A stretch of 64,000 bases of DNA, from contig NZ_CP031305.1 in the NCBI RefSeq assembly GCF_004799645.1, forward strand, positions 1,240,001 to 1,304,000, written 5' to 3'. A program made the position numbers and the translations under genes. This stretch comes from Natronorubrum bangense (GTDB lineage: Archaea > Halobacteriota > Halobacteria > Halobacteriales > Natrialbaceae). This document shows positions 1-64,000 of this stretch, piece after piece. Positions within the stretch are counted from its first letter, which is position 1. The number at the start of each line of letters is the position of its first letter. The notes beneath the pieces were generated by a model. That model worked only from the letters and a program-made list of their open reading frames with translations, was not told where the DNA came from and did not search any database.

Positions 1-87
1 ACTTCGAGTGACGGTCACAGCACGCATGTCTGCTTTTCACACGATTGTGCACCCTCGAGACCGTCCGCTGGCCGATGAAGAAAGAAA

Positions 88-95
88 CGTTTAAC
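88..95 (+). promoter_or_regulatory. TATA-like promoter element of tRNA-Lys
   Basis: An AT-rich motif (CGTTTAACC) lies about 28-35 nt before the first base of tRNA-Lys, the usual distance for an archaeal TATA box. The assignment rests on position and base composition only. Confidence 0.5.
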
Positions 96-122
96 CACAT
101 AACCCCAAAAGTAGGATGTACA

Positions 123-176
<54 letters not shown>

Positions 177-196
<20 letters not shown>

Positions 197-492
197 CTTT
201 TGCTCCGAGCAATTACGCGAAGAGCAAAGCGGCTAGAGCGATTTGAAGTGGACGAATCGCAGTCCGTGAGCGAGCGCAGCGAGCGAACTGGAACGTTTCG
301 GCGTAGTTCACAATCGTGCCCGGCCTGCTACTCTACTGCGAACAAATACGTGTGGAGCAGTTCGCGTATCCGAAGCGATTTGAACGAGACCAGAAAGACA
401 CAGCGAAGTTGTTCCGTGATGACGGGAGCGCCTTGTGCTCTCGAACCACGAGCATTTCTGGGGGAGTTCATAATCGCGCCCGACCCGCTTTT
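177..492 (+). repeat. Three copies of the tRNA-Lys 3' end (att-like scars)
   Basis: The tRNA segment from the T loop to the gene end plus the T run (177-200) recurs imperfectly at 306-330 and 466-492. Each copy begins GTTCA, continues AATCG.GCCCG and ends .CC.GCT. Similarity continues past the tRNA: each copy is followed by a CGA.CAA-type stretch, and the first two by AGCGATTTGAA (237 and 376 regions). Integrases that enter at tRNA genes leave such 3'-end duplications, so these are best read as decayed attachment sites. No integrase gene is present between them, so any inserted element has been lost. Confidence 0.6.
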
Positions 493-845
493 ACGACGAA
501 CAACTCCGTGAGCGACAGGTGGCAACAGTTGATCCAAACCAGAAAGCCCGGATTGTCCGGCCATCCCAGCGACGGACCGCTCTAACGAGTGCTGGCTTGT
601 ATTGATGGGCTGTCTTTTCGATCCGAAATCACACACCACCTCGTCACCGCGGTTAGACTTGAGGTCGAACACGACGCTCATCAGAACCAGCCCGGACATA
701 CGCTGCTGTAACTCCCGGATCACGATCACACTGTGCGTCGAGTTCGAGCTTCATAACTGTGGGCGCAGGATATGGCGAGTGACACAGCCGAAGCTTGAAC
801 CGACCGCTCGAGCGTAGTAACACGTCTGTCGGCGTTGGAGTATCG
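493..845. other. Intergenic stretch without recognisable gene
   Basis: This stretch separates the last tRNA-Lys-like fragment from the end of the rRNA operon. Open frames on both strands have no recognisable domain or haloarchaeal start context. Apart from a weak continuation of the repeat unit near 530-550 I see nothing functional. Confidence 0.5.
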
Positions 846-851
846 TAAAAA
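846..851 (-). terminator. T-run terminator of the rRNA operon
   Basis: On the minus strand a run of six T directly follows the 3' end of tRNA-Cys. This is a typical archaeal termination signal and no gene follows it on this strand. Confidence 0.55.
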
Positions 852-927
852 AGCCAAGGGCCGGATTTGAACCGGCGGTGGGCGGCTCTGCAGGCCGCTG
901 CGTTCGGCCGGACTCTGCCACCTTGGC
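852..927 (-). tRNA. tRNA-Cys (anticodon GCA)
   Basis: On the minus strand the acceptor arm GCCAAGG pairs with CCTTGGC, followed by discriminator T, the base expected for tRNA-Cys. The anticodon stem GCGGC/GCCGC holds the loop CTGCAGA with anticodon GCA, and the T arm is CCGGTTCAAATCCGG. It is the last gene of the rRNA operon, downstream of 5S, a common haloarchaeal arrangement. I see no promoter of its own, so co-transcription with the rRNAs is likely. Confidence 0.96.
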
Positions 928-1060
928 GCACCTGATTATTGTTGTTGCGTTCGTTTAAGCATAGCGGTACGGCACGAGCGGTGTGTCATGACCACGCAAC
1001 CCATAAATACGAAAACCCCCAGCGAGCCGGAGCTGTGGCTCACTGAGGGTGAAGTATGAA

Positions 1061-1182
1061 TGGAGGCGGCGAAACGGATTTCCCAGAGGCTCGCGCACTC
1101 CAGTACTCGCCGGAACGCAGGCAGGCTTATCTTCCGTGTTCGGGATGGGTACGGGAGGAACCCCGCCGCTGTGGCCGCCGTA
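1061..1182 (-). rRNA. rrf: 5S ribosomal RNA
   Basis: The minus strand begins near 1182 with a GGCGGCC segment that pairs with GGCCGCC-like sequence at the 3' end near 1061. It contains the conserved archaeal core CCCGTACCCATCCCGAACACGG read on the minus strand around 1133-1154. The length of about 122 nt is normal. It lies between 23S and tRNA-Cys. The ends are placed to within a few bases from the terminal helix. Confidence 0.93.
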
Positions 1183-1235
1183 ACGCCGATCAACGGAATC
1201 GAACCGTCGTCAAACCGTAATCGGTGGTCTCTCTG

Positions 1236-1285
1236 ACCGAGTGTATGTGTAGTCCAGTTTGCGTCCGGACCCGTTCTCGCGTCAC
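1236..1285 (-). other. 23S processing stem, 3' arm
   Basis: This sequence just after the 23S 3' end is complementary over about 50 nt to 4260-4309 before the 23S 5' end. Shared blocks include GTGTAGTCCAG and GGACCCGTTC. Together they form the long helix that is cut by the tRNA-splicing endonuclease at a bulge-helix-bulge to release pre-23S. An endonuclease gene is encoded at 24881. Confidence 0.75.
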
Positions 1286-1309
1286 GGATCCAATGCGATG
1301 TAATATGAA

Positions 1310-4220
<2,911 letters not shown>

Positions 4221-4259
4221 GTTCATCGGATCGGCGTTGCGACAAAGTCGCAACGTATA

Positions 4260-4309
4260 GTGACCCGGGAACGGGTCCAGTGGACGCCTGGACTACACGT
4301 ACACACGGT
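4260..4309 (-). other. 23S processing stem, 5' arm
   Basis: Partner of 1236-1285. The two arms match over almost 50 positions with few mismatches or G-U pairs. It lies in the tRNA-Ala/23S spacer. Confidence 0.75.
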
Positions 4310-4450
4310 CTCATCTGCACGCCGGTAGACGGCCGGCCTGCATTGACCCTTCCCACCCACACTTACGCGGGGTGGTGCATCAGTTCAGTCGTACTCAATC
4401 ACAATCCCGTCGCCCACTTAAGGGCACGGATCTGTGACCGGTACGAGTCA

Positions 4451-4522
4451 TGGACCCACAGGGATTCGAACCCTGGGCATCCTCCTTGCAAAGGAGGCAC
4501 TCTACCACTGAGCTATGGGCCC
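4451..4522 (-). tRNA. tRNA-Ala (anticodon TGC)
   Basis: The minus strand reads GGGCCCATAGCTCAGTGGTA at the 5' end. The anticodon loop TTTGCAA carries TGC, the T arm is CAGGGTTCGAATCCCTG, and the acceptor closes with TGGGTCC plus discriminator A. It sits in the 16S-23S spacer, the standard place in haloarchaea. No intron. Confidence 0.97.
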
Positions 4523-4555
4523 ACGTCCGCCCAGACGGGCGGACAGAGATATACG

Positions 4556-4573
4556 TGTTAGCCTCGGTAGTTC
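4556..4573 (-). other. 16S processing stem, 3' arm
   Basis: TGTTAGCCTCGGTAGTTC (plus-strand view) is complementary to 6269-6286 with one mismatch. The complementarity extends outwards through a CCGATC block. These are the two arms of the helix that brackets pre-16S. Confidence 0.7.
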
Positions 4574-4647
4574 TAAGGTGCCCGATCGGCCCAGCGATGG
4601 GTCAATCGAACGTGAACCGCGTAGCGCAAAACGCTACGACTTGTGGG

Positions 4648-4664
4648 CTGGGGCGTCGCCCCAG
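4648..4664 (-). other. Spacer hairpin after 16S
   Basis: CTGGGGC-GTC-GCCCCAG forms a perfect 7-bp hairpin in the 16S/tRNA-Ala spacer, next to a second one (GTAGCG/CGCTAC, 4621-4637). They lie inside the transcribed spacer and are probably maturation structures rather than terminators, since tRNA-Ala and 23S follow. Confidence 0.45.
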
Positions 4665-4675
4665 TCCCGGTCTGT

Positions 4676-6149
<1,474 letters not shown>

Positions 6150-6268
6150 GCTATCTACTCCCAACCACTGTTGGGAGGGTTCATTTGGCGGTGAATGTTC
6201 GAATACACACTCACACATAAATGGGTCCACGTTCGGTGACCGCGATCGACGACCGATCAGGCGTCACC

Positions 6269-6286
6269 GAACTACCAAGGCTAACA
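6269..6286 (-). other. 16S processing stem, 5' arm
   Basis: Partner of 4556-4573 in the 16S leader. The matching block is GAACTACCAAGGCTAACA (plus-strand view). Confidence 0.7.
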
Positions 6287-6360
6287 TCAGATCCCATCTG
6301 TACGGCGGACCGCAGGGGTAGGATCCTCATTTCCTTCGGACCTATTCGTAGGTTGTCTGG

Positions 6361-6760
6361 GGTACATAACCCCTTCGAACTCGAGTGGTCCGAGATGACG
6401 AAACGGATTGAACGCTTCGTCGATCACATCTTCTTTGCATTCACATCCGAGTTGTCTTGTACACTTAAGGGCGTCGGATCGGACCTCGCCGGAAGCCGCA
6501 TCCGCCAAGGTGTTTTCGATCCAGCGCGATCGCCCAGCAACGTATAAAGGCAGTGAACAGTCGCGGTCGGCGAGACCGACTGCGAACTGATCTGGACTGC
6601 CCAGATACGTTAACCGTCGGAGCAATCCGACGGATCGTGTACGAGGATGGATGATGTATTTCGCCCGTGCCGGAACACGGCCGGAGGACGTGGCGATGTA
6701 CGCCACGACGTTTGCATTAGCATCGAATGGCTGGTTCATGTATAAGGCCGTCGAAAGAAC
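6361..6760 (-). promoter_or_regulatory. Five tandem rRNA promoter candidates
   Basis: Upstream of 16S on the minus strand a motif of the form (C)CGACGG/TTCGA + CTTA/TTAA + YGT recurs at about 6736-6757, 6605-6620, 6537-6555, 6458-6481 and 6361-6380. Examples are CGACGGCCTTATACATG and TCGAAGGGGTTATGTACC. Haloarchaeal rRNA operons are known to have several spaced promoters with such upstream and TATA-like boxes. The individual start points are not visible in the sequence. Confidence 0.65.
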
Positions 6761-6766
6761 TGTCAA

Positions 6767-7074
6767 TCGAAACTCGGTACCATGATAGGGAGTCCCATCA
6801 GTTACACAGCTCGATCACAGCGGCAAACACGGTAGACACTCGAGGCGTGAGTTCACGGACAGAATGTCACGCGGGCGGAGGTCGGTCGATCATCCCACCC
6901 TTGTAGACGCGGTCGGACCGAATGAGACCCGCGTGGAATGCAGTTGAGCGTGCACGTGCAAGAAAGCTTCGTGACTCGATCAGTAGGAATGCGTCGAGAG
7001 CGTGTTGGTATCGACAGCAGGAGGAACAAACGCATCGATGCCGATAAACCGCGTGCGTTGTAAGGGTAGAACGA
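6767..7074. other. Intergenic region between rRNA promoters and an ArsR-like gene
   Basis: These 300 bases separate the divergently oriented rRNA operon and the gene at 7075. A GATAAACC block (about 7042-7049) may belong to the promoter of the 7075 gene. Nothing else is recognisable. Confidence 0.4.
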
Positions 7075-7452
7075 ATGGTCCGGGACCCGATTGCTTCGGA
7101 GTCAACGCCGTCAGCAGAGGAGATCTGCTCTGCACTCGACGATCCCGACTGCCGTGAAATCATCCGGAACCTCGAGGAGCCCATGACAGCCGCTGAATTA
7201 ACGAATCAGTGTGAGATTCCACAGTCAACGCTATATCGGAAGCTGGAACTGCTAACCGAGTCGACATTGCTTGAAGAGTCGACAGAAATCCGTCAGGACG
7301 GCCACCACGCGAGCAAGTACGCAGTCGCGTTCGACGAGATCACGCTCGTGTTAGATGAAGATCGAACGCTAGCTGTCCAGATCGAGCGCCCGGCTCGGAC
7401 GGCAGACGAGCGGTTGGCCGAGCTGTGGTCGGAGGTGCGAAAGGAGACATGA
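7075..7452 (+). CDS. ArsR-like winged-helix transcriptional regulator
   Basis: This 125-residue protein is a small DNA-binding regulator. Residues about 18-75 form a winged helix: LDDPDCREIIRNLEEPMTAAEL, then a recognition-helix segment QSTLYRKLELLTE, then a wing. The C-terminal third is a beta-rich dimer region. It resembles the haloarchaeal ArsR-type proteins that sit before a small membrane protein. Its stop codon overlaps the ATG of the next gene (ATGA at 7449-7452), so the two are translationally coupled and probably work together. Ligand and target genes are unknown, and no metal-binding cysteines are present. Confidence 0.85.
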   Translation: MVRDPIASESTPSAEEICSALDDPDCREIIRNLEEPMTAAELTNQCEIPQSTLYRKLELLTESTLLEESTEIRQDGHHASKYAVAFDEITLVLDEDRTLAVQIERPARTADERLAELWSEVRKET

Positions 7453-7745
7453 GTCCACACCAGACTGGCACGGCCGAAATTGCACTCGCGCTTGCGGTTG
7501 TCAAAACACTCGTTCTCGTGGTTGGAGGCGTCATCACGTATTTTGCGTTCAAAGCATACCGGCGGACACGCCAACAGGCGCTTGGCTATCTTACGATCGG
7601 GTTCGGACTCGTAACACTCGGACTCGTGCTTGCCGGACTACTGTATGAGCTGCTCGGTGTCGGACTCGCGATGGGTGTTTTACTCGAGAGTCTGCTCGTG
7701 CTGGCTGGCTTTCTCGTGATTGCGTACTCGCTGTACGTCCAGTAA
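7449..7745 (+). CDS. Small membrane protein (DUF7521-like)
   Basis: A 98-residue, very hydrophobic protein with three predicted membrane helices at about 10-33, 43-65 and 72-95. There is a basic loop (KAYRRTRQQ) between helices 1 and 2. The ATG at 7449 is preferred over the upstream in-frame start at 7425 because it overlaps the stop of the regulator gene and is preceded by AAGGAG. The regulator plus DUF7521-type pair is common in haloarchaea. I infer that the regulator controls, or is controlled through, this membrane protein; the function is unknown. Confidence 0.8.
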   Translation: MSPHQTGTAEIALALAVVKTLVLVVGGVITYFAFKAYRRTRQQALGYLTIGFGLVTLGLVLAGLLYELLGVGLAMGVLLESLLVLAGFLVIAYSLYVQ

Positions 7746-7893
7746 GTGTCGAAATTGGGACGGGACTGCCCGTGATCGCTCAACAGCTTGACTTGCGTTG
7801 TTGCTTGAGTATTAGCTCGCGGTGGAGAAAGCTCTCAATCATGATGTGGTGGGTCGGAGAGCGGCGAATCGAATCAGTTTCGGGTCGAAGCTG

Positions 7894-7917
7894 GTCCGAA
7901 CTCTCTCGAGTTCGGAC
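7894..7917. terminator. Palindrome between convergent genes
   Basis: GTCCGAACTC and GAGTTCGGAC form a perfect 10-bp stem with a TCTC loop. It lies between the convergent genes ending at 7745 and 7978, so it could end or stabilise either transcript. No strong T run follows. Confidence 0.4.
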
Positions 7918-7977
7918 AGCGAATGCGAGACGAGTGTCGCTTCGATGCGGGGACGACTCCGGAAGTGGACTGGAGAG

Positions 7978-9414
7978 TCAGCGATTCAGCGTGTGAATCG
8001 CGTGGCCGAGCGCGTTCTCGGCGGCTTCCATCACCGATTCAGAGAGTGTCGGGTGGGCGTGGACTGTCGAGGCGACGTCCTCGAGGGTCGCACCCAACTC
8101 GACTGCCAGACCGAGTTCGGCGATGAGTTCGGAGGCTTCGGGGCCGACGATCGAGGCGCCGAGGACGTAGCCGTCGGACTCCTCGGCGACGATTTTGACG
8201 AACCCGTCGGTGTCGCCAGTCGTCAGCGCCCGGCCGCTGGCACGGAACGGGAACGTGCCGACGACAGTCTCGAAGCCGTCATCTTCGGCTGCTGATTCGG
8301 TCATCCCGACGGTCGCGATTTCGGGGTCAGTGAAGACGACTGCGGGCATCGCCTGATGGTCGATCGCCGACGGCTCGCCGGCGATGACCTCGGCGGCGAC
8401 TTTCCCCTCCATGCTGCCTTTGTGGGCGAGCATCGGCTCACCTGCCACGTCGCCGGCAGCGAAGATGTGCTCGGCAGACGTCCGCCCGCGCGAGTCGGTT
8501 TCGATAATGCCACGATCATCCGTCTCGATGCCGGCCTCCTCGAGGGCGAGCGTGTCCGAAACGGGCTGGCGACCGACGGCGACGAGGACTTTCTCGGCGT
8601 CGAGTTCGAGTCGGTCATCGTCACTATCGTCGGCCGCTGGGTTGGCGATGACCTGTATGCCGTCGTCGCGATCGTGCCACTCCGAGGCGGTGTAGCCGAA
8701 CTCGAACTCGATGCCGAGGTCGTTCGCTCGCTGTTTGACGGGACGTCTCAGATCGTCGTCGTAGCCCGGCAGGATCGAGTCGAGCATCTCGATGACAGTC
8801 ACGTCAGTTCCCAGCTTGGCGAACACACCCGCCAGTTCCATCCCGATGTAGCCTGCGCCGACGATGACCATCGAGTCGGGGACAGAGTCGAGCGCGAGCG
8901 CCTGTTTCGAGTTCAGTACTGGCTCGTCGCCGTACTCGAAGTTCGGGATCTCGATGGGGCGCGAGCCGGTTGCGACGATGGCATTTTCGAACTCGAGAGT
9001 CTCTGAGCCCTGTCCCTCGCCGCTGTGAGAGACGCGGACGGTGTGTTCGTCGACGAACGTGGCCGTGCCCTCAAGCAGGGTGACTTGGTTCGCTTTACAG
9101 AGTTTCTCGACGCCGCTTGTGAGCTGGTCGACGACGCCGTCTTTCCACTCGACCATCCCTGCGAGGTCGATCGCTGGATCGGCGTGAATGCCCATCGCCT
9201 CGGCGTTGCCGGCCTCATGGGCGATATCGGTCGCCGTGATCAGCGCTTTCGAGGGGATACAGCCGTAGTTCAGGCAGGTACCGCCGTAGGCGTCTTTTTC
9301 GACGAGTGTGACGTCCAGCTCGAGCTGGCCGGCGCGGATCGCGGCCACGTAGCCGGCCGGTCCGGCTCCGATGATCAAAAGGTCCGTCCCGGTGGTGACG
9401 TCTCCGACGACCAT
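7978..9414 (-). CDS. lpdA: Dihydrolipoyl dehydrogenase (E3)
   Basis: The E3 flavoenzyme of 2-oxoacid dehydrogenase complexes reoxidises the dihydrolipoyl groups of E2 and reduces NAD. The 478 residues show an FAD-binding GAGPAG motif at 16-21 and the redox disulphide GGTCLNYGC with cysteines 47 and 52. An NAD-binding GAGYIG motif lies near residue 190, and the C-terminal dimer domain carries the catalytic HAHPTLSE motif. It is the last gene of the E1alpha-E1beta-E2-E3 operon, 57 nt after E2. Length and motifs are complete. Confidence 0.96.
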   Translation of the reverse strand: MVVGDVTTGTDLLIIGAGPAGYVAAIRAGQLELDVTLVEKDAYGGTCLNYGCIPSKALITATDIAHEAGNAEAMGIHADPAIDLAGMVEWKDGVVDQLTSGVEKLCKANQVTLLEGTATFVDEHTVRVSHSGEGQGSETLEFENAIVATGSRPIEIPNFEYGDEPVLNSKQALALDSVPDSMVIVGAGYIGMELAGVFAKLGTDVTVIEMLDSILPGYDDDLRRPVKQRANDLGIEFEFGYTASEWHDRDDGIQVIANPAADDSDDDRLELDAEKVLVAVGRQPVSDTLALEEAGIETDDRGIIETDSRGRTSAEHIFAAGDVAGEPMLAHKGSMEGKVAAEVIAGEPSAIDHQAMPAVVFTDPEIATVGMTESAAEDDGFETVVGTFPFRASGRALTTGDTDGFVKIVAEESDGYVLGASIVGPEASELIAELGLAVELGATLEDVASTVHAHPTLSESVMEAAENALGHAIHTLNR

Positions 9415-9471
9415 CAGTGCAGCTCCTCCGTGTTCGATGAGTTCGCGTTCATGGTGTGTGTTTGGCTACGC

Positions 9472-11094
9472 TCACTCGAGCAATAGTAGGCTGGGGTTCT
9501 CGAGGTACTCCATAACTGTGTTCGTAAACTGGGCGCCGACCGCGCCGTCGATCAGTCGGTGGTCGAACGACAGCGACAGCGTCAGGACGGATCGGGGTTC
9601 GATCGACTCCGCTCCCTCGTCGTCGGTCACCACGCGCGGTTTGCGCTTGATCTCGCCGATCGCCAAAATGCCGGCTTCGGGGTAGTTGATGACCGGCGTG
9701 GCGTACTCGCCGCCGATGCCGCCGACGTTGGTGATTGTAAACGTCGATCCCTGGAGTTCGTCGGGGCTGATCGTCCGCTCGCGGGCTTTCTGGACGAGTT
9801 CGTTCATCTCCGAAGAGAGCTGTAACAGCCCCTTCTCATCGGCGTCCTCGAGGACGGGCACCATCAGGCCGACGTCGGTCGCGGTGGCGACGCCGATATT
9901 GTAGTAATCGCGGTAGACGATTTCCTCGGCGTCTTCGTCGATGACCGCGTTCATCTCGGGATGCTCCTGGAGCGCCGCGACGACGGCTTTCATAATAAAC
10001 GGCATGTACGTCAGTCGAATGCCTTGCTCCTCAGCGCGCGCTTTGAGTTCTTCGCGGGTTGCGACGAGTGCGGTCACGTCCACCTCGTCGTGGTGGGTGA
10101 CGTGGGGTGCGCTGTATTTCGACTCGACCATCGCATCGGCAATCGTCTTACGGACGCCCCGGAACGGTTCGCGACGCTCGCGTTTGCCGGGAGCGAACTC
10201 GGCTTCGCTCGTTCCGACCGGGTCGCCCGCCGCTATGGCCTCCCTGTCGGCTTCCTGTGCCTGTCGCTGGGCGTCGGCGTACTCCCGGACCGCTTCAGGG
10301 GTAACGAACGCCTCGCCGTCGCGCTCCTCGGTCGCGGGGACGGCGTCGATGTCGACACCTTCCTCCTGTGCGATTCGACGGGTTGCCGGCGCGGCGAGAG
10401 TCGTCTCGCGGTCAGCAGAGTCGGTCCCTGCTTGCGGTTCGGTCGTCGTCTCGACCGGGCTGGTGGACTCGGCCGGTTGTCCCGACCCGCCGGCAGCCGC
10501 GGCGTCCGCAGCGCTCGAGTCCCCGGTTGGCGTTGGTTCCGCTACCGGCGCCTGTTCGTCCCTGGCGGGACCACCGCGGGCGGCGGCCCGAACGTCGGCT
10601 GCGGTGAGTCGGCCGCCCGGCCCGCTACTCTCTATACTCGAGAGATCGAGTCCCTCCTCGCGTGCCATGCGTCGCACGCGCGGGGGCGCGAAGACTCGGT
10701 CATCGAGTGTCTCGATTTCGTCGCCCTCGGTTCCGGTCGCATCGGGGCTGCCAGCGCCAGCGGTCTCCTCGGTGGCTTCACTGGCAGTGTCGTCGCTGGC
10801 GTCGGAGTCGCTCGCGGTTTCACCGCTCGGCGACTCCGAGGCGTGTGGCGCCTCGCCGTCGACGTTGAACGAGATGATGACCGTTCCAACGGGAACGACC
10901 GCGCCTTCTTCGACGTGCAACTCGCGGACGGTACCGTTGACCGGCGAGGGGATCTCGACGAGGGCCTTGTCGGTTTCGACCTCTGCAACTGGCTGGTCCT
11001 CCGAGACCGCATCGCCCTGCTCGACCAGCCACGAAACTAGTTCACCCTCTGCGACCCCTTCACCGACGTCGGGGAGTTCGAACTCTCTGACCAT
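9472..11094 (-). CDS. 2-oxoacid dehydrogenase complex E2 (dihydrolipoyl acyltransferase)
   Basis: E2 is the core of the complex and moves the acyl group from E1 to CoA on a swinging lipoyl arm. The 540 residues contain an N-terminal lipoyl domain (1-80, lipoyl-lysine K43 in ETDKA) and acidic linkers. Two peripheral-subunit-binding-like segments follow (about 134-172 and 232-275, both of the form APxxRRxAxEEGxD). A C-terminal acyltransferase domain ends with the active-site motif DHRLIDG. The ATG at 11094 gives the standard MVREFELPDVGEG start, one base after the stop of E1beta; a longer upstream frame is an extension into that gene. The second binding segment is unusual. Confidence 0.95.
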   Translation of the reverse strand: MVREFELPDVGEGVAEGELVSWLVEQGDAVSEDQPVAEVETDKALVEIPSPVNGTVRELHVEEGAVVPVGTVIISFNVDGEAPHASESPSGETASDSDASDDTASEATEETAGAGSPDATGTEGDEIETLDDRVFAPPRVRRMAREEGLDLSSIESSGPGGRLTAADVRAAARGGPARDEQAPVAEPTPTGDSSAADAAAAGGSGQPAESTSPVETTTEPQAGTDSADRETTLAAPATRRIAQEEGVDIDAVPATEERDGEAFVTPEAVREYADAQRQAQEADREAIAAGDPVGTSEAEFAPGKRERREPFRGVRKTIADAMVESKYSAPHVTHHDEVDVTALVATREELKARAEEQGIRLTYMPFIMKAVVAALQEHPEMNAVIDEDAEEIVYRDYYNIGVATATDVGLMVPVLEDADEKGLLQLSSEMNELVQKARERTISPDELQGSTFTITNVGGIGGEYATPVINYPEAGILAIGEIKRKPRVVTDDEGAESIEPRSVLTLSLSFDHRLIDGAVGAQFTNTVMEYLENPSLLLLE

Positions 11095-11095
11095 G

Positions 11096-12094
11096 TTAGA
11101 ACTCCATCGCGTCTCGAATGCCGTCTTCGATTCGAGCCGGTTCCGGCAGGTAGTAGTCCTCGAGTGCATACAGCGGGAACGGCGTGTCAAAGCCCGTGAT
11201 GCGCTCGATTGGCGCTTCCTGGTACAACAGCGCCTCCTCCTGTAAGGTCGCGGCGATCTCCGCTCCGAGCCCGCCTGTTTTCGGGGCCTCATGGACGACC
11301 GCGGCCCGTCCCGTCTTTTTGAACGACTCGACGATCGTTGCCTCATCGAGCGGTGACAGCGTCCGCAGGTCGATCACCTCGACGTCGATCGTTCCCTCGA
11401 GGGTGTCTGCAGCCTCGATCGTCGGTCGGGTCATCGCACCCCAGGTGTAGACCGAGATATCGCTTCCCTCGCGGCGGACGGCCGCCTCGCCGAGTGGCAC
11501 CTCATAAGTGTCGCTGGGGACCGCTTCGCGGAACGCCCGGTAGATGAGTTTCGGCTCGAGGAAGACTACTGGATCCGGTGAACGGATCGCACTCGCTAAC
11601 AGCCCCTTGGCATCGTGGGGTGTCGAGGGGATGACGACCTTGAGTCCGGGCTGGTGGACGAACATCGCCTCTGTCGACTCGGAGTGGTGTTCGGGGGCGC
11701 GGATGCCACCGCCGTAGGGTGCCCGGATGACCATCGGACATGTATACCGTCCGCGCGAGCGCGATCGCAGGCGCGCGGCGTGAGAGACGATCTGATCGAA
11801 CGCGGGGTAGATGAACCCCAGAAACTGGATCTCCGGCACCGGCCGCATCCCGTAGGCGGCCATCCCGATCGCCGTCCCGATAATACCGGATTCGGCCAGC
11901 GGGGTGTCGATGACTCGGTTCTCGCCGAACTCGTCGTACAGGCCTTCCGTCGCGCGGAAGACGCCGCCGTTTTTCCCGACGTCTTCGCCCATGACGATGA
12001 CGTCGTCGTCGCGTTCCATCTCCGTCTGTAATCCGTCTCGTACCGCCTGTACGAGCGTGAGGTTCTCCGATCGTGCGTCTGATTCTGCAGTCAT
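11096..12094 (-). CDS. 2-oxoacid dehydrogenase E1 beta subunit
   Basis: This 332-residue subunit forms the thiamin-diphosphate site together with E1alpha and completes oxidative decarboxylation of a 2-oxoacid. The sequence is full length, with the family blocks GEDVGKNGGVFRATEGL (pyrimidine-binding side), TPLAESGIIGTAIG and YGGGIRAPEHHSES, and a transketolase C-terminal domain starting around residue 205. It lies one base from both its neighbours, so the genes form a tight operon. The substrate (pyruvate or branched-chain 2-oxoacid) cannot be read from the sequence. Confidence 0.95.
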   Translation of the reverse strand: MTAESDARSENLTLVQAVRDGLQTEMERDDDVIVMGEDVGKNGGVFRATEGLYDEFGENRVIDTPLAESGIIGTAIGMAAYGMRPVPEIQFLGFIYPAFDQIVSHAARLRSRSRGRYTCPMVIRAPYGGGIRAPEHHSESTEAMFVHQPGLKVVIPSTPHDAKGLLASAIRSPDPVVFLEPKLIYRAFREAVPSDTYEVPLGEAAVRREGSDISVYTWGAMTRPTIEAADTLEGTIDVEVIDLRTLSPLDEATIVESFKKTGRAAVVHEAPKTGGLGAEIAATLQEEALLYQEAPIERITGFDTPFPLYALEDYYLPEPARIEDGIRDAMEF

Positions 12095-12095
12095 A

Positions 12096-13202
12096 TTATT
12101 CTAGAAGTTCGTCGTCGCCGTGGCGTTCGCGAAGCGATTCGAAGTACTCGAGTTGTCGCTGCAGGCGTCGAGGCATTCCTTCGTACACCTGCGCGAAGAT
12201 TTCTTCTGGGTCGGGCCGTTCGTACGACTCCGCGGCATCGATTGCGTCGGCCACGTCCGCCGTGATTCGGGATTCAATCGCGTCGACGCGTTCGTCGTCG
12301 AGGATCCCCTCGTTTCGAAGATACATCTCGAGGCGCGGAATCGGGTCCTTGTCACGCCAACGCTCGACTTCGTCGTCGTCCCGGTAGACGGAGGGGTCGT
12401 CTGCTGTCGTGTGCGCCCCGAAGCGGTACTGCACCGCCTCGATCATCGTCGGACGGAGTTCGTCATTATCCGGGTTCTTCGCCTTCTCGACGGCGTCGTG
12501 GGTGACCTTGTACACTGCGAGCGGGTCCATCCCATCGACCTGCACCCCTTCGAAGCCGTAGGCTTCGGCCTTCTGGGCCAGCGTGGCGCTTGCCGTCTGG
12601 CGCTCTCGTGGGACTGAAATCGCCCACTGGTTGTTGTTACAGAAGAAGACGTTCGGCGTGTCGAAGACGCCAGCGAAGTTGAGCCCTTCGTGGAAGTCGC
12701 CTTCGGAGGTCGCCCCGTCGCCGAAATAACAGATGAACGCGTTCGCTTCGCCTTTGAGTTGCGACGCCCAGGCGGCCCCCGTCGCGTGGGGGATCTGGGT
12801 CGCGATGGGGACCGCGACGGTGAAGATGTTTGCGTCCTCGGGGATGAAGTTGCCCTGTTCGTGGCCCATCCAGTAGAGCAAGGTTCGCTCGAGAGAGAGC
12901 CCACGAACCAGCCCGACGCCGTGTTCGCGATAGCTGGGGAACACCCAGTCGTCGTCATCGAGGGCGTGAGCACTGCCGATCTGGGCGGCCTCCTGACCCG
13001 ATAGCGGGGGATATGTTCCCATCCGGCCCTGTCGCTGGAGGCTCACTGCTCGTTCGTCGAAATGGCGAACCAACCGCATCTGCTCGTAGATTTCGACGAG
13101 TTCCGCCTCGGAGAGGTCGGGCACCTCGGCGTCCTCGAGAACCTGCCCGGAGTCGTCGAGTATCTGTACTCGCTCGCGGGGATCGCGCTGTATCGTGCTC
13201 AC
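12096..13202 (-). CDS. 2-oxoacid dehydrogenase E1 alpha subunit
   Basis: The 368-residue thiamin-diphosphate-binding subunit starts the oxidative decarboxylation of a 2-oxoacid. The TPP motif is clear: [13 protein letters not shown] followed by NNNQWAIS. The regulatory-loop region [16 protein letters not shown] is present. I chose the GTG at 13202 (giving [15 protein letters not shown]) because a TATA-like CCTAAAC lies 22-28 nt upstream, fitting a leaderless start; an ATG at 13262 would put that box inside the gene. It is the first gene of the operon. Haloarchaea use ferredoxin-dependent enzymes for pyruvate and 2-oxoglutarate, so the physiological substrate here is uncertain. Confidence 0.93.
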
Positions 13203-13223
13203 GGGGAGTCCCACCTGTCCATA

Positions 13224-13230
13224 CCTAAAC
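13224..13230 (-). promoter_or_regulatory. TATA-like box of the 2-oxoacid dehydrogenase operon
   Basis: On the minus strand GTTTAGG lies 22-28 nt before the GTG at 13202, the position expected for a leaderless haloarchaeal transcript. Confidence 0.45.
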
Positions 13231-13474
13231 GAACTATCGCTCAGGATAAAGGAGTTTCCCAAAATAGTTTACTATTTACGAGATTCTTGCCACCCAATCG
13301 AAGAATTTCGTCCGTCAGTGGCTCTTTGTGGACATCGATGGGGCGAGAGCGACATTTCAACTCGTTTGTCCAGCACGAGCGCCGTGCCGAGAGGATACTG
13401 AACGAATACACGGTTCGAACGCGGAAAAGCGGTGAAATCGCGTGTCGGCGTCGATCGAGCGCTGTCGCAGCCGA

Positions 13475-14437
13475 TCAGGACTCAGTCTGCGGTGACTGTT
13501 GGCGGCGCGCATCGGCTCTGGCCGTCTCGACGTCTTTGCCCTCACGCAGGATGGCATCGACGAACAGCTCACCCGCTTTGTACGACGATCGGACCATCGG
13601 GCCGCTCGCACAGTACAGGAATCCGAGTTCCTCCTCGGCGACGCGACGCCACGTCTCGTACTTATCCGGGTGGTCGTAGTGTTGCACCTCGAGGTGGTCC
13701 ATCGAGGGGCGGAGATACTGGCCGAGGGTGACGATGTCGACCCCGCGTTCGCGGAGATCCGCCATCGTCTGGTAGATTTCGTGGTCGTACTCGCCGTGGC
13801 CCAGCATGATCGAGGTTTTCGTATAAATATCGGACTTGCGCTCGACTTGCTCGAGGACGCTCAGGCTCTGTTCGTAGCCCGCCCGTCGGTCTCGCACGGG
13901 GAACTGCAGGCGGGAGACGGTTTCGACGTTGTGGGCGATCACGTCCGGATCGGCGTCGATGATCTTCCGCACGAGGCGCTCCTCGCCCTGAAAGTCGGGA
14001 ATGAGCACTTCGACGAGAATGCCGGGGTGGCGAGCCTTGATCTCGCGAATCGTCTCCGCGAAATGGCCCGCGCCCTGATCCGGCAGGTCGTCCCGGTCGA
14101 CCGACGTGAGGACGACGTAATCCAACCCGATCTCAGCGATGGCGTCGGCGACGTTTGCGGGTTCGTCGGGATCGAGCGGCTCCATCCCCCCGGTCTGGAC
14201 GTCACAGAAGTTACAGGCTCGAGAGCAGCGATCGCCCATCAACATGAACGTGGCTGTCCCACCTTCGCCCTCGCCGGTGCCGGCGCCGCCGGACCAGCAT
14301 TCGCCAAGGTTCGGACAGTTGGCCTCTTCACAGACGGTATGCAGGTTCCGCTCGCGCAGCGTCTCCCGGATGCCGGCGAACTCACGACCCGACGGCGGCC
14401 GCATCTTCAACCAGTCGGGCTTGCGTGCGCTGCTCAT
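13475..14437 (-). CDS. lipA: Lipoyl synthase
   Basis: A radical-SAM enzyme that inserts two sulphur atoms into protein-bound octanoyl groups to make lipoate, the cofactor of the E2 encoded downstream. The 320 residues show the auxiliary-cluster cysteines 36, 41 and 47 (VCEEANCPNLGEC) and the radical-SAM CxxxCxxC at 71, 75 and 78. The C-terminal RSSY motif supplies the cluster serine. A Gly-rich insert lies at 50-60. The ATG at 14437 gives MSSARKPDWL; an upstream in-frame start would add a non-conserved extension. It lies upstream of the dehydrogenase operon on the same strand, a fitting functional link. Confidence 0.95.
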   Translation of the reverse strand: MSSARKPDWLKMRPPSGREFAGIRETLRERNLHTVCEEANCPNLGECWSGGAGTGEGEGGTATFMLMGDRCSRACNFCDVQTGGMEPLDPDEPANVADAIAEIGLDYVVLTSVDRDDLPDQGAGHFAETIREIKARHPGILVEVLIPDFQGEERLVRKIIDADPDVIAHNVETVSRLQFPVRDRRAGYEQSLSVLEQVERKSDIYTKTSIMLGHGEYDHEIYQTMADLRERGVDIVTLGQYLRPSMDHLEVQHYDHPDKYETWRRVAEEELGFLYCASGPMVRSSYKAGELFVDAILREGKDVETARADARRQQSPQTES

Positions 14438-14595
14438 ACTCACACAACGGGTTGCGCAGTCAAAATCATGGTGGTTACGGCGGTCGAGACACCACGCCGT
14501 GTCCATCGAGTGCCGATCTCGAGGGATGTATGCCGCGGTTACCGAGGGTAGCCACCTGATAGCTTTAGGCTGGGCGCGCACCTAGACGAGAACAG

Positions 14596-15111
14596 ATGGC
14601 GTTTGGCACGACCCCCGACTGGTTTCATATCAGCGACGACGAGGACGTCGTCTGGGAGAGTCGTCCCCACCCGATTACGATGGGGCTTGGCCTCCCTGTC
14701 GGGGTTGGCATCGCACTCGTTGGCCTCATCCTCACCGGCTGGACCGCAACCGACAGTGCCGGGCTCTTGACGATCGTCGGCCTCCTTATAGCGGTCGCGG
14801 GCATCGGCCTCGCGTTCGCCCGATATCTCGTCTGGACGAACACCCGCTACGTGATCACGAGCTCGGAGCTGTACAAAAAACACGGCGTCGTCTCGAGAGA
14901 CGTTACCCAGTTTCGCCTCGACCGCGTCCAGAACACGAGCCTGAGCCAAAGCGCTGTCGGCCGTGCGCTCGGCTACGGCGATCTGACCGTCTACACCGCC
15001 GGTTCGGGCGATCCTGAACTCGTCTTTGAACGGGTCGCCAACCCCGAACGCGCCTCGAGACTGTTGAGCGACCAGCTTGAGGCAGCAACGACCGACGAGT
15101 CAGTGGTCTGA
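14596..15111 (+). CDS. PH-domain (bPH2/YdbS-like) membrane protein
   Basis: A 171-residue membrane protein. Two membrane helices lie at about 33-55 and 58-80, followed by a bacterial-type pleckstrin-homology region (about 83-160) with the family blocks TNTRYVITSSELYKKHGVVSR, RLDRVQNTSLSQSAVGRALGYG and LTVYTAGS. This matches the YdbS/YdbT-like family of membrane PH proteins of unknown function. It is divergent from lipA, with about 160 nt between the two starts. Role unknown; membrane location is secure. Confidence 0.85.
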   Translation: MAFGTTPDWFHISDDEDVVWESRPHPITMGLGLPVGVGIALVGLILTGWTATDSAGLLTIVGLLIAVAGIGLAFARYLVWTNTRYVITSSELYKKHGVVSRDVTQFRLDRVQNTSLSQSAVGRALGYGDLTVYTAGSGDPELVFERVANPERASRLLSDQLEAATTDESVV

Positions 15112-15234
15112 CCGACCTCGAGGCCCGTTTCAAACTAGGTAGCGAGGCGGATTCCCCGCCCCACCGTGGGTGGGGCAGTTGACTACCGCAAACCACAAAG
15201 CCCATACGACCGACCCTATTCGAGAGTCGGTACG

Positions 15235-15834
15235 ATGACCGCACAGCGTTCGGCAACAGACGACAGTACCGTATCACGTGGCTCGAGCGTCGCGGCAAGT
15301 GCGGGCCTCGGTGTTCTGGCTGCGGCGATTGGGTATCTCGTGACGTACGTGCTGATCGTCAGTGAGGTCCGTGAGGCCGTCGGCGACGACGTCGCCGACT
15401 GGAAAGGTGTTGCCTGGTATTTTTATAACGCCCACATGGTCGACGTTGAAGCCAGCGGAGCGTTTGGCTCGTTTGGCGGCGCAAGCACCGTTGATTTCAT
15501 CTCGCAGTCGAGCAGTAGTGGGGCCAGTCTACTGTACGTGATCCCGCCGCTCGTGTTGCTCACGATCGGTGCGATTCTGGCCGTCCAGTGGGACGTGACA
15601 GACATCGGTGAGGCAGTCGTCGTCGGCGCACCGGTGACGATCGGCTATGCGATCGTCATGGGTCTTGGCGCGCTCGTCGCCGAATCCAGCACCGAAGTCG
15701 AAGTGTTCGGTATCGAAGCGACCGGGTCGATCGCGCCGGAGTTCGTCCCCGCACTCATCCTTGGCGGACTGCTCTACCCACTCGTGTTCGCGACCGCTGG
15801 CTCGGTGCTTGCGGCGGTGTTCAACGCACGGTAG
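15235..15834 (+). CDS. Multi-spanning membrane protein of unknown function
   Basis: The 199 residues include hydrophobic segments at about 22-47, 98-118, 127-150 and 170-195, separated by a polar region (SSGASLLYVIPPL precedes the second). The ATG at 15235 (MTAQRSATDD) is used because the longer frame from 15166 begins in intergenic sequence. It resembles the haloarchaeal four-helix proteins often annotated only by a DUF number. It stands alone between a PH-domain gene and a helicase gene. No catalytic motif is visible. Confidence 0.72.
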   Translation: MTAQRSATDDSTVSRGSSVAASAGLGVLAAAIGYLVTYVLIVSEVREAVGDDVADWKGVAWYFYNAHMVDVEASGAFGSFGGASTVDFISQSSSSGASLLYVIPPLVLLTIGAILAVQWDVTDIGEAVVVGAPVTIGYAIVMGLGALVAESSTEVEVFGIEATGSIAPEFVPALILGGLLYPLVFATAGSVLAAVFNAR

Positions 15835-15906
15835 TCGTTCGGCCGTTGCCCGTCTCTGCGAGCGCGAAGGAAACGCCTTTGGCCTGTCACTCCCCGGTTT
15901 CGTGTG

Positions 15907-18270
15907 ATGGAGGTCGCCGAGGTTCTCCCCGAGTTCGCCGACGCTTTTGCCTTCGAGGAGTTCAACCGAATGCAACGCGAGGCACTGCCAGGGCTGCTCG
16001 AGTCCGACGAAAACGTAGTCGCAAGCGCGCCGACGGCGTCGGGCAAGACTGCCCTCGCCGAACTGGCGATCTGTAAGGCACTTTCCGACGGCGGCACGGC
16101 GCTGTTTATCGCCCCGCTACGGGCGCTGACCAACGAGAAAGAAGACGACTGGGAACGGTTCGAGAACCTTGACTACTCGGTGTACGTCGTCACGGGCGAA
16201 CGGGACTTGAACCCGCGGCGCGCACGCCGCGCGGATATCCTCGTGATGACGCCCGAAAAACTCGATTCGGCGACGCGCAAACACGACTCGCGACGATACG
16301 ACTTCGTCACCGACATCGACGTCTGTGTGATCGATGAGGTCCACCTGCTCGATGCCGACCGCCGCGGCTCGGTGCTCGAGGTGACGATCTCGCGGCTGCG
16401 GCGGCTCTGTGCGCCCCGCGTCGTCGCGCTGTCGGCGACGATGCCGAACGTCGACGACGTCGCGGCGTGGCTCGACGCGCCCGAGGAGACCACCTTCGAG
16501 TTCGGCGATAAGTACCGCCCCGTCGACTTACACGCCGGCGTCAAGACCTACACCCACGGCGAAAACTCGTTTGCCGATAAGTATCGCCGCCTCTACCGCG
16601 CGCTCGATATCGCAGAGCCCCACCTCCGCGAGGATGGGCAGGCGCTCGTGTTCGTCTCCTCCCGGCAGGATACCGTCCGCGCGGCGGAGAAGGCCAGAGA
16701 CGAGATTGCCAAGCGGGACGTCCCGATGACAGCGCGACACGATTTCCACGACTACGACTTCCACGACGAGAAGGAGGATCTCGAGAACGAGACGCTATCC
16801 AAGTCGGTCACCGACGGCGTCGCGTTCCACCACGCGGGGTTGTCGAAGAACGATCGCGACTTCGTCGAAAAGTGGTTCAAGAAGGGTGCCATCGAACTGC
16901 TGTTTTCGACCTCGACGCTCGCGTGGGGTGTCAACCTCCCCGCCCGCTGTGTCGTGATTCGGGACACGAAACACCACGACCCACTCGAGGGCGAAGTCGA
17001 CATGAGTCCACTCGACGTCCTCCAGATGCTCGGGCGGGCGGGACGGCCCGGCTACGACGACGTCGGCTACGGCTGGGTCGTCTGCGACGGGGCGGACGCG
17101 GACAAATACCGCCAACTGCTCCGGGACGGCAAGGAGATCGAGTCACGACTCGCCGAAACGTTAGAAACACACCTCAACGCCGAAATCGCGATGGGGACGA
17201 TCGCCGATCTCGAGGACGTGATGGACTGGCTCGAGACGACCTTCTACTACGTCCGCGGCCAGTCCAAACCCGACGCGTACGACTTCCCGAACCTCCGCCA
17301 GCGGGTTCGAGACTGCCTCGAGGGACTGGTCGATCGTGGCTTCGTCGAGACCGGGCCGGAGCTGTCGATCGAGGCGACACCGCGGGGCGTGCTGGCCTCG
17401 AAGTACTACCTGCGCCTCGAGACGGCCGCGACGTTCGCCGAACTGTGTGACCGAGTCGAGGAGGGCGAGAGCCTCGAGCCCGAAGACATCCTTGAGGCAG
17501 TCGCGACCGCCGGCGAGTTCGACTCGGTGTCGGCCCGTCAGTCAGAACGCGACGCGATCAACGCCGTCCTCGTCGGGCAGGAGACAGGCGACCTCGAGGC
17601 CGGCCAGCGGAAAGTGCTCGCAATCCTTCGCGGGGCGGCCAGCGGCTCGACGCCGTCGGAACTGCGCAGTGACGCCTGGGTGATCCGGCGCAACGCGACG
17701 CGACTCATCTCGGCGCTGGGTGCGTTTCTCGACCGACTCGCGGGTCCGCACGCGGCAAACCTCGCTCGGCGGGTCGAAGCTCGAGTCGAAAACGGCGTTG
17801 CCGAGGACGCAGTCGGGCTCACGGCTATCGAAGGCGTCGGCCCCGGCCGAGCGAGCAAACTCGCGACGGAGGGTATCTCGACCCCCGAAGCCGTCATGGA
17901 CGCCGGCCTCGAGGGCCTCGTCGACGCTGGCCTCTCAGAAGGTGTCGCCCAACGAGTCTATGAAGGAGCCCAGTCGCTGCCCGTCCTCGAGATCGACTGG
18001 GGGTCGTTCCCCGAGTCGATCGCGATGGGCGAGAACGACGTCCGCGAAGTGACGGTTCGCAACGTCGGCGAACCCGCACGCGCCGGCATCCGCGTCACGG
18101 TCAACGGGGTCGAGATGAGCAGTACGAGTACGTATCTTCGCGACACGGAAACGGTCCCTGTCGGCGTCTTCGGGGCCGACGAGGACGACCTCGAGTTTAC
18201 TATCAGCGTCGCCTTCCCCGAGGAACCGCTGGTGCCACTCGAGGAGTCCCGAACCGTCGACGTCGTCTGA
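15907..18270 (+). CDS. Ski2/Hel308-like superfamily 2 helicase
   Basis: A 787-residue ATP-dependent helicase. Visible motifs are Walker A APTASGKT (41-48), Walker B IDEVH, motif III SATMPN and motif VI QMLGRAGRPG. A winged-helix and ratchet region follows, then a helix-hairpin-helix segment (IEGVGPGRASKLATEG). The C terminus, about 110 residues from WGSFPESIAMGEN, is predicted beta-rich and is not part of canonical Hel308. This suggests the second haloarchaeal Hel308-like family rather than Hel308 itself. It probably acts in DNA repair or replication restart. GTG 15904 and ATG 15907 are adjacent starts; I use the ATG. Confidence 0.88.
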   Translation: MEVAEVLPEFADAFAFEEFNRMQREALPGLLESDENVVASAPTASGKTALAELAICKALSDGGTALFIAPLRALTNEKEDDWERFENLDYSVYVVTGERDLNPRRARRADILVMTPEKLDSATRKHDSRRYDFVTDIDVCVIDEVHLLDADRRGSVLEVTISRLRRLCAPRVVALSATMPNVDDVAAWLDAPEETTFEFGDKYRPVDLHAGVKTYTHGENSFADKYRRLYRALDIAEPHLREDGQALVFVSSRQDTVRAAEKARDEIAKRDVPMTARHDFHDYDFHDEKEDLENETLSKSVTDGVAFHHAGLSKNDRDFVEKWFKKGAIELLFSTSTLAWGVNLPARCVVIRDTKHHDPLEGEVDMSPLDVLQMLGRAGRPGYDDVGYGWVVCDGADADKYRQLLRDGKEIESRLAETLETHLNAEIAMGTIADLEDVMDWLETTFYYVRGQSKPDAYDFPNLRQRVRDCLEGLVDRGFVETGPELSIEATPRGVLASKYYLRLETAATFAELCDRVEEGESLEPEDILEAVATAGEFDSVSARQSERDAINAVLVGQETGDLEAGQRKVLAILRGAASGSTPSELRSDAWVIRRNATRLISALGAFLDRLAGPHAANLARRVEARVENGVAEDAVGLTAIEGVGPGRASKLATEGISTPEAVMDAGLEGLVDAGLSEGVAQRVYEGAQSLPVLEIDWGSFPESIAMGENDVREVTVRNVGEPARAGIRVTVNGVEMSSTSTYLRDTETVPVGVFGADEDDLEFTISVAFPEEPLVPLEESRTVDVV

Positions 18271-18294
18271 GGCTGCTCGCTTTCTCTCCCGCTG

Positions 18295-18972
18295 TCAGTC
18301 GGTGTACTGTGTTGCCGGATCAGTCTCGACAGCCTCGAGAATCGTCTCTCGAAGCTCGGCAGGCGAATCAACGACGACGTCGGCCGCAGAGAGGTCGAGG
18401 TCGTCGTGAGCGTCAATCCGGTAGGCGACGACCGTAGTGTTGGCGCGTGCGGCTGCCGTAACCCCGTTTTCCGAATCTTCGACGACGAGACACGCCTCGG
18501 GTGCGACGCCGACCTCGGCAGCAGCGTACTCGAAGACGTCGGGTTCGGGCTTGCTCGCTCCGTCGATGTCGTCGGCACTGATTACGTGATCGAACGCGTC
18601 CACGAGCTCGAAGCGCTCGAGGACGATGCCGATCCAGTCGTGGGGCGACGAGGAGACGACCGCCGTCTCGACACCTCGGTCCTCGAGTTCCGCGAGCAGT
18701 TCTGGGAGGCCGTCCAGCAGGTCGACGTGCTCGGTGTAGATTTCCTCGGCAGCATCAGCAAAGCGGTCGACGAACGTCTCACGGGAGATGTCGGTGCCGT
18801 ACTCGGCCTCGAGGTAGTCGTAGATTTCGTGGTAGTTCATCCCGGTAACCTCAGCGACGTCGACGTTTGCGTCAGGCACGGCTGCGGGGAGGATCTCCTC
18901 GCGCTGGAACTCGACCCAGTAGTCCTCGCTGTTGACGATGACGCCGTCCATATCGAACAACACTGCGTGCAT
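18295..18972 (-). CDS. HAD-superfamily phosphatase (phosphoglycolate phosphatase/beta-phosphoglucomutase type)
   Basis: This 225-residue hydrolase has the HAD nucleophile motif FDMDG (D7, D9) at the N terminus, an alpha-helical cap at about 20-90, motif II VVSSS and motif III/IV with K (SKPEPD) and VEDSENGV. The architecture is that of the beta-phosphoglucomutase/phosphoglycolate-phosphatase branch. The exact substrate cannot be assigned. It is convergent with the helicase gene; 24 nt separate the two stops. Confidence 0.88.
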   Translation of the reverse strand: MHAVLFDMDGVIVNSEDYWVEFQREEILPAAVPDANVDVAEVTGMNYHEIYDYLEAEYGTDISRETFVDRFADAAEEIYTEHVDLLDGLPELLAELEDRGVETAVVSSSPHDWIGIVLERFELVDAFDHVISADDIDGASKPEPDVFEYAAAEVGVAPEACLVVEDSENGVTAAARANTTVVAYRIDAHDDLDLSAADVVVDSPAELRETILEAVETDPATQYTD

Positions 18973-19266
18973 GTGAGCGGCCTACCCGGTCGTCACGGAT
19001 AGCCGTTTGGCATGGGACAGTGGGATTCGGTCGGTCGGACTCTCGGCGATGGCGCACGCTATCGGCCGGCCGAGTGAGAGCGAGGACGGCCGATGAACAC
19101 GTGCGAGGGATGAGCGAGCCTCGCGAGCGAATCGGTTGGGGAGGACGTGGAACTCATCGCCGCCAGCGGGAAGCGTCCTCGAATTCAGGGCATCGCCTTC
19201 GAAAAAGAGCCCGCGCAGTGAACGCGGCGAGAGCGCGACTTGTGCGAGCCCTCGAGACGGCTCCGA

Positions 19267-19863
19267 CTAGCCAAACACCTCGCCGCGGCGCTCGTGGACC
19301 ATCAGGTCGGCGACTTCGGTCGCGATATCCGCGCCGAACTCCCGTTCGACGAGCCACAGCGCCAGATCGATGCCGGAGGTGACCCCGCCCGCGGACAGCA
19401 CGTCGCCGTCGTCGACGACTCGCTCGTCGACCACCCGTCCGGCGTGGGCCTCGAGGTCGTCCACGGCGACGGGATGGGTTGCAGCAGGTCGACCCTCGAG
19501 CAGCCCCGCTTCGGCAAGGATCATCGCACCGGTACAGACCGACGCGACTGTCGCCCCTTCGGTATAGCAGTTATCGACCGCATCGGGTAAGACACCGTCC
19601 TCGACAGCCGCTCGAGCACCCTCCGTCGGCGTCGTCCAGCCGCCGCCGGGGACGAGCAGGATGTCAGGCTCGCCGAGCGTTCCCTGCGGTTCGACGCGCA
19701 GGTCGTGGCTGGCAGTGACGAGATCGGTTTCCTCGAGCGTGACCAGAAACGTCTCGAGGGACGCGCCGAACTGGGCTGCGTTTTCGAACACTTCGTAGGG
19801 ACCGATGGCATCGAGTTCGTCGAAGCCGTCGAACAGCACGATTTCCGCAGTCGTCTCGACCAT
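19267..19863 (-). CDS. DJ-1/PfpI family protein
   Basis: The 198 residues match the class I glutamine-amidotransferase-like fold of the DJ-1/PfpI family. The nucleophile elbow is ASVCTGAM with C110, followed by H130 in AATHP, and the acidic residue is near E17 in FDELDAIGPYEVF. The last pattern is close to the ThiJ-like isonitrile hydratase/AraC-associated branch. Possible activities include isonitrile hydratase or a chaperone/glyoxalase function; the sequence does not decide. It stands alone. Confidence 0.85.
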   Translation of the reverse strand: MVETTAEIVLFDGFDELDAIGPYEVFENAAQFGASLETFLVTLEETDLVTASHDLRVEPQGTLGEPDILLVPGGGWTTPTEGARAAVEDGVLPDAVDNCYTEGATVASVCTGAMILAEAGLLEGRPAATHPVAVDDLEAHAGRVVDERVVDDGDVLSAGGVTSGIDLALWLVEREFGADIATEVADLMVHERRGEVFG

Positions 19864-20131
19864 GTTCGGTTGTCACGGGCGGTGGGGAAATTCGTTGTGC
19901 TTAGTTATCTCGTGCCACGGACGACTACCATCGTGGTGGCGAGCGCGCCCGCGGTGGATCACCGACGGTCGTCGCGACGGCGTGGCACACCGGTTCGATC
20001 CCGTTCCAACCGTGTCAAACGGGAGCCAAAGCAACGAAAACGTCCCGAGAAACGGATGCAAACCGTCGAAAACCGCGTTCACGGCATCCCCCCTTCAAGT
20101 CGGTCGAGCCACCCAGGATCGGATGCACGCT

Positions 20132-20683
20132 ATGAACCGAACAACGCTCATCGCAGCCGTCTTCGCGGTACTGATCGTGGCGACCGGATTCGTCGCCGCC
20201 GCACCAGGAAACGCACCCGTGTCCGTGGACGCAGACGCGGACAGTGCCGACGACTCACAGGCCGAGTACGCAAACGAACACGCAGCCGACGCTGAGAACG
20301 CGAACGAACGCGACGCTAATAACGCAAACGAGGCCGCTGACAACAGCGCCGCCGACGAACGGAACGGACAGGGACCGAACGTCGATCTCCCTGACCAGGT
20401 TCCCGATCACGTCTCCGCGATCCACGAGCGGATTTCCTCGTTCCTGAGCGGTGCTCTCGAGAGCCCGCTCGGTGACGCGGTTAGCGAAGTGACGCCGGAC
20501 GACGAGAGCGCTGACGACAGCGACGAGGCTGTTGACGGTGACGACGGCGCCGACGAGGCTGTTGACGGTGACGACGGCGCCGACGAGGCTGACGACGCTA
20601 GCGAAGCTGACGACGACAACGACGACTCGCAGGCGACCGAAGACGCTGACGACGACGGAGACGAATCGGACAACGACGAATAA
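20132..20683 (+). CDS. Small secreted acidic protein with shared module
   Basis: I do not recognise a named family. The 183 residues start with a signal peptide (1-24, AVLIVATGFVAAA), followed by an Asp/Asn/Glu-rich low-complexity region (30-80). A compact module lies at 82-122 (LPDQVPDHVSAIHERISSF) and a very acidic tail at 123-183. The module recurs in the 82-residue protein at 21307, with 19 or so identities over 43 positions. The tail contains an exact 30-bp tandem duplication (20521-20580). The ATG at 20132 is chosen because the signal peptide follows directly; another lies at 20123. Probably exported and located at the cell surface. Confidence 0.7.
   Translation: MNRTTLIAAVFAVLIVATGFVAAAPGNAPVSVDADADSADDSQAEYANEHAADAENANERDANNANEAADNSAADERNGQGPNVDLPDQVPDHVSAIHERISSFLSGALESPLGDAVSEVTPDDESADDSDEAVDGDDGADEAVDGDDGADEADDASEADDDNDDSQATEDADDDGDESDNDE
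20521..20580 (+). repeat. Exact 30-bp tandem duplication in coding sequence
   Basis: Two identical 30-bp units (20521-20550 and 20551-20580) encode the decapeptide DEAVDGDDGA twice and are followed by a 10-bp partial third unit. Identity at third codon positions points to a recent slippage event. Confidence 0.9.
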
Positions 20684-20767
20684 CCTGACACGTTCCTGAC
20701 CACCTCATTCTCCCGACTCGCTTCGCTGACAGCAATCGGCTTCGAGGAGCGACTGCTAACGGTCGCC

Positions 20768-21078
20768 GTGAGCTTGGTGATCGGCGGTATCGATCTCCAC
20801 GCCGGCACCGTCGCCGTCTCGAGCGCTCGAGACTATGCCCACGCAGTGTTGACCGCGCTGCTCGGGGCACTGGTCTGGGCGCTCCTCGAGCCGATACCGC
20901 TTGTCAGCGGCGTGCTAGCACTCGTGGCGTGGATCGCCGCCGTAAAATGGCGCTACCGACTCGGCTGGTTTCGGTCCGGTGCGGTCTGAATCATCGCCTA
21001 GGCGGCCGCTGTAGTCGTCCTCACAGCTCTCGAGTTAGCACCGGCCCAGTCTCGGCACTCGGCGTGCCGGGTACCTGA
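20768..21078 (+). pseudogene. Decayed gene for a small haloarchaeal membrane protein
   Basis: The frame from GTG 20768 reads 73 residues with two hydrophobic helices (VLTALLGALVWALLEP and VLALVAWIAAVKWRY) and hits TGA at 20987-20989. In the same frame the sequence goes on as IIA, then TAG, then AAAVVVLTALEL, a plausible third helix. After a shift of frame it ends PVSALGVPGT and TGA at 21076-21078. I recall haloarchaeal proteins of about 100 residues with this layout, AAWAAAVVV and a GVPG tail, so I read this as one gene broken by two nonsense changes and a frameshift. A real 73-residue protein remains possible. Confidence 0.55.
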
Positions 21079-21260
21079 GTCGCGTCCGCGCCGACGACTT
21101 TTGCCACTGACACCGCTCCCGCTGACGTCACCACGCACCTGCTGAAACGATCCTGACAATTCTGAAGACGATAGGTGATCGTCGGGTTTCACGGTGCATG
21201 TCGGTCCCCGATTGCTCGAAAACGACCACTATCCGGCGCAAACCGGCGCAATTTCGGTTG

Positions 21261-21278
21261 ATTAACTGACTGGTTAAT
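21261..21278. promoter_or_regulatory. Inverted repeat in promoter position
   Basis: ATTAAC-TGACTG-GTTAAT is a perfect inverted repeat 29-46 nt before the ATG of the small secreted protein. It overlaps where TFB/TBP would bind, so it may be an operator or simply the AT-rich promoter. Confidence 0.4.
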
Positions 21279-21306
21279 GTGGGTGAATGTCCTCCATCTA
21301 TTCGTG

Positions 21307-21555
21307 ATGAAGAAACGAACGATACTCACGATCGCGGTTGCGATTGCGCTGCTCGTCAGTGCAACAGGTACTGTGGCGGCACAGCCAGCCGACGGCCCAC
21401 CGAACGACCTTCCAGAGCCAGTGCCGGAGTTCGTCTCCGACATCCTCGGAGCGATCGCCGACTTCGTCGGCGGGGCGCTCGAGGCACTCGGTGAGACCGT
21501 CCGGGGCCTCACCCCCAGTAGTGGCGCGGCCGGGTTGAACGCCAGCGGGAGCTGA
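21307..21555 (+). CDS. Small secreted protein with the shared LPxxVPxxVS module
   Basis: An 82-residue protein of unknown function. Residues 1-25 form a signal peptide (MKKRTILTIAVAIALLVSAT). Residues 29-70 are the same module as in the protein at 20132: GPP.DLPEPVPEFVSDIL, then ADFVGGALE, ending LTP. The tail is short and neutral, without the acidic extension. The ATG at 21307 gives the basic n-region expected for a signal; the upstream frame start at 21277 would bury it. It lies before the tethered regulator gene at 21667. Two related secreted proteins next to a membrane-bound regulator suggest a cell-surface role. Confidence 0.7.
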   Translation: MKKRTILTIAVAIALLVSATGTVAAQPADGPPNDLPEPVPEFVSDILGAIADFVGGALEALGETVRGLTPSSGAAGLNASGS

Positions 21556-21631
21556 AAGTCATCCAACATGTTTTTACTAGATGTCGATCATAGAGCCGAG
21601 AGAGTCGTTATAAACGCGTTCTATGGGTTTC

Positions 21632-21642
21632 GCATATTTTAA
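21632..21642 (+). promoter_or_regulatory. TATA box of the tethered-regulator gene
   Basis: ATATTTTAATG lies 25-35 nt before the ATG at 21667, and that transcript is likely leaderless. Confidence 0.5.
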
Positions 21643-21666
21643 TGGGGGTGGCAGATACTGACTCGT

Positions 21667-22791
21667 ATGAACGTTCGCGTCGGCTTGACAGTCGTCGTCG
21701 CGGTACTTCTGGTCGGGATGGGGCCGATTGCAGCCGCAAGTGGACCCACAGCCGTCGATCAGGACCAGTCAACGCCGTTTTCACTCCAGCAGGATCAGCT
21801 CGACGCGGACGAGATCCGAATGGACGTCACACTCCGGGAAAACGGGACCGCCGAGTGGACCCTCGAGTTCTGGGTTCGGCTGGACGACGAGGAGAGCACG
21901 ACGGCGTTCGAATCGCTCGAAGAGGACATTCAGAACGACCCCGACAGCCACATGCAGTCGTTCGCCGACCGGATGGACGAGACGGTCGTCGCGGCGAGCG
22001 ACACCACGGGTCGTGAGATGTCCGCCGAGGGGTACAGCGTGACCACCGAGCGCCAGTCGTTCGCACGCGAGTACGGCGTCGTCAGATACACGTTCCACTG
22101 GCACGGGTTCGGCGCCGTCGATGGCGACGAGATCCACGCGGGCGACGCCATTGAGGGCATCTACATCGACGACGGGACGCGGTTGTTGGTCGCGTGGCCG
22201 GAGGACTACGAACTGCAGTCGGCCACGCCCGACCCAGATGAGGAACGCGAGCACGCAGTGATCTGGCGCGGCGGCGAGACCGACTTCATCGCCGGAGAGC
22301 CGCAGGTCGTCATCACTGCTGGAAGCGGCCCGAACGCGACGATAATCGCGGGTGCCGCGGTCGTCGCACTCGGGCTCGGCGCCGTCGGTGTCTGGTGGTA
22401 CCGAACCCGCGATCCGACGGCGGATCGGCCGGCCGGCGGAGACGAGAATTCGGGCACTGAGTCGGGAGCTGCCCCCGCAGCCAGCGCGGAGACCGCGACC
22501 ACGACGGCCTCGAGTACGACCGACGAGTCGGCGGCCTCGAGTGGGACCGAACCCGCCGAAATGGAACTACTCAGCAACGAAGAACAGGTCCTCCGACTCG
22601 TCAGGGACAACGGCGGGCGGATGAAACAGCAAACGGTCGTCGAGGAACTCGGCTGGACCGACGCGAAAACCAGCAAGGTCGTCAGCGGACTGCGCGAGGA
22701 GGGTGACCTCGAGTCGTTCCGCCTTGGCCGCGAGAACGTGCTCTCGCTGCCCGACGCGGACGACGAAGTGACGGCGGAGACCATGGAATGA
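21667..22791 (+). CDS. Membrane-tethered winged-helix regulator (DUF7345/DUF7343-like)
   Basis: The 374 residues are laid out as a one-component transmembrane regulator. Residues 1-24 are a signal peptide. Residues about 45-215 form an extracellular beta-rich domain (DEIRMDVTLRENGTAEWTLEF is its start), and one membrane helix lies at about 225-243, ending GVWWYRTRD. A Ser/Thr/Ala-rich cytoplasmic linker follows, then a winged helix at about 300-360 (SNEEQVLRLVRDNGGRMKQQ, then a recognition helix TDAKTSKVVSGLREEG). Haloarchaea carry many such proteins. I infer that it senses an envelope signal and controls nearby genes, possibly the secreted proteins on both sides. Confidence 0.82.
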   Translation: MNVRVGLTVVVAVLLVGMGPIAAASGPTAVDQDQSTPFSLQQDQLDADEIRMDVTLRENGTAEWTLEFWVRLDDEESTTAFESLEEDIQNDPDSHMQSFADRMDETVVAASDTTGREMSAEGYSVTTERQSFAREYGVVRYTFHWHGFGAVDGDEIHAGDAIEGIYIDDGTRLLVAWPEDYELQSATPDPDEEREHAVIWRGGETDFIAGEPQVVITAGSGPNATIIAGAAVVALGLGAVGVWWYRTRDPTADRPAGGDENSGTESGAAPAASAETATTTASSTTDESAASSGTEPAEMELLSNEEQVLRLVRDNGGRMKQQTVVEELGWTDAKTSKVVSGLREEGDLESFRLGRENVLSLPDADDEVTAETME

Positions 22792-22965
22792 CAGCCACAA
22801 TACCGGTCTGCAACGGATTCAATCGGACGAGCGCCAACGGCCGGGTCAAACCGACGAAATCAACAGACAAAGGCGGATCGAAAACGGCGTTGAATCGCGT
22901 TAACGGTCGTTGAACCGGAGCCATCGTCTCGAGGATATATCACGAAACAAATACAACATCCACCA

Positions 22966-23661
22966 ATGAATCAAACCACGTCGATCACGCTGGCCGTGAT
23001 ACTCGTCGCCGCGACGATCGCGGTTCCACTCGCTGCGGCGAGTGCTGTCCCGAGTAGTAGTGTCCAATCCGAATCCGACGCGGGGAACGAATCGATCGCC
23101 CCCGGCGAGCGGTTCGCCGCCGTTGTCGGTGTCCAGAACGCCGAAGTCAACGGCGACGTCTCGGAACGGACCTTCGAAGCCAAAGTCGCGAACGCAACGT
23201 CTCCCGAAGCGAAAGCGGCCGTCGTCGCCGAACAGTTCGAAGCGAGCGAAACGCGCCAGACGGAACTCGAGGACCGACTCACGGAGTTGAACGAGTCCCG
23301 CAACGCCGGTGACCTCAGTGAGGGCCGCTATCAGGCGGAAGTCGCGACAACCGTCGCCGAGATGCAGACCGTCGAACGACAGGCTACCGCAGCTGAGACG
23401 GCTACAGCTGAACTCTCCGAAGACGTACTCGAGGAACAGGACGTCGACGTCGAGGCGATCCGTGCGCTCAGAGACCGCGCCGGCGAACACGGCGGGCCAG
23501 AGACTGCAGCGATCGCTCGCTCGGTTGCTGGCGAGGACGTCGATCGATCGACGACCGATGACCGGACACCCGCTGAATCGACTACGCCCCCCGGAGAGGA
23601 GCAGGTCGACGACCGGGACGATAGCGAGCGTGAAACCGTCGCGACGTCGGACGAGAACTGA
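22966..23661 (+). CDS. Secreted helical protein (DUF7096-like)
   Basis: The 231 residues start with a signal peptide (1-27) and continue with a conserved block APGERFAAVVGVQNAEV and a long helical region (about 75-160) with coiled-coil character and repeated ETRQTELEDRLTELNESR-like heptads. The tail is polar and disordered. This matches the haloarchaeal DUF7096 family, which is often next to the tethered winged-helix regulator, as here (175 nt downstream). I infer that it is the envelope partner or target of that regulator. No enzymatic motif is present. Confidence 0.75.
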   Translation: MNQTTSITLAVILVAATIAVPLAAASAVPSSSVQSESDAGNESIAPGERFAAVVGVQNAEVNGDVSERTFEAKVANATSPEAKAAVVAEQFEASETRQTELEDRLTELNESRNAGDLSEGRYQAEVATTVAEMQTVERQATAAETATAELSEDVLEEQDVDVEAIRALRDRAGEHGGPETAAIARSVAGEDVDRSTTDDRTPAESTTPPGEEQVDDRDDSERETVATSDEN

Positions 23662-23716
23662 ACAGCGGCCGCGATCGCACGTCCGTTTTTGCCCATTGGT
23701 ACCGTAACGCAATGAG

Positions 23717-23947
23717 ATGGTCCACGCGTATGCGACGATCGACACGGCAACTGGAACCGCCGAAGGCATCTGTCAGACCCTGCGGGATACCGACGGCGTC
23801 GTCGAAGCGCACGTCATCGCCGGCGATTTCGACGTCATGGTCGAGTTCGCAGGCGAAAACACCCAAGAGATTCTCGCGACGATCACTGAGTCCGTCCGAC
23901 CCCTCGAGGGTGTCGGGGCGACGCGAACGTACGTCTGTCTCGACTGA
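23717..23947 (+). CDS. Stand-alone Lrp/AsnC-type ligand-binding (RAM) protein
   Basis: A 76-residue protein consisting only of the alpha-beta RAM domain of Lrp/AsnC regulators: VHAYATIDTATGTAEGICQTL, then VVEAHVIAGDFDVMVEF, then a C-terminal TRTYVCLD strand. There is no DNA-binding domain. Such single-domain proteins oligomerise and bind amino acids or related ligands, and can modulate full-length Lrp proteins. The ATG at 23717 gives the normal family start. No obvious operon partner. Confidence 0.88.
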   Translation: MVHAYATIDTATGTAEGICQTLRDTDGVVEAHVIAGDFDVMVEFAGENTQEILATITESVRPLEGVGATRTYVCLD

Positions 23948-24011
23948 GCTCCCGGTCGGCACGTCCTCGAGCAGCCGCGGGTTTACATACGAAAGCGCGC
24001 CCAAACGAGCT

Positions 24012-24788
24012 ATGATCGACGACGCGATCCGCGTGCTCGCGGGTGACTGTACCGTTATTACCGACGGCGCCGACCGCACGGAGTATCGCGGTCGGGTAAC
24101 GACGATCGTCAAGCCCGACAACACCGTTCTCGTCCACGATATCGACGGCTACCAACCCGTGGCGTGGCTGACTCGAGCCGACAGCGTCTCGAGCGATCGT
24201 GCGAACGATTTCACCCTCGTCGCCAAAAAGGACACCCAGACGCTGCGGATCGCCGCCCACGACCAGGACGGCTTCGCCCACTACCCGGCGTCGGCAGCGG
24301 GCACGCCCGTCGGCGAGTGCCCGGAGTGTGGTGGCACGCTCATCCGCTCGGGTGACGTCCACTGTATCGACTGCGGGAACCGCTACGGTATCCCTGCCGA
24401 CGCAACGATCCGTGACGAACAGTGTGACTGTGACTGCGGGCTGCCGCGGATGCGCGTCGAGCGCGGCCTCGCATTCGACGTCTGCATCGATCGGAGCTGT
24501 GAGTCACTCGACGACGCGGTCCGCGAAGCGTTCGACCGCGAGTGGGACTGCCCGGAGCCGGGCTGTGACGGCGACCTGCGAATCCTCCGGCGTGGCGGGC
24601 TCATCGCGGGCTGCGAGCACTACCCCGAGTGCGATACCGGGTTCGCGATCCCTGCCGGCATCGTCACCGGCGACTGCGGCTGTGGGCTCCCCACCTTCGA
24701 AACGAAAAGCGGCACCCGCTGTCTCGATGCGACCTGCGAGCGAGCGCTCGAGGGGACACTCGAGGCCGAGTCCGCGGCAGACGACTGA
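24012..24788 (+). CDS. NucS N-terminal-like domain fused to topoisomerase-type zinc ribbons
   Basis: The 258-residue protein has two parts. Residues 1-95 resemble the DNA-binding N-terminal domain of the mismatch endonuclease NucS (EYRGRVTTIVKPDNTVLVHD, then GYQPVAWL). From residue 100 there are four cysteine clusters: CPECGG/CIDCG, CDCDCG/CIDRSC, CPEPGCDG/CEHYPEC and CGCG/CLDATC, like the C4 zinc fingers at the end of topoisomerase I. The NucS nuclease domain is absent. A nucleic-acid-binding role is likely; catalysis is not supported. It precedes endA by 92 nt on the same strand. Confidence 0.82.
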   Translation: MIDDAIRVLAGDCTVITDGADRTEYRGRVTTIVKPDNTVLVHDIDGYQPVAWLTRADSVSSDRANDFTLVAKKDTQTLRIAAHDQDGFAHYPASAAGTPVGECPECGGTLIRSGDVHCIDCGNRYGIPADATIRDEQCDCDCGLPRMRVERGLAFDVCIDRSCESLDDAVREAFDREWDCPEPGCDGDLRILRRGGLIAGCEHYPECDTGFAIPAGIVTGDCGCGLPTFETKSGTRCLDATCERALEGTLEAESAADD

Positions 24789-24880
24789 CGACCCATACAG
24801 CTGATCCAGAAATCCGCGAGTCCCAAACCGACTGGGAATCGATCCGCAGCCACTTAGTCACGGCCGGCCAACGCCCGGGT

Positions 24881-25933
24881 ATGACACTCGAGGGGCGGTT
24901 CGACGAAGCGGTGGGCGTCATCCGCGTGGGCGGGGACGCACGCCAGCGCTATCACGATTCGCGGGGGTATGGCTATCCACTCGAGGGCAACGAGATCGCA
25001 CTGGCACCCGTCGAGGCGGCCCACCTGCTCTATCGGGGCGACCTCGGCGCGGTCGTCACCGAGTCGGGCGAGCGACTCGAGTTCCGGTCGTTTATGGCCC
25101 GCGAACCCGGCGCAAAGTTCGGCGTCAGATTCCTCGTCTACGCCGATCTGCGAGAGCGCGGCTTCTATCTCTCGCCGGCCCGCGAGCCGTGGGTCGACCC
25201 GCCGGACGGGGAGGTGGATTTCGCGGTGTTCCCACGCGGGAAAGGCCCCGGCGACGGCGAGATCGAGTACGCCCTGCGCGTGCTCGGCGAGCGAACCGAC
25301 GTGCCGTCGGCCGAACTCGAGGCCGGCGTGCTCGCAATCGTCGACGAAGAGAGCGAGATTACCTACTTTGAGGTCTCGGAGCGCGATCCTTCGGGTTCGT
25401 CGACGGCGGCACTACCCGAGGGCTGTGACGCGGACTTACTCGAGGACCGGGTCGTCGTCTGGGAGCCACCGCTCGAACTCTACGAACGCGGCTTCTACGG
25501 CCAGCCACTCGAGGGCCGGGAGTACGACGAGCCGACGCTGCAGTGTTCGCTGCTCGAGGCGGCGTCGCTCGCCGAACGCGGCGTGATCGACCTCAAGCCG
25601 GAGACGGTCCGAAAGCGGGGCCGCGAGGTCGAAGGCGAACGGTTCGTCCGCCGGCTTGCGGTCTACACCGCCCTGCGCGAGCGCGACGTCGTCCCCAAGA
25701 CGGGCTACAAGTTCGGCGCGGACTTCCGAACGTACGCCGACGTCGAGTCCGTCGAGAACCTCGGCCACTCCGAGTTGCTGATCCGGGTCCATCCCGCCGA
25801 TCACGTTTTCGAGCCGCGCGACCTCGCCCTCGACGTGCGCCTGGCCCACGGCGTGCGCAAGACGATGGTGTTTGCACTCGTTTCCGACGACGGCACGATC
25901 GACTGGTGGTCGATCGAGCGGCTGACGCCCTGA
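24881..25933 (+). CDS. endA: tRNA-splicing endonuclease
   Basis: The enzyme cuts bulge-helix-bulge structures in intron-containing pre-tRNAs and in pre-16S/23S processing stems. The 350 residues are a tandem duplication: an inactive N-terminal repeat and an active C-terminal repeat. The catalytic residues are visible in TYADV (Tyr), LIRVHPADH (His) and AHGVRKTMVFA (Lys). The length matches the haloarchaeal homodimer type. The ATG at 24881 gives MTLEGRFDEAVGVIRVGG; longer upstream frames overlap the previous gene. It acts on the rRNA processing stems at 1236/4260. Confidence 0.95.
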   Translation: MTLEGRFDEAVGVIRVGGDARQRYHDSRGYGYPLEGNEIALAPVEAAHLLYRGDLGAVVTESGERLEFRSFMAREPGAKFGVRFLVYADLRERGFYLSPAREPWVDPPDGEVDFAVFPRGKGPGDGEIEYALRVLGERTDVPSAELEAGVLAIVDEESEITYFEVSERDPSGSSTAALPEGCDADLLEDRVVVWEPPLELYERGFYGQPLEGREYDEPTLQCSLLEAASLAERGVIDLKPETVRKRGREVEGERFVRRLAVYTALRERDVVPKTGYKFGADFRTYADVESVENLGHSELLIRVHPADHVFEPRDLALDVRLAHGVRKTMVFALVSDDGTIDWWSIERLTP

Positions 25934-25985
25934 CGACCCCCGTACTACCGTCGGATCGGCTTCGTCCCGCTCCCTCGTGAACGGA

Positions 25986-25995
25986 ATTATATAAG
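25986..25995 (+). promoter_or_regulatory. TATA box of the CetZ-like gene
   Basis: ATTATATAAG lies 24-33 nt before the ATG at 26019, the strongest TATA match near this gene and consistent with a leaderless start. Confidence 0.6.
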
Positions 25996-26018
25996 TCTCC
26001 ACGGACGAGGGTTCCAGC

Positions 26019-27164
26019 ATGCAACTCGAGGTAGTCGGACTCGGCGGCGCGGGCTGTCGGCTCGCCGACGCGATTCGGGCCGCAGCGCCGGCAGACCATG
26101 CGTTTCTCACTGACGTCTTTGCCTTCGATACGGACGAGTCGACCCTTCAGGGAACCGTGATTCCGGAATCACACCGTGCCCAGTACGGCCAGGGAACCGC
26201 CCTCGAAGGGTCGAATGGGCTCGACAGTGATCTCGAGCCGGGCTTCGAGGCTGGCCAAGCGGTCGTCGACGACCTCCTCGCGGTACGCGAACGAAGCGGG
26301 TCGACGGCGGCGGATGCGATTCTCGTCACGGTCGGCCTCGGCGGCACGACCGGCGGGCCGACGGCACCCGCACTTGTCGCCGCACTCCAGCGGACTGTCG
26401 ACGCGCCGGTGTACGTCCTCGCGACGCTACCGGCCGATCAGGAGTTCGATCCCGACGCCGGAGCGGCCGACCGTGGGCCACATTCGGGAGTGACGACGAG
26501 AGCTGAAACCGACGAGCCACCGCGGCCAGCCGCGGCGTCACACGCGGTTCGGACGCTCGAGACCCTCGACGGACTCGCGAGCGCAATCGTGCTGTTCGAC
26601 AACGAGACGTGGCTTCGTCCCGGCGAGACGATCGCTGACGCACGCGATCGGTGTAACCGCGAGCTGGCGACTCGAGTTGCAGCCATCTTCGCCGGCAGTG
26701 ACACGAACGGCGCCGTCGCCCAGAACGTCGTTGACGCGAGCGACATCGATCGAACTCTCGGCAGCGAGTCGGCCATCGTCAGCCTCGGCTACGGCGAGCA
26801 GACGGTCGAGACGACCAGTTCGCGGTTCGGGCTTGGCCTCCTGTCGACTGATCGGGACGTCGAGACGAGTGAGGCCGTCAGCGCCGTCGAAACCGTCGTC
26901 AGAAAAGGGGTTCACGGAAAGCTCTCCCTCGAGTGCGAGCCCGAAACGGCAGCGCGGGGGCTGCTGATCGTCGGTGGACCACCGGCCTGGCTCAACCGAC
27001 AGGCGATCGCAGAGAGCCGGCGGATGCTCCAGTCGACTGTCGGCGGCAACGGTGTCCTGGGTGGTGACGCGCCACGATCCGACGGTGAGACCGTCTTCGC
27101 AGCGGTCGTGCTGGCTGGCGTCGAATCGGCTCGAGTTGACGGATTGCGGGCGATGGTCGACTGA
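26019..27164 (+). CDS. Divergent CetZ/FtsZ-like tubulin-superfamily protein
   Basis: A 381-residue protein of the tubulin/FtsZ superfamily. The nucleotide-binding fold starts VVGLGGAGCRLADAIR (1-16), and the tubulin signature loop appears as VGLGGTTGGPT near residue 108-118 instead of the usual GGGTGxG. A second block, NETWLRPGETIADARDRCNRELA, corresponds to the core helix. CetZ proteins control haloarchaeal cell shape; noncanonical members exist with unknown roles. The altered loop and a weak T7 region suggest a noncanonical member. It is followed 46 nt later by the convergent beta-propeller gene. Confidence 0.8.
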   Translation: MQLEVVGLGGAGCRLADAIRAAAPADHAFLTDVFAFDTDESTLQGTVIPESHRAQYGQGTALEGSNGLDSDLEPGFEAGQAVVDDLLAVRERSGSTAADAILVTVGLGGTTGGPTAPALVAALQRTVDAPVYVLATLPADQEFDPDAGAADRGPHSGVTTRAETDEPPRPAAASHAVRTLETLDGLASAIVLFDNETWLRPGETIADARDRCNRELATRVAAIFAGSDTNGAVAQNVVDASDIDRTLGSESAIVSLGYGEQTVETTSSRFGLGLLSTDRDVETSEAVSAVETVVRKGVHGKLSLECEPETAARGLLIVGGPPAWLNRQAIAESRRMLQSTVGGNGVLGGDAPRSDGETVFAAVVLAGVESARVDGLRAMVD

Positions 27165-27210
27165 GACTGCCAGCTTACCTGACAGACGTCTGTGTGAAAG
27201 ACGGTTCGAG

Positions 27211-28893
27211 TCACTCCGTCGACTCGTCAGTCGTCGCTCGACGACGGAGCCACTCGAGCGTGAGTCCGCCACCGACGAGTCCAGCGCCGGTGGTGAAGCC
27301 GGGGACGCTATCGTTTTCATCTGTGGTGCCGGCTGACTCGCTCTGGTTCGCGGTCCCGGTCGATTCACTCTCGTTGGCAGCTTCCGTTTCGGAGCTATTT
27401 TCCGGATCGTCCGTTCCGAGGTCTGCGTCCGTTTCGTCGCTGTCACGGTCGGCTTCGCTATCGCGTTCGTCTACCGACGTTTCGTCGGCGGTTTCATCTT
27501 CCGTCTCACCGTCTTGTGATTCATCAGCGGTGCTCGCATCGGAATCAGTCTCTCCGTCGGCGACAGCGTCGGACGATCGAACGGCGATGAGTCTCTCGGC
27601 GTTGAGATAGAGGGCGTCTTCACTAACGACGTATGGGAACTCATCACCGGCGATGTCGAAGCCCTCGAGATCCGTGTAGGGGATCGCCCATCGCTTAGAG
27701 CCGTCGGTCAGATCGACCCCGATGATCGCCGGTTCTGTTCCGAACACTTCAAGAGCCGATGATTCGGTTCCGGACCCGTCGATGACCGCCTCTTGCTCGT
27801 CGTCAGACATCGAGGGTGGATGGTAGGAGACGATGGCTGTGTCACCAGCGATTGCTGGCCACTGAAAGAGTTGGAGTTCGGAGAGATACTCGTACGTCCA
27901 CCGGAACTCGTCGCGCTCGTTGTCCCACGCCTTGAGGTGTCGTCCATCTTCAGTGATGACGATCCGCACCGCATCCGATGTTGCGAAGGCATTAGATTCC
28001 GTGAACGGATCCGCGAACTCCTGACGTCTCGAGGGACCAACGTCCTCCGGTTCATCTTCGTATGCCGTCTGATACGCCTCGCCGGCCATGTGGCCCGCTT
28101 CGAAGCGGTCCACGTAGACGCCATCCGCTGTCGGGAGAACGAGATTGCCACCCGTTTGCAGATCCGTCGTCCACAACGTGTCGCCCGAGGCGGCATCAAG
28201 GGCGACGAATCCCGACGGCGAGATGGGGGCGTAAACGGCGCCATTAGCGACGGCGACGGGGTCCGCCGCAAACGAACGGACCGCTGTGGCGTCGTCTTCG
28301 GTCTCGTCGTAGACGCCGAGTTCAATGGTGTCGTGCTGCCAGACAGTCGATCCATCGGTAGCGTCGACCGCGTAGAGCGATCCGCCGGCGACGACGTAAA
28401 CCATCTCGTCTGCAACCGTCGGACTCGCTACTGACTCGCTCTCATCGAACGGCATCTCCCACAGCACGTCGCCGGTGGCGCCGTCGAGTGCGGTCAACTG
28501 ATCCCCGGCGACGTACACCGCTCCGTCGGCGACTGCAGGGGTCCCCGTGGCGTTGCCCTCGGCGTGTTTCCACTCGCGGTTGCCGTCAATCGCGTCGAGT
28601 GCGTGGACCTCCCCGTCGTCGGTCCGCACGTAGACCAAGTCGTCGACGGCGGCGAGCGCACCGGTTCGTTCGTACTCCCAGGCGATCGTCTCCAGTTGTG
28701 GGAACGCGTCAGTCTCGACGTGTGCGGTATTCGCTGGCGTTCCCCGATGGGACGACCAGCCGTTCGCATCCATCGGTGCTGGTGGACAGGGACACTGCTC
28801 GTCGGCACTGCTCGTCCCAACCGTGGTGAGTACCCCGCCCGTCAGCGCTGCTGCCCCGATGGCCAGCATCGATCGTCTGGTACGTTCGACCAT
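27211..28893 (-). CDS. Tat-exported PQQ-like beta-propeller protein with PGF-CTERM anchor
   Basis: The 560 residues begin with a twin-arginine signal (RTRRSMLAIGAAALTGG) and a spacer. A beta-propeller of PQQ/WD-like blades (about 50-430) carries repeated motifs such as LDAIDGNREWKH, LDGATGDVLWEM and VDATDGSTVWQH. An acidic Ser/Thr/Glu-rich stalk covers about 445-530. The C terminus, VPGFTTGAGLVGGGL plus RRR, fits a PGF-CTERM archaeosortase signal. It is therefore predicted as a folded, lipid-anchored surface protein. It could bind a redox cofactor or act as scaffold; the catalytic residues of quinoprotein dehydrogenases are not evident. ATG 28893 is preferred to GTG 28899. Confidence 0.82.
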   Translation of the reverse strand: MVERTRRSMLAIGAAALTGGVLTTVGTSSADEQCPCPPAPMDANGWSSHRGTPANTAHVETDAFPQLETIAWEYERTGALAAVDDLVYVRTDDGEVHALDAIDGNREWKHAEGNATGTPAVADGAVYVAGDQLTALDGATGDVLWEMPFDESESVASPTVADEMVYVVAGGSLYAVDATDGSTVWQHDTIELGVYDETEDDATAVRSFAADPVAVANGAVYAPISPSGFVALDAASGDTLWTTDLQTGGNLVLPTADGVYVDRFEAGHMAGEAYQTAYEDEPEDVGPSRRQEFADPFTESNAFATSDAVRIVITEDGRHLKAWDNERDEFRWTYEYLSELQLFQWPAIAGDTAIVSYHPPSMSDDEQEAVIDGSGTESSALEVFGTEPAIIGVDLTDGSKRWAIPYTDLEGFDIAGDEFPYVVSEDALYLNAERLIAVRSSDAVADGETDSDASTADESQDGETEDETADETSVDERDSEADRDSDETDADLGTDDPENSSETEAANESESTGTANQSESAGTTDENDSVPGFTTGAGLVGGGLTLEWLRRRATTDESTE

Positions 28894-29086
28894 ATGCACC
28901 CTGTCACTGGACGATAATATTCTTATGTGCGTACTATCTCGATTTCGTCTGCACGAACAGTTACGATAACGGAGCGTTCAGTCGAGCGGGAGACTGCTAT
29001 AGTAACAACTGCAACTATAATTCCGAGTCGGGCTACCACAACGAAGCCGAAGCCTTTTGCGCGCTGGCGCGCCAAGGCAGTCAGTA

Positions 29087-30667
29087 ATGACTGGAGACGA
29101 TCCACTCGAGGAGTCAGCGCAAGGGGAACCGTTGCCCGACGGCGGGGCCGCAGGTGCAGATGATGTCGCGCTCGACCCCTGGGGCTCTTCGAGCGTCTCC
29201 GACTACCGCAAACTGTTCGAGGAGTTCGGCATCGAAGAGTTCGACGAGGTGCTCGAGGAGGTGCCGAACCCCCACTACCTGATGCGTCGGGGTGTGATCT
29301 TCGGCCATCGAGATTATCGGCCGGTCGCACGGGCGCTCCAGAACGACGAGCCCGCAGCGGTCCTCTCGGGCTTTATGCCGACGGGCGACCCCCACATCGG
29401 CCACAAACTCGTCTTCGACGAGATCATCTGGCATCAACAGCAGGGCGCCGACGCCTACGCGCTGATCGCCGACCTCGAGGCCAACTCCGCCCGCGGGATG
29501 AGTTGGGACGAGATCGACGAGCACGCGCGCAACTATCTCCTCTCGCTGTTGGCACTCGGCTTCGACCCCGAAGCAGGTGAGCTCTACCGACAGTCGGCAC
29601 ACCGCGAGGTGCAAGACCTCGCCTTCGACCTCGGCGCCGAAGCCAACTTCTCGGAGCTACAGGCGATCTACGGCTTCGACGGCGAGACAGACGTCTCACA
29701 TATGCAGTCGGTCGTCACCCAGATGGCCGACATCCTCTACCCGCAACTCGAGGAGCCAAAGCCGACCGTCATCCCCGTCGGTCCGGACCAAGATCCCCAC
29801 GTTCGGCTGGCTCGAGATCTCGCCGAACGGATGCGGTTTTTCAAGGTCTCGGAGGCCTACGCCAGCTTCGAGCTCGAACCCGTCGAACGCGACCTCGTCG
29901 CGGAGTTCTACGAACGACTCGACCCGGCCGAGTTCGACGACGATACGCTGCGCTGTGTGCACGTCGCTGAGGCGCTCGAGGAGGCGCCGCTGTCGGAACT
30001 CGGCGTCGCCGCGGACATCCTGCGTTCAGTGTTGACGAAGCTGAACGAGGCCGGGATGGAGCCGATTCGGCCACGGACGCGGTTTTCCGACCGCCGAGCG
30101 ACTGAGAAAGCGTTCGACGCGCTCATCGACGCCATCGAGGGCGAAAAACGCGTCTACGAGAACCACGTCGACGCGTTCGAGATCGACCGCGACGAGGCCG
30201 AAGAACTCGCCCGACAGGTCGAAGTCGACACCGGCGGCTACGGCTTCCGCCCGCCGTCGTCGATCTACCACCGATTCATGACCGGGCTGACCGGCGGCAA
30301 GATGTCCTCCTCGATTCCGGCGAGCCACATCTCCCTGCTCGACGACCCCGAGGACGGCTACAACAAGGTGAAATCGGCGACGACGGGCGGTCGTGAGACG
30401 GCAGAGGAACAGCGCCAAAAAGGCGGGAAAGCCGACGAGTGTCCCGTCTACGAACTGTACGCCTATCTGCTGTCCGGCGACGACGACGAGTTCGCCAAGC
30501 GTGTCTACGACGAGTGTGTCGGCGGCGAACGACTCTGTGGCGACTGCAAGGAGCAAGCGGCGCAGCTAATGCGGGAGTTCCTCGAGGATCACCAGGAGAA
30601 ACGCGACGAGGTCGAGGAGTTACTCGAGGCAGCCGAGATCGAACTCGAGTCGCCGCGGCGGCGATAA
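29087..30667 (+). CDS. trpS: Tryptophanyl-tRNA synthetase
   Basis: A class I aminoacyl-tRNA synthetase that charges tRNA-Trp. The 526 residues include the HIGH-type signature PTGDPHIGH and the KMSKS-type motif GGKMSSS. The archaeal/eukaryotic-type insert GPDQDPHVRLARDLAERM is present, and the C-terminal region ends in an acidic helix. A non-conserved acidic extension of about 35 residues precedes the catalytic domain. The ATG at 29087 is supported because upstream frame positions are in non-coding sequence. In haloarchaea trpS is often close to endA, whose product splices pre-tRNA-Trp. Confidence 0.95.
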   Translation: MTGDDPLEESAQGEPLPDGGAAGADDVALDPWGSSSVSDYRKLFEEFGIEEFDEVLEEVPNPHYLMRRGVIFGHRDYRPVARALQNDEPAAVLSGFMPTGDPHIGHKLVFDEIIWHQQQGADAYALIADLEANSARGMSWDEIDEHARNYLLSLLALGFDPEAGELYRQSAHREVQDLAFDLGAEANFSELQAIYGFDGETDVSHMQSVVTQMADILYPQLEEPKPTVIPVGPDQDPHVRLARDLAERMRFFKVSEAYASFELEPVERDLVAEFYERLDPAEFDDDTLRCVHVAEALEEAPLSELGVAADILRSVLTKLNEAGMEPIRPRTRFSDRRATEKAFDALIDAIEGEKRVYENHVDAFEIDRDEAEELARQVEVDTGGYGFRPPSSIYHRFMTGLTGGKMSSSIPASHISLLDDPEDGYNKVKSATTGGRETAEEQRQKGGKADECPVYELYAYLLSGDDDEFAKRVYDECVGGERLCGDCKEQAAQLMREFLEDHQEKRDEVEELLEAAEIELESPRRR

Positions 30668-30679
30668 CACGAGCGGCTG

Positions 30680-30685
30680 TTTTTT
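30680..30685 (+). terminator. T-run after trpS
   Basis: Six T follow trpS by 13 nt, a typical haloarchaeal terminator. The next gene is convergent. Confidence 0.5.
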
Positions 30686-30771
30686 ACAGGCGAACTCGCG
30701 ACATGATCGATCTCACCAGGAGAAGCGAGTACTAGAGAGCTGAAACGCCAACGACACGCTTGTCGTCGGTC

Positions 30772-31506
30772 TCAGACAGTGGTCTCGTCGACGAGTGACT
30801 GTAGTTCCTGTGCAACGGCTGGCGGAACAACGATCCGGCGCGGACCGGCGACGTACTGGCCATCCGGCTGGGCGTACTCGAGTGTCAGAATCGTTGCATC
30901 GCCCAACTGGCGCGTCGAGATTGCATTGATCACCTCGAGATCGATCGCCTGGTCCGGATCGTAGAGATAGATCGTTCGTTCCTCGCGGTCGAGTGCGCCG
31001 ACGGATCGGAGAAACGAGGCGAAAACGAGCGCGACGAGTGCAAGCGGGATCGTCAGCGCGGCCAGTCCGGTAAACGGGCCGGCACCGACCTCCAACAGTT
31101 CCCGTTGGGAGACGATCCGGCCGGCGATCATCAGCGACCCGATGACGATCATCATCACGACGGTTCCGATGACAGCGTCAGCGCCGCGCTCGAGGCCTCT
31201 CCCTGTAGGCAGGTCGACCGGGAGTCGGCGGGAGAGAGCCGCGACTCGTTGTTCGGTGTTGCTGGTCACGGCGAATGCGAACGCGGTCACGATGAGTGCA
31301 GCGAAGAAGGCAGCGACAGTTGCCTCAGCGAGCCTGCCGATCTGGCCCGCGATATCAAACAGGCGCCAGAAGACGATGATTCCGATTGCAGCGAAGAACG
31401 TGCCGACGCCGAGCGACCACAGGAGGCGAACGGTCCGGGACGTCGACGCGTCGCGTCGCCACTGGATCATCTCGGTGTCGGGTGAATTCGCGGCGTCCTC
31501 GTCCAT
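30772..31506 (-). CDS. Membrane protein of unknown function
   Basis: The 244 residues carry four hydrophobic segments: about 30-50 (SLGVGTFFAAIGIIVFW), 63-82, 113-133 and 145-165. A soluble, strand-rich C-terminal part of about 75 residues starts at ERTIYLYDPDQAIDLEV and includes ISTRQLGDATILTLEY. ATG 31506 is chosen over GTG 31518 because a TATA-like TTTACA lies 23-28 nt before it. I do not recognise the family. It lies 82 nt downstream of the Pit-type phosphate permease on the same strand, so co-transcription is possible. Confidence 0.68.
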   Translation of the reverse strand: MDEDAANSPDTEMIQWRRDASTSRTVRLLWSLGVGTFFAAIGIIVFWRLFDIAGQIGRLAEATVAAFFAALIVTAFAFAVTSNTEQRVAALSRRLPVDLPTGRGLERGADAVIGTVVMMIVIGSLMIAGRIVSQRELLEVGAGPFTGLAALTIPLALVALVFASFLRSVGALDREERTIYLYDPDQAIDLEVINAISTRQLGDATILTLEYAQPDGQYVAGPRRIVVPPAVAQELQSLVDETTV

Positions 31507-31587
31507 AGATTGACTCACGACGCGTGGTGTAAAGCCTGTTCGATGTCGAACAGACCCACAAACCAGCTGTGGGCGCTCGAGGAGGGT

Positions 31588-32781
31588 CTATCCCAGGACG
31601 GCGAAAATCACGATGTAGCCGACGTAGGAAATGACAACCGAGCCGACGAGCGATGCGACCCATGCGAGGACAGTATACCCCATCTTACGGGCGCTGACAC
31701 CACCACCAGCGCCGGCTGCAGCGTACCCGCTGCCGATGATCGCACTGACGATAATTTCGTTAAACGAAACCGGAATGCCGTACAGCACTGCCGTCTGTGC
31801 GATCATAAACGAGGGAATAAGTGCGGCGATCGACCGGCGTGGTCCAAGCGAGGAGTAGTCCTGTGAGATCGCCTTGATCATCCGCGGCGCGCCGGTCCAC
31901 GACCCCAGCAAGAGCCCGAAGCCGCCACCAACGAGCAGGGCAAGGAGTGGCAGGCCAACGTCACCCGACAGCGGGATCAGCGGGCCAACTGCCAGTCCGA
32001 CCTGACTCCCACCCGCGGAGAACGCGACCAGTCCGCCGAGGACGAGCAGGAAGTGGCGTTCACCGCGTTCGATATCGCCTCGCAAGTCGAACCCAGTCAC
32101 CCCCGCCCAGAGCGCCGCGATGACGACCGTCACTGCGGCGACACCAGCGATATCGGGGCCGGGAAGCCAGCCACTCGAGGCCTCGGCGATCGACGCCCCG
32201 CCGCCAGCTCCGGAGCCGAGGATCGCGAACTCGATGTTGGCGACGACGATGCCGATCAGCGCTGCGAGCATCATGATGAGATACTCTTCGGCGATCGGTT
32301 TACTCCGCAGCAGGCGGGCGATCCCGTAGGCGAGTCCGCCGCCGACGAACGGCGTCAGAATCCAGAGGGTGGCGATCTCCTGATATTTCGCCCATGCTGG
32401 ATCGCCGCCCATCGCGAGCCCAACGCCGATCACCGCTCCGGTAACGGTAAAGGCAGTCGCGATCGGATACCCCGCGAAGACGCCGATCGCGACCAGTCCG
32501 GCTGCGATAATCAGGGCGATCGTCGCCGCCATCGGCGACAGCGTCACGCCGCCGATCAGGTCGGCACCGACGGCCTCGGAGACGTTTGCACCCTGCAAAA
32601 CGGCCCCAGCAAAGCCGAGAATACCAACGAGAAATCCAGCCCGCATCACCGATATCGCGTTCGCACCAACGGCCGGTGCAAACGGAGTCGACCCGCTCGA
32701 GCCAGCACCGATCGCCCAGGCCATGAACAGACTGGCCACTGCAGCCACCAGAAACGTCCCGATCGTCACGAGCTCGACCAT
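31588..32781 (-). CDS. Pit-type inorganic phosphate permease
   Basis: A 397-residue member of the PiT family, which transports phosphate driven by a proton or sodium gradient. About ten to eleven membrane helices are visible in two halves that start with GANAISVMRAGFLVG-like and VTGFDLRG blocks. The loop between them is short. The family GANDVANA signature is degenerate here (GANAISVMRAG), unlike in some Pit proteins. Two further Pit-type genes are encoded at 51839 and 54739; this copy is clearly more distant from them than they are from each other. Confidence 0.85.
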   Translation of the reverse strand: MVELVTIGTFLVAAVASLFMAWAIGAGSSGSTPFAPAVGANAISVMRAGFLVGILGFAGAVLQGANVSEAVGADLIGGVTLSPMAATIALIIAAGLVAIGVFAGYPIATAFTVTGAVIGVGLAMGGDPAWAKYQEIATLWILTPFVGGGLAYGIARLLRSKPIAEEYLIMMLAALIGIVVANIEFAILGSGAGGGASIAEASSGWLPGPDIAGVAAVTVVIAALWAGVTGFDLRGDIERGERHFLLVLGGLVAFSAGGSQVGLAVGPLIPLSGDVGLPLLALLVGGGFGLLLGSWTGAPRMIKAISQDYSSLGPRRSIAALIPSFMIAQTAVLYGIPVSFNEIIVSAIIGSGYAAAGAGGGVSARKMGYTVLAWVASLVGSVVISYVGYIVIFAVLG

Positions 32782-32954
32782 CTATTCCGCCTTTCCAGCT
32801 AGCCCTACAAGTGTGTGCCGACCTTCGACTGTCGTGTCGGGTGCCGACCTTCGACTGTCGTGTCGGATACCGACCACTCGACGTGGGATCATGAGCCGCG
32901 ACCGGGGGCGATCAGTATCCACACCACACCCGCAGTGTGGGCGTGGACTGTCAC

Positions 32955-33677
32955 TCAGTTCGTCGTCGATTTCGAGTTGTCGTCGGGTTTCGGCGGCGGT
33001 TCGGCACCCTCGATCGCTTCGGCCGCGTCGGTGTCTTTCTCGACTTCGACGTGCCAGCGGTCGATCTCCTCGTCCATTTCGGCGAGTCGATCGGAAACAT
33101 CGTCTTTGAGGACGTCGTCGTTGACGTTGACCTCGAAGACGAACTGCTCGCCGTTGTCGGCGCCGCGAGCCGACTGCTGAATGTTCGCACTGATCAGTTC
33201 GTTGTCGAAGTAGTACGGTGCAAGCTGGGTCATCACGTTCTGGTAAACCGTGTCTTCAACCCGGCGTAAGGCCTTGCGTCCGGCGGAGTCAGCCGCCCGC
33301 GCGACGTAGTCGATCGACTCCTTCCAGTTGTCCACCGCGGCCCCCGGCTCGTCCTCCTCGAGTTGCTCGTACGACTCCGAGAGTTTCTCGCCGGCAGTCT
33401 TGATGTCCTCATCGGGCCCTTTGCCGGCCTTTTCGCCTTTTCCCTCCTCGACACTTGCTTGGTCGGCCGTCTTCTCGCTGACGTCCGACTCGAGGGTTTC
33501 GTGGGCTTTCGGCCGCCACTCCTCCCAGTCATTGAACGCGCGGGTCAGGCTCGCACCGTAATCGTGTGCTGGATCGTGGACGCCCGCGTCTCGGAGCGCG
33601 CGCGTGATTCGTTCGCCGTGTTCGACGACGTCGCCCCAGTCACCGCGAACTTTGAATCCTGAGATGCTCTCTTCCAT
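32955..33677 (-). CDS. DUF5828 family protein
   Basis: The 240-residue soluble acidic protein begins MEESISGFKVRGDWGDVVEHG, the pattern I recall for the haloarchaeal DUF5828 family. It is largely helical, with a Lys/Glu-rich linker at about 70-95 (EEGKGEKAGKGPDED) and an alpha-beta C-terminal part (YYFDNELISANIQQS). ATG 33677 is used; the longer upstream frame runs into intergenic sequence. The function is unknown. It is divergent from upp, with about 270 nt between. Confidence 0.75.
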   Translation of the reverse strand: MEESISGFKVRGDWGDVVEHGERITRALRDAGVHDPAHDYGASLTRAFNDWEEWRPKAHETLESDVSEKTADQASVEEGKGEKAGKGPDEDIKTAGEKLSESYEQLEEDEPGAAVDNWKESIDYVARAADSAGRKALRRVEDTVYQNVMTQLAPYYFDNELISANIQQSARGADNGEQFVFEVNVNDDVLKDDVSDRLAEMDEEIDRWHVEVEKDTDAAEAIEGAEPPPKPDDNSKSTTN

Positions 33678-33944
33678 TCGGCTGGGCGAGTCATAGGCGT
33701 GGCCCAATATAAACTTCTTCGCCGTCGGACGACTGCAGTTAGGGTTGCCGTCGTCAACCGGAGATTCTGAGAACCGGCCTTCGGCGGTGTATTTCAGTTC
33801 TTCGTCAGAAACCGATGAACTCCGACGAGCATCCCTAACTGCAAGACGTCGGCGACGGGTGGGGTGTCGAGTCCCGATGGCAAGCCGTTCACACAGTCGA
33901 CGCTGATCGATAAGGTGAACTATCCGGCGCAAGCCCGTACAGAT

Positions 33945-34622
33945 ATGCCGATCGAAGACCGGGACAACGCACATCTCATCACCCACGCACTGGCAAAAGA
34001 CACGCTCTCGCGGCTTCGGGATGTCGAAACCGAGCAGGTCAGCTTCCGGAAAGGGCTGGTAAAGCTCGGGCGCATCAGTGGCTACGAGATCATCGACGGC
34101 CGGATGGAAACCGAGTACGTCGAGATCGAAACCCCACTCGAGCCGACGATGGGCGAGCGCGTCCGCGGTCTCGACGATGTCGTCATCATCAACGTCTTGC
34201 GCGCGGCGACACCCTTTGTCGAAGGCCTGCTGAAGGCGTTCCCCCGCGCCCGACAGGGCGTCATCAGCGCGAGCCGCGACGAGGAGGCGGGCCGCGACGA
34301 GGACGGCTCGTTCCCGATCACCGTCGACTACGTGAAACTACCCGAGATTACCGAGGACGACACCGTCATCATCGCTGATCCGATGCTCGCGACTGGGAGT
34401 ACGATGTGTACCGTCCTCGAGCACGTCATCGAGAACTCGCCCGAACCCGAGAACCTGATCGTCCTCTCTGCGGTGTCGGCACCCGAAGGCCTGCTCCGTG
34501 TCGGCGAGGAACATCCCGAGGCCGACCTGTTGACGGTCTCGATCGACGACCGACTCGACGACAACGGCTTCATCGTCCCTGGGCTGGGCGACGCCGGCGA
34601 CCGAGCGTTCCGAACGACCTGA
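33945..34622 (+). CDS. upp: Uracil phosphoribosyltransferase
   Basis: The enzyme makes UMP from uracil and PRPP in pyrimidine salvage. The 225 residues contain the PRPP-binding loop [12 protein letters not shown], the conserved ILRAA-type block [16 protein letters not shown] and the C-terminal uracil-binding stretch [18 protein letters not shown] 33945 gives the normal archaeal MPIEDR start; an upstream frame from 33864 is not conserved. Stand-alone gene. Confidence 0.95.
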
Positions 34623-35067
34623 ACTCGACGGTTTCGGCTATTGCACTGTGACGGGGCTGACAGAGCGGCAGAAACGAGCGCTCTAACCATTCGATCTCGA
34701 TTCCGGTAGCCGCCCGGGCAGCACGGTTCCGAGCGAAGTCCGTCGTACGCGACCGACGCCACCGAGTGCGTTTCCACGGACGAGCGAGCGGACACGCATC
34801 ACGTTGTGCGATACGCAGACAACCCCCTTGTTTCCGGTCGAACCCGACTCTCGCACCCGTACTCGAGCGGTCTGATGTCTGCAGGTCCACCGGAAACGGT
34901 CCAGCAATGGACACAGAGTTGTTTGCAGGTAGTTATCAAGACGCGTTTGAGCAGAGACATCGATAATCTATGCTGTAGTAAGCATATCTCAGATGAAATC
35001 AGTGACTTGTTCACATTGATAAGGGAGATCGAAACAGCTATTAACATACTATGAATAAAAAGCGGGT
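34623..35067. other. Intergenic region before the TRAP operon
   Basis: These 445 bases carry no gene I can support. The last 110 bases (34960-35065) are clearly AT-rich and include TTAACATACTATGAATAAAAA directly before the TRAP start codon, so they probably hold the promoter. An unspecific small palindrome (TATGC...GCATA, about 34971-34987) lies in the AT-rich part. Confidence 0.45.
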
Positions 35068-36024
35068 ATGGTTGGACATATCAAGAGACGCAATTTCATC
35101 GCACTGAGCGGCGCTGCTGGACTGGCTGGACTCGCTGGCTGTCTCGGTGGCGACGGCGATGATAACGGCAACGAGCTGTCGTGGCACGCTGGCGGTCAGG
35201 GCGGAACCTACTACCCACTGTCCGGGGACTTCAAATCAATCGTCGACGGGGAGACGGAGTACACGCTCCAGGTCCAGTCGACCGGCGCGAGCACCGCAAA
35301 CGTCGGCAGCCTCCACCGCGAGGAGGCCGACTTCGCGCTGATTCAAAACGACATTGCCCACTTCGCCTACACCGGCACCGGCATCGAAGAGCTCGAAGAC
35401 GCCGAGATGACGAACCTTCGTGGGGTCGCGTCGCTGTACCCCGAGACGATTCACGTCATCACGCAGGCCGACTCGGGTATCGAAACGATCGAAGACCTCG
35501 AGGGGCAGACGGTCAACACCGGCGACGCCGGCAGTGGCACGCAGGTCAACGCCCTGCAGATTCTCGAGAGCGCCGGCATCGACGAAGACGACTTCGACGA
35601 GCAGAACACCGACTTCGACACCGCAACGGACCAGATCAGTGACGGTGACGTCGACGCGGCGTTCGTCGTTGCTGGCTGGCCAGCCGGCTCCGTCGAGAAC
35701 CTCGCGACGAGCAACGATATCTCGCTGGTCGAGGTCAGCGGCGACACGCGCGAGGCAGTCATGGGCGACGCCGAGTGGTTCGCCGAGGACACGATCCCCG
35801 CAGACACCTACGACGGCGTCGACGAGGACGTCGAGACGGTCTCGGTGCAGGCGATGATCGCCACGCACGACGGTGTCGACGACGCCGTCGTCGAGGCAGT
35901 GACGGAAGCGATCTTCGAGAACCTCGATAGCGTCTCCCAGAAGGCCGACTTCATCGACCTCGAGACGGCCCAGGACGGGATGCCGATCGACCTCCACGCC
36001 GGCGCTGCAGCGTACTTCAACTAA
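35068..36024 (+). CDS. TAXI-type TRAP transporter substrate-binding lipoprotein
   Basis: A 318-residue extracytoplasmic solute receptor. The N terminus has a twin-arginine signal with lipobox (KRRNFIALSGAAGLAGLAGC), so it is Tat-exported and lipid-anchored. The mature part shows TAXI features: WHAGGQGGTYYPLSGDF, ADFALIQNDIAHFAYTG, a GDAGSGTQVNALQIL loop and DAAFVVAGWPAGSV. It delivers substrate, typically an organic acid such as glutamate or a dicarboxylate, to the permease at 36590. It is the first gene of the operon, 33 nt before the next. Confidence 0.93.
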   Translation: MVGHIKRRNFIALSGAAGLAGLAGCLGGDGDDNGNELSWHAGGQGGTYYPLSGDFKSIVDGETEYTLQVQSTGASTANVGSLHREEADFALIQNDIAHFAYTGTGIEELEDAEMTNLRGVASLYPETIHVITQADSGIETIEDLEGQTVNTGDAGSGTQVNALQILESAGIDEDDFDEQNTDFDTATDQISDGDVDAAFVVAGWPAGSVENLATSNDISLVEVSGDTREAVMGDAEWFAEDTIPADTYDGVDEDVETVSVQAMIATHDGVDDAVVEAVTEAIFENLDSVSQKADFIDLETAQDGMPIDLHAGAAAYFN

Positions 36025-36057
36025 TCTTCGGCTCGCGACAGCCGACGGCTTTCAGTC

Positions 36058-36582
36058 GTGCACCAACCGACTCACCGGTATATTGCCGTTGTCGTTCTCG
36101 CCGTTCTGCTAGCAACAGCAGCCGTCGTGGCTGCGGTCCCATCGGAGCGGACGCTTGTCGTTACCGACGCCGACACCGGGGAGCAACTGCTTGAACAACC
36201 GGTCGACGAGGGCACGGAAGTGACACTCGCGTACACACACAGCGTCGAGAAGACGCCGGTCGAAGATATCTACGTTGTCGACGGGACGACGCTGGAACTG
36301 GATCGGATGGTGTTTCACTCACACGGAGCAGGACTTCCAACAGCAGGGGGGATCGAAAAAACGGATGACGGATTCGTACTCCCGTTAAACGAGTCCTACG
36401 AGGAGGTCGTGGTCGCGCCGCGAACAGTCCCCGGTCACGAACTCGTCGTCGGTGAGAAGCGACACGATCTGGTCGCGCTGACTGACGGATCGGTCGTCAT
36501 TACAGTGGCCGAACAGCGACTCACTGACCAGGTACCCCTACAACTACCGTTCGACGATCGATCCGCACAACTGATTCACTGA
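36058..36582 (+). CDS. DUF1850 protein of the TRAP operon
   Basis: A 174-residue exported protein with an N-terminal hydrophobic segment (about 9-28) and the DUF1850 hallmark LAYTHSVEKTPVEDIYVVDG, then MVFHSHGAGLPTAGG. DUF1850 genes are known companions of TAXI-TRAP transporters in bacteria and archaea; their exact role is not established. It starts with GTG. The next gene begins 7 nt after its stop, so the operon is continuous. Confidence 0.88.
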   Translation: MHQPTHRYIAVVVLAVLLATAAVVAAVPSERTLVVTDADTGEQLLEQPVDEGTEVTLAYTHSVEKTPVEDIYVVDGTTLELDRMVFHSHGAGLPTAGGIEKTDDGFVLPLNESYEEVVVAPRTVPGHELVVGEKRHDLVALTDGSVVITVAEQRLTDQVPLQLPFDDRSAQLIH

Positions 36583-36589
36583 TTGAGCT

Positions 36590-39292
36590 ATGAGCGTAGA
36601 TAACCGCGATACAGAGGCACATTCGGACGAAGAACAAGATGACCTATTAGAGACGATCGAACGGAGCCGAAGCCACCGCGGCGCAGCGGCCGCACTCGTC
36701 ACACTGATTGCGATCACGTTTTCGACGTTCCAGCTGTGGATCGCCGCCCGCAGCTACAGCTTCGGCTGGCTCGGTTCGCTCCAGCAGCTGCAGGTCAACA
36801 CGATTCACGTGACGTTTGCGCTGGTGCTTGCGTTTCTCCTGTTTCCGGCGAGCCGGGGCGAAGGCTTCGTCGCCAGCCAGTTCGGGGCGATCGAGCCCGC
36901 CGCACGCAAGCGGTTCGGTCCCGAAAGCGGCCTGACCCGGCTCGTCGAGCGACTCGGTGACGGCGTTCGCTGGGCGGCTGTCGACCGCAATCTGGCACAG
37001 GTGACACCGTTAGACGTCGTGCTGATCGCGCTCTCGTTGCTTCCCGCCATCTACACCGCTCGGGAGTACAGCGAGATCCAGCAGATGGCCCTCTTTGGCA
37101 TTCAGGGCGTGCGTCCGATCCACGAGGTGTATCCGACCCTCGAGCCGGTCGTCATGGGAATTGCCGCACTTGGCATCCCGATCGACGACGTTTCTTACGG
37201 CTTCCTGCTCGGGATCCTCGGGATCTTGCTGGTGCTCGAGGCAACTCGGCGAACGCTCGGGCTGTTGCTTATGTCGCTTGTGTCGCTGTTCATCGTCTAC
37301 GCTCGCTGGGGATATCTGGTCCCGAGCGATTCGGCGATCGGGGCGATGTCGATCCCGGCCGAAAGCTGGGGGAACATCGTCTACAACCTCTGGTACACCA
37401 CCGAAGCCGGGATCATGAGCACACCCGTCACCGTCAGCGTTCGCTTTATCTTTATTTTCATCCTCTTCGGAGCGTTCCTCGAGATGAGCGGCGCTGGCAA
37501 GTGGTTCATCGATCTCGCGTACTCGCTGACCGGGACGAAACGCGGTGGGCCGGCCAAAGCGAGCGTCGTCTCGAGTGGCTTCATGGGGATGCTCTCCGGG
37601 TCGTCGATCGCGAACACGGTTACGACGGGCGCGTTCACGATCCCGCTGATGAAACGGGCGGGCTACTCCCCCGAGTTCTCGGGTGCTGTTGAGTCGTCGT
37701 CATCCTCCGGCGGCCAGATGCTCCCCCCAGTGATGGGGGCTGCCGCGTTCCTCATCGTCGAGTTCACGGGCACGCCGTTTGCGGATGTCATCGTCGCCGC
37801 GGCGCTGCCTGCGCTCGCCTTCTTCTTCGGCATGTGGGTGATGGTCCACTTCGAGGCGGTCCGGGGCGGTATCGGTGGCCTCTCGAAAGCAGAGTTGCCG
37901 GATCCGATCGAAGAGCTTCGGACCGGGTGGTTCTATCTGCTTCCGATCGTGTTGCTGTTGTACTTCCTCGTGATCGCTCGGTTCTCGATCAACCGAGCCG
38001 GCTGGTACACCATCGTTGCAGTCGTCGCCTTACTCGCTGTCGTCGCCGCCTACAACGAACGGACGCGACTGCCGTTGCTCGGGACGATTGCAGCGCTCTA
38101 TCTAGGGCAGGCCGCAGCTTACGCAACCACTGGCAGCGGTCTCGTCAGTGCCGTCCAAACGCTCGCTGGCACCGGGGCAGCCGCCGACCCGATCCCGATC
38201 ACGGCAGCGGCAACCGCAGCAGTCTCGGATCTCGGCACGATTGTTATCTTTGTCAGCATCGCGTTCTTGCTCGCACAGCCGCGTGGTGACGCGCCGCTGC
38301 TCGAGTTCGCCGACGACGTCGACACGGCCGCCACCCGGAGCGCGACAGCAGTTGGCCGACCCGAACTGGCCTCGAGTCGCGCCTACCAGTATCTGACGTT
38401 CGTCGGCAAATCGATGGACTCCGGTGCGCGAACCGCGACGACGGTCGTCGTCGCCGTCGCCGCTGCGGGTGTCGTCCCCGGTGTGATCAGCGTCTCCGGG
38501 CTCGGGCCGAACCTCGCGGCACTTATCGACATCGTCAGTGGCGGGTCGATCCTGATCCTGCTCGTCCTGACCGGCTTCGCCTCGATCATCTTCGGGATGG
38601 GGATGCCGACGACCGCGATGTACATTATCCTGGTCGCGATGCTCGAGACGCCGATCTCAGATGTCGGCATTGCGATCCTCGCCGGCCACCTCTTTATCCT
38701 CTACTTCGGGCTGATGGCAGACGTGACGCCACCAGTCGCTGTCGCCGCCTTCGCCGGGGCCGGCGTCGCCAAAGCCGATGAGCTCAAGACCGCGACGATC
38801 GCGTTCTTGCTCTCGCTGAACAAGATCCTGGTGCCGTTCGCGTTCGTCTTCTCGCCCGGGATTCTCCTCCTTCGACAGGGGTCGGACGGGTGGAACGTCA
38901 TCGGCTGGGCTGACGTCGCTGACGTCGGCTTCTTCGTCCCCGATGTGCTGATCCCCGTGGTCGGGATGTTCCTCGGTGTCTACGCACTCGGCGTGACGAT
39001 CATTGGCTACCAGTACTCGTCGGTTTCCTCGGTCGGGCGAGCACTCTACTCGGTTGCATCGGTGTTGCTGATGGTGCCGGAGCTTCCATTGCTCGTCGCC
39101 GAAGGGCTACTCACAGTCGTCGGCGTAGCGCCTTCGTTGACGACGTTTGAGGTAACCGTCTCGCTGCGAGGGATCGGGCTGGTGATGCTTGCCGGTCTGA
39201 CCAACCACAACCGTTCACGCGGAAAGAAAGAAAGCGGTGAGAGCGAGCGCGATGAGTCCGCCGTGACCGCCCCGACACCGGGTGAGGCCTGA
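36590..39292 (+). CDS. Fused TRAP transporter permease (TAXI type, 4TM/12TM)
   Basis: A 900-residue integral membrane protein in which the small DctQ-like and large DctM-like TRAP subunits are one chain, as usual for TAXI systems. The large domain shows GKWFIDLAYSLTGTKRGGPAK, SGSSIANTVTTGAFTIPLMK, SSSSSGGQMLPPVMGAAAF and GMGMPTTAMYI, all typical DctM blocks. It uses an ion gradient to import the substrate held by the lipoprotein at 35068. The tail is a short Ser/Glu-rich cytoplasmic extension. Confidence 0.93.
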   Translation: MSVDNRDTEAHSDEEQDDLLETIERSRSHRGAAAALVTLIAITFSTFQLWIAARSYSFGWLGSLQQLQVNTIHVTFALVLAFLLFPASRGEGFVASQFGAIEPAARKRFGPESGLTRLVERLGDGVRWAAVDRNLAQVTPLDVVLIALSLLPAIYTAREYSEIQQMALFGIQGVRPIHEVYPTLEPVVMGIAALGIPIDDVSYGFLLGILGILLVLEATRRTLGLLLMSLVSLFIVYARWGYLVPSDSAIGAMSIPAESWGNIVYNLWYTTEAGIMSTPVTVSVRFIFIFILFGAFLEMSGAGKWFIDLAYSLTGTKRGGPAKASVVSSGFMGMLSGSSIANTVTTGAFTIPLMKRAGYSPEFSGAVESSSSSGGQMLPPVMGAAAFLIVEFTGTPFADVIVAAALPALAFFFGMWVMVHFEAVRGGIGGLSKAELPDPIEELRTGWFYLLPIVLLLYFLVIARFSINRAGWYTIVAVVALLAVVAAYNERTRLPLLGTIAALYLGQAAAYATTGSGLVSAVQTLAGTGAAADPIPITAAATAAVSDLGTIVIFVSIAFLLAQPRGDAPLLEFADDVDTAATRSATAVGRPELASSRAYQYLTFVGKSMDSGARTATTVVVAVAAAGVVPGVISVSGLGPNLAALIDIVSGGSILILLVLTGFASIIFGMGMPTTAMYIILVAMLETPISDVGIAILAGHLFILYFGLMADVTPPVAVAAFAGAGVAKADELKTATIAFLLSLNKILVPFAFVFSPGILLLRQGSDGWNVIGWADVADVGFFVPDVLIPVVGMFLGVYALGVTIIGYQYSSVSSVGRALYSVASVLLMVPELPLLVAEGLLTVVGVAPSLTTFEVTVSLRGIGLVMLAGLTNHNRSRGKKESGESERDESAVTAPTPGEA

Positions 39293-39343
39293 GCGGCCGC
39301 GTCCGGGGAACTATTATTATTCGAGCATAGAGACGGGTAGGTA

Positions 39344-40213
39344 GTGGCTGTCCGAACTGCACTCACGTCGTTCGATGCAGGTCTCCGCGGGAGTGACGCA
39401 CCAGACACGGCGTTTCAGCTCGCAACCGCCATCTACGGTGGGACGCTTCTCGCAGGATTCGTAACGACAGCGATCGCGCTGGTCGGATCATCACTGATCG
39501 TTCTCGCTGCAACGTCTGCAATCGGCTTCATCAGTGGCTGTCTCGGCGGTCTTATTCTCGCACGAGTCGATCACGAGCTGCCGGCCCGTCTCGGTCGCAC
39601 GTTCACTCGCCAACTCGCACTCACCGTTCCAGCAGTGCCGCTTGGTGTCGTTGGCGGTAGCACGTGGGTCCTCTCGCTCGAGCCATACGTCGACGTCGTC
39701 GCTTTCCCGTCAGCAGTCGTCGTGTTCGCGACAGGCTACGCTCTCTCGAGGCTGGCTGGAGACCGGTACGTCGATACCGTCGTCGGTGACGACCCCATCG
39801 ACACGTGGCGGTGGCTACCACCAGGCTCCGTCAAACTAGATGGCGTCCTCGTCTTTCTGTACGTGGTTCTCGCAGGCGGAAACGCCATCGTCGAAAACTG
39901 GCTGCAAGCGCTCTTGTGGGTCAGTCTTGGCAGCCTCTGGGTCGGCAGCTGTCTCGTCGAGGGACGATGGCGATTCGGACCGAGTGGTGATCGAACCGAG
40001 CTGCAGCTCTACGACGCCGGAATCGTCAAACAGCGACCGTACACGCGAACGCTCGTTCACTGGCGCGACGTCGACCACGTCCGCATGCGAAACGGCGGCC
40101 TCGTCTTCGATTGCGGGCTGCGTAGCGTTCGATTCAACCGCGACGAACTCGAGGAGCCCGACGCTGTCCTCGAGGCAGTTGACCAACAGCTGGCAGCACA
40201 AAACGCCTGGTAG
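39344..40213 (+). CDS. Membrane protein with C-terminal PH-like region
   Basis: The 289 residues begin with GTG and contain hydrophobic segments at about 28-75 (two), 95-135 (two) and 165-205 (two). A soluble C-terminal part of about 75 residues (ELQLYDAGIVKQRPYTRTLVHW, then FDCGLRSVRFNRDEL) has a PH-like strand pattern. I cannot name the family. It follows the TRAP permease by 52 nt and may be co-transcribed, but nothing ties it functionally to transport. Confidence 0.68.
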   Translation: MAVRTALTSFDAGLRGSDAPDTAFQLATAIYGGTLLAGFVTTAIALVGSSLIVLAATSAIGFISGCLGGLILARVDHELPARLGRTFTRQLALTVPAVPLGVVGGSTWVLSLEPYVDVVAFPSAVVVFATGYALSRLAGDRYVDTVVGDDPIDTWRWLPPGSVKLDGVLVFLYVVLAGGNAIVENWLQALLWVSLGSLWVGSCLVEGRWRFGPSGDRTELQLYDAGIVKQRPYTRTLVHWRDVDHVRMRNGGLVFDCGLRSVRFNRDELEEPDAVLEAVDQQLAAQNAW

Positions 40214-40239
40214 TCACCCTGTTCGAAGACGCCAGACGA

Positions 40240-40860
40240 TCACTCGAGAGCAACACGCCCGCTCGTCGCACTGCGGAGCCGATCCCGAAAGGCGTCGGCT
40301 TCCTCGAGAGGCACCCGCACATCGAAGGAGACGTCTTCCTGATAGTCGGCTTCGAACTCGTAGCCCTCGCTTTCGACGATGCCACGCACCGTCCCCGAGT
40401 CGTCGTACGCGACGGTGATCGAGACGCGCTCGTGGGGCCGTTCGGTGACGACGCCCGCCGCCTCGACGGCGTCTTTGACCGATCGGGAGTAGGCCCGAAC
40501 GAGACCACCGACACCGAGGTTCGTCCCGCCGTAGTAGCGTGTCACGACGACAGCAACGTTCTCGATGTCCTGCTGGGTGAGGACGTTCAACGCTGGCTTG
40601 CCCGCCGAGCCTGAGGGTTCGCCATCGTCACTCGAGTACTCCCGAAGAAACTGACTGTCGGGATCGCTCTCGTCGCCAGTCCGAACCCGATAGGCGGGGA
40701 CGTTGTGGGTCGCGTCAGCGTACTCCTCGCTGACGGCGTCGATGAACGCCTCGGCTGCCGCGACGGAGTCGACGGGCCGGATATGACCGATGAACTCAGA
40801 GCCCTGCACGACAAACTCGGCCGTCGCCGGCTCCGCGACGGTTTGGTAGGTTCGACTCAC
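40240..40860 (-). CDS. IMPACT/YigZ family protein (UPF0029)
   Basis: A 206-residue protein with the IMPACT N-terminal domain (SEFIGHIRPVDSVAAAEAFID), the family blocks THNVPAYRV, SDDGEPSGSAGKPALNVL and VVTRYYGGTNLGVGGLVRAYS, and a C-terminal ferredoxin-like domain. Family members are linked to translation control and nucleotide handling; the molecular activity is unsettled. The start is GTG. It is convergent with the 39344 gene (26 nt between stops). Confidence 0.9.
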   Translation of the reverse strand: MSRTYQTVAEPATAEFVVQGSEFIGHIRPVDSVAAAEAFIDAVSEEYADATHNVPAYRVRTGDESDPDSQFLREYSSDDGEPSGSAGKPALNVLTQQDIENVAVVVTRYYGGTNLGVGGLVRAYSRSVKDAVEAAGVVTERPHERVSITVAYDDSGTVRGIVESEGYEFEADYQEDVSFDVRVPLEEADAFRDRLRSATSGRVALE

Positions 40861-41086
40861 CGTTTCTCACCCCACACAGCGCATGCGTGACGTCCCACCC
40901 AGCGGCGTCGAATGCCCATGCTGGCACTGCGTTCGCCGGTGAAAAGAGCCCATCGGTCCCTCCGACTCGAGCGAAACGGTGTGGGTGTCGAGTTGAAACA
41001 CGTTGTTTGACCATGGCCCAGCGCTCGAGAAGAAACGGAGAACATGGCACCAAAAAACATAAACAGTGTATGACATCAGCGACAGT

Positions 41087-41278
41087 ATGGATCACGCTAC
41101 CTGGTTTCTCGCCGCAATCACGTTCCTGTTGGCAGCGGTCGTCTTCGAAATGGGGGACGGAAACACGCCTACAGTGATCGTCGTTCCCGTTCTCATCTTT
41201 TTGTACGGAATCCCGGTCTATCTGGTTGGCGCTATCGTGACCGAGTTCGTCAAAGCTGGCAGCGATAGCAACAACTGA
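41087..41278 (+). CDS. Small two-helix membrane protein
   Basis: A 63-residue protein with two membrane helices (about 5-22, then VIVVPVLIFLYGIPVYLVGAI) and a polar tail. ATG 41087 has an AT-rich element (AAAAAACATAAAC) about 30 nt before it, which fits a leaderless start. The downstream palindromic element at 41272-41331 begins at its last codons. Function unknown. Confidence 0.55.
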   Translation: MDHATWFLAAITFLLAAVVFEMGDGNTPTVIVVPVLIFLYGIPVYLVGAIVTEFVKAGSDSNN

Positions 41279-41331
41279 AACTGGTTGCACACCGATCGCA
41301 CAGCTGTCGTGCGATTGGGTGCGCACTGACG
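41272..41331. repeat. Palindromic intergenic element, copy A
   Basis: The core ATCGCAC-agctgtc-GTGCGAT is flanked by CAACTGAAAC on one side and GCGCACTGACG on the other. It is repeated in inverse orientation at 62584-62638, with one core mismatch and the flanks partly conserved. The core forms a 7-bp hairpin that extends through GCACACC/GGGTGC. It resembles a REP-like dispersed repeat. Confidence 0.65.
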
Positions 41332-41486
41332 ATCAGTGGCTACTATAGTGAGCACAGACGCGCTCCGTGCCCCACAGAATGTGAGTCTGTTCAGTTCGTG
41401 GGTCGACAGCTGTCTCTCCTCGAGCAACGGCGGCTAAAAATACGGCGACCAGTACGTTATTCACATGGATTGTGGTAGCACCTCAT

Positions 41487-41891
41487 ATGGAAGACGAGGC
41501 TATCGACCCAGCACTCGCGGAGGAGTTACACAGCGTCTGCCGGACAGCCGTCGGTGACGAACTTCGCAGTATTACCTACTTTACTGAAGACGATGTCGAG
41601 CAAGTGTATCTCAGATCGGATCTCGATCGAACGGCCGACCTCGTCGGCTTTGCCGATCATGAACGACTCGGCTTTCACGGCCAGTCGGCGTATCGCAACA
41701 CCCAACTCGGCGAGTATCAGGCCACGATTCGGATGTTCGAAAACGGCTACCTCTCGCGGGTGATCCGTGGGCCCCACGGCGTCTGGGTGACGACCGATCC
41801 CATGTCGATGGAGCGATTCGAAGAGCTCACGAGCGCACTCGCGGTGGTCCTCGACGAGTTTGCAGACGGCGTCGATGCCGACGGCGCGTAG
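41487..41891 (+). CDS. DUF7522 family protein
   Basis: A 134-residue soluble alpha-beta protein. It matches the pattern of the haloarchaeal DUF7522 family: LHSVCRTAVGDELRSITYFTEDDVEQVYLRSDL, then ERLGFHGQSAY, then YQATIRMFENGYLSRVIRG. No catalytic motif or partner is known. ATG 41487 is used over the earlier in-frame start at 41472, which would add five non-conserved residues. Its stop is adjacent to the convergent ACT-domain gene. Confidence 0.78.
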   Translation: MEDEAIDPALAEELHSVCRTAVGDELRSITYFTEDDVEQVYLRSDLDRTADLVGFADHERLGFHGQSAYRNTQLGEYQATIRMFENGYLSRVIRGPHGVWVTTDPMSMERFEELTSALAVVLDEFADGVDADGA

Positions 41892-42395
41892 CTACTGAAT
41901 TTCGATTTTCCGGACGAACTCGAGGTTGCGAATCGCGGTGATCGCCTCGCCAGAGAGTTCCTGATCCGTGATCAGGTAGAGTCGTGGCTCGTCGGTAAAC
42001 TCCGGGTCCTCGCTGATCGTCTGGCGGATCGAGATCTCGTGCTCTGCGAGCGTGCCGGTGATCGTTGCGACGATGCCAACCTGCTCGGCGTTGTCGACCG
42101 CGATCGAAAGAACCGTCAGGTCGAGCACTGGTGCGAGGTCCATCAGGCTCGGCACCTGTGAGATGTTCTGGAAAATCCGCCGCAGTTCGGGGTCCTCGAG
42201 GATGACATCGGTCGTCGAGTCGACGACCCGGCGGTCGACACCGATCTCGCGGGCGATTCCCGTGTTCGGGATTTCGATCCCGCCGGAAACGACACGGCCG
42301 TCATCGTTGACCGAGAACCCACGCTCCAACAGGAGCCGAATAACCGCCTGCTGGCTCGGCGACCCCTCGAACTTCTCCATGATCTCGTCAAACAT
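41892..42395 (-). CDS. Helix-turn-helix/ACT-domain regulatory protein
   Basis: The 167 residues contain an N-terminal helical region that looks like a winged helix (QQAVIRLLLERGFSV, then IAREIGVDRRVVDSTTDVIL) and a C-terminal ACT domain (about 92-165, LSIAVDNAEQVGIVATITGTLAEHEISIRQ). ACT domains bind amino acids and other small ligands. The layout suggests an amino-acid-responsive regulator. The gene ends back to back with 41487. Confidence 0.85.
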   Translation of the reverse strand: MFDEIMEKFEGSPSQQAVIRLLLERGFSVNDDGRVVSGGIEIPNTGIAREIGVDRRVVDSTTDVILEDPELRRIFQNISQVPSLMDLAPVLDLTVLSIAVDNAEQVGIVATITGTLAEHEISIRQTISEDPEFTDEPRLYLITDQELSGEAITAIRNLEFVRKIEIQ

Positions 42396-42545
42396 TCGTT
42401 GTCGAACATATGCGGGCTACCCTATAATGATCGGTGATCGGTCCCGCCGTTCGTCTCGGCGCTGGTCGATCACTGTCGATGCGACAGTATCCTCAACAGT
42501 CTGTCTGACGGACGATTTTTGACCGTCCGAACAGTAGCGGCGTCC

Positions 42546-43256
42546 ATGCGCGCACTCCAGACCTGTGATTTCTGTGGCGCCGACGCCGTCGGCACCTTCG
42601 AGGTCATCCCGCCCGAACTCAAGCCGACGGATACCGAACAGCGTCGTGTCGTGCTCTGTCCCGACTGCAAAGCCCGCCTCGAGGACCTCCTCGGGCCACT
42701 GCTCGCGCGTCTCGATGCCGACAGCGCCGGTGAACCAGCCAAAACAACACCGGAGCGGACCGACGATCACGCGGTGCGATCGATGACTCCAGAGTCGGCT
42801 GTCGGTGCTGCCCGTGAAGCCACCACAGTCGAGGAACGTGCCACCGCCACAGCCGACTCGAACGAGAGCGAGAGCCAGACGCCGACGTCATCGAACGACA
42901 ACGCCGACGACGCGGGCACACACGCCACGCCGGCACTCGAGAGCGGGATCACGTTCGACTCCGCAGGCACACGCGACGACGGGGAGACAAGCGATCCAGC
43001 GGAGCCAACAGCTGCGGACGACTCGAGCGACGACACAGCCGAGGAGTCGGTGAGCCAGAAACAGCGGCCGCCAGCGGGCTACGGCAAGGTCATCCGACTG
43101 CTCCAGAACCGAGAGTTCCCGATGGCCCGCAGCGCCGTCGAGGGACTGGCCGCCGGGGCCTACGACCTCGAGTCCCACGAGGTCGACGCGATCATCGAGC
43201 ATGCGCTCGAGGACGGCGAGTTCGTCGAAGAACGCGGCCAACTGCAACGGCCGTAA
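42546..43256 (+). CDS. Zinc-finger protein with acidic linker
   Basis: A 236-residue protein with three parts. Residues 1-55 hold a CxxC...CxxC zinc-binding motif (CDFCGADAVG, then VVLCPDCKARL). Residues 60-160 are a Ser/Thr/Asp/Glu-rich disordered linker. Residues 165-236 form a helical, winged-helix-like C-terminal part (GYGKVIRLLQNREFPMARSAVEG). I do not recognise a named family; such two-domain proteins are typical of haloarchaea. A nucleic-acid-binding or regulatory role is an inference. Confidence 0.72.
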   Translation: MRALQTCDFCGADAVGTFEVIPPELKPTDTEQRRVVLCPDCKARLEDLLGPLLARLDADSAGEPAKTTPERTDDHAVRSMTPESAVGAAREATTVEERATATADSNESESQTPTSSNDNADDAGTHATPALESGITFDSAGTRDDGETSDPAEPTAADDSSDDTAEESVSQKQRPPAGYGKVIRLLQNREFPMARSAVEGLAAGAYDLESHEVDAIIEHALEDGEFVEERGQLQRP

Positions 43257-43329
43257 GGAGGTCGTCGCATCGCTGTGCCCGTACATCGGGAGCGAAACAT
43301 ATTCCTGGTGGTTATTCTATTATTCATGA

Positions 43330-44586
43330 GTGTTCGGATCAGTTTCACTAGATGCGGGAATAGTGCTCTTCGCCGCGGTGCTCGGCGTTGTGCTCGTGTT
43401 GTACGGGCTGTCGGCGCTCTGGTGGCTGTTCGAAGTCGTCGTGTTATCGCGAGGCTGGCGACGCGACAGCGAATTCGAGTGGGGGCTCGAGGACGTGCAG
43501 ATACGGATCCTTACGGTCGACGCCGAACAGGTCGTTCAGGGAACCGTCGATACAGTTCCCGACGCAATCGACGACGTGCGTGTCATCGCCGAAAAACCGA
43601 TGCAGATCGACGGCGCGACGGTCCACGTCGTCCCGGACTCGTTCGAGTGTGCGGCGACGAACAAGGGCCGTGCACTCGAGTGGGCCAGTCGAACGCTCTC
43701 CTGTGAGCGTGAGTACGTCTGTTATCTCGACGAGGACACGCTGGTAACCGAGTTCACCGGAGTGCCCGATGCGGACATCGTGCAGTTCACCGAGCGGCCG
43801 GTCTACACCGGCTCGTGGCTCGCCTACTGCTGTGAGGTGTTCCGTGTCGGCTACCAGTTCGAGCAGTTCGGCTTTCACCGGCTCCGGTATCCACTCTACG
43901 CGTGGGGTGGCGGCGTGGCCATCCGGTCCAGCCTCGAAGACCAACTCGGCTGGGACGTCGAGACGATTACGGAGGACACCAACTTCGTGTGGCGAGCTGC
44001 CCGCAAATACGACGTGACGTTTCGAGTCGTCGACACGCGCTTTCGGAACCAGGCACCACCGTCACTGAAAGCGATGTTCAGACAGCGACGCCGCTGGATT
44101 TCCGGCTCACTACGAGATGACGGTATTCTCCCGCTGTCCTATCGGCCGCTGTATTTTACTCGAGTGTTCGCCTGGGCCTGCTCGCCGGCAATTCCGATAG
44201 CGCTGCTTGTGAGCCCGTTCATGCCCGGCACAGTGGCTCTTCCGTCCGTCCTCGATCCGTTGTCGATACTGCTCGGCGTGGTGCTCGTCGTCTACATATG
44301 CTGTGGGCTCTGGGCGTATCGGATGCGGCCGCTTCTGTGGCCAGTCTTTATGCTCGCAACGCCGATCGCGGTCGTCCTCCATGCCGTTGGGGCGGCCTGG
44401 GGCGTTCTCTCGCCGGTCGATGAGTTCGAGGTCACGGAAAAAGTCACTCCGACGACGCTCGAATCAGTGCATCCGTCCCTCGAGAACGGTGACATCGCGG
44501 CCCACAACGGTACCGAGCGGCTGTTAGGTGACAGGGAATCGCGTTCCGACGAAGCCGACATCGAGCAGCCACTGGTCCAAAAGTAG
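43330..44586 (+). CDS. Membrane-bound family 2 glycosyltransferase
   Basis: A 418-residue GT2-type enzyme. One N-terminal helix (about 12-35) is followed by the catalytic domain with the metal-binding YLDEDTLV near 135, a second acidic motif ITEDTNFVWRAA and the processive-type QRRRWISG. Three to four C-terminal helices follow from about residue 285. The layout fits enzymes such as beta-mannosyltransferases or polysaccharide synthases. The sugar and acceptor are not readable. The GTG start at 43330 is the first in-frame candidate, but an internal GTG at 43363 is also possible. Confidence 0.82.
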   Translation: MFGSVSLDAGIVLFAAVLGVVLVLYGLSALWWLFEVVVLSRGWRRDSEFEWGLEDVQIRILTVDAEQVVQGTVDTVPDAIDDVRVIAEKPMQIDGATVHVVPDSFECAATNKGRALEWASRTLSCEREYVCYLDEDTLVTEFTGVPDADIVQFTERPVYTGSWLAYCCEVFRVGYQFEQFGFHRLRYPLYAWGGGVAIRSSLEDQLGWDVETITEDTNFVWRAARKYDVTFRVVDTRFRNQAPPSLKAMFRQRRRWISGSLRDDGILPLSYRPLYFTRVFAWACSPAIPIALLVSPFMPGTVALPSVLDPLSILLGVVLVVYICCGLWAYRMRPLLWPVFMLATPIAVVLHAVGAAWGVLSPVDEFEVTEKVTPTTLESVHPSLENGDIAAHNGTERLLGDRESRSDEADIEQPLVQK

Positions 44587-44612
44587 CGCCACCACGCAAC
44601 TCGACGAGCGAA

Positions 44613-45200
44613 CTACAGCGTGCCTTTCGTACTCGGCGTATCCGTCCGTCGCTCGTCGACCTGGGTCGCGTCGTCGAGCGTCCGGGCAAGCGTTTTGAAC
44701 AGCGCCTCGACCTCGTGATGGGCGTTCTCACCGGTGACCTCGAGATGAACCGTCAGCCCGGCGTGCATCGCCAGCGACTCGACGAAGTGACGGGCCATAT
44801 CACTCGTGAACTCGCCGATCTGTTCCTGTGAGAATTCGCCGTCGAAGTAGAATCGAGGCCGCCCGCTGACGTCGACGACCGCGCCGGCGACGGCTTCGTC
44901 CAGTGGCACCTGCCGATCGGCGTAGCGGACGATGCCCGCCCGGTCGCCGAGCGCGTCGTCGATTGCCTCCCCGAGGACGATGGCGACGTCCTCGACCGTG
45001 TGATGGTCGTCGATCTCGAGGTCCCCATCACAGTCCACAGTGAGATCGAACAGTCCGTGTTTGGCAAACGCCGTCAACATGTGATCGAAAAAGCCGATCC
45101 CAGTATCGACGTCGGCAACGCCGTTGCCGTCGATTGCGACCGTGCACTCGATCGACGTCTCGCCCGTCTCGCGCGTGACAGTCGCGACTCGTTCGCTCAT
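44613..45200 (-). CDS. hisB: Imidazoleglycerol-phosphate dehydratase
   Basis: The sixth step of histidine biosynthesis: dehydration of imidazole-glycerol phosphate. The 195 residues include the metal-binding motifs [14 protein letters not shown] and [14 protein letters not shown] and the second-half motifs [15 protein letters not shown] and [18 protein letters not shown] 45200 is used ([15 protein letters not shown]). hisA, on the same strand at 48979, is in the same pathway but separated by trkH and ppaC. Confidence 0.96.
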
Positions 45201-45493
45201 GTCGGATCGATGTCGCCGCCGGTACAAGGCGATTGCGCTCGCCGCCACGGCACCACCTGTGGGCGCAACGCGACCGCATCGTCCGCCAGCGGACCTGTAG
45301 CTGTGTTAGTAGTTCAATATGGAGATACTGTCTGAAAATCGTGTATAAAATTTTTAACGATCTCTCGAGCCGTTTCGAAAGATCGTCTCGAGAGCAAACG
45401 CGGGTCTAAAACGGACCGAAACGGAGCTAATGTTCGCCCCTTTATATGACGTGTGGGGAGAGTGTCTTGTGTACGAAGAGGAGACCTGAATCG

Positions 45494-45763
45494 ATGTCCA
45501 ATCACACCCCGCTTTCGAACGAATCGGTCACACCGTCTAGCCCCGAGGCAGACCGAAACGAGGAGCGGCGCTCTCACCGCGCCGTCCGCTCACTCAAAAG
45601 GCCACTGCAGTTCGTCTCCTTTTGGGTTGCAATCGCCCTTCCGTTTGTCTACCTGCCGCTTCTCACACGAGGGCTTGGCGATCCACAGGTAACCTTCAGC
45701 TTCCTCATGCTGCTTGCACTCAACGTCTTCGCACTCTACATCGGTCACGGCTACGGGGAGTGA
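45494..45763 (+). CDS. Small membrane protein upstream of trkH
   Basis: An 89-residue protein with a charged N-terminal half (SPEADRNEERRSHRAVRSL) and two hydrophobic helices (about 40-58 and 66-84). A possible TATA box, CCTTTATATGACG, lies about 50 nt upstream, and AGGAGAC precedes the ATG by 9 nt. This gene therefore seems to have a short leader with a Shine-Dalgarno site, unlike its leaderless neighbours. Family unknown. Confidence 0.6.
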   Translation: MSNHTPLSNESVTPSSPEADRNEERRSHRAVRSLKRPLQFVSFWVAIALPFVYLPLLTRGLGDPQVTFSFLMLLALNVFALYIGHGYGE

Positions 45764-45862
45764 CGGCACAATTGGGGACGATCGACAGTCGTTGATCGAC
45801 TATTTTGATTCTCTGGCTTTCGAACCGATTAATGCCTCTCCAATCACAGAGACAGATACGCG

Positions 45863-47392
45863 ATGACAGTACGTGTCGATTGGCGCTCAAGTTGTAGCCT
45901 CACTGGGACGGTCCTCAAGTGGCTCGCCGTCCCGCTTGCGGTGCCACTCGTCTTGGCGATACTCGATGGTGACAACCCCTTCCCGTTCGTGGCCGCAGTC
46001 GTGGCCACGGTCGCGGTCGGCGTCGCCCTCGAGCGACTAAGCGACGAGCAAGACCTCGAGCAGCGAGAGGCGTTCTTGATGGTTGCGCTGACGTGGCTCG
46101 GCGTCGCCGTTATCGGCGCGATTCCGTTCTATCTTACCGGCCTGGGATCCGATCCGAGCTCTGCGTTTGCGGCACCCGTCGGTGGCCTCGTCAACGCCCT
46201 CTTCGAGAGTATGAGTGGCCTCACGACGACCGGTGCGACGGTGATGAGCGGTTGGGATTTCGACAACCAGTCGCGTTCGATCTTGCTCTGGCGACAGCTG
46301 ATCCAGTGGCTCGGCGGCCTGGGTATCCTGATCGTTGCGATTGGTCTGCTCTCGAATCTGATGGTCGGTGGTGCACAGCTGATGGAGACCGAAACCCAGA
46401 CCAGAAACGTCCGCAAACTCCGGCCGCACCTCGACGAGACGGCTCGACTCATCTGGGGGCTGTACGTCGGCTTGACAGTGCTCGCCGCCGCCACCTTCTA
46501 CGCCCTCCATCTGCTCGGGCTGGCTCCTAATATGGATCTCTTTAATGCTGTCTCACACGCGCTGACGAGTGTCGCGACTGCGGGCTTCTCGCCGGAGCCC
46601 CAGAGCGCTGGTGCGTTCACACCGATCGTCCAGTGGGCCATCATTCCGTTTATGATCCTCGGCGCGACCAACTTCGTCCTGCTCTATTATATCACTCAGG
46701 GCGAGTTCCGACAACCGCTCGAATCCGAGGAGCTACGATTTTACCTCAGCGTGCTGGTGAGTTTTAGCGCGATCGTCGCGGCGATCATCTGGATCGATCC
46801 GGAGATCGATACAGGCCTCGAGCCGACGCTCAGACACGGGCTGTTCAACGTCGTCTCGCTGGTGACGACGACGGGGTATGCGTCGACCGACTTCGCGCTC
46901 TGGTCGTCCGGTGCAACGCACATGCTGTTTCTCAGCATGTTCATCGGCGGGATGGCAGGCTCGACGACCTGTTCGATCAAGTCCTTGCGCTGGCTGGTGA
47001 CGTTCAAGGCGTTCCGGCGCAACCTCTTTACCTCGATCCATCCGGAAGCAGTTCGGCCACTTCGTCTCGGCGACACCGTGGTCGATGAGGAGACGGTCCG
47101 AGATATCTACGCCTACGTTTTGCTGGCGATCATCATCTTCTTCCTGTTGACGATCTTCGTCGTCGTCGACGCCGCCCGCGCCAGCACGGCCGTCACGGAG
47201 TTCGAAGCGCTTGGTGCCTCCGCGTCGATCTTTCTCAATATCGGCCCCGCGTTTGGAATGGCCGGCCCGATGGACAACTACGCCGGCTTCCCCACCACCA
47301 CACGCGCCGTCATGATCGTCATGATGTGGGTCGGCCGCATCGAGATCATTCCCGTCCTCGTCCTGTTGACACCGGCGTTCTGGAAATCATGA
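45863..47392 (+). CDS. trkH: TrkH-type potassium uptake protein
   Basis: The 509-residue channel-like subunit of a Trk/Ktr potassium system, essential for the high cytoplasmic potassium of salt-in halophiles. Four pore repeats are seen; typical selectivity-filter segments are ESMSGLTTTGATVMSG, LTSVATAGFSP and SLVTTTGYASTDF. The last helix pair ends MMWVGRIEIIPVLVLL. The TrkA partner is not next to it; soluble TrkA-type domains are found only inside the SLC13 permease at 49843. Confidence 0.93.
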   Translation: MTVRVDWRSSCSLTGTVLKWLAVPLAVPLVLAILDGDNPFPFVAAVVATVAVGVALERLSDEQDLEQREAFLMVALTWLGVAVIGAIPFYLTGLGSDPSSAFAAPVGGLVNALFESMSGLTTTGATVMSGWDFDNQSRSILLWRQLIQWLGGLGILIVAIGLLSNLMVGGAQLMETETQTRNVRKLRPHLDETARLIWGLYVGLTVLAAATFYALHLLGLAPNMDLFNAVSHALTSVATAGFSPEPQSAGAFTPIVQWAIIPFMILGATNFVLLYYITQGEFRQPLESEELRFYLSVLVSFSAIVAAIIWIDPEIDTGLEPTLRHGLFNVVSLVTTTGYASTDFALWSSGATHMLFLSMFIGGMAGSTTCSIKSLRWLVTFKAFRRNLFTSIHPEAVRPLRLGDTVVDEETVRDIYAYVLLAIIIFFLLTIFVVVDAARASTAVTEFEALGASASIFLNIGPAFGMAGPMDNYAGFPTTTRAVMIVMMWVGRIEIIPVLVLLTPAFWKS

Positions 47393-47464
47393 GTGTGAAA
47401 AACACACGCACAGATCGGCTCGAGGGCGAAAATCCGGTTTCAGTGAGCGAGCGAAAAGACCTCA

Positions 47465-47475
47465 CTTTTTAAAAC
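47465..47475 (+). promoter_or_regulatory. TATA box of the pyrophosphatase gene
   Basis: CTTTTTAAAAC lies 21-31 nt before the ATG at 47496, consistent with a leaderless transcript. Confidence 0.6.
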
Positions 47476-47495
47476 TGTAGCCCGAGATAGCGACC

Positions 47496-48416
47496 ATGTC
47501 ACAGACCAAGTACGTCATCGGTCACCAGCAGCCGGACACGGACACGATCATCTCCGCGCTCGCGTGTGCGCGATTAAAACAGGCACAGGGCGAAGACGTC
47601 ATCGCCGCGCGAGCCGGCGAACTGAACCCAGAAACGCAGTTCGTCCTCGAGCGCTGGGACGTCGAGGAGCCGACGCTGCTCGAAGACGCCACGGACGAAC
47701 AGCTGATCCTCGTCGACCACAACGAACACAGCCAGACTGTCGAGGGCGCACGAGAGGCAGACGTCGTCGAGATCATCGACCACCACCGAATCGGTGACGT
47801 CGAAACGAGCAACCCGATTCGCTTCCGGAACGAGCCAGTCGGCTCGACTGCAACGATCCTTACGGGCCTCTACGACGAGGCCGACGTCGAGATCGACGAG
47901 CAGACCGCTGGGCTGCTGCTCAGCGGCCTGCTGAGCGACACCGTCGTCCTCCGCTCACCGACGACCACTGAGACCGACGAAGTCGTCGCCGAACGCCTCG
48001 CAGAGATCGCTGGCGTCGACTACGAGGAGTACGGCAAAGAACTGCTCAAACAGAAGAGCAAACTCGGCGAGAAAGAGCCTCGAGAGATGGTGCTTGGCGA
48101 CTTCAAGGAGTTCGAGTTCGGTAGCTACGACGTCGGCATTGGTCAGATCGAAACCGTCGAACCGGCTCCGGTGCTCGAGCAGCGCGATGCCGTTCTCGAG
48201 GCGATGGATGAAGTCGTCGCAGAGCGCGAGTACGACCTCCTCGTCTTGCTCGTCACGGACCTCCTCGAGGAAGAATCCACGGCGCTGATCGCCGGCGACC
48301 ACACCGACACCGTCGAAGCGGCCCTCGACACCACCGTTGAAGATCGCGAAGCCTTCCTGCCCGGCGTCATGTCCCGGAAAAAGCAGGTCGTCCCGCCGCT
48401 CGAGGACGCGTTCTGA
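47496..48416 (+). CDS. ppaC: Manganese-dependent inorganic pyrophosphatase
   Basis: A family II pyrophosphatase of the DHH superfamily that hydrolyses pyrophosphate to phosphate. The 306 residues carry the N-terminal metal motifs GHQQPDTDT and DHNE, the DHH motif IIDHHRIGDV, and the C-terminal DHHA2 region ending in SRKKQVVPPL. Length and motifs are complete. It has its own promoter after trkH. Confidence 0.94.
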   Translation: MSQTKYVIGHQQPDTDTIISALACARLKQAQGEDVIAARAGELNPETQFVLERWDVEEPTLLEDATDEQLILVDHNEHSQTVEGAREADVVEIIDHHRIGDVETSNPIRFRNEPVGSTATILTGLYDEADVEIDEQTAGLLLSGLLSDTVVLRSPTTTETDEVVAERLAEIAGVDYEEYGKELLKQKSKLGEKEPREMVLGDFKEFEFGSYDVGIGQIETVEPAPVLEQRDAVLEAMDEVVAEREYDLLVLLVTDLLEEESTALIAGDHTDTVEAALDTTVEDREAFLPGVMSRKKQVVPPLEDAF

Positions 48417-48601
48417 CGCAGTCGGTTCGAACTCGACTCTCGCGTCGGTCGCGCGATCGTCCGACCGCGTGACGACGACTCGGCTTTGTTTTTATCAGCA
48501 GATCGTTGCATGGGCTCATTGTTTAGATTGCCAGTCAAAACCAAGCAGAATGGCTGAAGCGCGCGTGTGCGAACTGATAAATGCCAGAATAGAAAACCAA
48601 G

Positions 48602-48609
48602 ATTTTTAA
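48602..48609 (+). promoter_or_regulatory. TATA box of the orphan AT-rich gene
   Basis: ATTTTTAA lies 24-31 nt before the ATG at 48633. It supports that ATG over the upstream one at 48615. Confidence 0.55.
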
Positions 48610-48632
48610 CATATATGGCGGATGGTAATAGT

Positions 48633-48896
48633 ATGAGTGTGTTGAAACAATTTTTCACAGATCACGAATGGCATCGGACTCGCGTGCAGAATTTTAAACG
48701 ATGTGTGGAAGACTGCAATCAGATGGCGCTAATTTCTGAACACGAGGATGGATTCTGTACGGAGCTTGAAATTCTCATTAAACCATCCTACTCTCTTACC
48801 GATGAGCTACGGCAAATGCTTCGCACAGACCGTGTGCGAATTTCGGATCTGCGAGTCGAGCAGTCATCCACGACACTCATCATTCACATTTTTTAA
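48633..48896 (+). CDS. AT-rich orphan small protein
   Basis: An 87-residue soluble protein with no recognised family: an N-terminal helical part (QFFTDHEWHRTRVQNFKR) and a strand-rich C-terminal part ending RISDLRVEQSSTTLIIHIF. The gene and its surroundings (about 48530-48900) are markedly richer in A and T than both neighbours, and the codon use is less GC-ending. This suggests recent acquisition. The start is chosen by TATA spacing. No mobility gene or repeat is seen beside it. Confidence 0.6.
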   Translation: MSVLKQFFTDHEWHRTRVQNFKRCVEDCNQMALISEHEDGFCTELEILIKPSYSLTDELRQMLRTDRVRISDLRVEQSSTTLIIHIF

Positions 48897-48978
48897 CTGG
48901 CTAATGAGATAGATCGTCTCTACTGCGCGTGGGTTTCACGGCTCACGCTAACCGACGAAACGGTCTCCCCGACTCCGA

Positions 48979-49722
48979 CTACTCGTCGACGGCAGCCTGC
49001 GCGTCCTCGAGCGTGAAGTTGCCCTCGTACAGCGCACTGCCGACGACCACCGCCGCCGCGCCGGTCTCCGCGAGCGCACGCACGTCCTCGAGGGTCGCGA
49101 CACCACCACTCGCGATGACCGGGATGTCGGTCGCCTCGACTAACTCCCGAACCGGTTCCGTTGCGACGCCCTCGAGTTGCCCCTCGACGTCGACGTTCGT
49201 AAAGAGGATCGCGGCCGCACCCAGATCCTCGTAGCGCTCGGCGGCCTCGATTGGCGTGATGCCCGCGCCTTCGGTCCAGCCCTCGACGACGACCTCGCCG
49301 TCTTTCGCGTCGAGGCTGACGACGACGCTTTCGGGGTGGGTTTCGCTGATTTCGGCGACGATGTCGGGGTTCTCGACGGCCGCTGTCCCGAGGATAACGC
49401 GGTCGAGGCCACGCTCGAGGAGGTCAATTGCGCCTTTGGCGGTCCGAATGCCGCCGCCGAGTTGGGTGGGGACGTCGACGGTCTCGAGGACGGCGTCGAT
49501 GGCGTCCGCATTCTGCCGTTCGCCCTCGAACGCCCCGTCGAGGTCGACGAGATGGAGCGACGACGCACCAGCGTCGATCCATCGCTGTGCGGCTTCGACC
49601 GGGTCGCCGTAGGTCTTCTCGGTGCCGCGTTCGCCCTGGACAAGTTGGACGACTTCGCCATCCTGGACGTCGACTGCGGGGATTACCTCGAACCCGTCGT
49701 GTGTGTTGGTGCTCATACTCAT
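48979..49722 (-). CDS. hisA: ProFAR isomerase
   Basis: The fourth step of histidine biosynthesis: isomerisation of the aminoaldose to the aminoketose (an Amadori rearrangement). The 247-residue TIM barrel shows VIPAVDVQDGEVVQL with the first catalytic Asp, LHLVDLDGAFEG, the phosphate-binding GGGIRT and the second-half DAKDGEVVVEGWTE and VIASGGVATLEDV. Starts at 49722 or 49716 are both possible; I use 49722. It is on the same strand as hisB. Confidence 0.95.
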   Translation of the reverse strand: MSMSTNTHDGFEVIPAVDVQDGEVVQLVQGERGTEKTYGDPVEAAQRWIDAGASSLHLVDLDGAFEGERQNADAIDAVLETVDVPTQLGGGIRTAKGAIDLLERGLDRVILGTAAVENPDIVAEISETHPESVVVSLDAKDGEVVVEGWTEGAGITPIEAAERYEDLGAAAILFTNVDVEGQLEGVATEPVRELVEATDIPVIASGGVATLEDVRALAETGAAAVVVGSALYEGNFTLEDAQAAVDE

Positions 49723-49842
49723 GTGCGCGCGTCGGACTCGAGTAAAGGCGACGGTTTCACGCAACAACCATCGGCCCAACACTGTTCGAATTCCGTGCAG
49801 AATTGTTACATGTTTCGGTACTGTGGACTCGGATGAGAGTGA

Positions 49843-51699
49843 ATGGGAGGAAGTCTGGCGCTCGCCCAGCAGCCGGTGACACAGCCAGCGCTGACAACCG
49901 AGATGCTCGTCGTCTTCGGCGTCGTTGCATTTGCGCTCGTGATGTTCGTCACCGAGCGGCTCCCGATCGACGTCACTGCGATCCTGTTGATTGTCATACT
50001 GGTCGTCTTAGAGCCCTGGACGGGAATCGATCCGAGCACTGGAATCTCCGGGTTCGCCAACGACGCGACGATCACGGTGCTCGCGATGTTGATCTTGAGC
50101 GGCGGTATCGCTCGCACGGGGCTCGTGCAGGAACTCGGCCGACGGATGGCGTCGTATGCGGGCGACAGCATTCACAAACAGCTGTTCGCCACCGTCGTCG
50201 CGACGAGTCCCGTCTCCGGCTTTCTGAACAACACGCCTGTCGTCGCGTTGTTGGTGCCGGTCGTCACTGACGTCGCCAACCGCGGGAACACGTCGCCGTC
50301 GAAGCTGTTGATCCCGCTGTCCTATGCCTCACAGGTCGGTGGCATGCTCACACTCATCGGGACCTCGACGAACATCCTCGCAAGCGATATCAGCGCTCGA
50401 CTCGGCGCTGACTACCCCGAGCTCCACCGGTTTTCGATGTTCGAGTTCACGCAACTGGGCGTGATCGTCGTCATCGTCGGTGCACTGTATCTGATCTTCG
50501 TCAGCCACTACCTCCTGCCCGAGCGGGTCCCGGCACGGGCGGACTACGTCGAGGAGTACGACGTCGGTGACTACATCGTCGAAGTCGCCGTCGTTCCAGG
50601 GTCACCGCACGTCGACTCGAGGGTCGGAGCTGTAACCGAACGCCTCGGCCCCGAAATCGACGTCGTACAGGTCGTCCACGATCGGGATCAATCGGTCGCC
50701 CCACGCCAAGAGACACGACTACGCGAGGGCGACGTTCTCGTCATCCGGACGAACAGGGATGCGATTACGATGCTCGAGGGCACCACGGGCGTCGAACTGG
50801 TCGGCAACCCCCAGTCCGACGCAGAGCTATCGACCGACGATGAGGCGGGGATCATCACGGAACTGGTCGTCTCGCTCGACTCTCGACTGGTCGGCGAGCG
50901 ACTCGATCCCGAAGCGTTTCGCGAGGAGTTCAACGCTGCCGTCCTCGGCCTGCGCCACCACGGGTCGCTTGTCAGCGACCGCATCATCGACAGGCGACTC
51001 GACGTCGGCGACACCCTCCTCGTTCAGGCCCCGCCGGATACGCTCGATCGACTCTCGCGGCGCGACGACGTGATCGTCGCCCGCGAGCCATCTCTGCCCG
51101 AGTACCGGGCCGATAAAGCGCCAATCGCCGTCGCCATCATGATCGGCGTCGTCGCGGTCGCCGCGTTGGATATCTATCCGATCTTGCTCTCGGCGCTTGC
51201 CGGTGTCGTTGCGATGGTCGTCAGTGGCGTCCTCGAGCCGAACGAGTTGTACGATGCCGTCGAGTGGGACATCATTTTCCTGTTAGCGGGTGTGATCCCG
51301 CTCGGGATTGCACTGGAACAGTCCGGTGCGGCAGCCTACCTCGCGTTTCTGGTCGTTTCGACAGCCGGGTTCCTCCCGACGCTCGTCGTGTTGTGGGTGT
51401 TCTACATCATAACAGGGCTGATCACGGAGATGATCAGCAACAATGCGAGCGTCGTCTTGCTGATTCCGGTTGCAGCGGCCGCAGCGGTGGGGATCGGTGC
51501 AAACCCGCTCGCGTTCGTCTTCGCGGTCATGTTCGCCGCGAGCACCTCGTTTCTGGGCCCGATCGGCTACCAGACGAATCTATTCGTCTACGGCCCCGGC
51601 GGCTACCGCTTTAGCGACTACTTCCGTGTCGGCGCGCCGCTGCAGTTGCTGCTCTCAGTCGTGACCGTGCTTGGGATCGCGTTCTTTTGGGGTGTGTAA
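49843..51699 (+). CDS. SLC13-type anion permease with two TrkA-C domains
   Basis: A 618-residue permease of the SLC13/ArsB-NhaD-like group. About five membrane helices come first. Two soluble TrkA-C (RCK C-terminal) domains follow at about 245-320 and 335-420, with the typical end VLVIRTNRDAITML and TLLVQAPPDTLDRL, then a second membrane half. Family blocks are SGFLNNTPVVALLVP, GTSTNILAS, ITEMISNNASVVLLIP and TSFLGPIGYQTN. Substrates in this group are sulphate, phosphate, dicarboxylates or arsenite; the sequence does not settle which. Confidence 0.9.
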   Translation: MGGSLALAQQPVTQPALTTEMLVVFGVVAFALVMFVTERLPIDVTAILLIVILVVLEPWTGIDPSTGISGFANDATITVLAMLILSGGIARTGLVQELGRRMASYAGDSIHKQLFATVVATSPVSGFLNNTPVVALLVPVVTDVANRGNTSPSKLLIPLSYASQVGGMLTLIGTSTNILASDISARLGADYPELHRFSMFEFTQLGVIVVIVGALYLIFVSHYLLPERVPARADYVEEYDVGDYIVEVAVVPGSPHVDSRVGAVTERLGPEIDVVQVVHDRDQSVAPRQETRLREGDVLVIRTNRDAITMLEGTTGVELVGNPQSDAELSTDDEAGIITELVVSLDSRLVGERLDPEAFREEFNAAVLGLRHHGSLVSDRIIDRRLDVGDTLLVQAPPDTLDRLSRRDDVIVAREPSLPEYRADKAPIAVAIMIGVVAVAALDIYPILLSALAGVVAMVVSGVLEPNELYDAVEWDIIFLLAGVIPLGIALEQSGAAAYLAFLVVSTAGFLPTLVVLWVFYIITGLITEMISNNASVVLLIPVAAAAAVGIGANPLAFVFAVMFAASTSFLGPIGYQTNLFVYGPGGYRFSDYFRVGAPLQLLLSVVTVLGIAFFWGV

Positions 51700-51838
51700 G
51701 ATGGGCGATAGTAAACAGAAGCAGCCGAACAAAAACAGCAACATCTGTCTGCTCACATTCCATAATACACATATAATCTAAGGAACGTATCAAAGCATTC
51801 CAGTACTTATTTTACAATTACACCCATATCTTTCAATA

Positions 51839-53002
51839 ATGGTCGAAACCGTTCTACTCGTCGGAGTTATTGCGTCGATTTTCGTTGGCTTCAATATCGG
51901 CGGGTCATCGACCGGGATCGCGTGGGGACCAGCCGTGGGGGCCGGTCTCCTTGGAAAAGCCACGGCCGCCGCACTGATGACGTTCTTCGTCTTTCTCGGC
52001 GGCTGGACCGTTGGCCGGAATGTGATGGATACCCTCAGCGGCGACATCATCGCGATCGAAATCTCGCTTGCGGCTGGCGTCGCCGTCCTCTTTTTCATCG
52101 GGATGGGAATTCTCATCGCGAACGTCTTCGGCGTCCCCGTCCCGACGTCGATGACGACTGTTGGGGCGATCGCGGGACTGGGACTGGCGACGGACACGCT
52201 CAACTTCGAGACAATCGGGTGGATCGTCTCGTGGTGGATCGTCACCCCGATCCTCGCGCTCTGGATCGGTGCGACCGTCGGACGGTATATTTATCCCGAA
52301 CTCAACCGCCGGTTCGAGATCAGTGCCTCGGAGGGCCCGTTGCTCGGGCTGGATCGCAGCGGCTCAGTTCCGAAACCGGCGCTCGGACCGAACACCACGT
52401 ACCAGGAACTCGGCGGGACGGTAACCGTCCTTGTCATCGGCTGTTACATGGCGTTTAGCGCCGGTGCGAGCAACGTCCCGAACGCGGTCGCCCCGCTGGT
52501 CAGCAGCGGCGCACTCGAGATCAACACCGCCATCATCGTCGCGACGGTCGCGATCGGGCTCGGCGGCTTTACCATCGCTCGACGGACGATGGAGTCCGTT
52601 GGCAGCGAACTCAGCGATATCCCGCTGCTGGCAGCACTGATCGTCATGATCACCGCCTCGACGATCACGACCGCACTCTCGTGGGCCGGCATTCCGATCA
52701 GTCTCGTGATGGCATCGGTGATGACGATCGTCGGCCTGGGCTGGGGACGAGCGACCCGTCCCGTGACGGCTCGAGAGGCCGTTCGTGGGGACGTCGACAC
52801 GGAGATGACGATGGGGGCACTGAAGGCAGAACCGGACGCGCCAATCACACAGATCGGCGAGGAAGAGTCCGATGAGGCTCTGAGTGCCGATAACCTCTTT
52901 AACCCGCGAGCGATCATGAAGTACGTCTCGATGTGGATCATCGGCCCGTCGATGTCGACGTTGCTCGCCTACGGGTTCTTCATTGCAGTCCCGTTCGTCT
53001 GA
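51839..53002 (+). CDS. Pit-type inorganic phosphate permease
   Basis: A 387-residue low-affinity phosphate permease with about ten helices. N-terminal block: VGFNIGGSSTGIAWGPAVGA; second-half block: MAFSAGASNVPNAVAPL. A central cytoplasmic loop (about 150-190) carries RFEISASEGPLLGLDRSG, and a hydrophilic loop of 40 residues precedes the final helix. It is about equally long and closely similar to the copy at 54739. The universal stress protein gene starts 41 nt after its stop, so the two may be co-transcribed. Confidence 0.92.
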   Translation: MVETVLLVGVIASIFVGFNIGGSSTGIAWGPAVGAGLLGKATAAALMTFFVFLGGWTVGRNVMDTLSGDIIAIEISLAAGVAVLFFIGMGILIANVFGVPVPTSMTTVGAIAGLGLATDTLNFETIGWIVSWWIVTPILALWIGATVGRYIYPELNRRFEISASEGPLLGLDRSGSVPKPALGPNTTYQELGGTVTVLVIGCYMAFSAGASNVPNAVAPLVSSGALEINTAIIVATVAIGLGGFTIARRTMESVGSELSDIPLLAALIVMITASTITTALSWAGIPISLVMASVMTIVGLGWGRATRPVTAREAVRGDVDTEMTMGALKAEPDAPITQIGEEESDEALSADNLFNPRAIMKYVSMWIIGPSMSTLLAYGFFIAVPFV

Positions 53003-53043
53003 GAGTCCACCGCGTTTATTCACGCCGATGTCGTAACTACCGT

Positions 53044-53469
53044 ATGATTTCACGCGTTCTCGTTCCGATGGACGGCTCCGAAATGAGCGAACACGCCCTC
53101 GAGTACGCCCTCGAGGCCTATCCAACAGCCGAGATAACCGTCCTGCGCGTCGTCGGCGAGCCGTCTCCGCTGTGGGGAGAGGCGTCGGGCCTCGCACTTG
53201 CCGAGGACTTCGAGGAGGCCGCACAGGACCTTGCAGCGTCGACGTTCGAGCGTGCACGTGAACTCGTCGCCGACGCTGAGGGCGACGCGGACCTCGAGAC
53301 CATCATCGAACTCGGACATCCCGTCCGAGCGATCGTCAACCGAGCTGACGACTACGATACGGTTGTGGTCGGGAGCCATGGCGGAACCGTCGCAGATAAC
53401 CTCTACGTCGGCAACGTCGCCAAGAAGGTCGTCCATCAGTCGCCGACTCCGGTCGTGGTCGTTCGATGA
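53044..53469 (+). CDS. Universal stress protein (UspA family)
   Basis: A 141-residue UspA fold. The N-terminal VLVPMDGSEMSEHALEYAL carries the first strand and nucleotide site. The usual ATP-binding loop G-2x-G-9x-G is present as VVGSHGGTVADNLYVGNVAKKVV, and the C terminus is PTPVVVVR. It follows the phosphate permease closely, and USPs are often found next to transporters in haloarchaea. A regulatory role on the permease is an inference. Confidence 0.92.
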   Translation: MISRVLVPMDGSEMSEHALEYALEAYPTAEITVLRVVGEPSPLWGEASGLALAEDFEEAAQDLAASTFERARELVADAEGDADLETIIELGHPVRAIVNRADDYDTVVVGSHGGTVADNLYVGNVAKKVVHQSPTPVVVVR

Positions 53470-53629
53470 CCGATGCCGTGAAAGAACAGTGGATTGTCGA
53501 ACGGTATCGGGACGGTGACACCACATTGGACTGATGCTACCGGGACTATAATCACTCACGCGGACTGGGGTCAGTCAGTGCCAGTGTACCCGCGCCCCGC
53601 TCTGCGGGCCACCGGTACAGCAGACTGTC

Positions 53630-54409
53630 TCAGCTGTCGTCGGTGCGCTCGGTCTTCTCGTCGTCGGTTCGTTCCGCTTGCTCGTTGTCAGCAGATCGGT
53701 CAATTAACTCCTCGACTTCGTCCTCTCGAGGACGGCGATCGATCCGCTCGTCGACGGCTTCGACTTCGGCTTGCATTTCGTCGAGGTGTTTGCCAACGGT
53801 TCGCTCGACGGCCTCTTCGACGGTTTCGCCGACCTTCTTTTCGACTGTCTCGCTGACCGTCTCCTCGACGGTTTCGCCGACCTTCTCTTCGACCGTCTCC
53901 CCAACGCTTTCCTCGACTGTCTCGCCGACCGTCTTCTCGACCGTCTCCCCAACGCTTTCCTCGACTGTCTCGCCGACTGTCTTCTCGACCGTCTCGCTGA
54001 CGCTCTCCTCGACGGTTTCGCCGACCTTCTCTTCGACCGTTTCGCCCACGCTCTTTTCGACCGTTTCGCCGACCTTCTCTTCGACTGTCTCCCCAACGCT
54101 CTTTTCGACCGTTTCGCCGACTTTCTTCTCGACCGTCTCTCCAACGCTCTTTTCAACGGTTTCGCCGACCGTCTTCTCGACTGTTTCGTCCATGCTTTCC
54201 TCGACCGATTCCTGGACGGCCTTGGTCATCCAGTCGGGATCGAAGCGCGCCATCTTCCAGACGACGTGGATGACGTACGAGGCGAACACACCGATCCCGA
54301 ACGCGATCCCGACGTTCGTTCCGACCATCATAATGAGCACGATCGAGAGGGCGATCAACGCCCCATACGCGATGTCGACGGCTGCGTCGACCCGGACCGG
54401 GTTCAGCAC
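53630..54409 (-). CDS. Membrane protein with long octapeptide-repeat stalk
   Basis: The 259 residues comprise two N-terminal membrane helices (about 10-32 and 35-52), then an array of 15 clear octapeptides (81-200) with consensus VGETVEKS/VGETVEEK, flanked by three degenerate units. A charged C-terminal segment follows (EVEAVDERIDRRPREDEVEELIDRS) with an Asp/Glu-rich end. Valines recur every four residues, so the array should form a long charged helix with one hydrophobic stripe. The start is GTG. The opposite strand is also open across the repeat, but only because the repeat lacks stops. Function unknown. Confidence 0.75.
   Translation of the reverse strand: MLNPVRVDAAVDIAYGALIALSIVLIMMVGTNVGIAFGIGVFASYVIHVVWKMARFDPDWMTKAVQESVEESMDETVEKTVGETVEKSVGETVEKKVGETVEKSVGETVEEKVGETVEKSVGETVEEKVGETVEESVSETVEKTVGETVEESVGETVEKTVGETVEESVGETVEEKVGETVEETVSETVEKKVGETVEEAVERTVGKHLDEMQAEVEAVDERIDRRPREDEVEELIDRSADNEQAERTDDEKTERTDDS
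53810..54169 (-). repeat. Array of fifteen 24-bp coding repeats
   Basis: Fifteen consecutive 24-bp units encode the octapeptide VGETVExx. Units differ mainly at the last codon pair (KS, KK, EK, ES, KT, ET, EA), and two carry VS for VG. Degenerate units continue on both sides (53786-53809 and 54170-54217). There are no spacers, so this is not a CRISPR array. Confidence 0.93.
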
Positions 54410-54738
54410 GGATGACCGCCACCGAAACGCGCAGATTGGACGGTTTGTACGTGTTCATCGACAGGGTCAGTTCCGGCGCACTGGCGTGTCGTTCCAGTTC
54501 GCCCCTGACAGTTTCTCGAGACGAGTTTCCAGTCGGAGTACATGATACTGTAATCCAGGGTGTGACTGTTGAAGTCATTTAGGATCGAGCCCTCTCGTGG
54601 ACGCCCGTCCGGCGGACACGTCTCCGTGACGATCCCGAAGAGACGGCGAGGAACTCGAGCGACGACCGAACCGAACTCGGTCGGCAGTCGTCGCCACAAA
54701 TAGGCGCGTTTTTACGGATTGAGGATGTGCGTAGTGGT
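54410..54738. other. Divergent intergenic region
   Basis: It separates the octapeptide-repeat gene (minus) from the second Pit permease (plus). It must contain both promoters. TTTTTACGGATTGAGG (about 54709-54725) lies before the permease start. No gene-like frame is recognisable. Confidence 0.4.
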
Positions 54739-55920
54739 GTGACAGAAGTACTGCTTATTGTGGGGCTTCTCGTTGCGGTGTTCGTTGGCTACAATATCGG
54801 CGGCGCAACAACTGGACCCGCGTTCGGGCCGGCCGTTGGTGCCAACGTGATCACGAAACTGATGGCCGCAGCACTGATGTCGATCTTTTTCTTCCTCGGT
54901 GCGATCACCATCGGTCCGCAGGTCGTCGACACGCTCGGCCGTGAACTCGTCACCGACACCGACATCTTCACGATGCGTTCGAACGTCGCCGTCCTCTTTT
55001 TCATCGGCGGCGCGCTGTTCGTGGGCAACTACGCCGGAGTCCCCGCCTCGACCTCGATGACGGCGGTGGGGGCGATCGCCGCACTCGGCCTCGCGACCGG
55101 TGAGCTCAATCTCGCAATCTTGGGCGAGATCGTCATCTGGTGGATCGTGGCCCCGATCATCGGCTTCTGGGTGGCCGGCATCGTCGGCCGTTACTTTTAC
55201 CCGCGAATCAACGCGTGGGTCGCCATCGAGGGCAACCGAGAGGGACGCGAGATGGTCACGATCGACCGCTCGGGCCTCGTTCCGCGACTCCAGTTTGGCG
55301 AGAACGCCGATCGGCGCGAGATTTCGGGTGCGCTCGTCGTCATCGGGATCGGCTGTCTGATGGCCTTTTCGTCGGGGACAAGCAACATCGCCAACGCCAT
55401 CGCTCCGATCTACGGCACCGGTGATATCGACATGATTCCCCTGATCCTGATCGGCTCTGTGGCCGTTACGATCGGCTGTTTCACGATCGCCCGTCGGACA
55501 CTCGATACACTCGGGAACGACATCACGAACCTCCCGCTGACCGCGGCGATCGTCGTCGCCGTCATCAGTTCTGGGATCGTTATCGGGCTCTCGTGGATCG
55601 GTATTCCCGCGAGTTTCGTCGTCATCGCGACGATGAGCATCATCGGGCTGGGCTGGGGACGAGCAACCCGGACGACGACGCTGTCGGAAGCCAAAGCCGG
55701 CGAAGAAACCAGAGTCTCCGTCGGCGCCTTGACCGCCGAAGAGGAGGGCGAACGCTCACCCAGAATCGGTGAGGAAGAACCACAAGACATCCCGCAGGCC
55801 TCCGACCTCTTCGATCCCTCGACGACGGCTCGAGTCGTTCTGATGCAAAACGTTGTTCCGATCCTCTCGACGGTCGGTGCCTTTCTCACCTTCCGGTTCG
55901 TCCCGATATTCGGCTTCTGA
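54739..55920 (+). CDS. Pit-type inorganic phosphate permease
   Basis: A 393-residue paralogue of the protein at 51839. Blocks [20 protein letters not shown] and [17 protein letters not shown] correspond to those of the neighbour. I use the GTG at 54739 because the paralogue begins with the same MxEVLLxVG pattern; a GTG at 54727 is also in frame. The C-terminal loop with [21 protein letters not shown] parallels that of the neighbour. Confidence 0.91.
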
Positions 55921-56186
55921 ATCGACCGCAAGCGCCGAGTCACACTCGAGGTCGCTCGCACTGCTCATCGACCCCGCCACGGACGATGGTTGCCACCGCT
56001 GTCGAAACATCGATCAAGGCGGTTGCCGTGCACATTTGTGCTGGTATTTCCATTTTTCCTACCTTTTTTCGCGCTCTTGTTCGGCAAACGACGACGTTCA
56101 ATGGTTTAGATATACCAATTTCACCTGAAAGTCAATTTAGGACCGAACAGCAAGCTATACCAGTACGGGACTCGAACCGGGGAGTG

Positions 56187-56576
56187 ATGCCCACGGTAGA
56201 ATACCTTAACTACGAAGTACTGGACGACCAGGGCTGGGAAATGGACGACGACGACCTCTTCGAGAAGGCTGCTGACGCTGGCCTCGACACCGAGGACTAC
56301 GACAGCCTCGAAGTCGCCGAAGGCGAGTACATCCTGGAGGCCGCCGAGGCCCAGGGCTACGACTGGCCGTTCTCCTGCCGTGCAGGTGCCTGTGCGAACT
56401 GTGCCGCGATCGTCTACGAAGGCGAGATCGAGATGGACATGCAGCAGATCCTCTCGGACGAGGAAGTCGAGGACAAAAACGTCCGTCTGACCTGCATCGG
56501 TTCCGCAGAGACCGATGAAGTGCAGATCGTTTACAACGCAAAGCACCTCGACTACCTGCAGAACCGCGTCATTTAA
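56187..56576 (+). CDS. fdx: Halophilic [2Fe-2S] ferredoxin
   Basis: A 129-residue plant-type ferredoxin that carries electrons for the 2-oxoacid:ferredoxin oxidoreductases and other enzymes. Cluster ligands are C64, C69, C72 and C103 (CRAGACANC then LTC). The family-specific acidic insertion at about 8-43 ([16 protein letters not shown]) is typical of haloarchaeal ferredoxins. ATG 56187 gives [14 protein letters not shown]; the longer upstream frame is not conserved. Confidence 0.97.
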
Positions 56577-56596
56577 ACGACGCAATCCAGATCACA

Positions 56597-56602
56597 TTTT
56601 TT
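56597..56602 (+). terminator. T-run after ferredoxin
   Basis: Six T lie 21 nt after the ferredoxin stop, consistent with termination of this short, presumably highly expressed transcript. Confidence 0.5.
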
Positions 56603-56720
56603 ATTGCAGCCGTCAGGTAGCCACGGCACTCCTCGAGTTCCGTGAACGGTGGCGACGCGCTCGAGACAGGCTGCCGTCGAGGTCGAAACAATAACGCCGC
56701 CGCGCTCGAGAGAGACGCCT

Positions 56721-57716
56721 GTGACATTCGTAGGCGCGTCGGCGACGGGACCGGATCTGCTGCGACTCGTCGCCGTCCCCGTCTTCGCCTGGGTTGCGGT
56801 TCGAGATATCAAGACCAGACGGGTCTCGAGTGGCGTCTGGATTCCACTGGCACTGCTGGGGCTCATCGCTCTCGTCTGGGAGGGGCGACTCGCCTGGGAC
56901 GCGGGTGGCTTCGCTTGGAGTCACGAGTTTCTCATCCCGACGGCGGTGAGTCTCGGCTTCGTCGTCCCCATCGCGTACCTGTTCTGGTGGTTCGGGGGGT
57001 TCGGCGGCGCCGACGCGAAGGCGTTGCTCGTACTCGCGCTCCTGTTTCCGACCTTCCCACAGTATACGGTCGGCTCGTGGACCCTGCCGATGACGACCAC
57101 CCCCATCGGGACGTTCTCGTTTACGGTGCTGACGAACGCCGTCGTCGTCGGAATGGCCATTCCGATCGTCCTCACGATTCGTAACGCCGCTGCTGGCCGC
57201 ATCACGCCCGTAATGGTCATCGGCTGGCCAATCTCGTGGGACGATGTGCCCGAAACGCACGGCCGACTCCTCGAGACACTCGAGGGCCGTTCTCGAGGCG
57301 GGCTCGACCTCGACGCCCTGCGGATGTATCTGCGCTGGCGGGGCCTCTCGCTGGCCGACGTTCGCACCCACCCTGATCGGTATCGTGATCCCGCAACCCT
57401 GCCAGCCGAGCCGAATCCGCCAACCGACGGGGCCGTCACCGCCACCGTTCGTAGCGATGGTGGGGCGACACTCGAGGCTGACAACTCTGATCTGACGGCC
57501 GCCACCGACGATCCGTGGGGAGCCGAGGCGTTCCTCGCAGATATCGAAGGGACAGCCTACGGCACCACGCCCGAAGAGCTTCGGGAGGGTCTCGAGGTCC
57601 TCGCAGAGAAAGACACCGTCTGGATCTCGCCGGGTGCGCCGTTTCTCGTGCCCGTGTTCGTCGGGCTGGCGATCGCGCTGGTGTACGGCGACCTGCTCAT
57701 CGGGACGCTCATCTGA
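56721..57716 (+). CDS. pibD: Prepilin/preflagellin peptidase (A24 family)
   Basis: A membrane aspartic peptidase that cuts class III signal peptides of archaellins and pilins. The 331 residues include the first catalytic Asp in VAVRDIKTRRV and the second in FGGFGGADAKAL (GxGD-type). About six N-terminal helices are followed by a large soluble C-terminal insert (about 175-300) and a final helix. I use the GTG at 56721 because AACAATAAC lies 26-35 nt before it; a longer GTG start at 56649 exists. No pilin genes are in the window. Confidence 0.88.
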   Translation: MTFVGASATGPDLLRLVAVPVFAWVAVRDIKTRRVSSGVWIPLALLGLIALVWEGRLAWDAGGFAWSHEFLIPTAVSLGFVVPIAYLFWWFGGFGGADAKALLVLALLFPTFPQYTVGSWTLPMTTTPIGTFSFTVLTNAVVVGMAIPIVLTIRNAAAGRITPVMVIGWPISWDDVPETHGRLLETLEGRSRGGLDLDALRMYLRWRGLSLADVRTHPDRYRDPATLPAEPNPPTDGAVTATVRSDGGATLEADNSDLTAATDDPWGAEAFLADIEGTAYGTTPEELREGLEVLAEKDTVWISPGAPFLVPVFVGLAIALVYGDLLIGTLI

Positions 57717-57719
57717 CAA

Positions 57720-57944
57720 TCACAGCGACCGTTCGTACAGCGGCACCAGCACCGTCCAGAAGACAACGAACGCGGCTCCAAGCCCGATAAGCGCGAGCCA
57801 CGGGTCGCCCCGGCCGGTCGGCGGGCCACTCGAGAGCAACCCGAGCGTCCCGACGAACAACAGCACACAGACGAGGAGGCTCCCGAGTTCGAGCACCGCA
57901 GCGATGGGAACCGCTCGCAACCGGGCGACGAAGTCGGCGATCAT
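57720..57944 (-). CDS. Small two-helix membrane protein
   Basis: A 74-residue protein starting MIADFVARLRAVPIAAVLE, with two hydrophobic helices (about 14-37 and 49-69). It ends four bases from the prepilin peptidase stop on the opposite strand. Orthologue-like small proteins next to pibD are familiar in haloarchaea, but their role is unknown. Confidence 0.6.
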   Translation of the reverse strand: MIADFVARLRAVPIAAVLELGSLLVCVLLFVGTLGLLSSGPPTGRGDPWLALIGLGAAFVVFWTVLVPLYERSL

Positions 57945-58015
57945 ACGCGAGGCTCACGCGCGAGCAAGAAAAACGTCACGACGAGGCGTCGACCGACCGA
58001 CTCGAGTCCCACCAG

Positions 58016-58471
58016 TTAGGCTCGAGACTCGATATCTGCCGCGATCTCGTCGAGTTCGTCGTCCGAGAGGTCCTCGGTGATCTGATCCAGGTCGTCGACG
58101 TTGAACGAGCCGGCGTCGCTGAAAATGCTGTGAATGGGGCCAGCGCCGTCACCTTCGAAGCGGGGGACGATGTGGCAGTGGACGTGTGGCACTTCCTGTC
58201 CGGCCGCCTCGCCGTTGTTGAACGCGACGGTCGAGGCGTCGGCGTCGACGCTCTCCTCGACAGCGGGGATCAGCTGGTGGATGGTCGCATAGAGGTCGGT
58301 GGCGACATCGTCAGGGACGTCGTTCACTCGCTCGTACTCCTCTTTCGGGATGACCAGCGTGTGTCCCGGTGCCAGTGGGTTAGCATCGAGGAACGCAATC
58401 GTCGTCTCGTCTTCGTACACGACCCGTGCGGGGATCTCTCCCTCGACAATCTGAGTGAAGATCGTACTCAT
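58016..58471 (-). CDS. HIT family hydrolase
   Basis: The 151 residues carry the histidine-triad motif HVHCHIVPR near residue 105. The family N-terminal start is MSTIFTQIVEGEIPARVVYED, with the DANPLAPGHTLVIP block. Such proteins hydrolyse or transfer nucleotidyl groups (dinucleoside polyphosphates, adenosine phosphoramidates). The tail of about 35 acidic residues is an extension. The exact substrate is unknown. Confidence 0.92.
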   Translation of the reverse strand: MSTIFTQIVEGEIPARVVYEDETTIAFLDANPLAPGHTLVIPKEEYERVNDVPDDVATDLYATIHQLIPAVEESVDADASTVAFNNGEAAGQEVPHVHCHIVPRFEGDGAGPIHSIFSDAGSFNVDDLDQITEDLSDDELDEIAADIESRA

Positions 58472-58639
58472 ACGAGAGTGTGTGTCGGCCCACTGTAAGA
58501 AGGTTACCCGCGACAGACATGCCACGCGATTGCGATTGACATAGCTTTCGCGTCGCGCCGTGAGCCGGCGCGTCTCCGCTAAGCAGCGCGGAACTTCGCA
58601 GTGGTTACGACCCCATAGCGACTAATAGGCGGACGACAG

Positions 58640-58810
58640 ATGAGTGATTCAAAACCGAGCGGCGGGCTGATTCGAGCGCTGTTGCGCGCTGAACAACGGT
58701 TTCACGAGAACGCACCGATCAAAGACAGCTACAGCAAAATCCTCGTCAGATCGATTTTCTGGTTTCTACTCTTTTCAGCCACGTACACCGTCGTAACGAC
58801 GCTTTTGTGA
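58640..58810 (+). CDS. Small single-helix membrane protein
   Basis: A 56-residue protein found by direct reading: an N-terminal polar part (MSDSKPSGGLIRALLRAEQR) and one hydrophobic helix (about 37-55, IFWFLLFSATYTVV). The ATG has an AT-rich element (ACTAATA) 15-25 nt before it. It is divergent from the HIT gene. Function unknown, but the compact helix and haloarchaeal codon use favour a real gene. Confidence 0.5.
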   Translation: MSDSKPSGGLIRALLRAEQRFHENAPIKDSYSKILVRSIFWFLLFSATYTVVTTLL

Positions 58811-59446
58811 GCGAATCGGACGGCCAAGCGAGGGGAAAACGGCAGTAGATGCCACAAAAACGGCGGCGTGGGTGTCAGTTGACTCGAGCGAAACTGGTTA
58901 TCGGCTCTATAGTTAACCAGTGTTGGGTACGTAGTCTATCTGGCGGGGACGGACCACTGTCGTTGCCGACGGTGTCCGGCTCTGAGACATCATCACATCG
59001 CCCCGTCGACAAGAGATCATCCCAACGTCACCGGTCTCTACTACCCCTACCCGTTGTTTCATTTCCAAACGGAGAGGGGGGCTCCAATGCCAGCCCTCGG
59101 CTGGCGATTTTTACGCACCAGTGGCGACGCGGGAGTCACGCAGTCCTCGAGTACCGGTATCGAAGACCCGTCGGACTGTACAGTGCAGTGGGTCCGGATG
59201 TCGTACTGACGACATCGTCGCACTCGAGGCGTGGCAAACACGGCCGCGTTCGACACCGACCGAGCTCCCGGGAACTGACGTACTGATGTGTGATTTAACC
59301 AGAGAAATGCGTTTTCAGTAGACAATCACGACATCCAACCCCTGCAAGCTACAACTATTATAGTGCTCGTCGGGATAGACCGGACCATCGTTTAATCGAA
59401 GACGACACGGGGCTGGTTTCAGCGGCCGACCATCCGATCCGCCACG
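58811..59446. other. Long intergenic region with hairpins
   Basis: No supported gene. ACTGGTTA and TAACCAGT (about 58892-58922) form an 8-bp inverted repeat with a 13-base loop. GCCAGCC-CTC-GGCTGGC (59089-59105) followed by GATTTTT is a good terminator-like hairpin on the plus strand. Later sequence is AT-rich near 59300-59400 and may contain the promoter of the surface-polymer cluster. Confidence 0.45.
59089..59112 (+). terminator. Hairpin plus T run
   Basis: A 7-bp GC-rich stem with a 3-base loop (GCCAGCC/GGCTGGC) is followed directly by GATTTTT. It looks like an intrinsic-type terminator although no long gene precedes it. Confidence 0.4.
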
Positions 59447-59623
59447 GTGTTCGTCGGCACGTCGGGAGAGCAGCGCTCCGTGGCCGAACGGCGGGCCGGT
59501 GTCGAGTGCGATCACCCGATTACGTCGATCGGCAACTGTCGCGGTGGTCGCCTGTCTGGCGCCGATGGTTTCGACCTGCCAGCCTGTCAGCGATGTCTCG
59601 AGGACGGGACGACTGTCACTTGA
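59447..59623 (+). CDS. Possible short cysteine-rich protein
   Basis: A GTG-started frame of 58 residues ends 30 nt before the polymer-transferase gene. It contains four cysteines (21, 31, 47, 50) with the pattern ECDHP...GNC...PACQRCLEDG, which looks like a small zinc-binding protein. Short haloarchaeal CPxCG-type proteins are common. The evidence is only the cysteine pattern and position. Confidence 0.25.
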   Translation: MFVGTSGEQRSVAERRAGVECDHPITSIGNCRGGRLSGADGFDLPACQRCLEDGTTVT

Positions 59624-59653
59624 GGATCCAAGGCGCAAGCGAGGACTCACACG

Positions 59654-60640
59654 ATGGCAACGATACTGTACGCGATCGAGCGACCGTTCATGCGAAAGAC
59701 GTTCGAGGCGATCGACCGCCACGTCGATGACGAGTCGGCGTACATCCCGGTTCGAGCAGACGCCCGCGGCTGTAGCGACCGCATCGACGAAATCGAGGTG
59801 GACGATCCCGGTTCGGTTGACGAGAATGTCCGGACGATCGACCCCGACGTCGTCGTCTACAACCACCGGTTCGGCCTCGAGCGCTTCACGTTCTACGAGG
59901 AGTACCCGCTCGTCCACGTGCGCCACGGCGCGTCGATCGGTCGCGGCGAGAGATCAGTGACGGCGACGACCATCTTAGCGCACGTCAGCGCCGCACTCGC
60001 ACCCGGCGAGCGGTGGGCACGGGCATACCGGGAGGCTGCCCCGCCGGACGCGCGCGTCAGCGTCGTCGGCATCCCGGAAGCCGACGTGTTGGTCGATTCG
60101 CCACCGCCTCGCGAACGGCGAGTACTCTACGCGCCGACCAACTACATGGTCGGTCAGGGCGCGTACGCGAACACGGCCCGCTCGGTGCTCGAGTGTTTCG
60201 CCGACACCGAGTACGAACTGTGCTTTCGACCCCATCCAACCGACAGACGCGAGGGGCCGGGACTGGCCGTCACGCAAGCCTGTCGCGACCGGATTGCGGA
60301 GCTCCCGAACGTCGTCTTCGATACGGCCGCGACGCCCGCCGAAAGCATGCACCGCTCGGACGTACTCATCTCGGACTACTCGGGATCGATCACCGAGTGG
60401 CTCCACACGGGCCGGCCGCTGATCCAGTTGACCGACATCGACGCGCTGGATCGTGAGGTGCCACAGATTGGTGCGACGACGGACACACTCGAGATCGAAC
60501 TCGTCGACGACCTCTATCACGACGGCGAACCCGAGGCCGTCGCACGCCGACGCGAGGCGTGGCTCGCAGACCTCGGCATCCCGATGGACGGCCGAGCGGG
60601 CGAACGCGCCGCCGAGGAGGTGATGCGATGCGCGGCGTGA
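59654..60640 (+). CDS. CDP-glycerol glycerophosphotransferase-like protein
   Basis: A 328-residue GT-B-type enzyme related to TagB/TagF. Characteristic blocks are the C-terminal CFRPHP, SDVLISDYSGSITEW and the following RPLIQL. Bacterial homologues transfer glycerol phosphate from CDP-glycerol to build teichoic acids. Here it is followed directly by a nucleotidyltransferase (13-nt overlap) and a glycerophosphodiesterase, suggesting synthesis and turnover of a glycerol-phosphate or related surface decoration. Archaea lack classical teichoic acid, so the product is open. Confidence 0.82.
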   Translation: MATILYAIERPFMRKTFEAIDRHVDDESAYIPVRADARGCSDRIDEIEVDDPGSVDENVRTIDPDVVVYNHRFGLERFTFYEEYPLVHVRHGASIGRGERSVTATTILAHVSAALAPGERWARAYREAAPPDARVSVVGIPEADVLVDSPPPRERRVLYAPTNYMVGQGAYANTARSVLECFADTEYELCFRPHPTDRREGPGLAVTQACRDRIAELPNVVFDTAATPAESMHRSDVLISDYSGSITEWLHTGRPLIQLTDIDALDREVPQIGATTDTLEIELVDDLYHDGEPEAVARRREAWLADLGIPMDGRAGERAAEEVMRCAA

Positions 60641-61308
60641 TCTTGGCCGCAGGCGAGGGTAAACGGATGGGACATCACACCAACGACGTCCCGAAAGCCT
60701 TCCTCGAGTTCGACGGGCGGACGCTGTACGACCGCCAGCGCAGCTTACTCGATCCACACGTCGACGGCACGAGTATCGTCCTCGGCTATCGTCACGACAC
60801 GGTTCTCGAGCGGTACGATCCTGACGATCCGATCGTCCTCAAGGACTGGGAGCGGTACGAAAACGCCGCATCGTTGCTCCTCGCACTCAGACGGATCGAC
60901 GACGACGTCCTGGTCATAAACGGCGACATCCTCGTCGACGAACGCGAACTCGAGCGGTTGGCCGAGCAGTTCGACGCGCTCAGAGGCCGGCTCAACCTCG
61001 TCGGCTGTATTCCCGGTCTCCAGCACGAAGCGACCGCGATCCGCTGGGACGAGTCGGGACGTGTGACGGCGTACGGACTCATCGAGGGTCACCAGCACGC
61101 CGGCTTCGGCATCGTGAGCCGCGAGCACCGGTCGGCGGCGATGGATATCCTCCGCGACCGACTCGGGGAGTGGTACCCCTATGTTTACCCACAGACGCCG
61201 ACACAGCCGCTGTTGATCCCGGACACCCGTCACGTCGAGGTCAACCGTCCAGCAGACCTCGAGCGGGCTCGAGCGTGGCTTGCGTCCGAGCGGATCCAGT
61301 GTGCTTGA
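60628..61308 (+). CDS. Nucleotidyltransferase (sugar- or glycerol-phosphate activating)
   Basis: A 226-residue protein with the NTP_transferase signature ILAAGEGKRMGHHTNDVPKAF (residues 5-24) and a second acidic motif INGDILVDE. Related enzymes activate sugar-1-phosphates, choline phosphate or glycerol phosphate with CTP, UTP or GTP. Its ATG lies inside the end of the upstream transferase gene (60628-60640 overlap), implying translational coupling. I infer that it makes the activated donor for that transferase. Confidence 0.85.
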   Translation: MRGVILAAGEGKRMGHHTNDVPKAFLEFDGRTLYDRQRSLLDPHVDGTSIVLGYRHDTVLERYDPDDPIVLKDWERYENAASLLLALRRIDDDVLVINGDILVDERELERLAEQFDALRGRLNLVGCIPGLQHEATAIRWDESGRVTAYGLIEGHQHAGFGIVSREHRSAAMDILRDRLGEWYPYVYPQTPTQPLLIPDTRHVEVNRPADLERARAWLASERIQCA

Positions 61309-61365
61309 TTGACGAATTGCGTGAGGGCTCTCCCGACGGGGACTCGCTACCGATTGTCGGTGCAC

Positions 61366-61386
61366 AGAACAGTACAAAGAACAGTA
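61366..61386. repeat. Short direct repeats before the GDPD gene
   Basis: AGAACAGTA occurs twice (61366-61374 and 61378-61386) with a 12-bp period, 76-96 nt before the ATG at 61462. It may be a regulatory site or chance. Confidence 0.3.
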
Positions 61387-61461
61387 GATTCTGTACGGTT
61401 GACCGATATAGCACGTGAAAAAGAAAATGTTGATGGGGTCTGACTCCCGCGGTCTCGGTAG

Positions 61462-62160
61462 ATGGAGATTATCGGCCATCGTGGCTGTGCAGCGCAGGTT
61501 CCGGAGAACACACTCCTCGCAATCCGCGAAGCCGCCCGCCGCCTGCCCGCCGTCGAGGTGGACGTGCGGCGCTGTGGATCGGGTGAACTGGTCGTCGTAC
61601 ACGACGAAACCTTAGCCCGCGTCGCCGACGACGACCGGCGAGTCGCGGAGACGCCGTGGTCCGAGCTTCGTGAGTTCACCGTCCTCGAGTCGGATGAGTC
61701 GATTCCGCGCCTCGAGGCGGTGTTGCAGGCCGTTCCGGACGACGTCACCGTCCAACTCGAACTGAAAGAGCGAGAGATCGCGGCGGATACGTTGCAGTTG
61801 GCGATGGCGGCCGGCGCGGACGTCCGCGTCTCGTCGTTTCTCCCCGAGGCGATCGCGGAAATCGAGGCGGCCTGTCTCGACGTCCCAAACGGGCTGCTCT
61901 TCGGCGAGGAGCCCGGGGCCAACCTCTCGCGAGCCCTCGAGTACGACTGCACGCACGTCTTTCCCCACTACGACCTCTGTGTCGAGACGGATATCGTCCA
62001 CAACGCGCGCGAACACGATCTGAACGTCATCGCCTGGAAGGCCGCGCGGACGGTCGACGACATCCGCACCCTCCACGAACTCGGCGTCGACGGCGTCACT
62101 GCGGATCGCTGGGATATCGCCCCACCCGCGCTCGAGCCGACGGTCACGACACGAAGATAG
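61462..62160 (+). CDS. Glycerophosphodiester phosphodiesterase
   Basis: A 232-residue TIM-barrel GDPD enzyme that cleaves glycerophosphodiesters to glycerol-3-phosphate and alcohol. Motifs: IIGHRGCAAQVPENTLLAI (catalytic His and Asn), AVEVDVR, VVHDETLARV (second His) and LELKE. There is no signal peptide, so it acts in the cytoplasm. It comes 153 nt after the nucleotidyltransferase gene; it could recycle lipid or polymer fragments. Confidence 0.93.
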   Translation: MEIIGHRGCAAQVPENTLLAIREAARRLPAVEVDVRRCGSGELVVVHDETLARVADDDRRVAETPWSELREFTVLESDESIPRLEAVLQAVPDDVTVQLELKEREIAADTLQLAMAAGADVRVSSFLPEAIAEIEAACLDVPNGLLFGEEPGANLSRALEYDCTHVFPHYDLCVETDIVHNAREHDLNVIAWKAARTVDDIRTLHELGVDGVTADRWDIAPPALEPTVTTRR

Positions 62161-62308
62161 TCACGAATCGCCGCCCGGACGCACAACTCGAGCACGGCAA
62201 GCGCCGCGTGTCCCGCCGGAGGCGTTCACATTCTCCCGGCTCGGAATTGGCCGCTGCTGATCGGCTGGCCCTGCAAAAATCAGTCGCTACTCTCTGAGTA
62301 CACCCCAC

Positions 62309-62467
62309 TTATCGCCACGCTGGAAGCGTCGGCGCGTCATCCGCCTGCATCGAAAGCCACGCCCCGTCGGCCGAGATGTCTGCGATGACGTATTCCGCAC
62401 TCGAGTCACTCGAGTCGATCGAACCGACGACGGTGTCGGACGTCACGGTGTGGGGTTCTGCCACCAT
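62309..62467 (-). CDS. Small haloarchaeal protein (DUF7556-like)
   Basis: A 52-residue protein read directly from the sequence: MVAEPHTVTSDTVVGSID, then YVIADISADGAWLSM and a final LPAWR. This matches the short haloarchaeal family with an ADxSxDxAWxSM core as I recall it. A TATA box (TTTATAT) lies 24-30 nt before the ATG, supporting a leaderless gene. Function unknown. Confidence 0.75.
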   Translation of the reverse strand: MVAEPHTVTSDTVVGSIDSSDSSAEYVIADISADGAWLSMQADDAPTLPAWR

Positions 62468-62490
62468 GTATGTTAGTGACACCCACCCAC

Positions 62491-62497
62491 ATATAAA
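62491..62497 (-). promoter_or_regulatory. TATA box of the small DUF7556-like gene
   Basis: TTTATAT on the minus strand lies 24-30 nt before the ATG at 62467. Confidence 0.6.
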
Positions 62498-62583
62498 CTC
62501 GTCGAATTATAGTCCGAATTGAAATGAGTGACACGCACCGTGAGGTCACCGGGAGGGAACCTAGACGCTAGAGTAGACTGGAC

Positions 62584-62638
62584 GTCACTGCACAATACAT
62601 CGCACGGCAGCTGTGCGATCAGTGCGTCGTTTCAGTTG
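62584..62638. repeat. Palindromic intergenic element, copy B
   Basis: The core ATCGCACGGCAGCTGTGCGAT (62599-62619, 21 bases; 7-bp arms) is the inverse of copy A at 41295-41315 with one mismatch. The flanks GTCACTGCAC and TTTCAGTTG match the flanks of copy A in inverse order. Confidence 0.65.
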
Positions 62639-62724
62639 GTACGATCCCGATCATCGGCTCCGGACAACTGTCCGTTGAAACAACTGATTGGCGGACGGCC
62701 GTCGTGGGCGCACGAAACATTGGG

Positions 62725-62730
62725 TTTATA
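62725..62730 (+). promoter_or_regulatory. TATA box of the CBS-domain gene
   Basis: TTTATA within GGGTTTATACTTAT lies 26-31 nt before the ATG at 62756. Confidence 0.6.
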
Positions 62731-62755
62731 CTTATTTTGGCCGTACCCTGAGGAC

Positions 62756-63607
62756 ATGAACGTAGCCGACGCGATGACGCCGCGCGAGGACGTGGTTACC
62801 GTCGAACTGCCGGGCACTCGCTCGGACGTCCTCGAGTATCTCCAAGAGCAGTCGTTCTCCTCCGTTCCGGTCATTAAATCGACCGACGACGGCCTGGAGT
62901 ACCGAGGACTCGTCTCTCGAGACGCGCTGATCGAACAGCCTGACGAGGACCAGCTCGTCATGCTCATGGACGACGTGCCGACGACGACGGCCGAGACGTC
63001 GCTCGAGGACGTCGCGCGGACGATGGTCGAAGAAGGGGCGCGGCGCGTGCCAGTCGTCGACGGCGAGTTCGAGGGGATCGTGACGGTGACGGACGTGATT
63101 CACGCGATCGCGGCGGGCGACCAGGAGACTGATGGAGTCCTCGAGGACTACGCGAGCGAGAACGTGAACACGACCTACGAAGGCGCACCGCTGCCGGTCG
63201 CCGAGCGCGAACTCTACTACGCGAACGTGCCTTACACCATCGCGCTGTCCGACGACGGACGGATGAGCGGCGTCCTCACCGAAGTCGACATCATCGACGT
63301 TGCCCGCATCGTCGAAGGCGAGGAGTCGACGGGCGACAACTTCCCGGATCAGGACTCGGAGTGGTCCTGGGAGGGCATCAAAGCCGTCGGCAGCCGCTAT
63401 CTCCCGACGCGGGACATCGAGCTTCCGACTGGTCCTGTCAGCGATTTCATGACCGACGACGTGGTGACGGTTTCGGCTCAGACGTCCGTTCAGGAGGCCG
63501 CACAGCGCATGATCAGCAACGACATCGAACAGATCCCGATGCTCACCGGCGAACAGCTCGTCGGCATCGTCCGAGACATCGATCTGCTGGAGGCTTTGTA
63601 TGAGTGA
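62756..63607 (+). CDS. Protein with four CBS domains
   Basis: The 283 residues consist almost entirely of four CBS repeats. They begin MNVADAMTPREDVVTVE, MDDVPTTTAETSLEDVA, YASENVNTTYEGAPLPVA and VSDFMTDDVVTVSAQTS; each ends in a G(L/I)V-type strand. CBS pairs bind adenine nucleotides. ATG 62756 follows a TATA box by 26 nt; the longer frame from 62528 is non-coding. Its last 8 nt overlap the start of glyS (63600-63607), so the two are co-translated. A role in sensing energy status for translation is speculative. Confidence 0.88.
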   Translation: MNVADAMTPREDVVTVELPGTRSDVLEYLQEQSFSSVPVIKSTDDGLEYRGLVSRDALIEQPDEDQLVMLMDDVPTTTAETSLEDVARTMVEEGARRVPVVDGEFEGIVTVTDVIHAIAAGDQETDGVLEDYASENVNTTYEGAPLPVAERELYYANVPYTIALSDDGRMSGVLTEVDIIDVARIVEGEESTGDNFPDQDSEWSWEGIKAVGSRYLPTRDIELPTGPVSDFMTDDVVTVSAQTSVQEAAQRMISNDIEQIPMLTGEQLVGIVRDIDLLEALYE

Positions 63608-64000
63608 ACACCAACAGGCGGATGCAGACGAATCGACAGCCGACCACACGAGCGAGAAGCTCGTCGAACTGGCCAAACGCCGCGGCTACTTCTTCCAGTC
63701 GTCGGGCTCCTACGGCAGCGTCGGCGGCTTCTATACGTTCGGGCCACAGGGTGCAGCGTTAAAGGGCAACGTCGAAGACGCCTGGCGCGACCGCTTTGCA
63801 CTCGCCGAAGGCAACATGGAGATCGACGCGCCGACGATCATGCCCGAACCCGTCTTCGAAGCCTCGGGCCACCTCGAGGGGTTCGACGACATGCTGATCG
63901 AGTGTCCCGAGTGTGGGACGAGCAGCCGCGCGGACCACCTCGTCGAGGACAACACGATGTACGAGGACGCAGAGAGTCTCCCTATTCCCGAGGTCGAGGA
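63600..64000 (+). CDS. glyS: Glycyl-tRNA synthetase (partial, N-terminal part)
   Basis: The frame from ATG 63600 is open to the window end. The 133 visible residues match the archaeal/eukaryotic-type dimeric enzyme: LVELAKRRGYFFQSSGSYG, GGFYTFGPQGAALKGNVEDAW, then motif-1-region text IDAPTIMPEPVFEASGHLEGF and the CPECGTSSRADH insert. The rest of the gene lies outside the window. The start overlaps the stop of the CBS gene. Confidence 0.93.
   Translation, partial: MSEHQQADADESTADHTSEKLVELAKRRGYFFQSSGSYGSVGGFYTFGPQGAALKGNVEDAWRDRFALAEGNMEIDAPTIMPEPVFEASGHLEGFDDMLIECPECGTSSRADHLVEDNTMYEDAESLPIPEVE

Follow-up and report, generated by a model that had tools for sequence, protein, structure and literature searches.

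We describe a class-wide family of haloarchaeal membrane proteins, represented in Natronorubrum bangense by a protein of 259 residues, whose members probably act as dedicated accessory subunits of one clade of PiT-family permeases (clade 2). An N-terminal hairpin would dock on the permease, and a cytoplasmic tail would self-associate to cluster or regulate the permeases. Sequence comparisons reveal the family itself, its conservation, a tail with a hydrophobic period of four residues, a clade-specific partnership with the permeases and frequent overlap between family stop codons and permease start codons; from these features we infer that the tail may form a helical rod on the cytoplasmic side, and that the protein may contact the permease physically and have a clustering or regulatory role.

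A putative rod-tailed protein encoded between two PiT permease genes

The gene occupies positions 53630..54409 on the minus strand of the stretch of N. bangense DNA analysed here (64,000 nucleotides, hereafter the window; all coordinates are counted along its plus strand, and those of the gene are exact), and begins with a GTG start codon. As the preliminary description had placed it, the gene lies opposite to and between a Pit-UspA pair and a second Pit gene, converging on the former and diverging from the latter. The pair on the far-side flank consists of a clade-1 PiT-family permease gene (51839..53002, plus strand; PF01384, E=1.3e-39) and, directly 3' of it, a gene for a universal stress protein, Usp (53026..53469, plus strand; Pfam E=1e-23), whose ORF was read from 53026. 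On the other side is the gene of the proposed partner, a clade-2 PiT-family permease (54727..55920, plus strand; PF01384, E=2.1e-38). The divergent starts of the family gene and the clade-2 PiT gene are separated by a 317-bp intergenic region (54410..54726), presumably a promoter region shared by both genes; in almost every other divergent locus the spacing falls between 114 and 592 bp. The minus strand is the coding strand, since its GC content by codon position (0.67/0.34/0.77) is like that of the neighbouring genes. An ORF on the opposite strand (53643-54545, plus strand) was rejected as coding, its values of 0.38/0.66/0.73 being unlike those of the neighbours.

From its N-terminus, the protein comprises a two-helix membrane hairpin (residues 1-62, LNPVRVDAAVDIAYG...WKMARFDPDWMT; 54224..54409, minus strand; delimited using alignment A1 and AlphaFold2), a period-4 tail of VxETVExx octads (residues 81-201; 53807..54169, minus strand) and a C-terminal segment with an acidic end (53630..53782, minus strand). 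This last segment, read from the sequences, carries the motif VDERIDRRPREDEVEEL, which is present in 27 relatives, including many Natrialbaceae members. AlphaFold2 modelling of residues 1-72 with 38 aligned sequences placed helices at 4-28 and 31-56 with a mean pLDDT of 87.6, in line with the two membrane helices that had been proposed to precede the array. The array had been described as fifteen VGETVExx octads; there are indeed fifteen octads of the form VxETVExx, but only 13 are strictly VGETVE, and two carry SETVE.

Several other features of the window are recorded here as separate observations. A further ORF (31588-32781, minus strand; 397 aa) is PiT-like by eye. A 26-bp direct repeat, GTGCCGACCTTCGACTGTCGTGTCGG, is present in 2.3 copies (32815-32875) that begin 34 bp upstream of the start of this ORF, and is possibly a regulatory element. 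The ORF at 19805-20683 (plus strand) contains an acidic D/E/A-rich tandem repeat (20482-20625) and has an apparent internal start with a signal-like segment.

A conserved family found throughout the Halobacteria

Searches with the hairpin alignment detected homologues in 271 of 392 Halobacteria genomes, representing 69 of 86 genera, and no family member outside the Halobacteria in a sample of the whole phylum. The preliminary description had recommended looking for such repeats in other haloarchaea, and had staked its reading on the existence of homologues with the same architecture, which clearly do exist. Its remark that no family of this kind was known holds for Pfam, NCBIfam and PDB, although the homologues are widespread: the hairpin alone gave no passing match in Pfam or NCBIfam, and sequence searches of the PDB returned nothing significant, whether the query was the hairpin profile or the array. 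Matches of the whole protein in Pfam and NCBIfam (DUF2884, Cornifin, DUF445, EcsC, YTV, NF033849 and GvpQ) were of low complexity and below the cut-off, and were rejected. Foldseek detected no structural match to the hairpin with an E-value under 2, and our literature searches found no papers on the family, which is annotated as 'hypothetical protein' wherever annotation was seen, including in plasmid records. In some Natrialbaceae (L107, at 5001 and 9446-9832; L079; L080), a second, shorter copy lies beside its own clade-2-type PiT gene, forming a paralogous pair.

The hairpin aligns across 38 divergent members, in which 17 of its positions are invariant (D8, D12, Y15, G16, F37, G40, Y45, H48, W51, K52, M53, R55, F56, D57, W60, M61 and T62), a degree of conservation well beyond that required of a simple membrane anchor. 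Purifying selection acts on the N-terminal domain: pN is 0.02-0.06 and pS 0.14-0.45 between the window protein and its relatives, and for most pairs pN is roughly one tenth of pS. The nearest named relative, from N. thiooxidans, is 91% identical over the first 81 residues.

A tail with a hydrophobic period of four residues

In the tail of the window protein, V, I, L or M residues stand exactly four apart over an unbroken run of 36 intervals, and the valine that had been noted at every fourth residue proves to be general among its relatives: in the tails of 104 distinct relatives, 3193 of 3442 hydrophobic intervals equal 4 (93%, versus 10.7% in shuffled tails). The best Fourier period of the tails clusters at 3.9-4.0, and mean Fourier power is 25.6 at period 4.0 versus 0.58 at 3.5, the hydrophobic period of heptad coiled coils; the earlier view that this is no normal heptad is thus upheld. 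Nor does the window protein have the period of 3.67-3.8 that characterises right-handed coiled coils (11/3, 15/4), and a minority of relatives peak at 3.7-3.82.

Tail composition is rich in E, K, T and G. In the DNA of the array, Tandem Repeats Finder identified periods of 24, 48 and 144. The thirteen GETVE copies of the window protein are nevertheless encoded by nine different DNA sequences, and the repeat units differ at 61% of synonymous versus 11% of nonsynonymous sites. These mostly synonymous differences led us to reject recent DNA slippage as the origin of the array, and indicate that the protein repeat is held by selection.

Repeat number had been expected to vary, and between species it does. 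Complete ORFs encode 117-361 aa, with almost all of the difference lying in the tail, and the number of repeats differs even between near relatives. Tail length between fixed landmarks is only partly conserved modulo 4 or 8, owing to spacings of 3; modulo 4, a single class contains 15 of the 27. Most members hold a period of 4.0, and some relatives show a pentadecad pattern of 15-residue units, VEETVEEQVEGVQTQ, with spacings of 4, 4, 3 and 4. Two species of the window's own genus (L011 and L010) have these units instead of octads, so that the tail period changes within a single genus. We note that in fragmented assemblies (G003 and G007) the array falls at contig ends (L004, L012, L016 and L028), so that repeat number may be lost or wrong in some genomes.

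The stripe had also been taken to predict a long helical rod. A full-length AlphaFold model is indeed helical, with a long helix at 77-224, but its confidence is low (pLDDT 53.5), and a 4.0 stripe matches no established structure within published limits. Coiled coils can adopt periodicities of about 3.3 to 3.8 and reach their limit at roughly 3.8-3.9 (PMC4786415), short of 4.0 residues per turn. Along a straight alpha-helix (3.63 residues per turn) every fourth residue drifts by about 37 degrees per step, so that one full circuit of the stripe around the helix takes roughly 39 residues (about 59 Å). To follow the stripe, a coiled coil would need a right-handed twist far tighter than that of any known example. 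This leaves a distorted helix, packing by a subset of the valines, or a tail that forms no coiled coil. A hydrophobic stripe with a period above 3.63 is also present in right-handed coiled coils (hendecad 11/3, pentadecad 15/4 and, in YadA, a local 19/5 = 3.8). Their pentadecad pattern is matched by the 15-residue units of some relatives, whereas the window protein keeps to 4.0 throughout its run of 36 intervals. No publication on period-4 coiled coils emerged from our literature searches. It is conceivable, if rather doubtful, that the tails build a new kind of protein fibre, helical and right-handed, whose 4.0 or nearly 4.0 residues per turn would exceed the accepted limit for coiled coils and which would serve as a cytoplasmic rod of adjustable length, clustering or gating the transporter.

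The same data bear on an alternative in which only the hairpin is functional and the tail is an acidic tether, either disordered or a single helix, that crowds the permease or brings in a soluble cytoplasmic partner such as the neighbouring Usp. The wide range of protein lengths, the differences in repeat number between near relatives, the low confidence of the full-length model, the E-, K-, T- and G-rich composition and the incompatibility of a 4.0 periodicity with known coiled coils would all suit a tether of this kind. However, a mere tether needs neither a spacing of 4 that is kept in 93% of intervals class-wide while the intervening residues change, nor repeat units that are conserved at nonsynonymous and not at synonymous sites, and we regard this alternative as unlikely.

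The family is linked to one clade of PiT permeases

A PiT gene lies within about 1-2 kb of the family gene in 31 of 40 sampled loci, which were drawn from many genera and, all but one, from outside the window's family (Natrialbaceae); nearly all fetched Natrialbaceae loci also have a PiT neighbour. The two genes occur in same-strand, divergent and convergent arrangements, and plasmid copies likewise hold the family gene together with a PiT gene. In 25 same-strand loci, corresponding to about 18 distinct genomes after duplicates were merged, the end of the family gene and the beginning of the PiT gene overlap by 4 or 1 bases at their stop and start codons (as in ...gattgATG and ...accgATGaca), and the family gene appears often to be translationally coupled to the PiT gene. 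Any view of the family gene as mainly an expression device, which sets PiT dosage through such coupling and whose product matters little, would account for these overlaps, but is highly improbable given the strong constraint on the N-terminal sequence (pN about a tenth of pS, 17 invariant residues) and the retention of the gene in genomes where the arrangement is divergent or unlinked.

In a tree of 149 PiT proteins, the linked permeases fall largely within one clade of 71 (clade 2; support 99), of which 65 are encoded adjacent to a family gene and 2 nearby, 3 come from genomes with the family gene elsewhere and 1 from a genome without the family. PiT genes of other clades are mostly not adjacent to a family gene, the exception being the clade-1 PiT gene, which flanks the family gene on its far side in most of the Natrialbaceae loci retrieved and in two non-Natrialbaceae loci. 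Outside the Natrialbaceae, 161 genomes have both the family and a clade-2-like PiT, 20 the family only, 10 the PiT only and 100 neither (Fisher p=4e-45); since this test ignores kinship and an E-value threshold stands in for clade 2, more weight belongs to the tree and to the 10 genera with mixed presence, in which the family and the clade-2-like PiT switch cleanly together.

The pairing is not obligatory: outside the Natrialbaceae, a clade-2-like PiT occurs in about ten genomes that lack the family, a result unchanged when eight of these were searched again with lenient settings, and some genomes with the family have only a distant PiT. The family gene is not beside a PiT gene in fetched loci from Halorubrum, Halovenus, Halosegnis, some Natrinema and Halostagnicola; loci without a PiT gene share no alternative conserved partner, showing only lineage-specific synteny (Halorubrum, the g56 group). 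These unlinked loci, and the few genomes with only a distant PiT, could be read as signs of a general membrane scaffold or envelope protein whose PiT neighbourhood stems from common descent and is functionally meaningless. This is very unlikely in view of the adjacency in three orientations and on plasmids, with overlapping stop and start codons, and of the fact that family presence tracks clade 2 even where the genes are unlinked, as in Halorubrum. The family thus combines the conserved gene linkage and the co-occurrence with a PiT permease that mark a PiT accessory protein. Adjacency, stop/start overlap and co-occurrence with one PiT clade lend strong support to the suggestion that the protein works for the flanking transporters, and the genomic comparisons make a dedicated partnership with the clade-2 permease very probable.

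The usual gene neighbour of Pit permeases is PhoU_div / DUF47 (PF01865), which, as proposed for the family protein, is a small helical accessory protein encoded in an operon with a PiT permease. PhoU_div is, however, a soluble helical bundle, whereas the family protein combines a membrane hairpin with a period-4 tail; the two have no sequence match, and PF01865 is not among the Pfam matches of the family protein. PF01865, the customary companion of archaeal PiT permeases, was not found in the window's genome, which speaks in favour of the family protein as accessory subunit there; it occurs in 28 of 145 Halobacteria genomes and is absent from the other 117. A switch between PhoU_div and the family is unsupported, several of the 28 PF01865 genomes also having the family.

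Substrate of the neighbouring permeases

The preliminary description called the flanking transporters phosphate permeases, a label that we now consider doubtful. In PiT phosphate transporters, conserved aspartates in two GANDVANA motifs are reported to be essential, and their loss marks CysP-like members, which are not thought to be phosphate carriers (PMC5840216). GAND occurs in 0 of the 149 haloarchaeal PiT proteins; it is because both aspartates are missing throughout that a phosphate role is in doubt. In place of GAND these proteins have NIGGxxTG and SSGTSN or SAGASN, and clade 2 carries fixed changes (P31, F55, G100, S216 and T218), several of them beside these motifs.

The best NCBIfam match of the two window PiT permeases is SulfPermCysPBac (NF053884), at 131.5 and 141.7 bits. 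The permeases are like CysP sulfate permeases in lacking the GAND aspartates in both halves, but their scores are far below the equivalog cut-off of 400 bits, and they are no established CysP. B. subtilis cysP is not known to have a family-like partner. That gene shares an operon with genes of sulfur metabolism (PMC5840216). Judging by their motifs, the permeases beside the family gene are unlikely to be canonical phosphate transporters, and sulfate or another oxyanion seems as likely a substrate as phosphate.

A proposed role for the family

In the accessory-subunit model that we favour, the two-helix hairpin would dock on the clade-2 permease within the membrane, and the acidic tail would point into the cytoplasm as a long helix. 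Both ends of the protein are likely to be cytoplasmic, because positive residues flank the hairpin (RVD before helix 1, KMAR after helix 2). Tail helices would then self-associate along the valine stripe, and the assembled rods would hold several permeases together, or else the assembly state of the rods would set permease activity.

These results suggest a role for a haloarchaeal family that spans the class and has so far been labelled 'hypothetical protein', and they point to an undescribed accessory subunit of a very common permease family. The haloarchaeal 'Pit phosphate transporters' themselves are without residues reported essential for phosphate transport, and their substrate deserves testing. 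Finally, the tails supply about a hundred natural sequences with a strict four-residue hydrophobic period, so that the highest periodicity open to helical assemblies can be tested directly.
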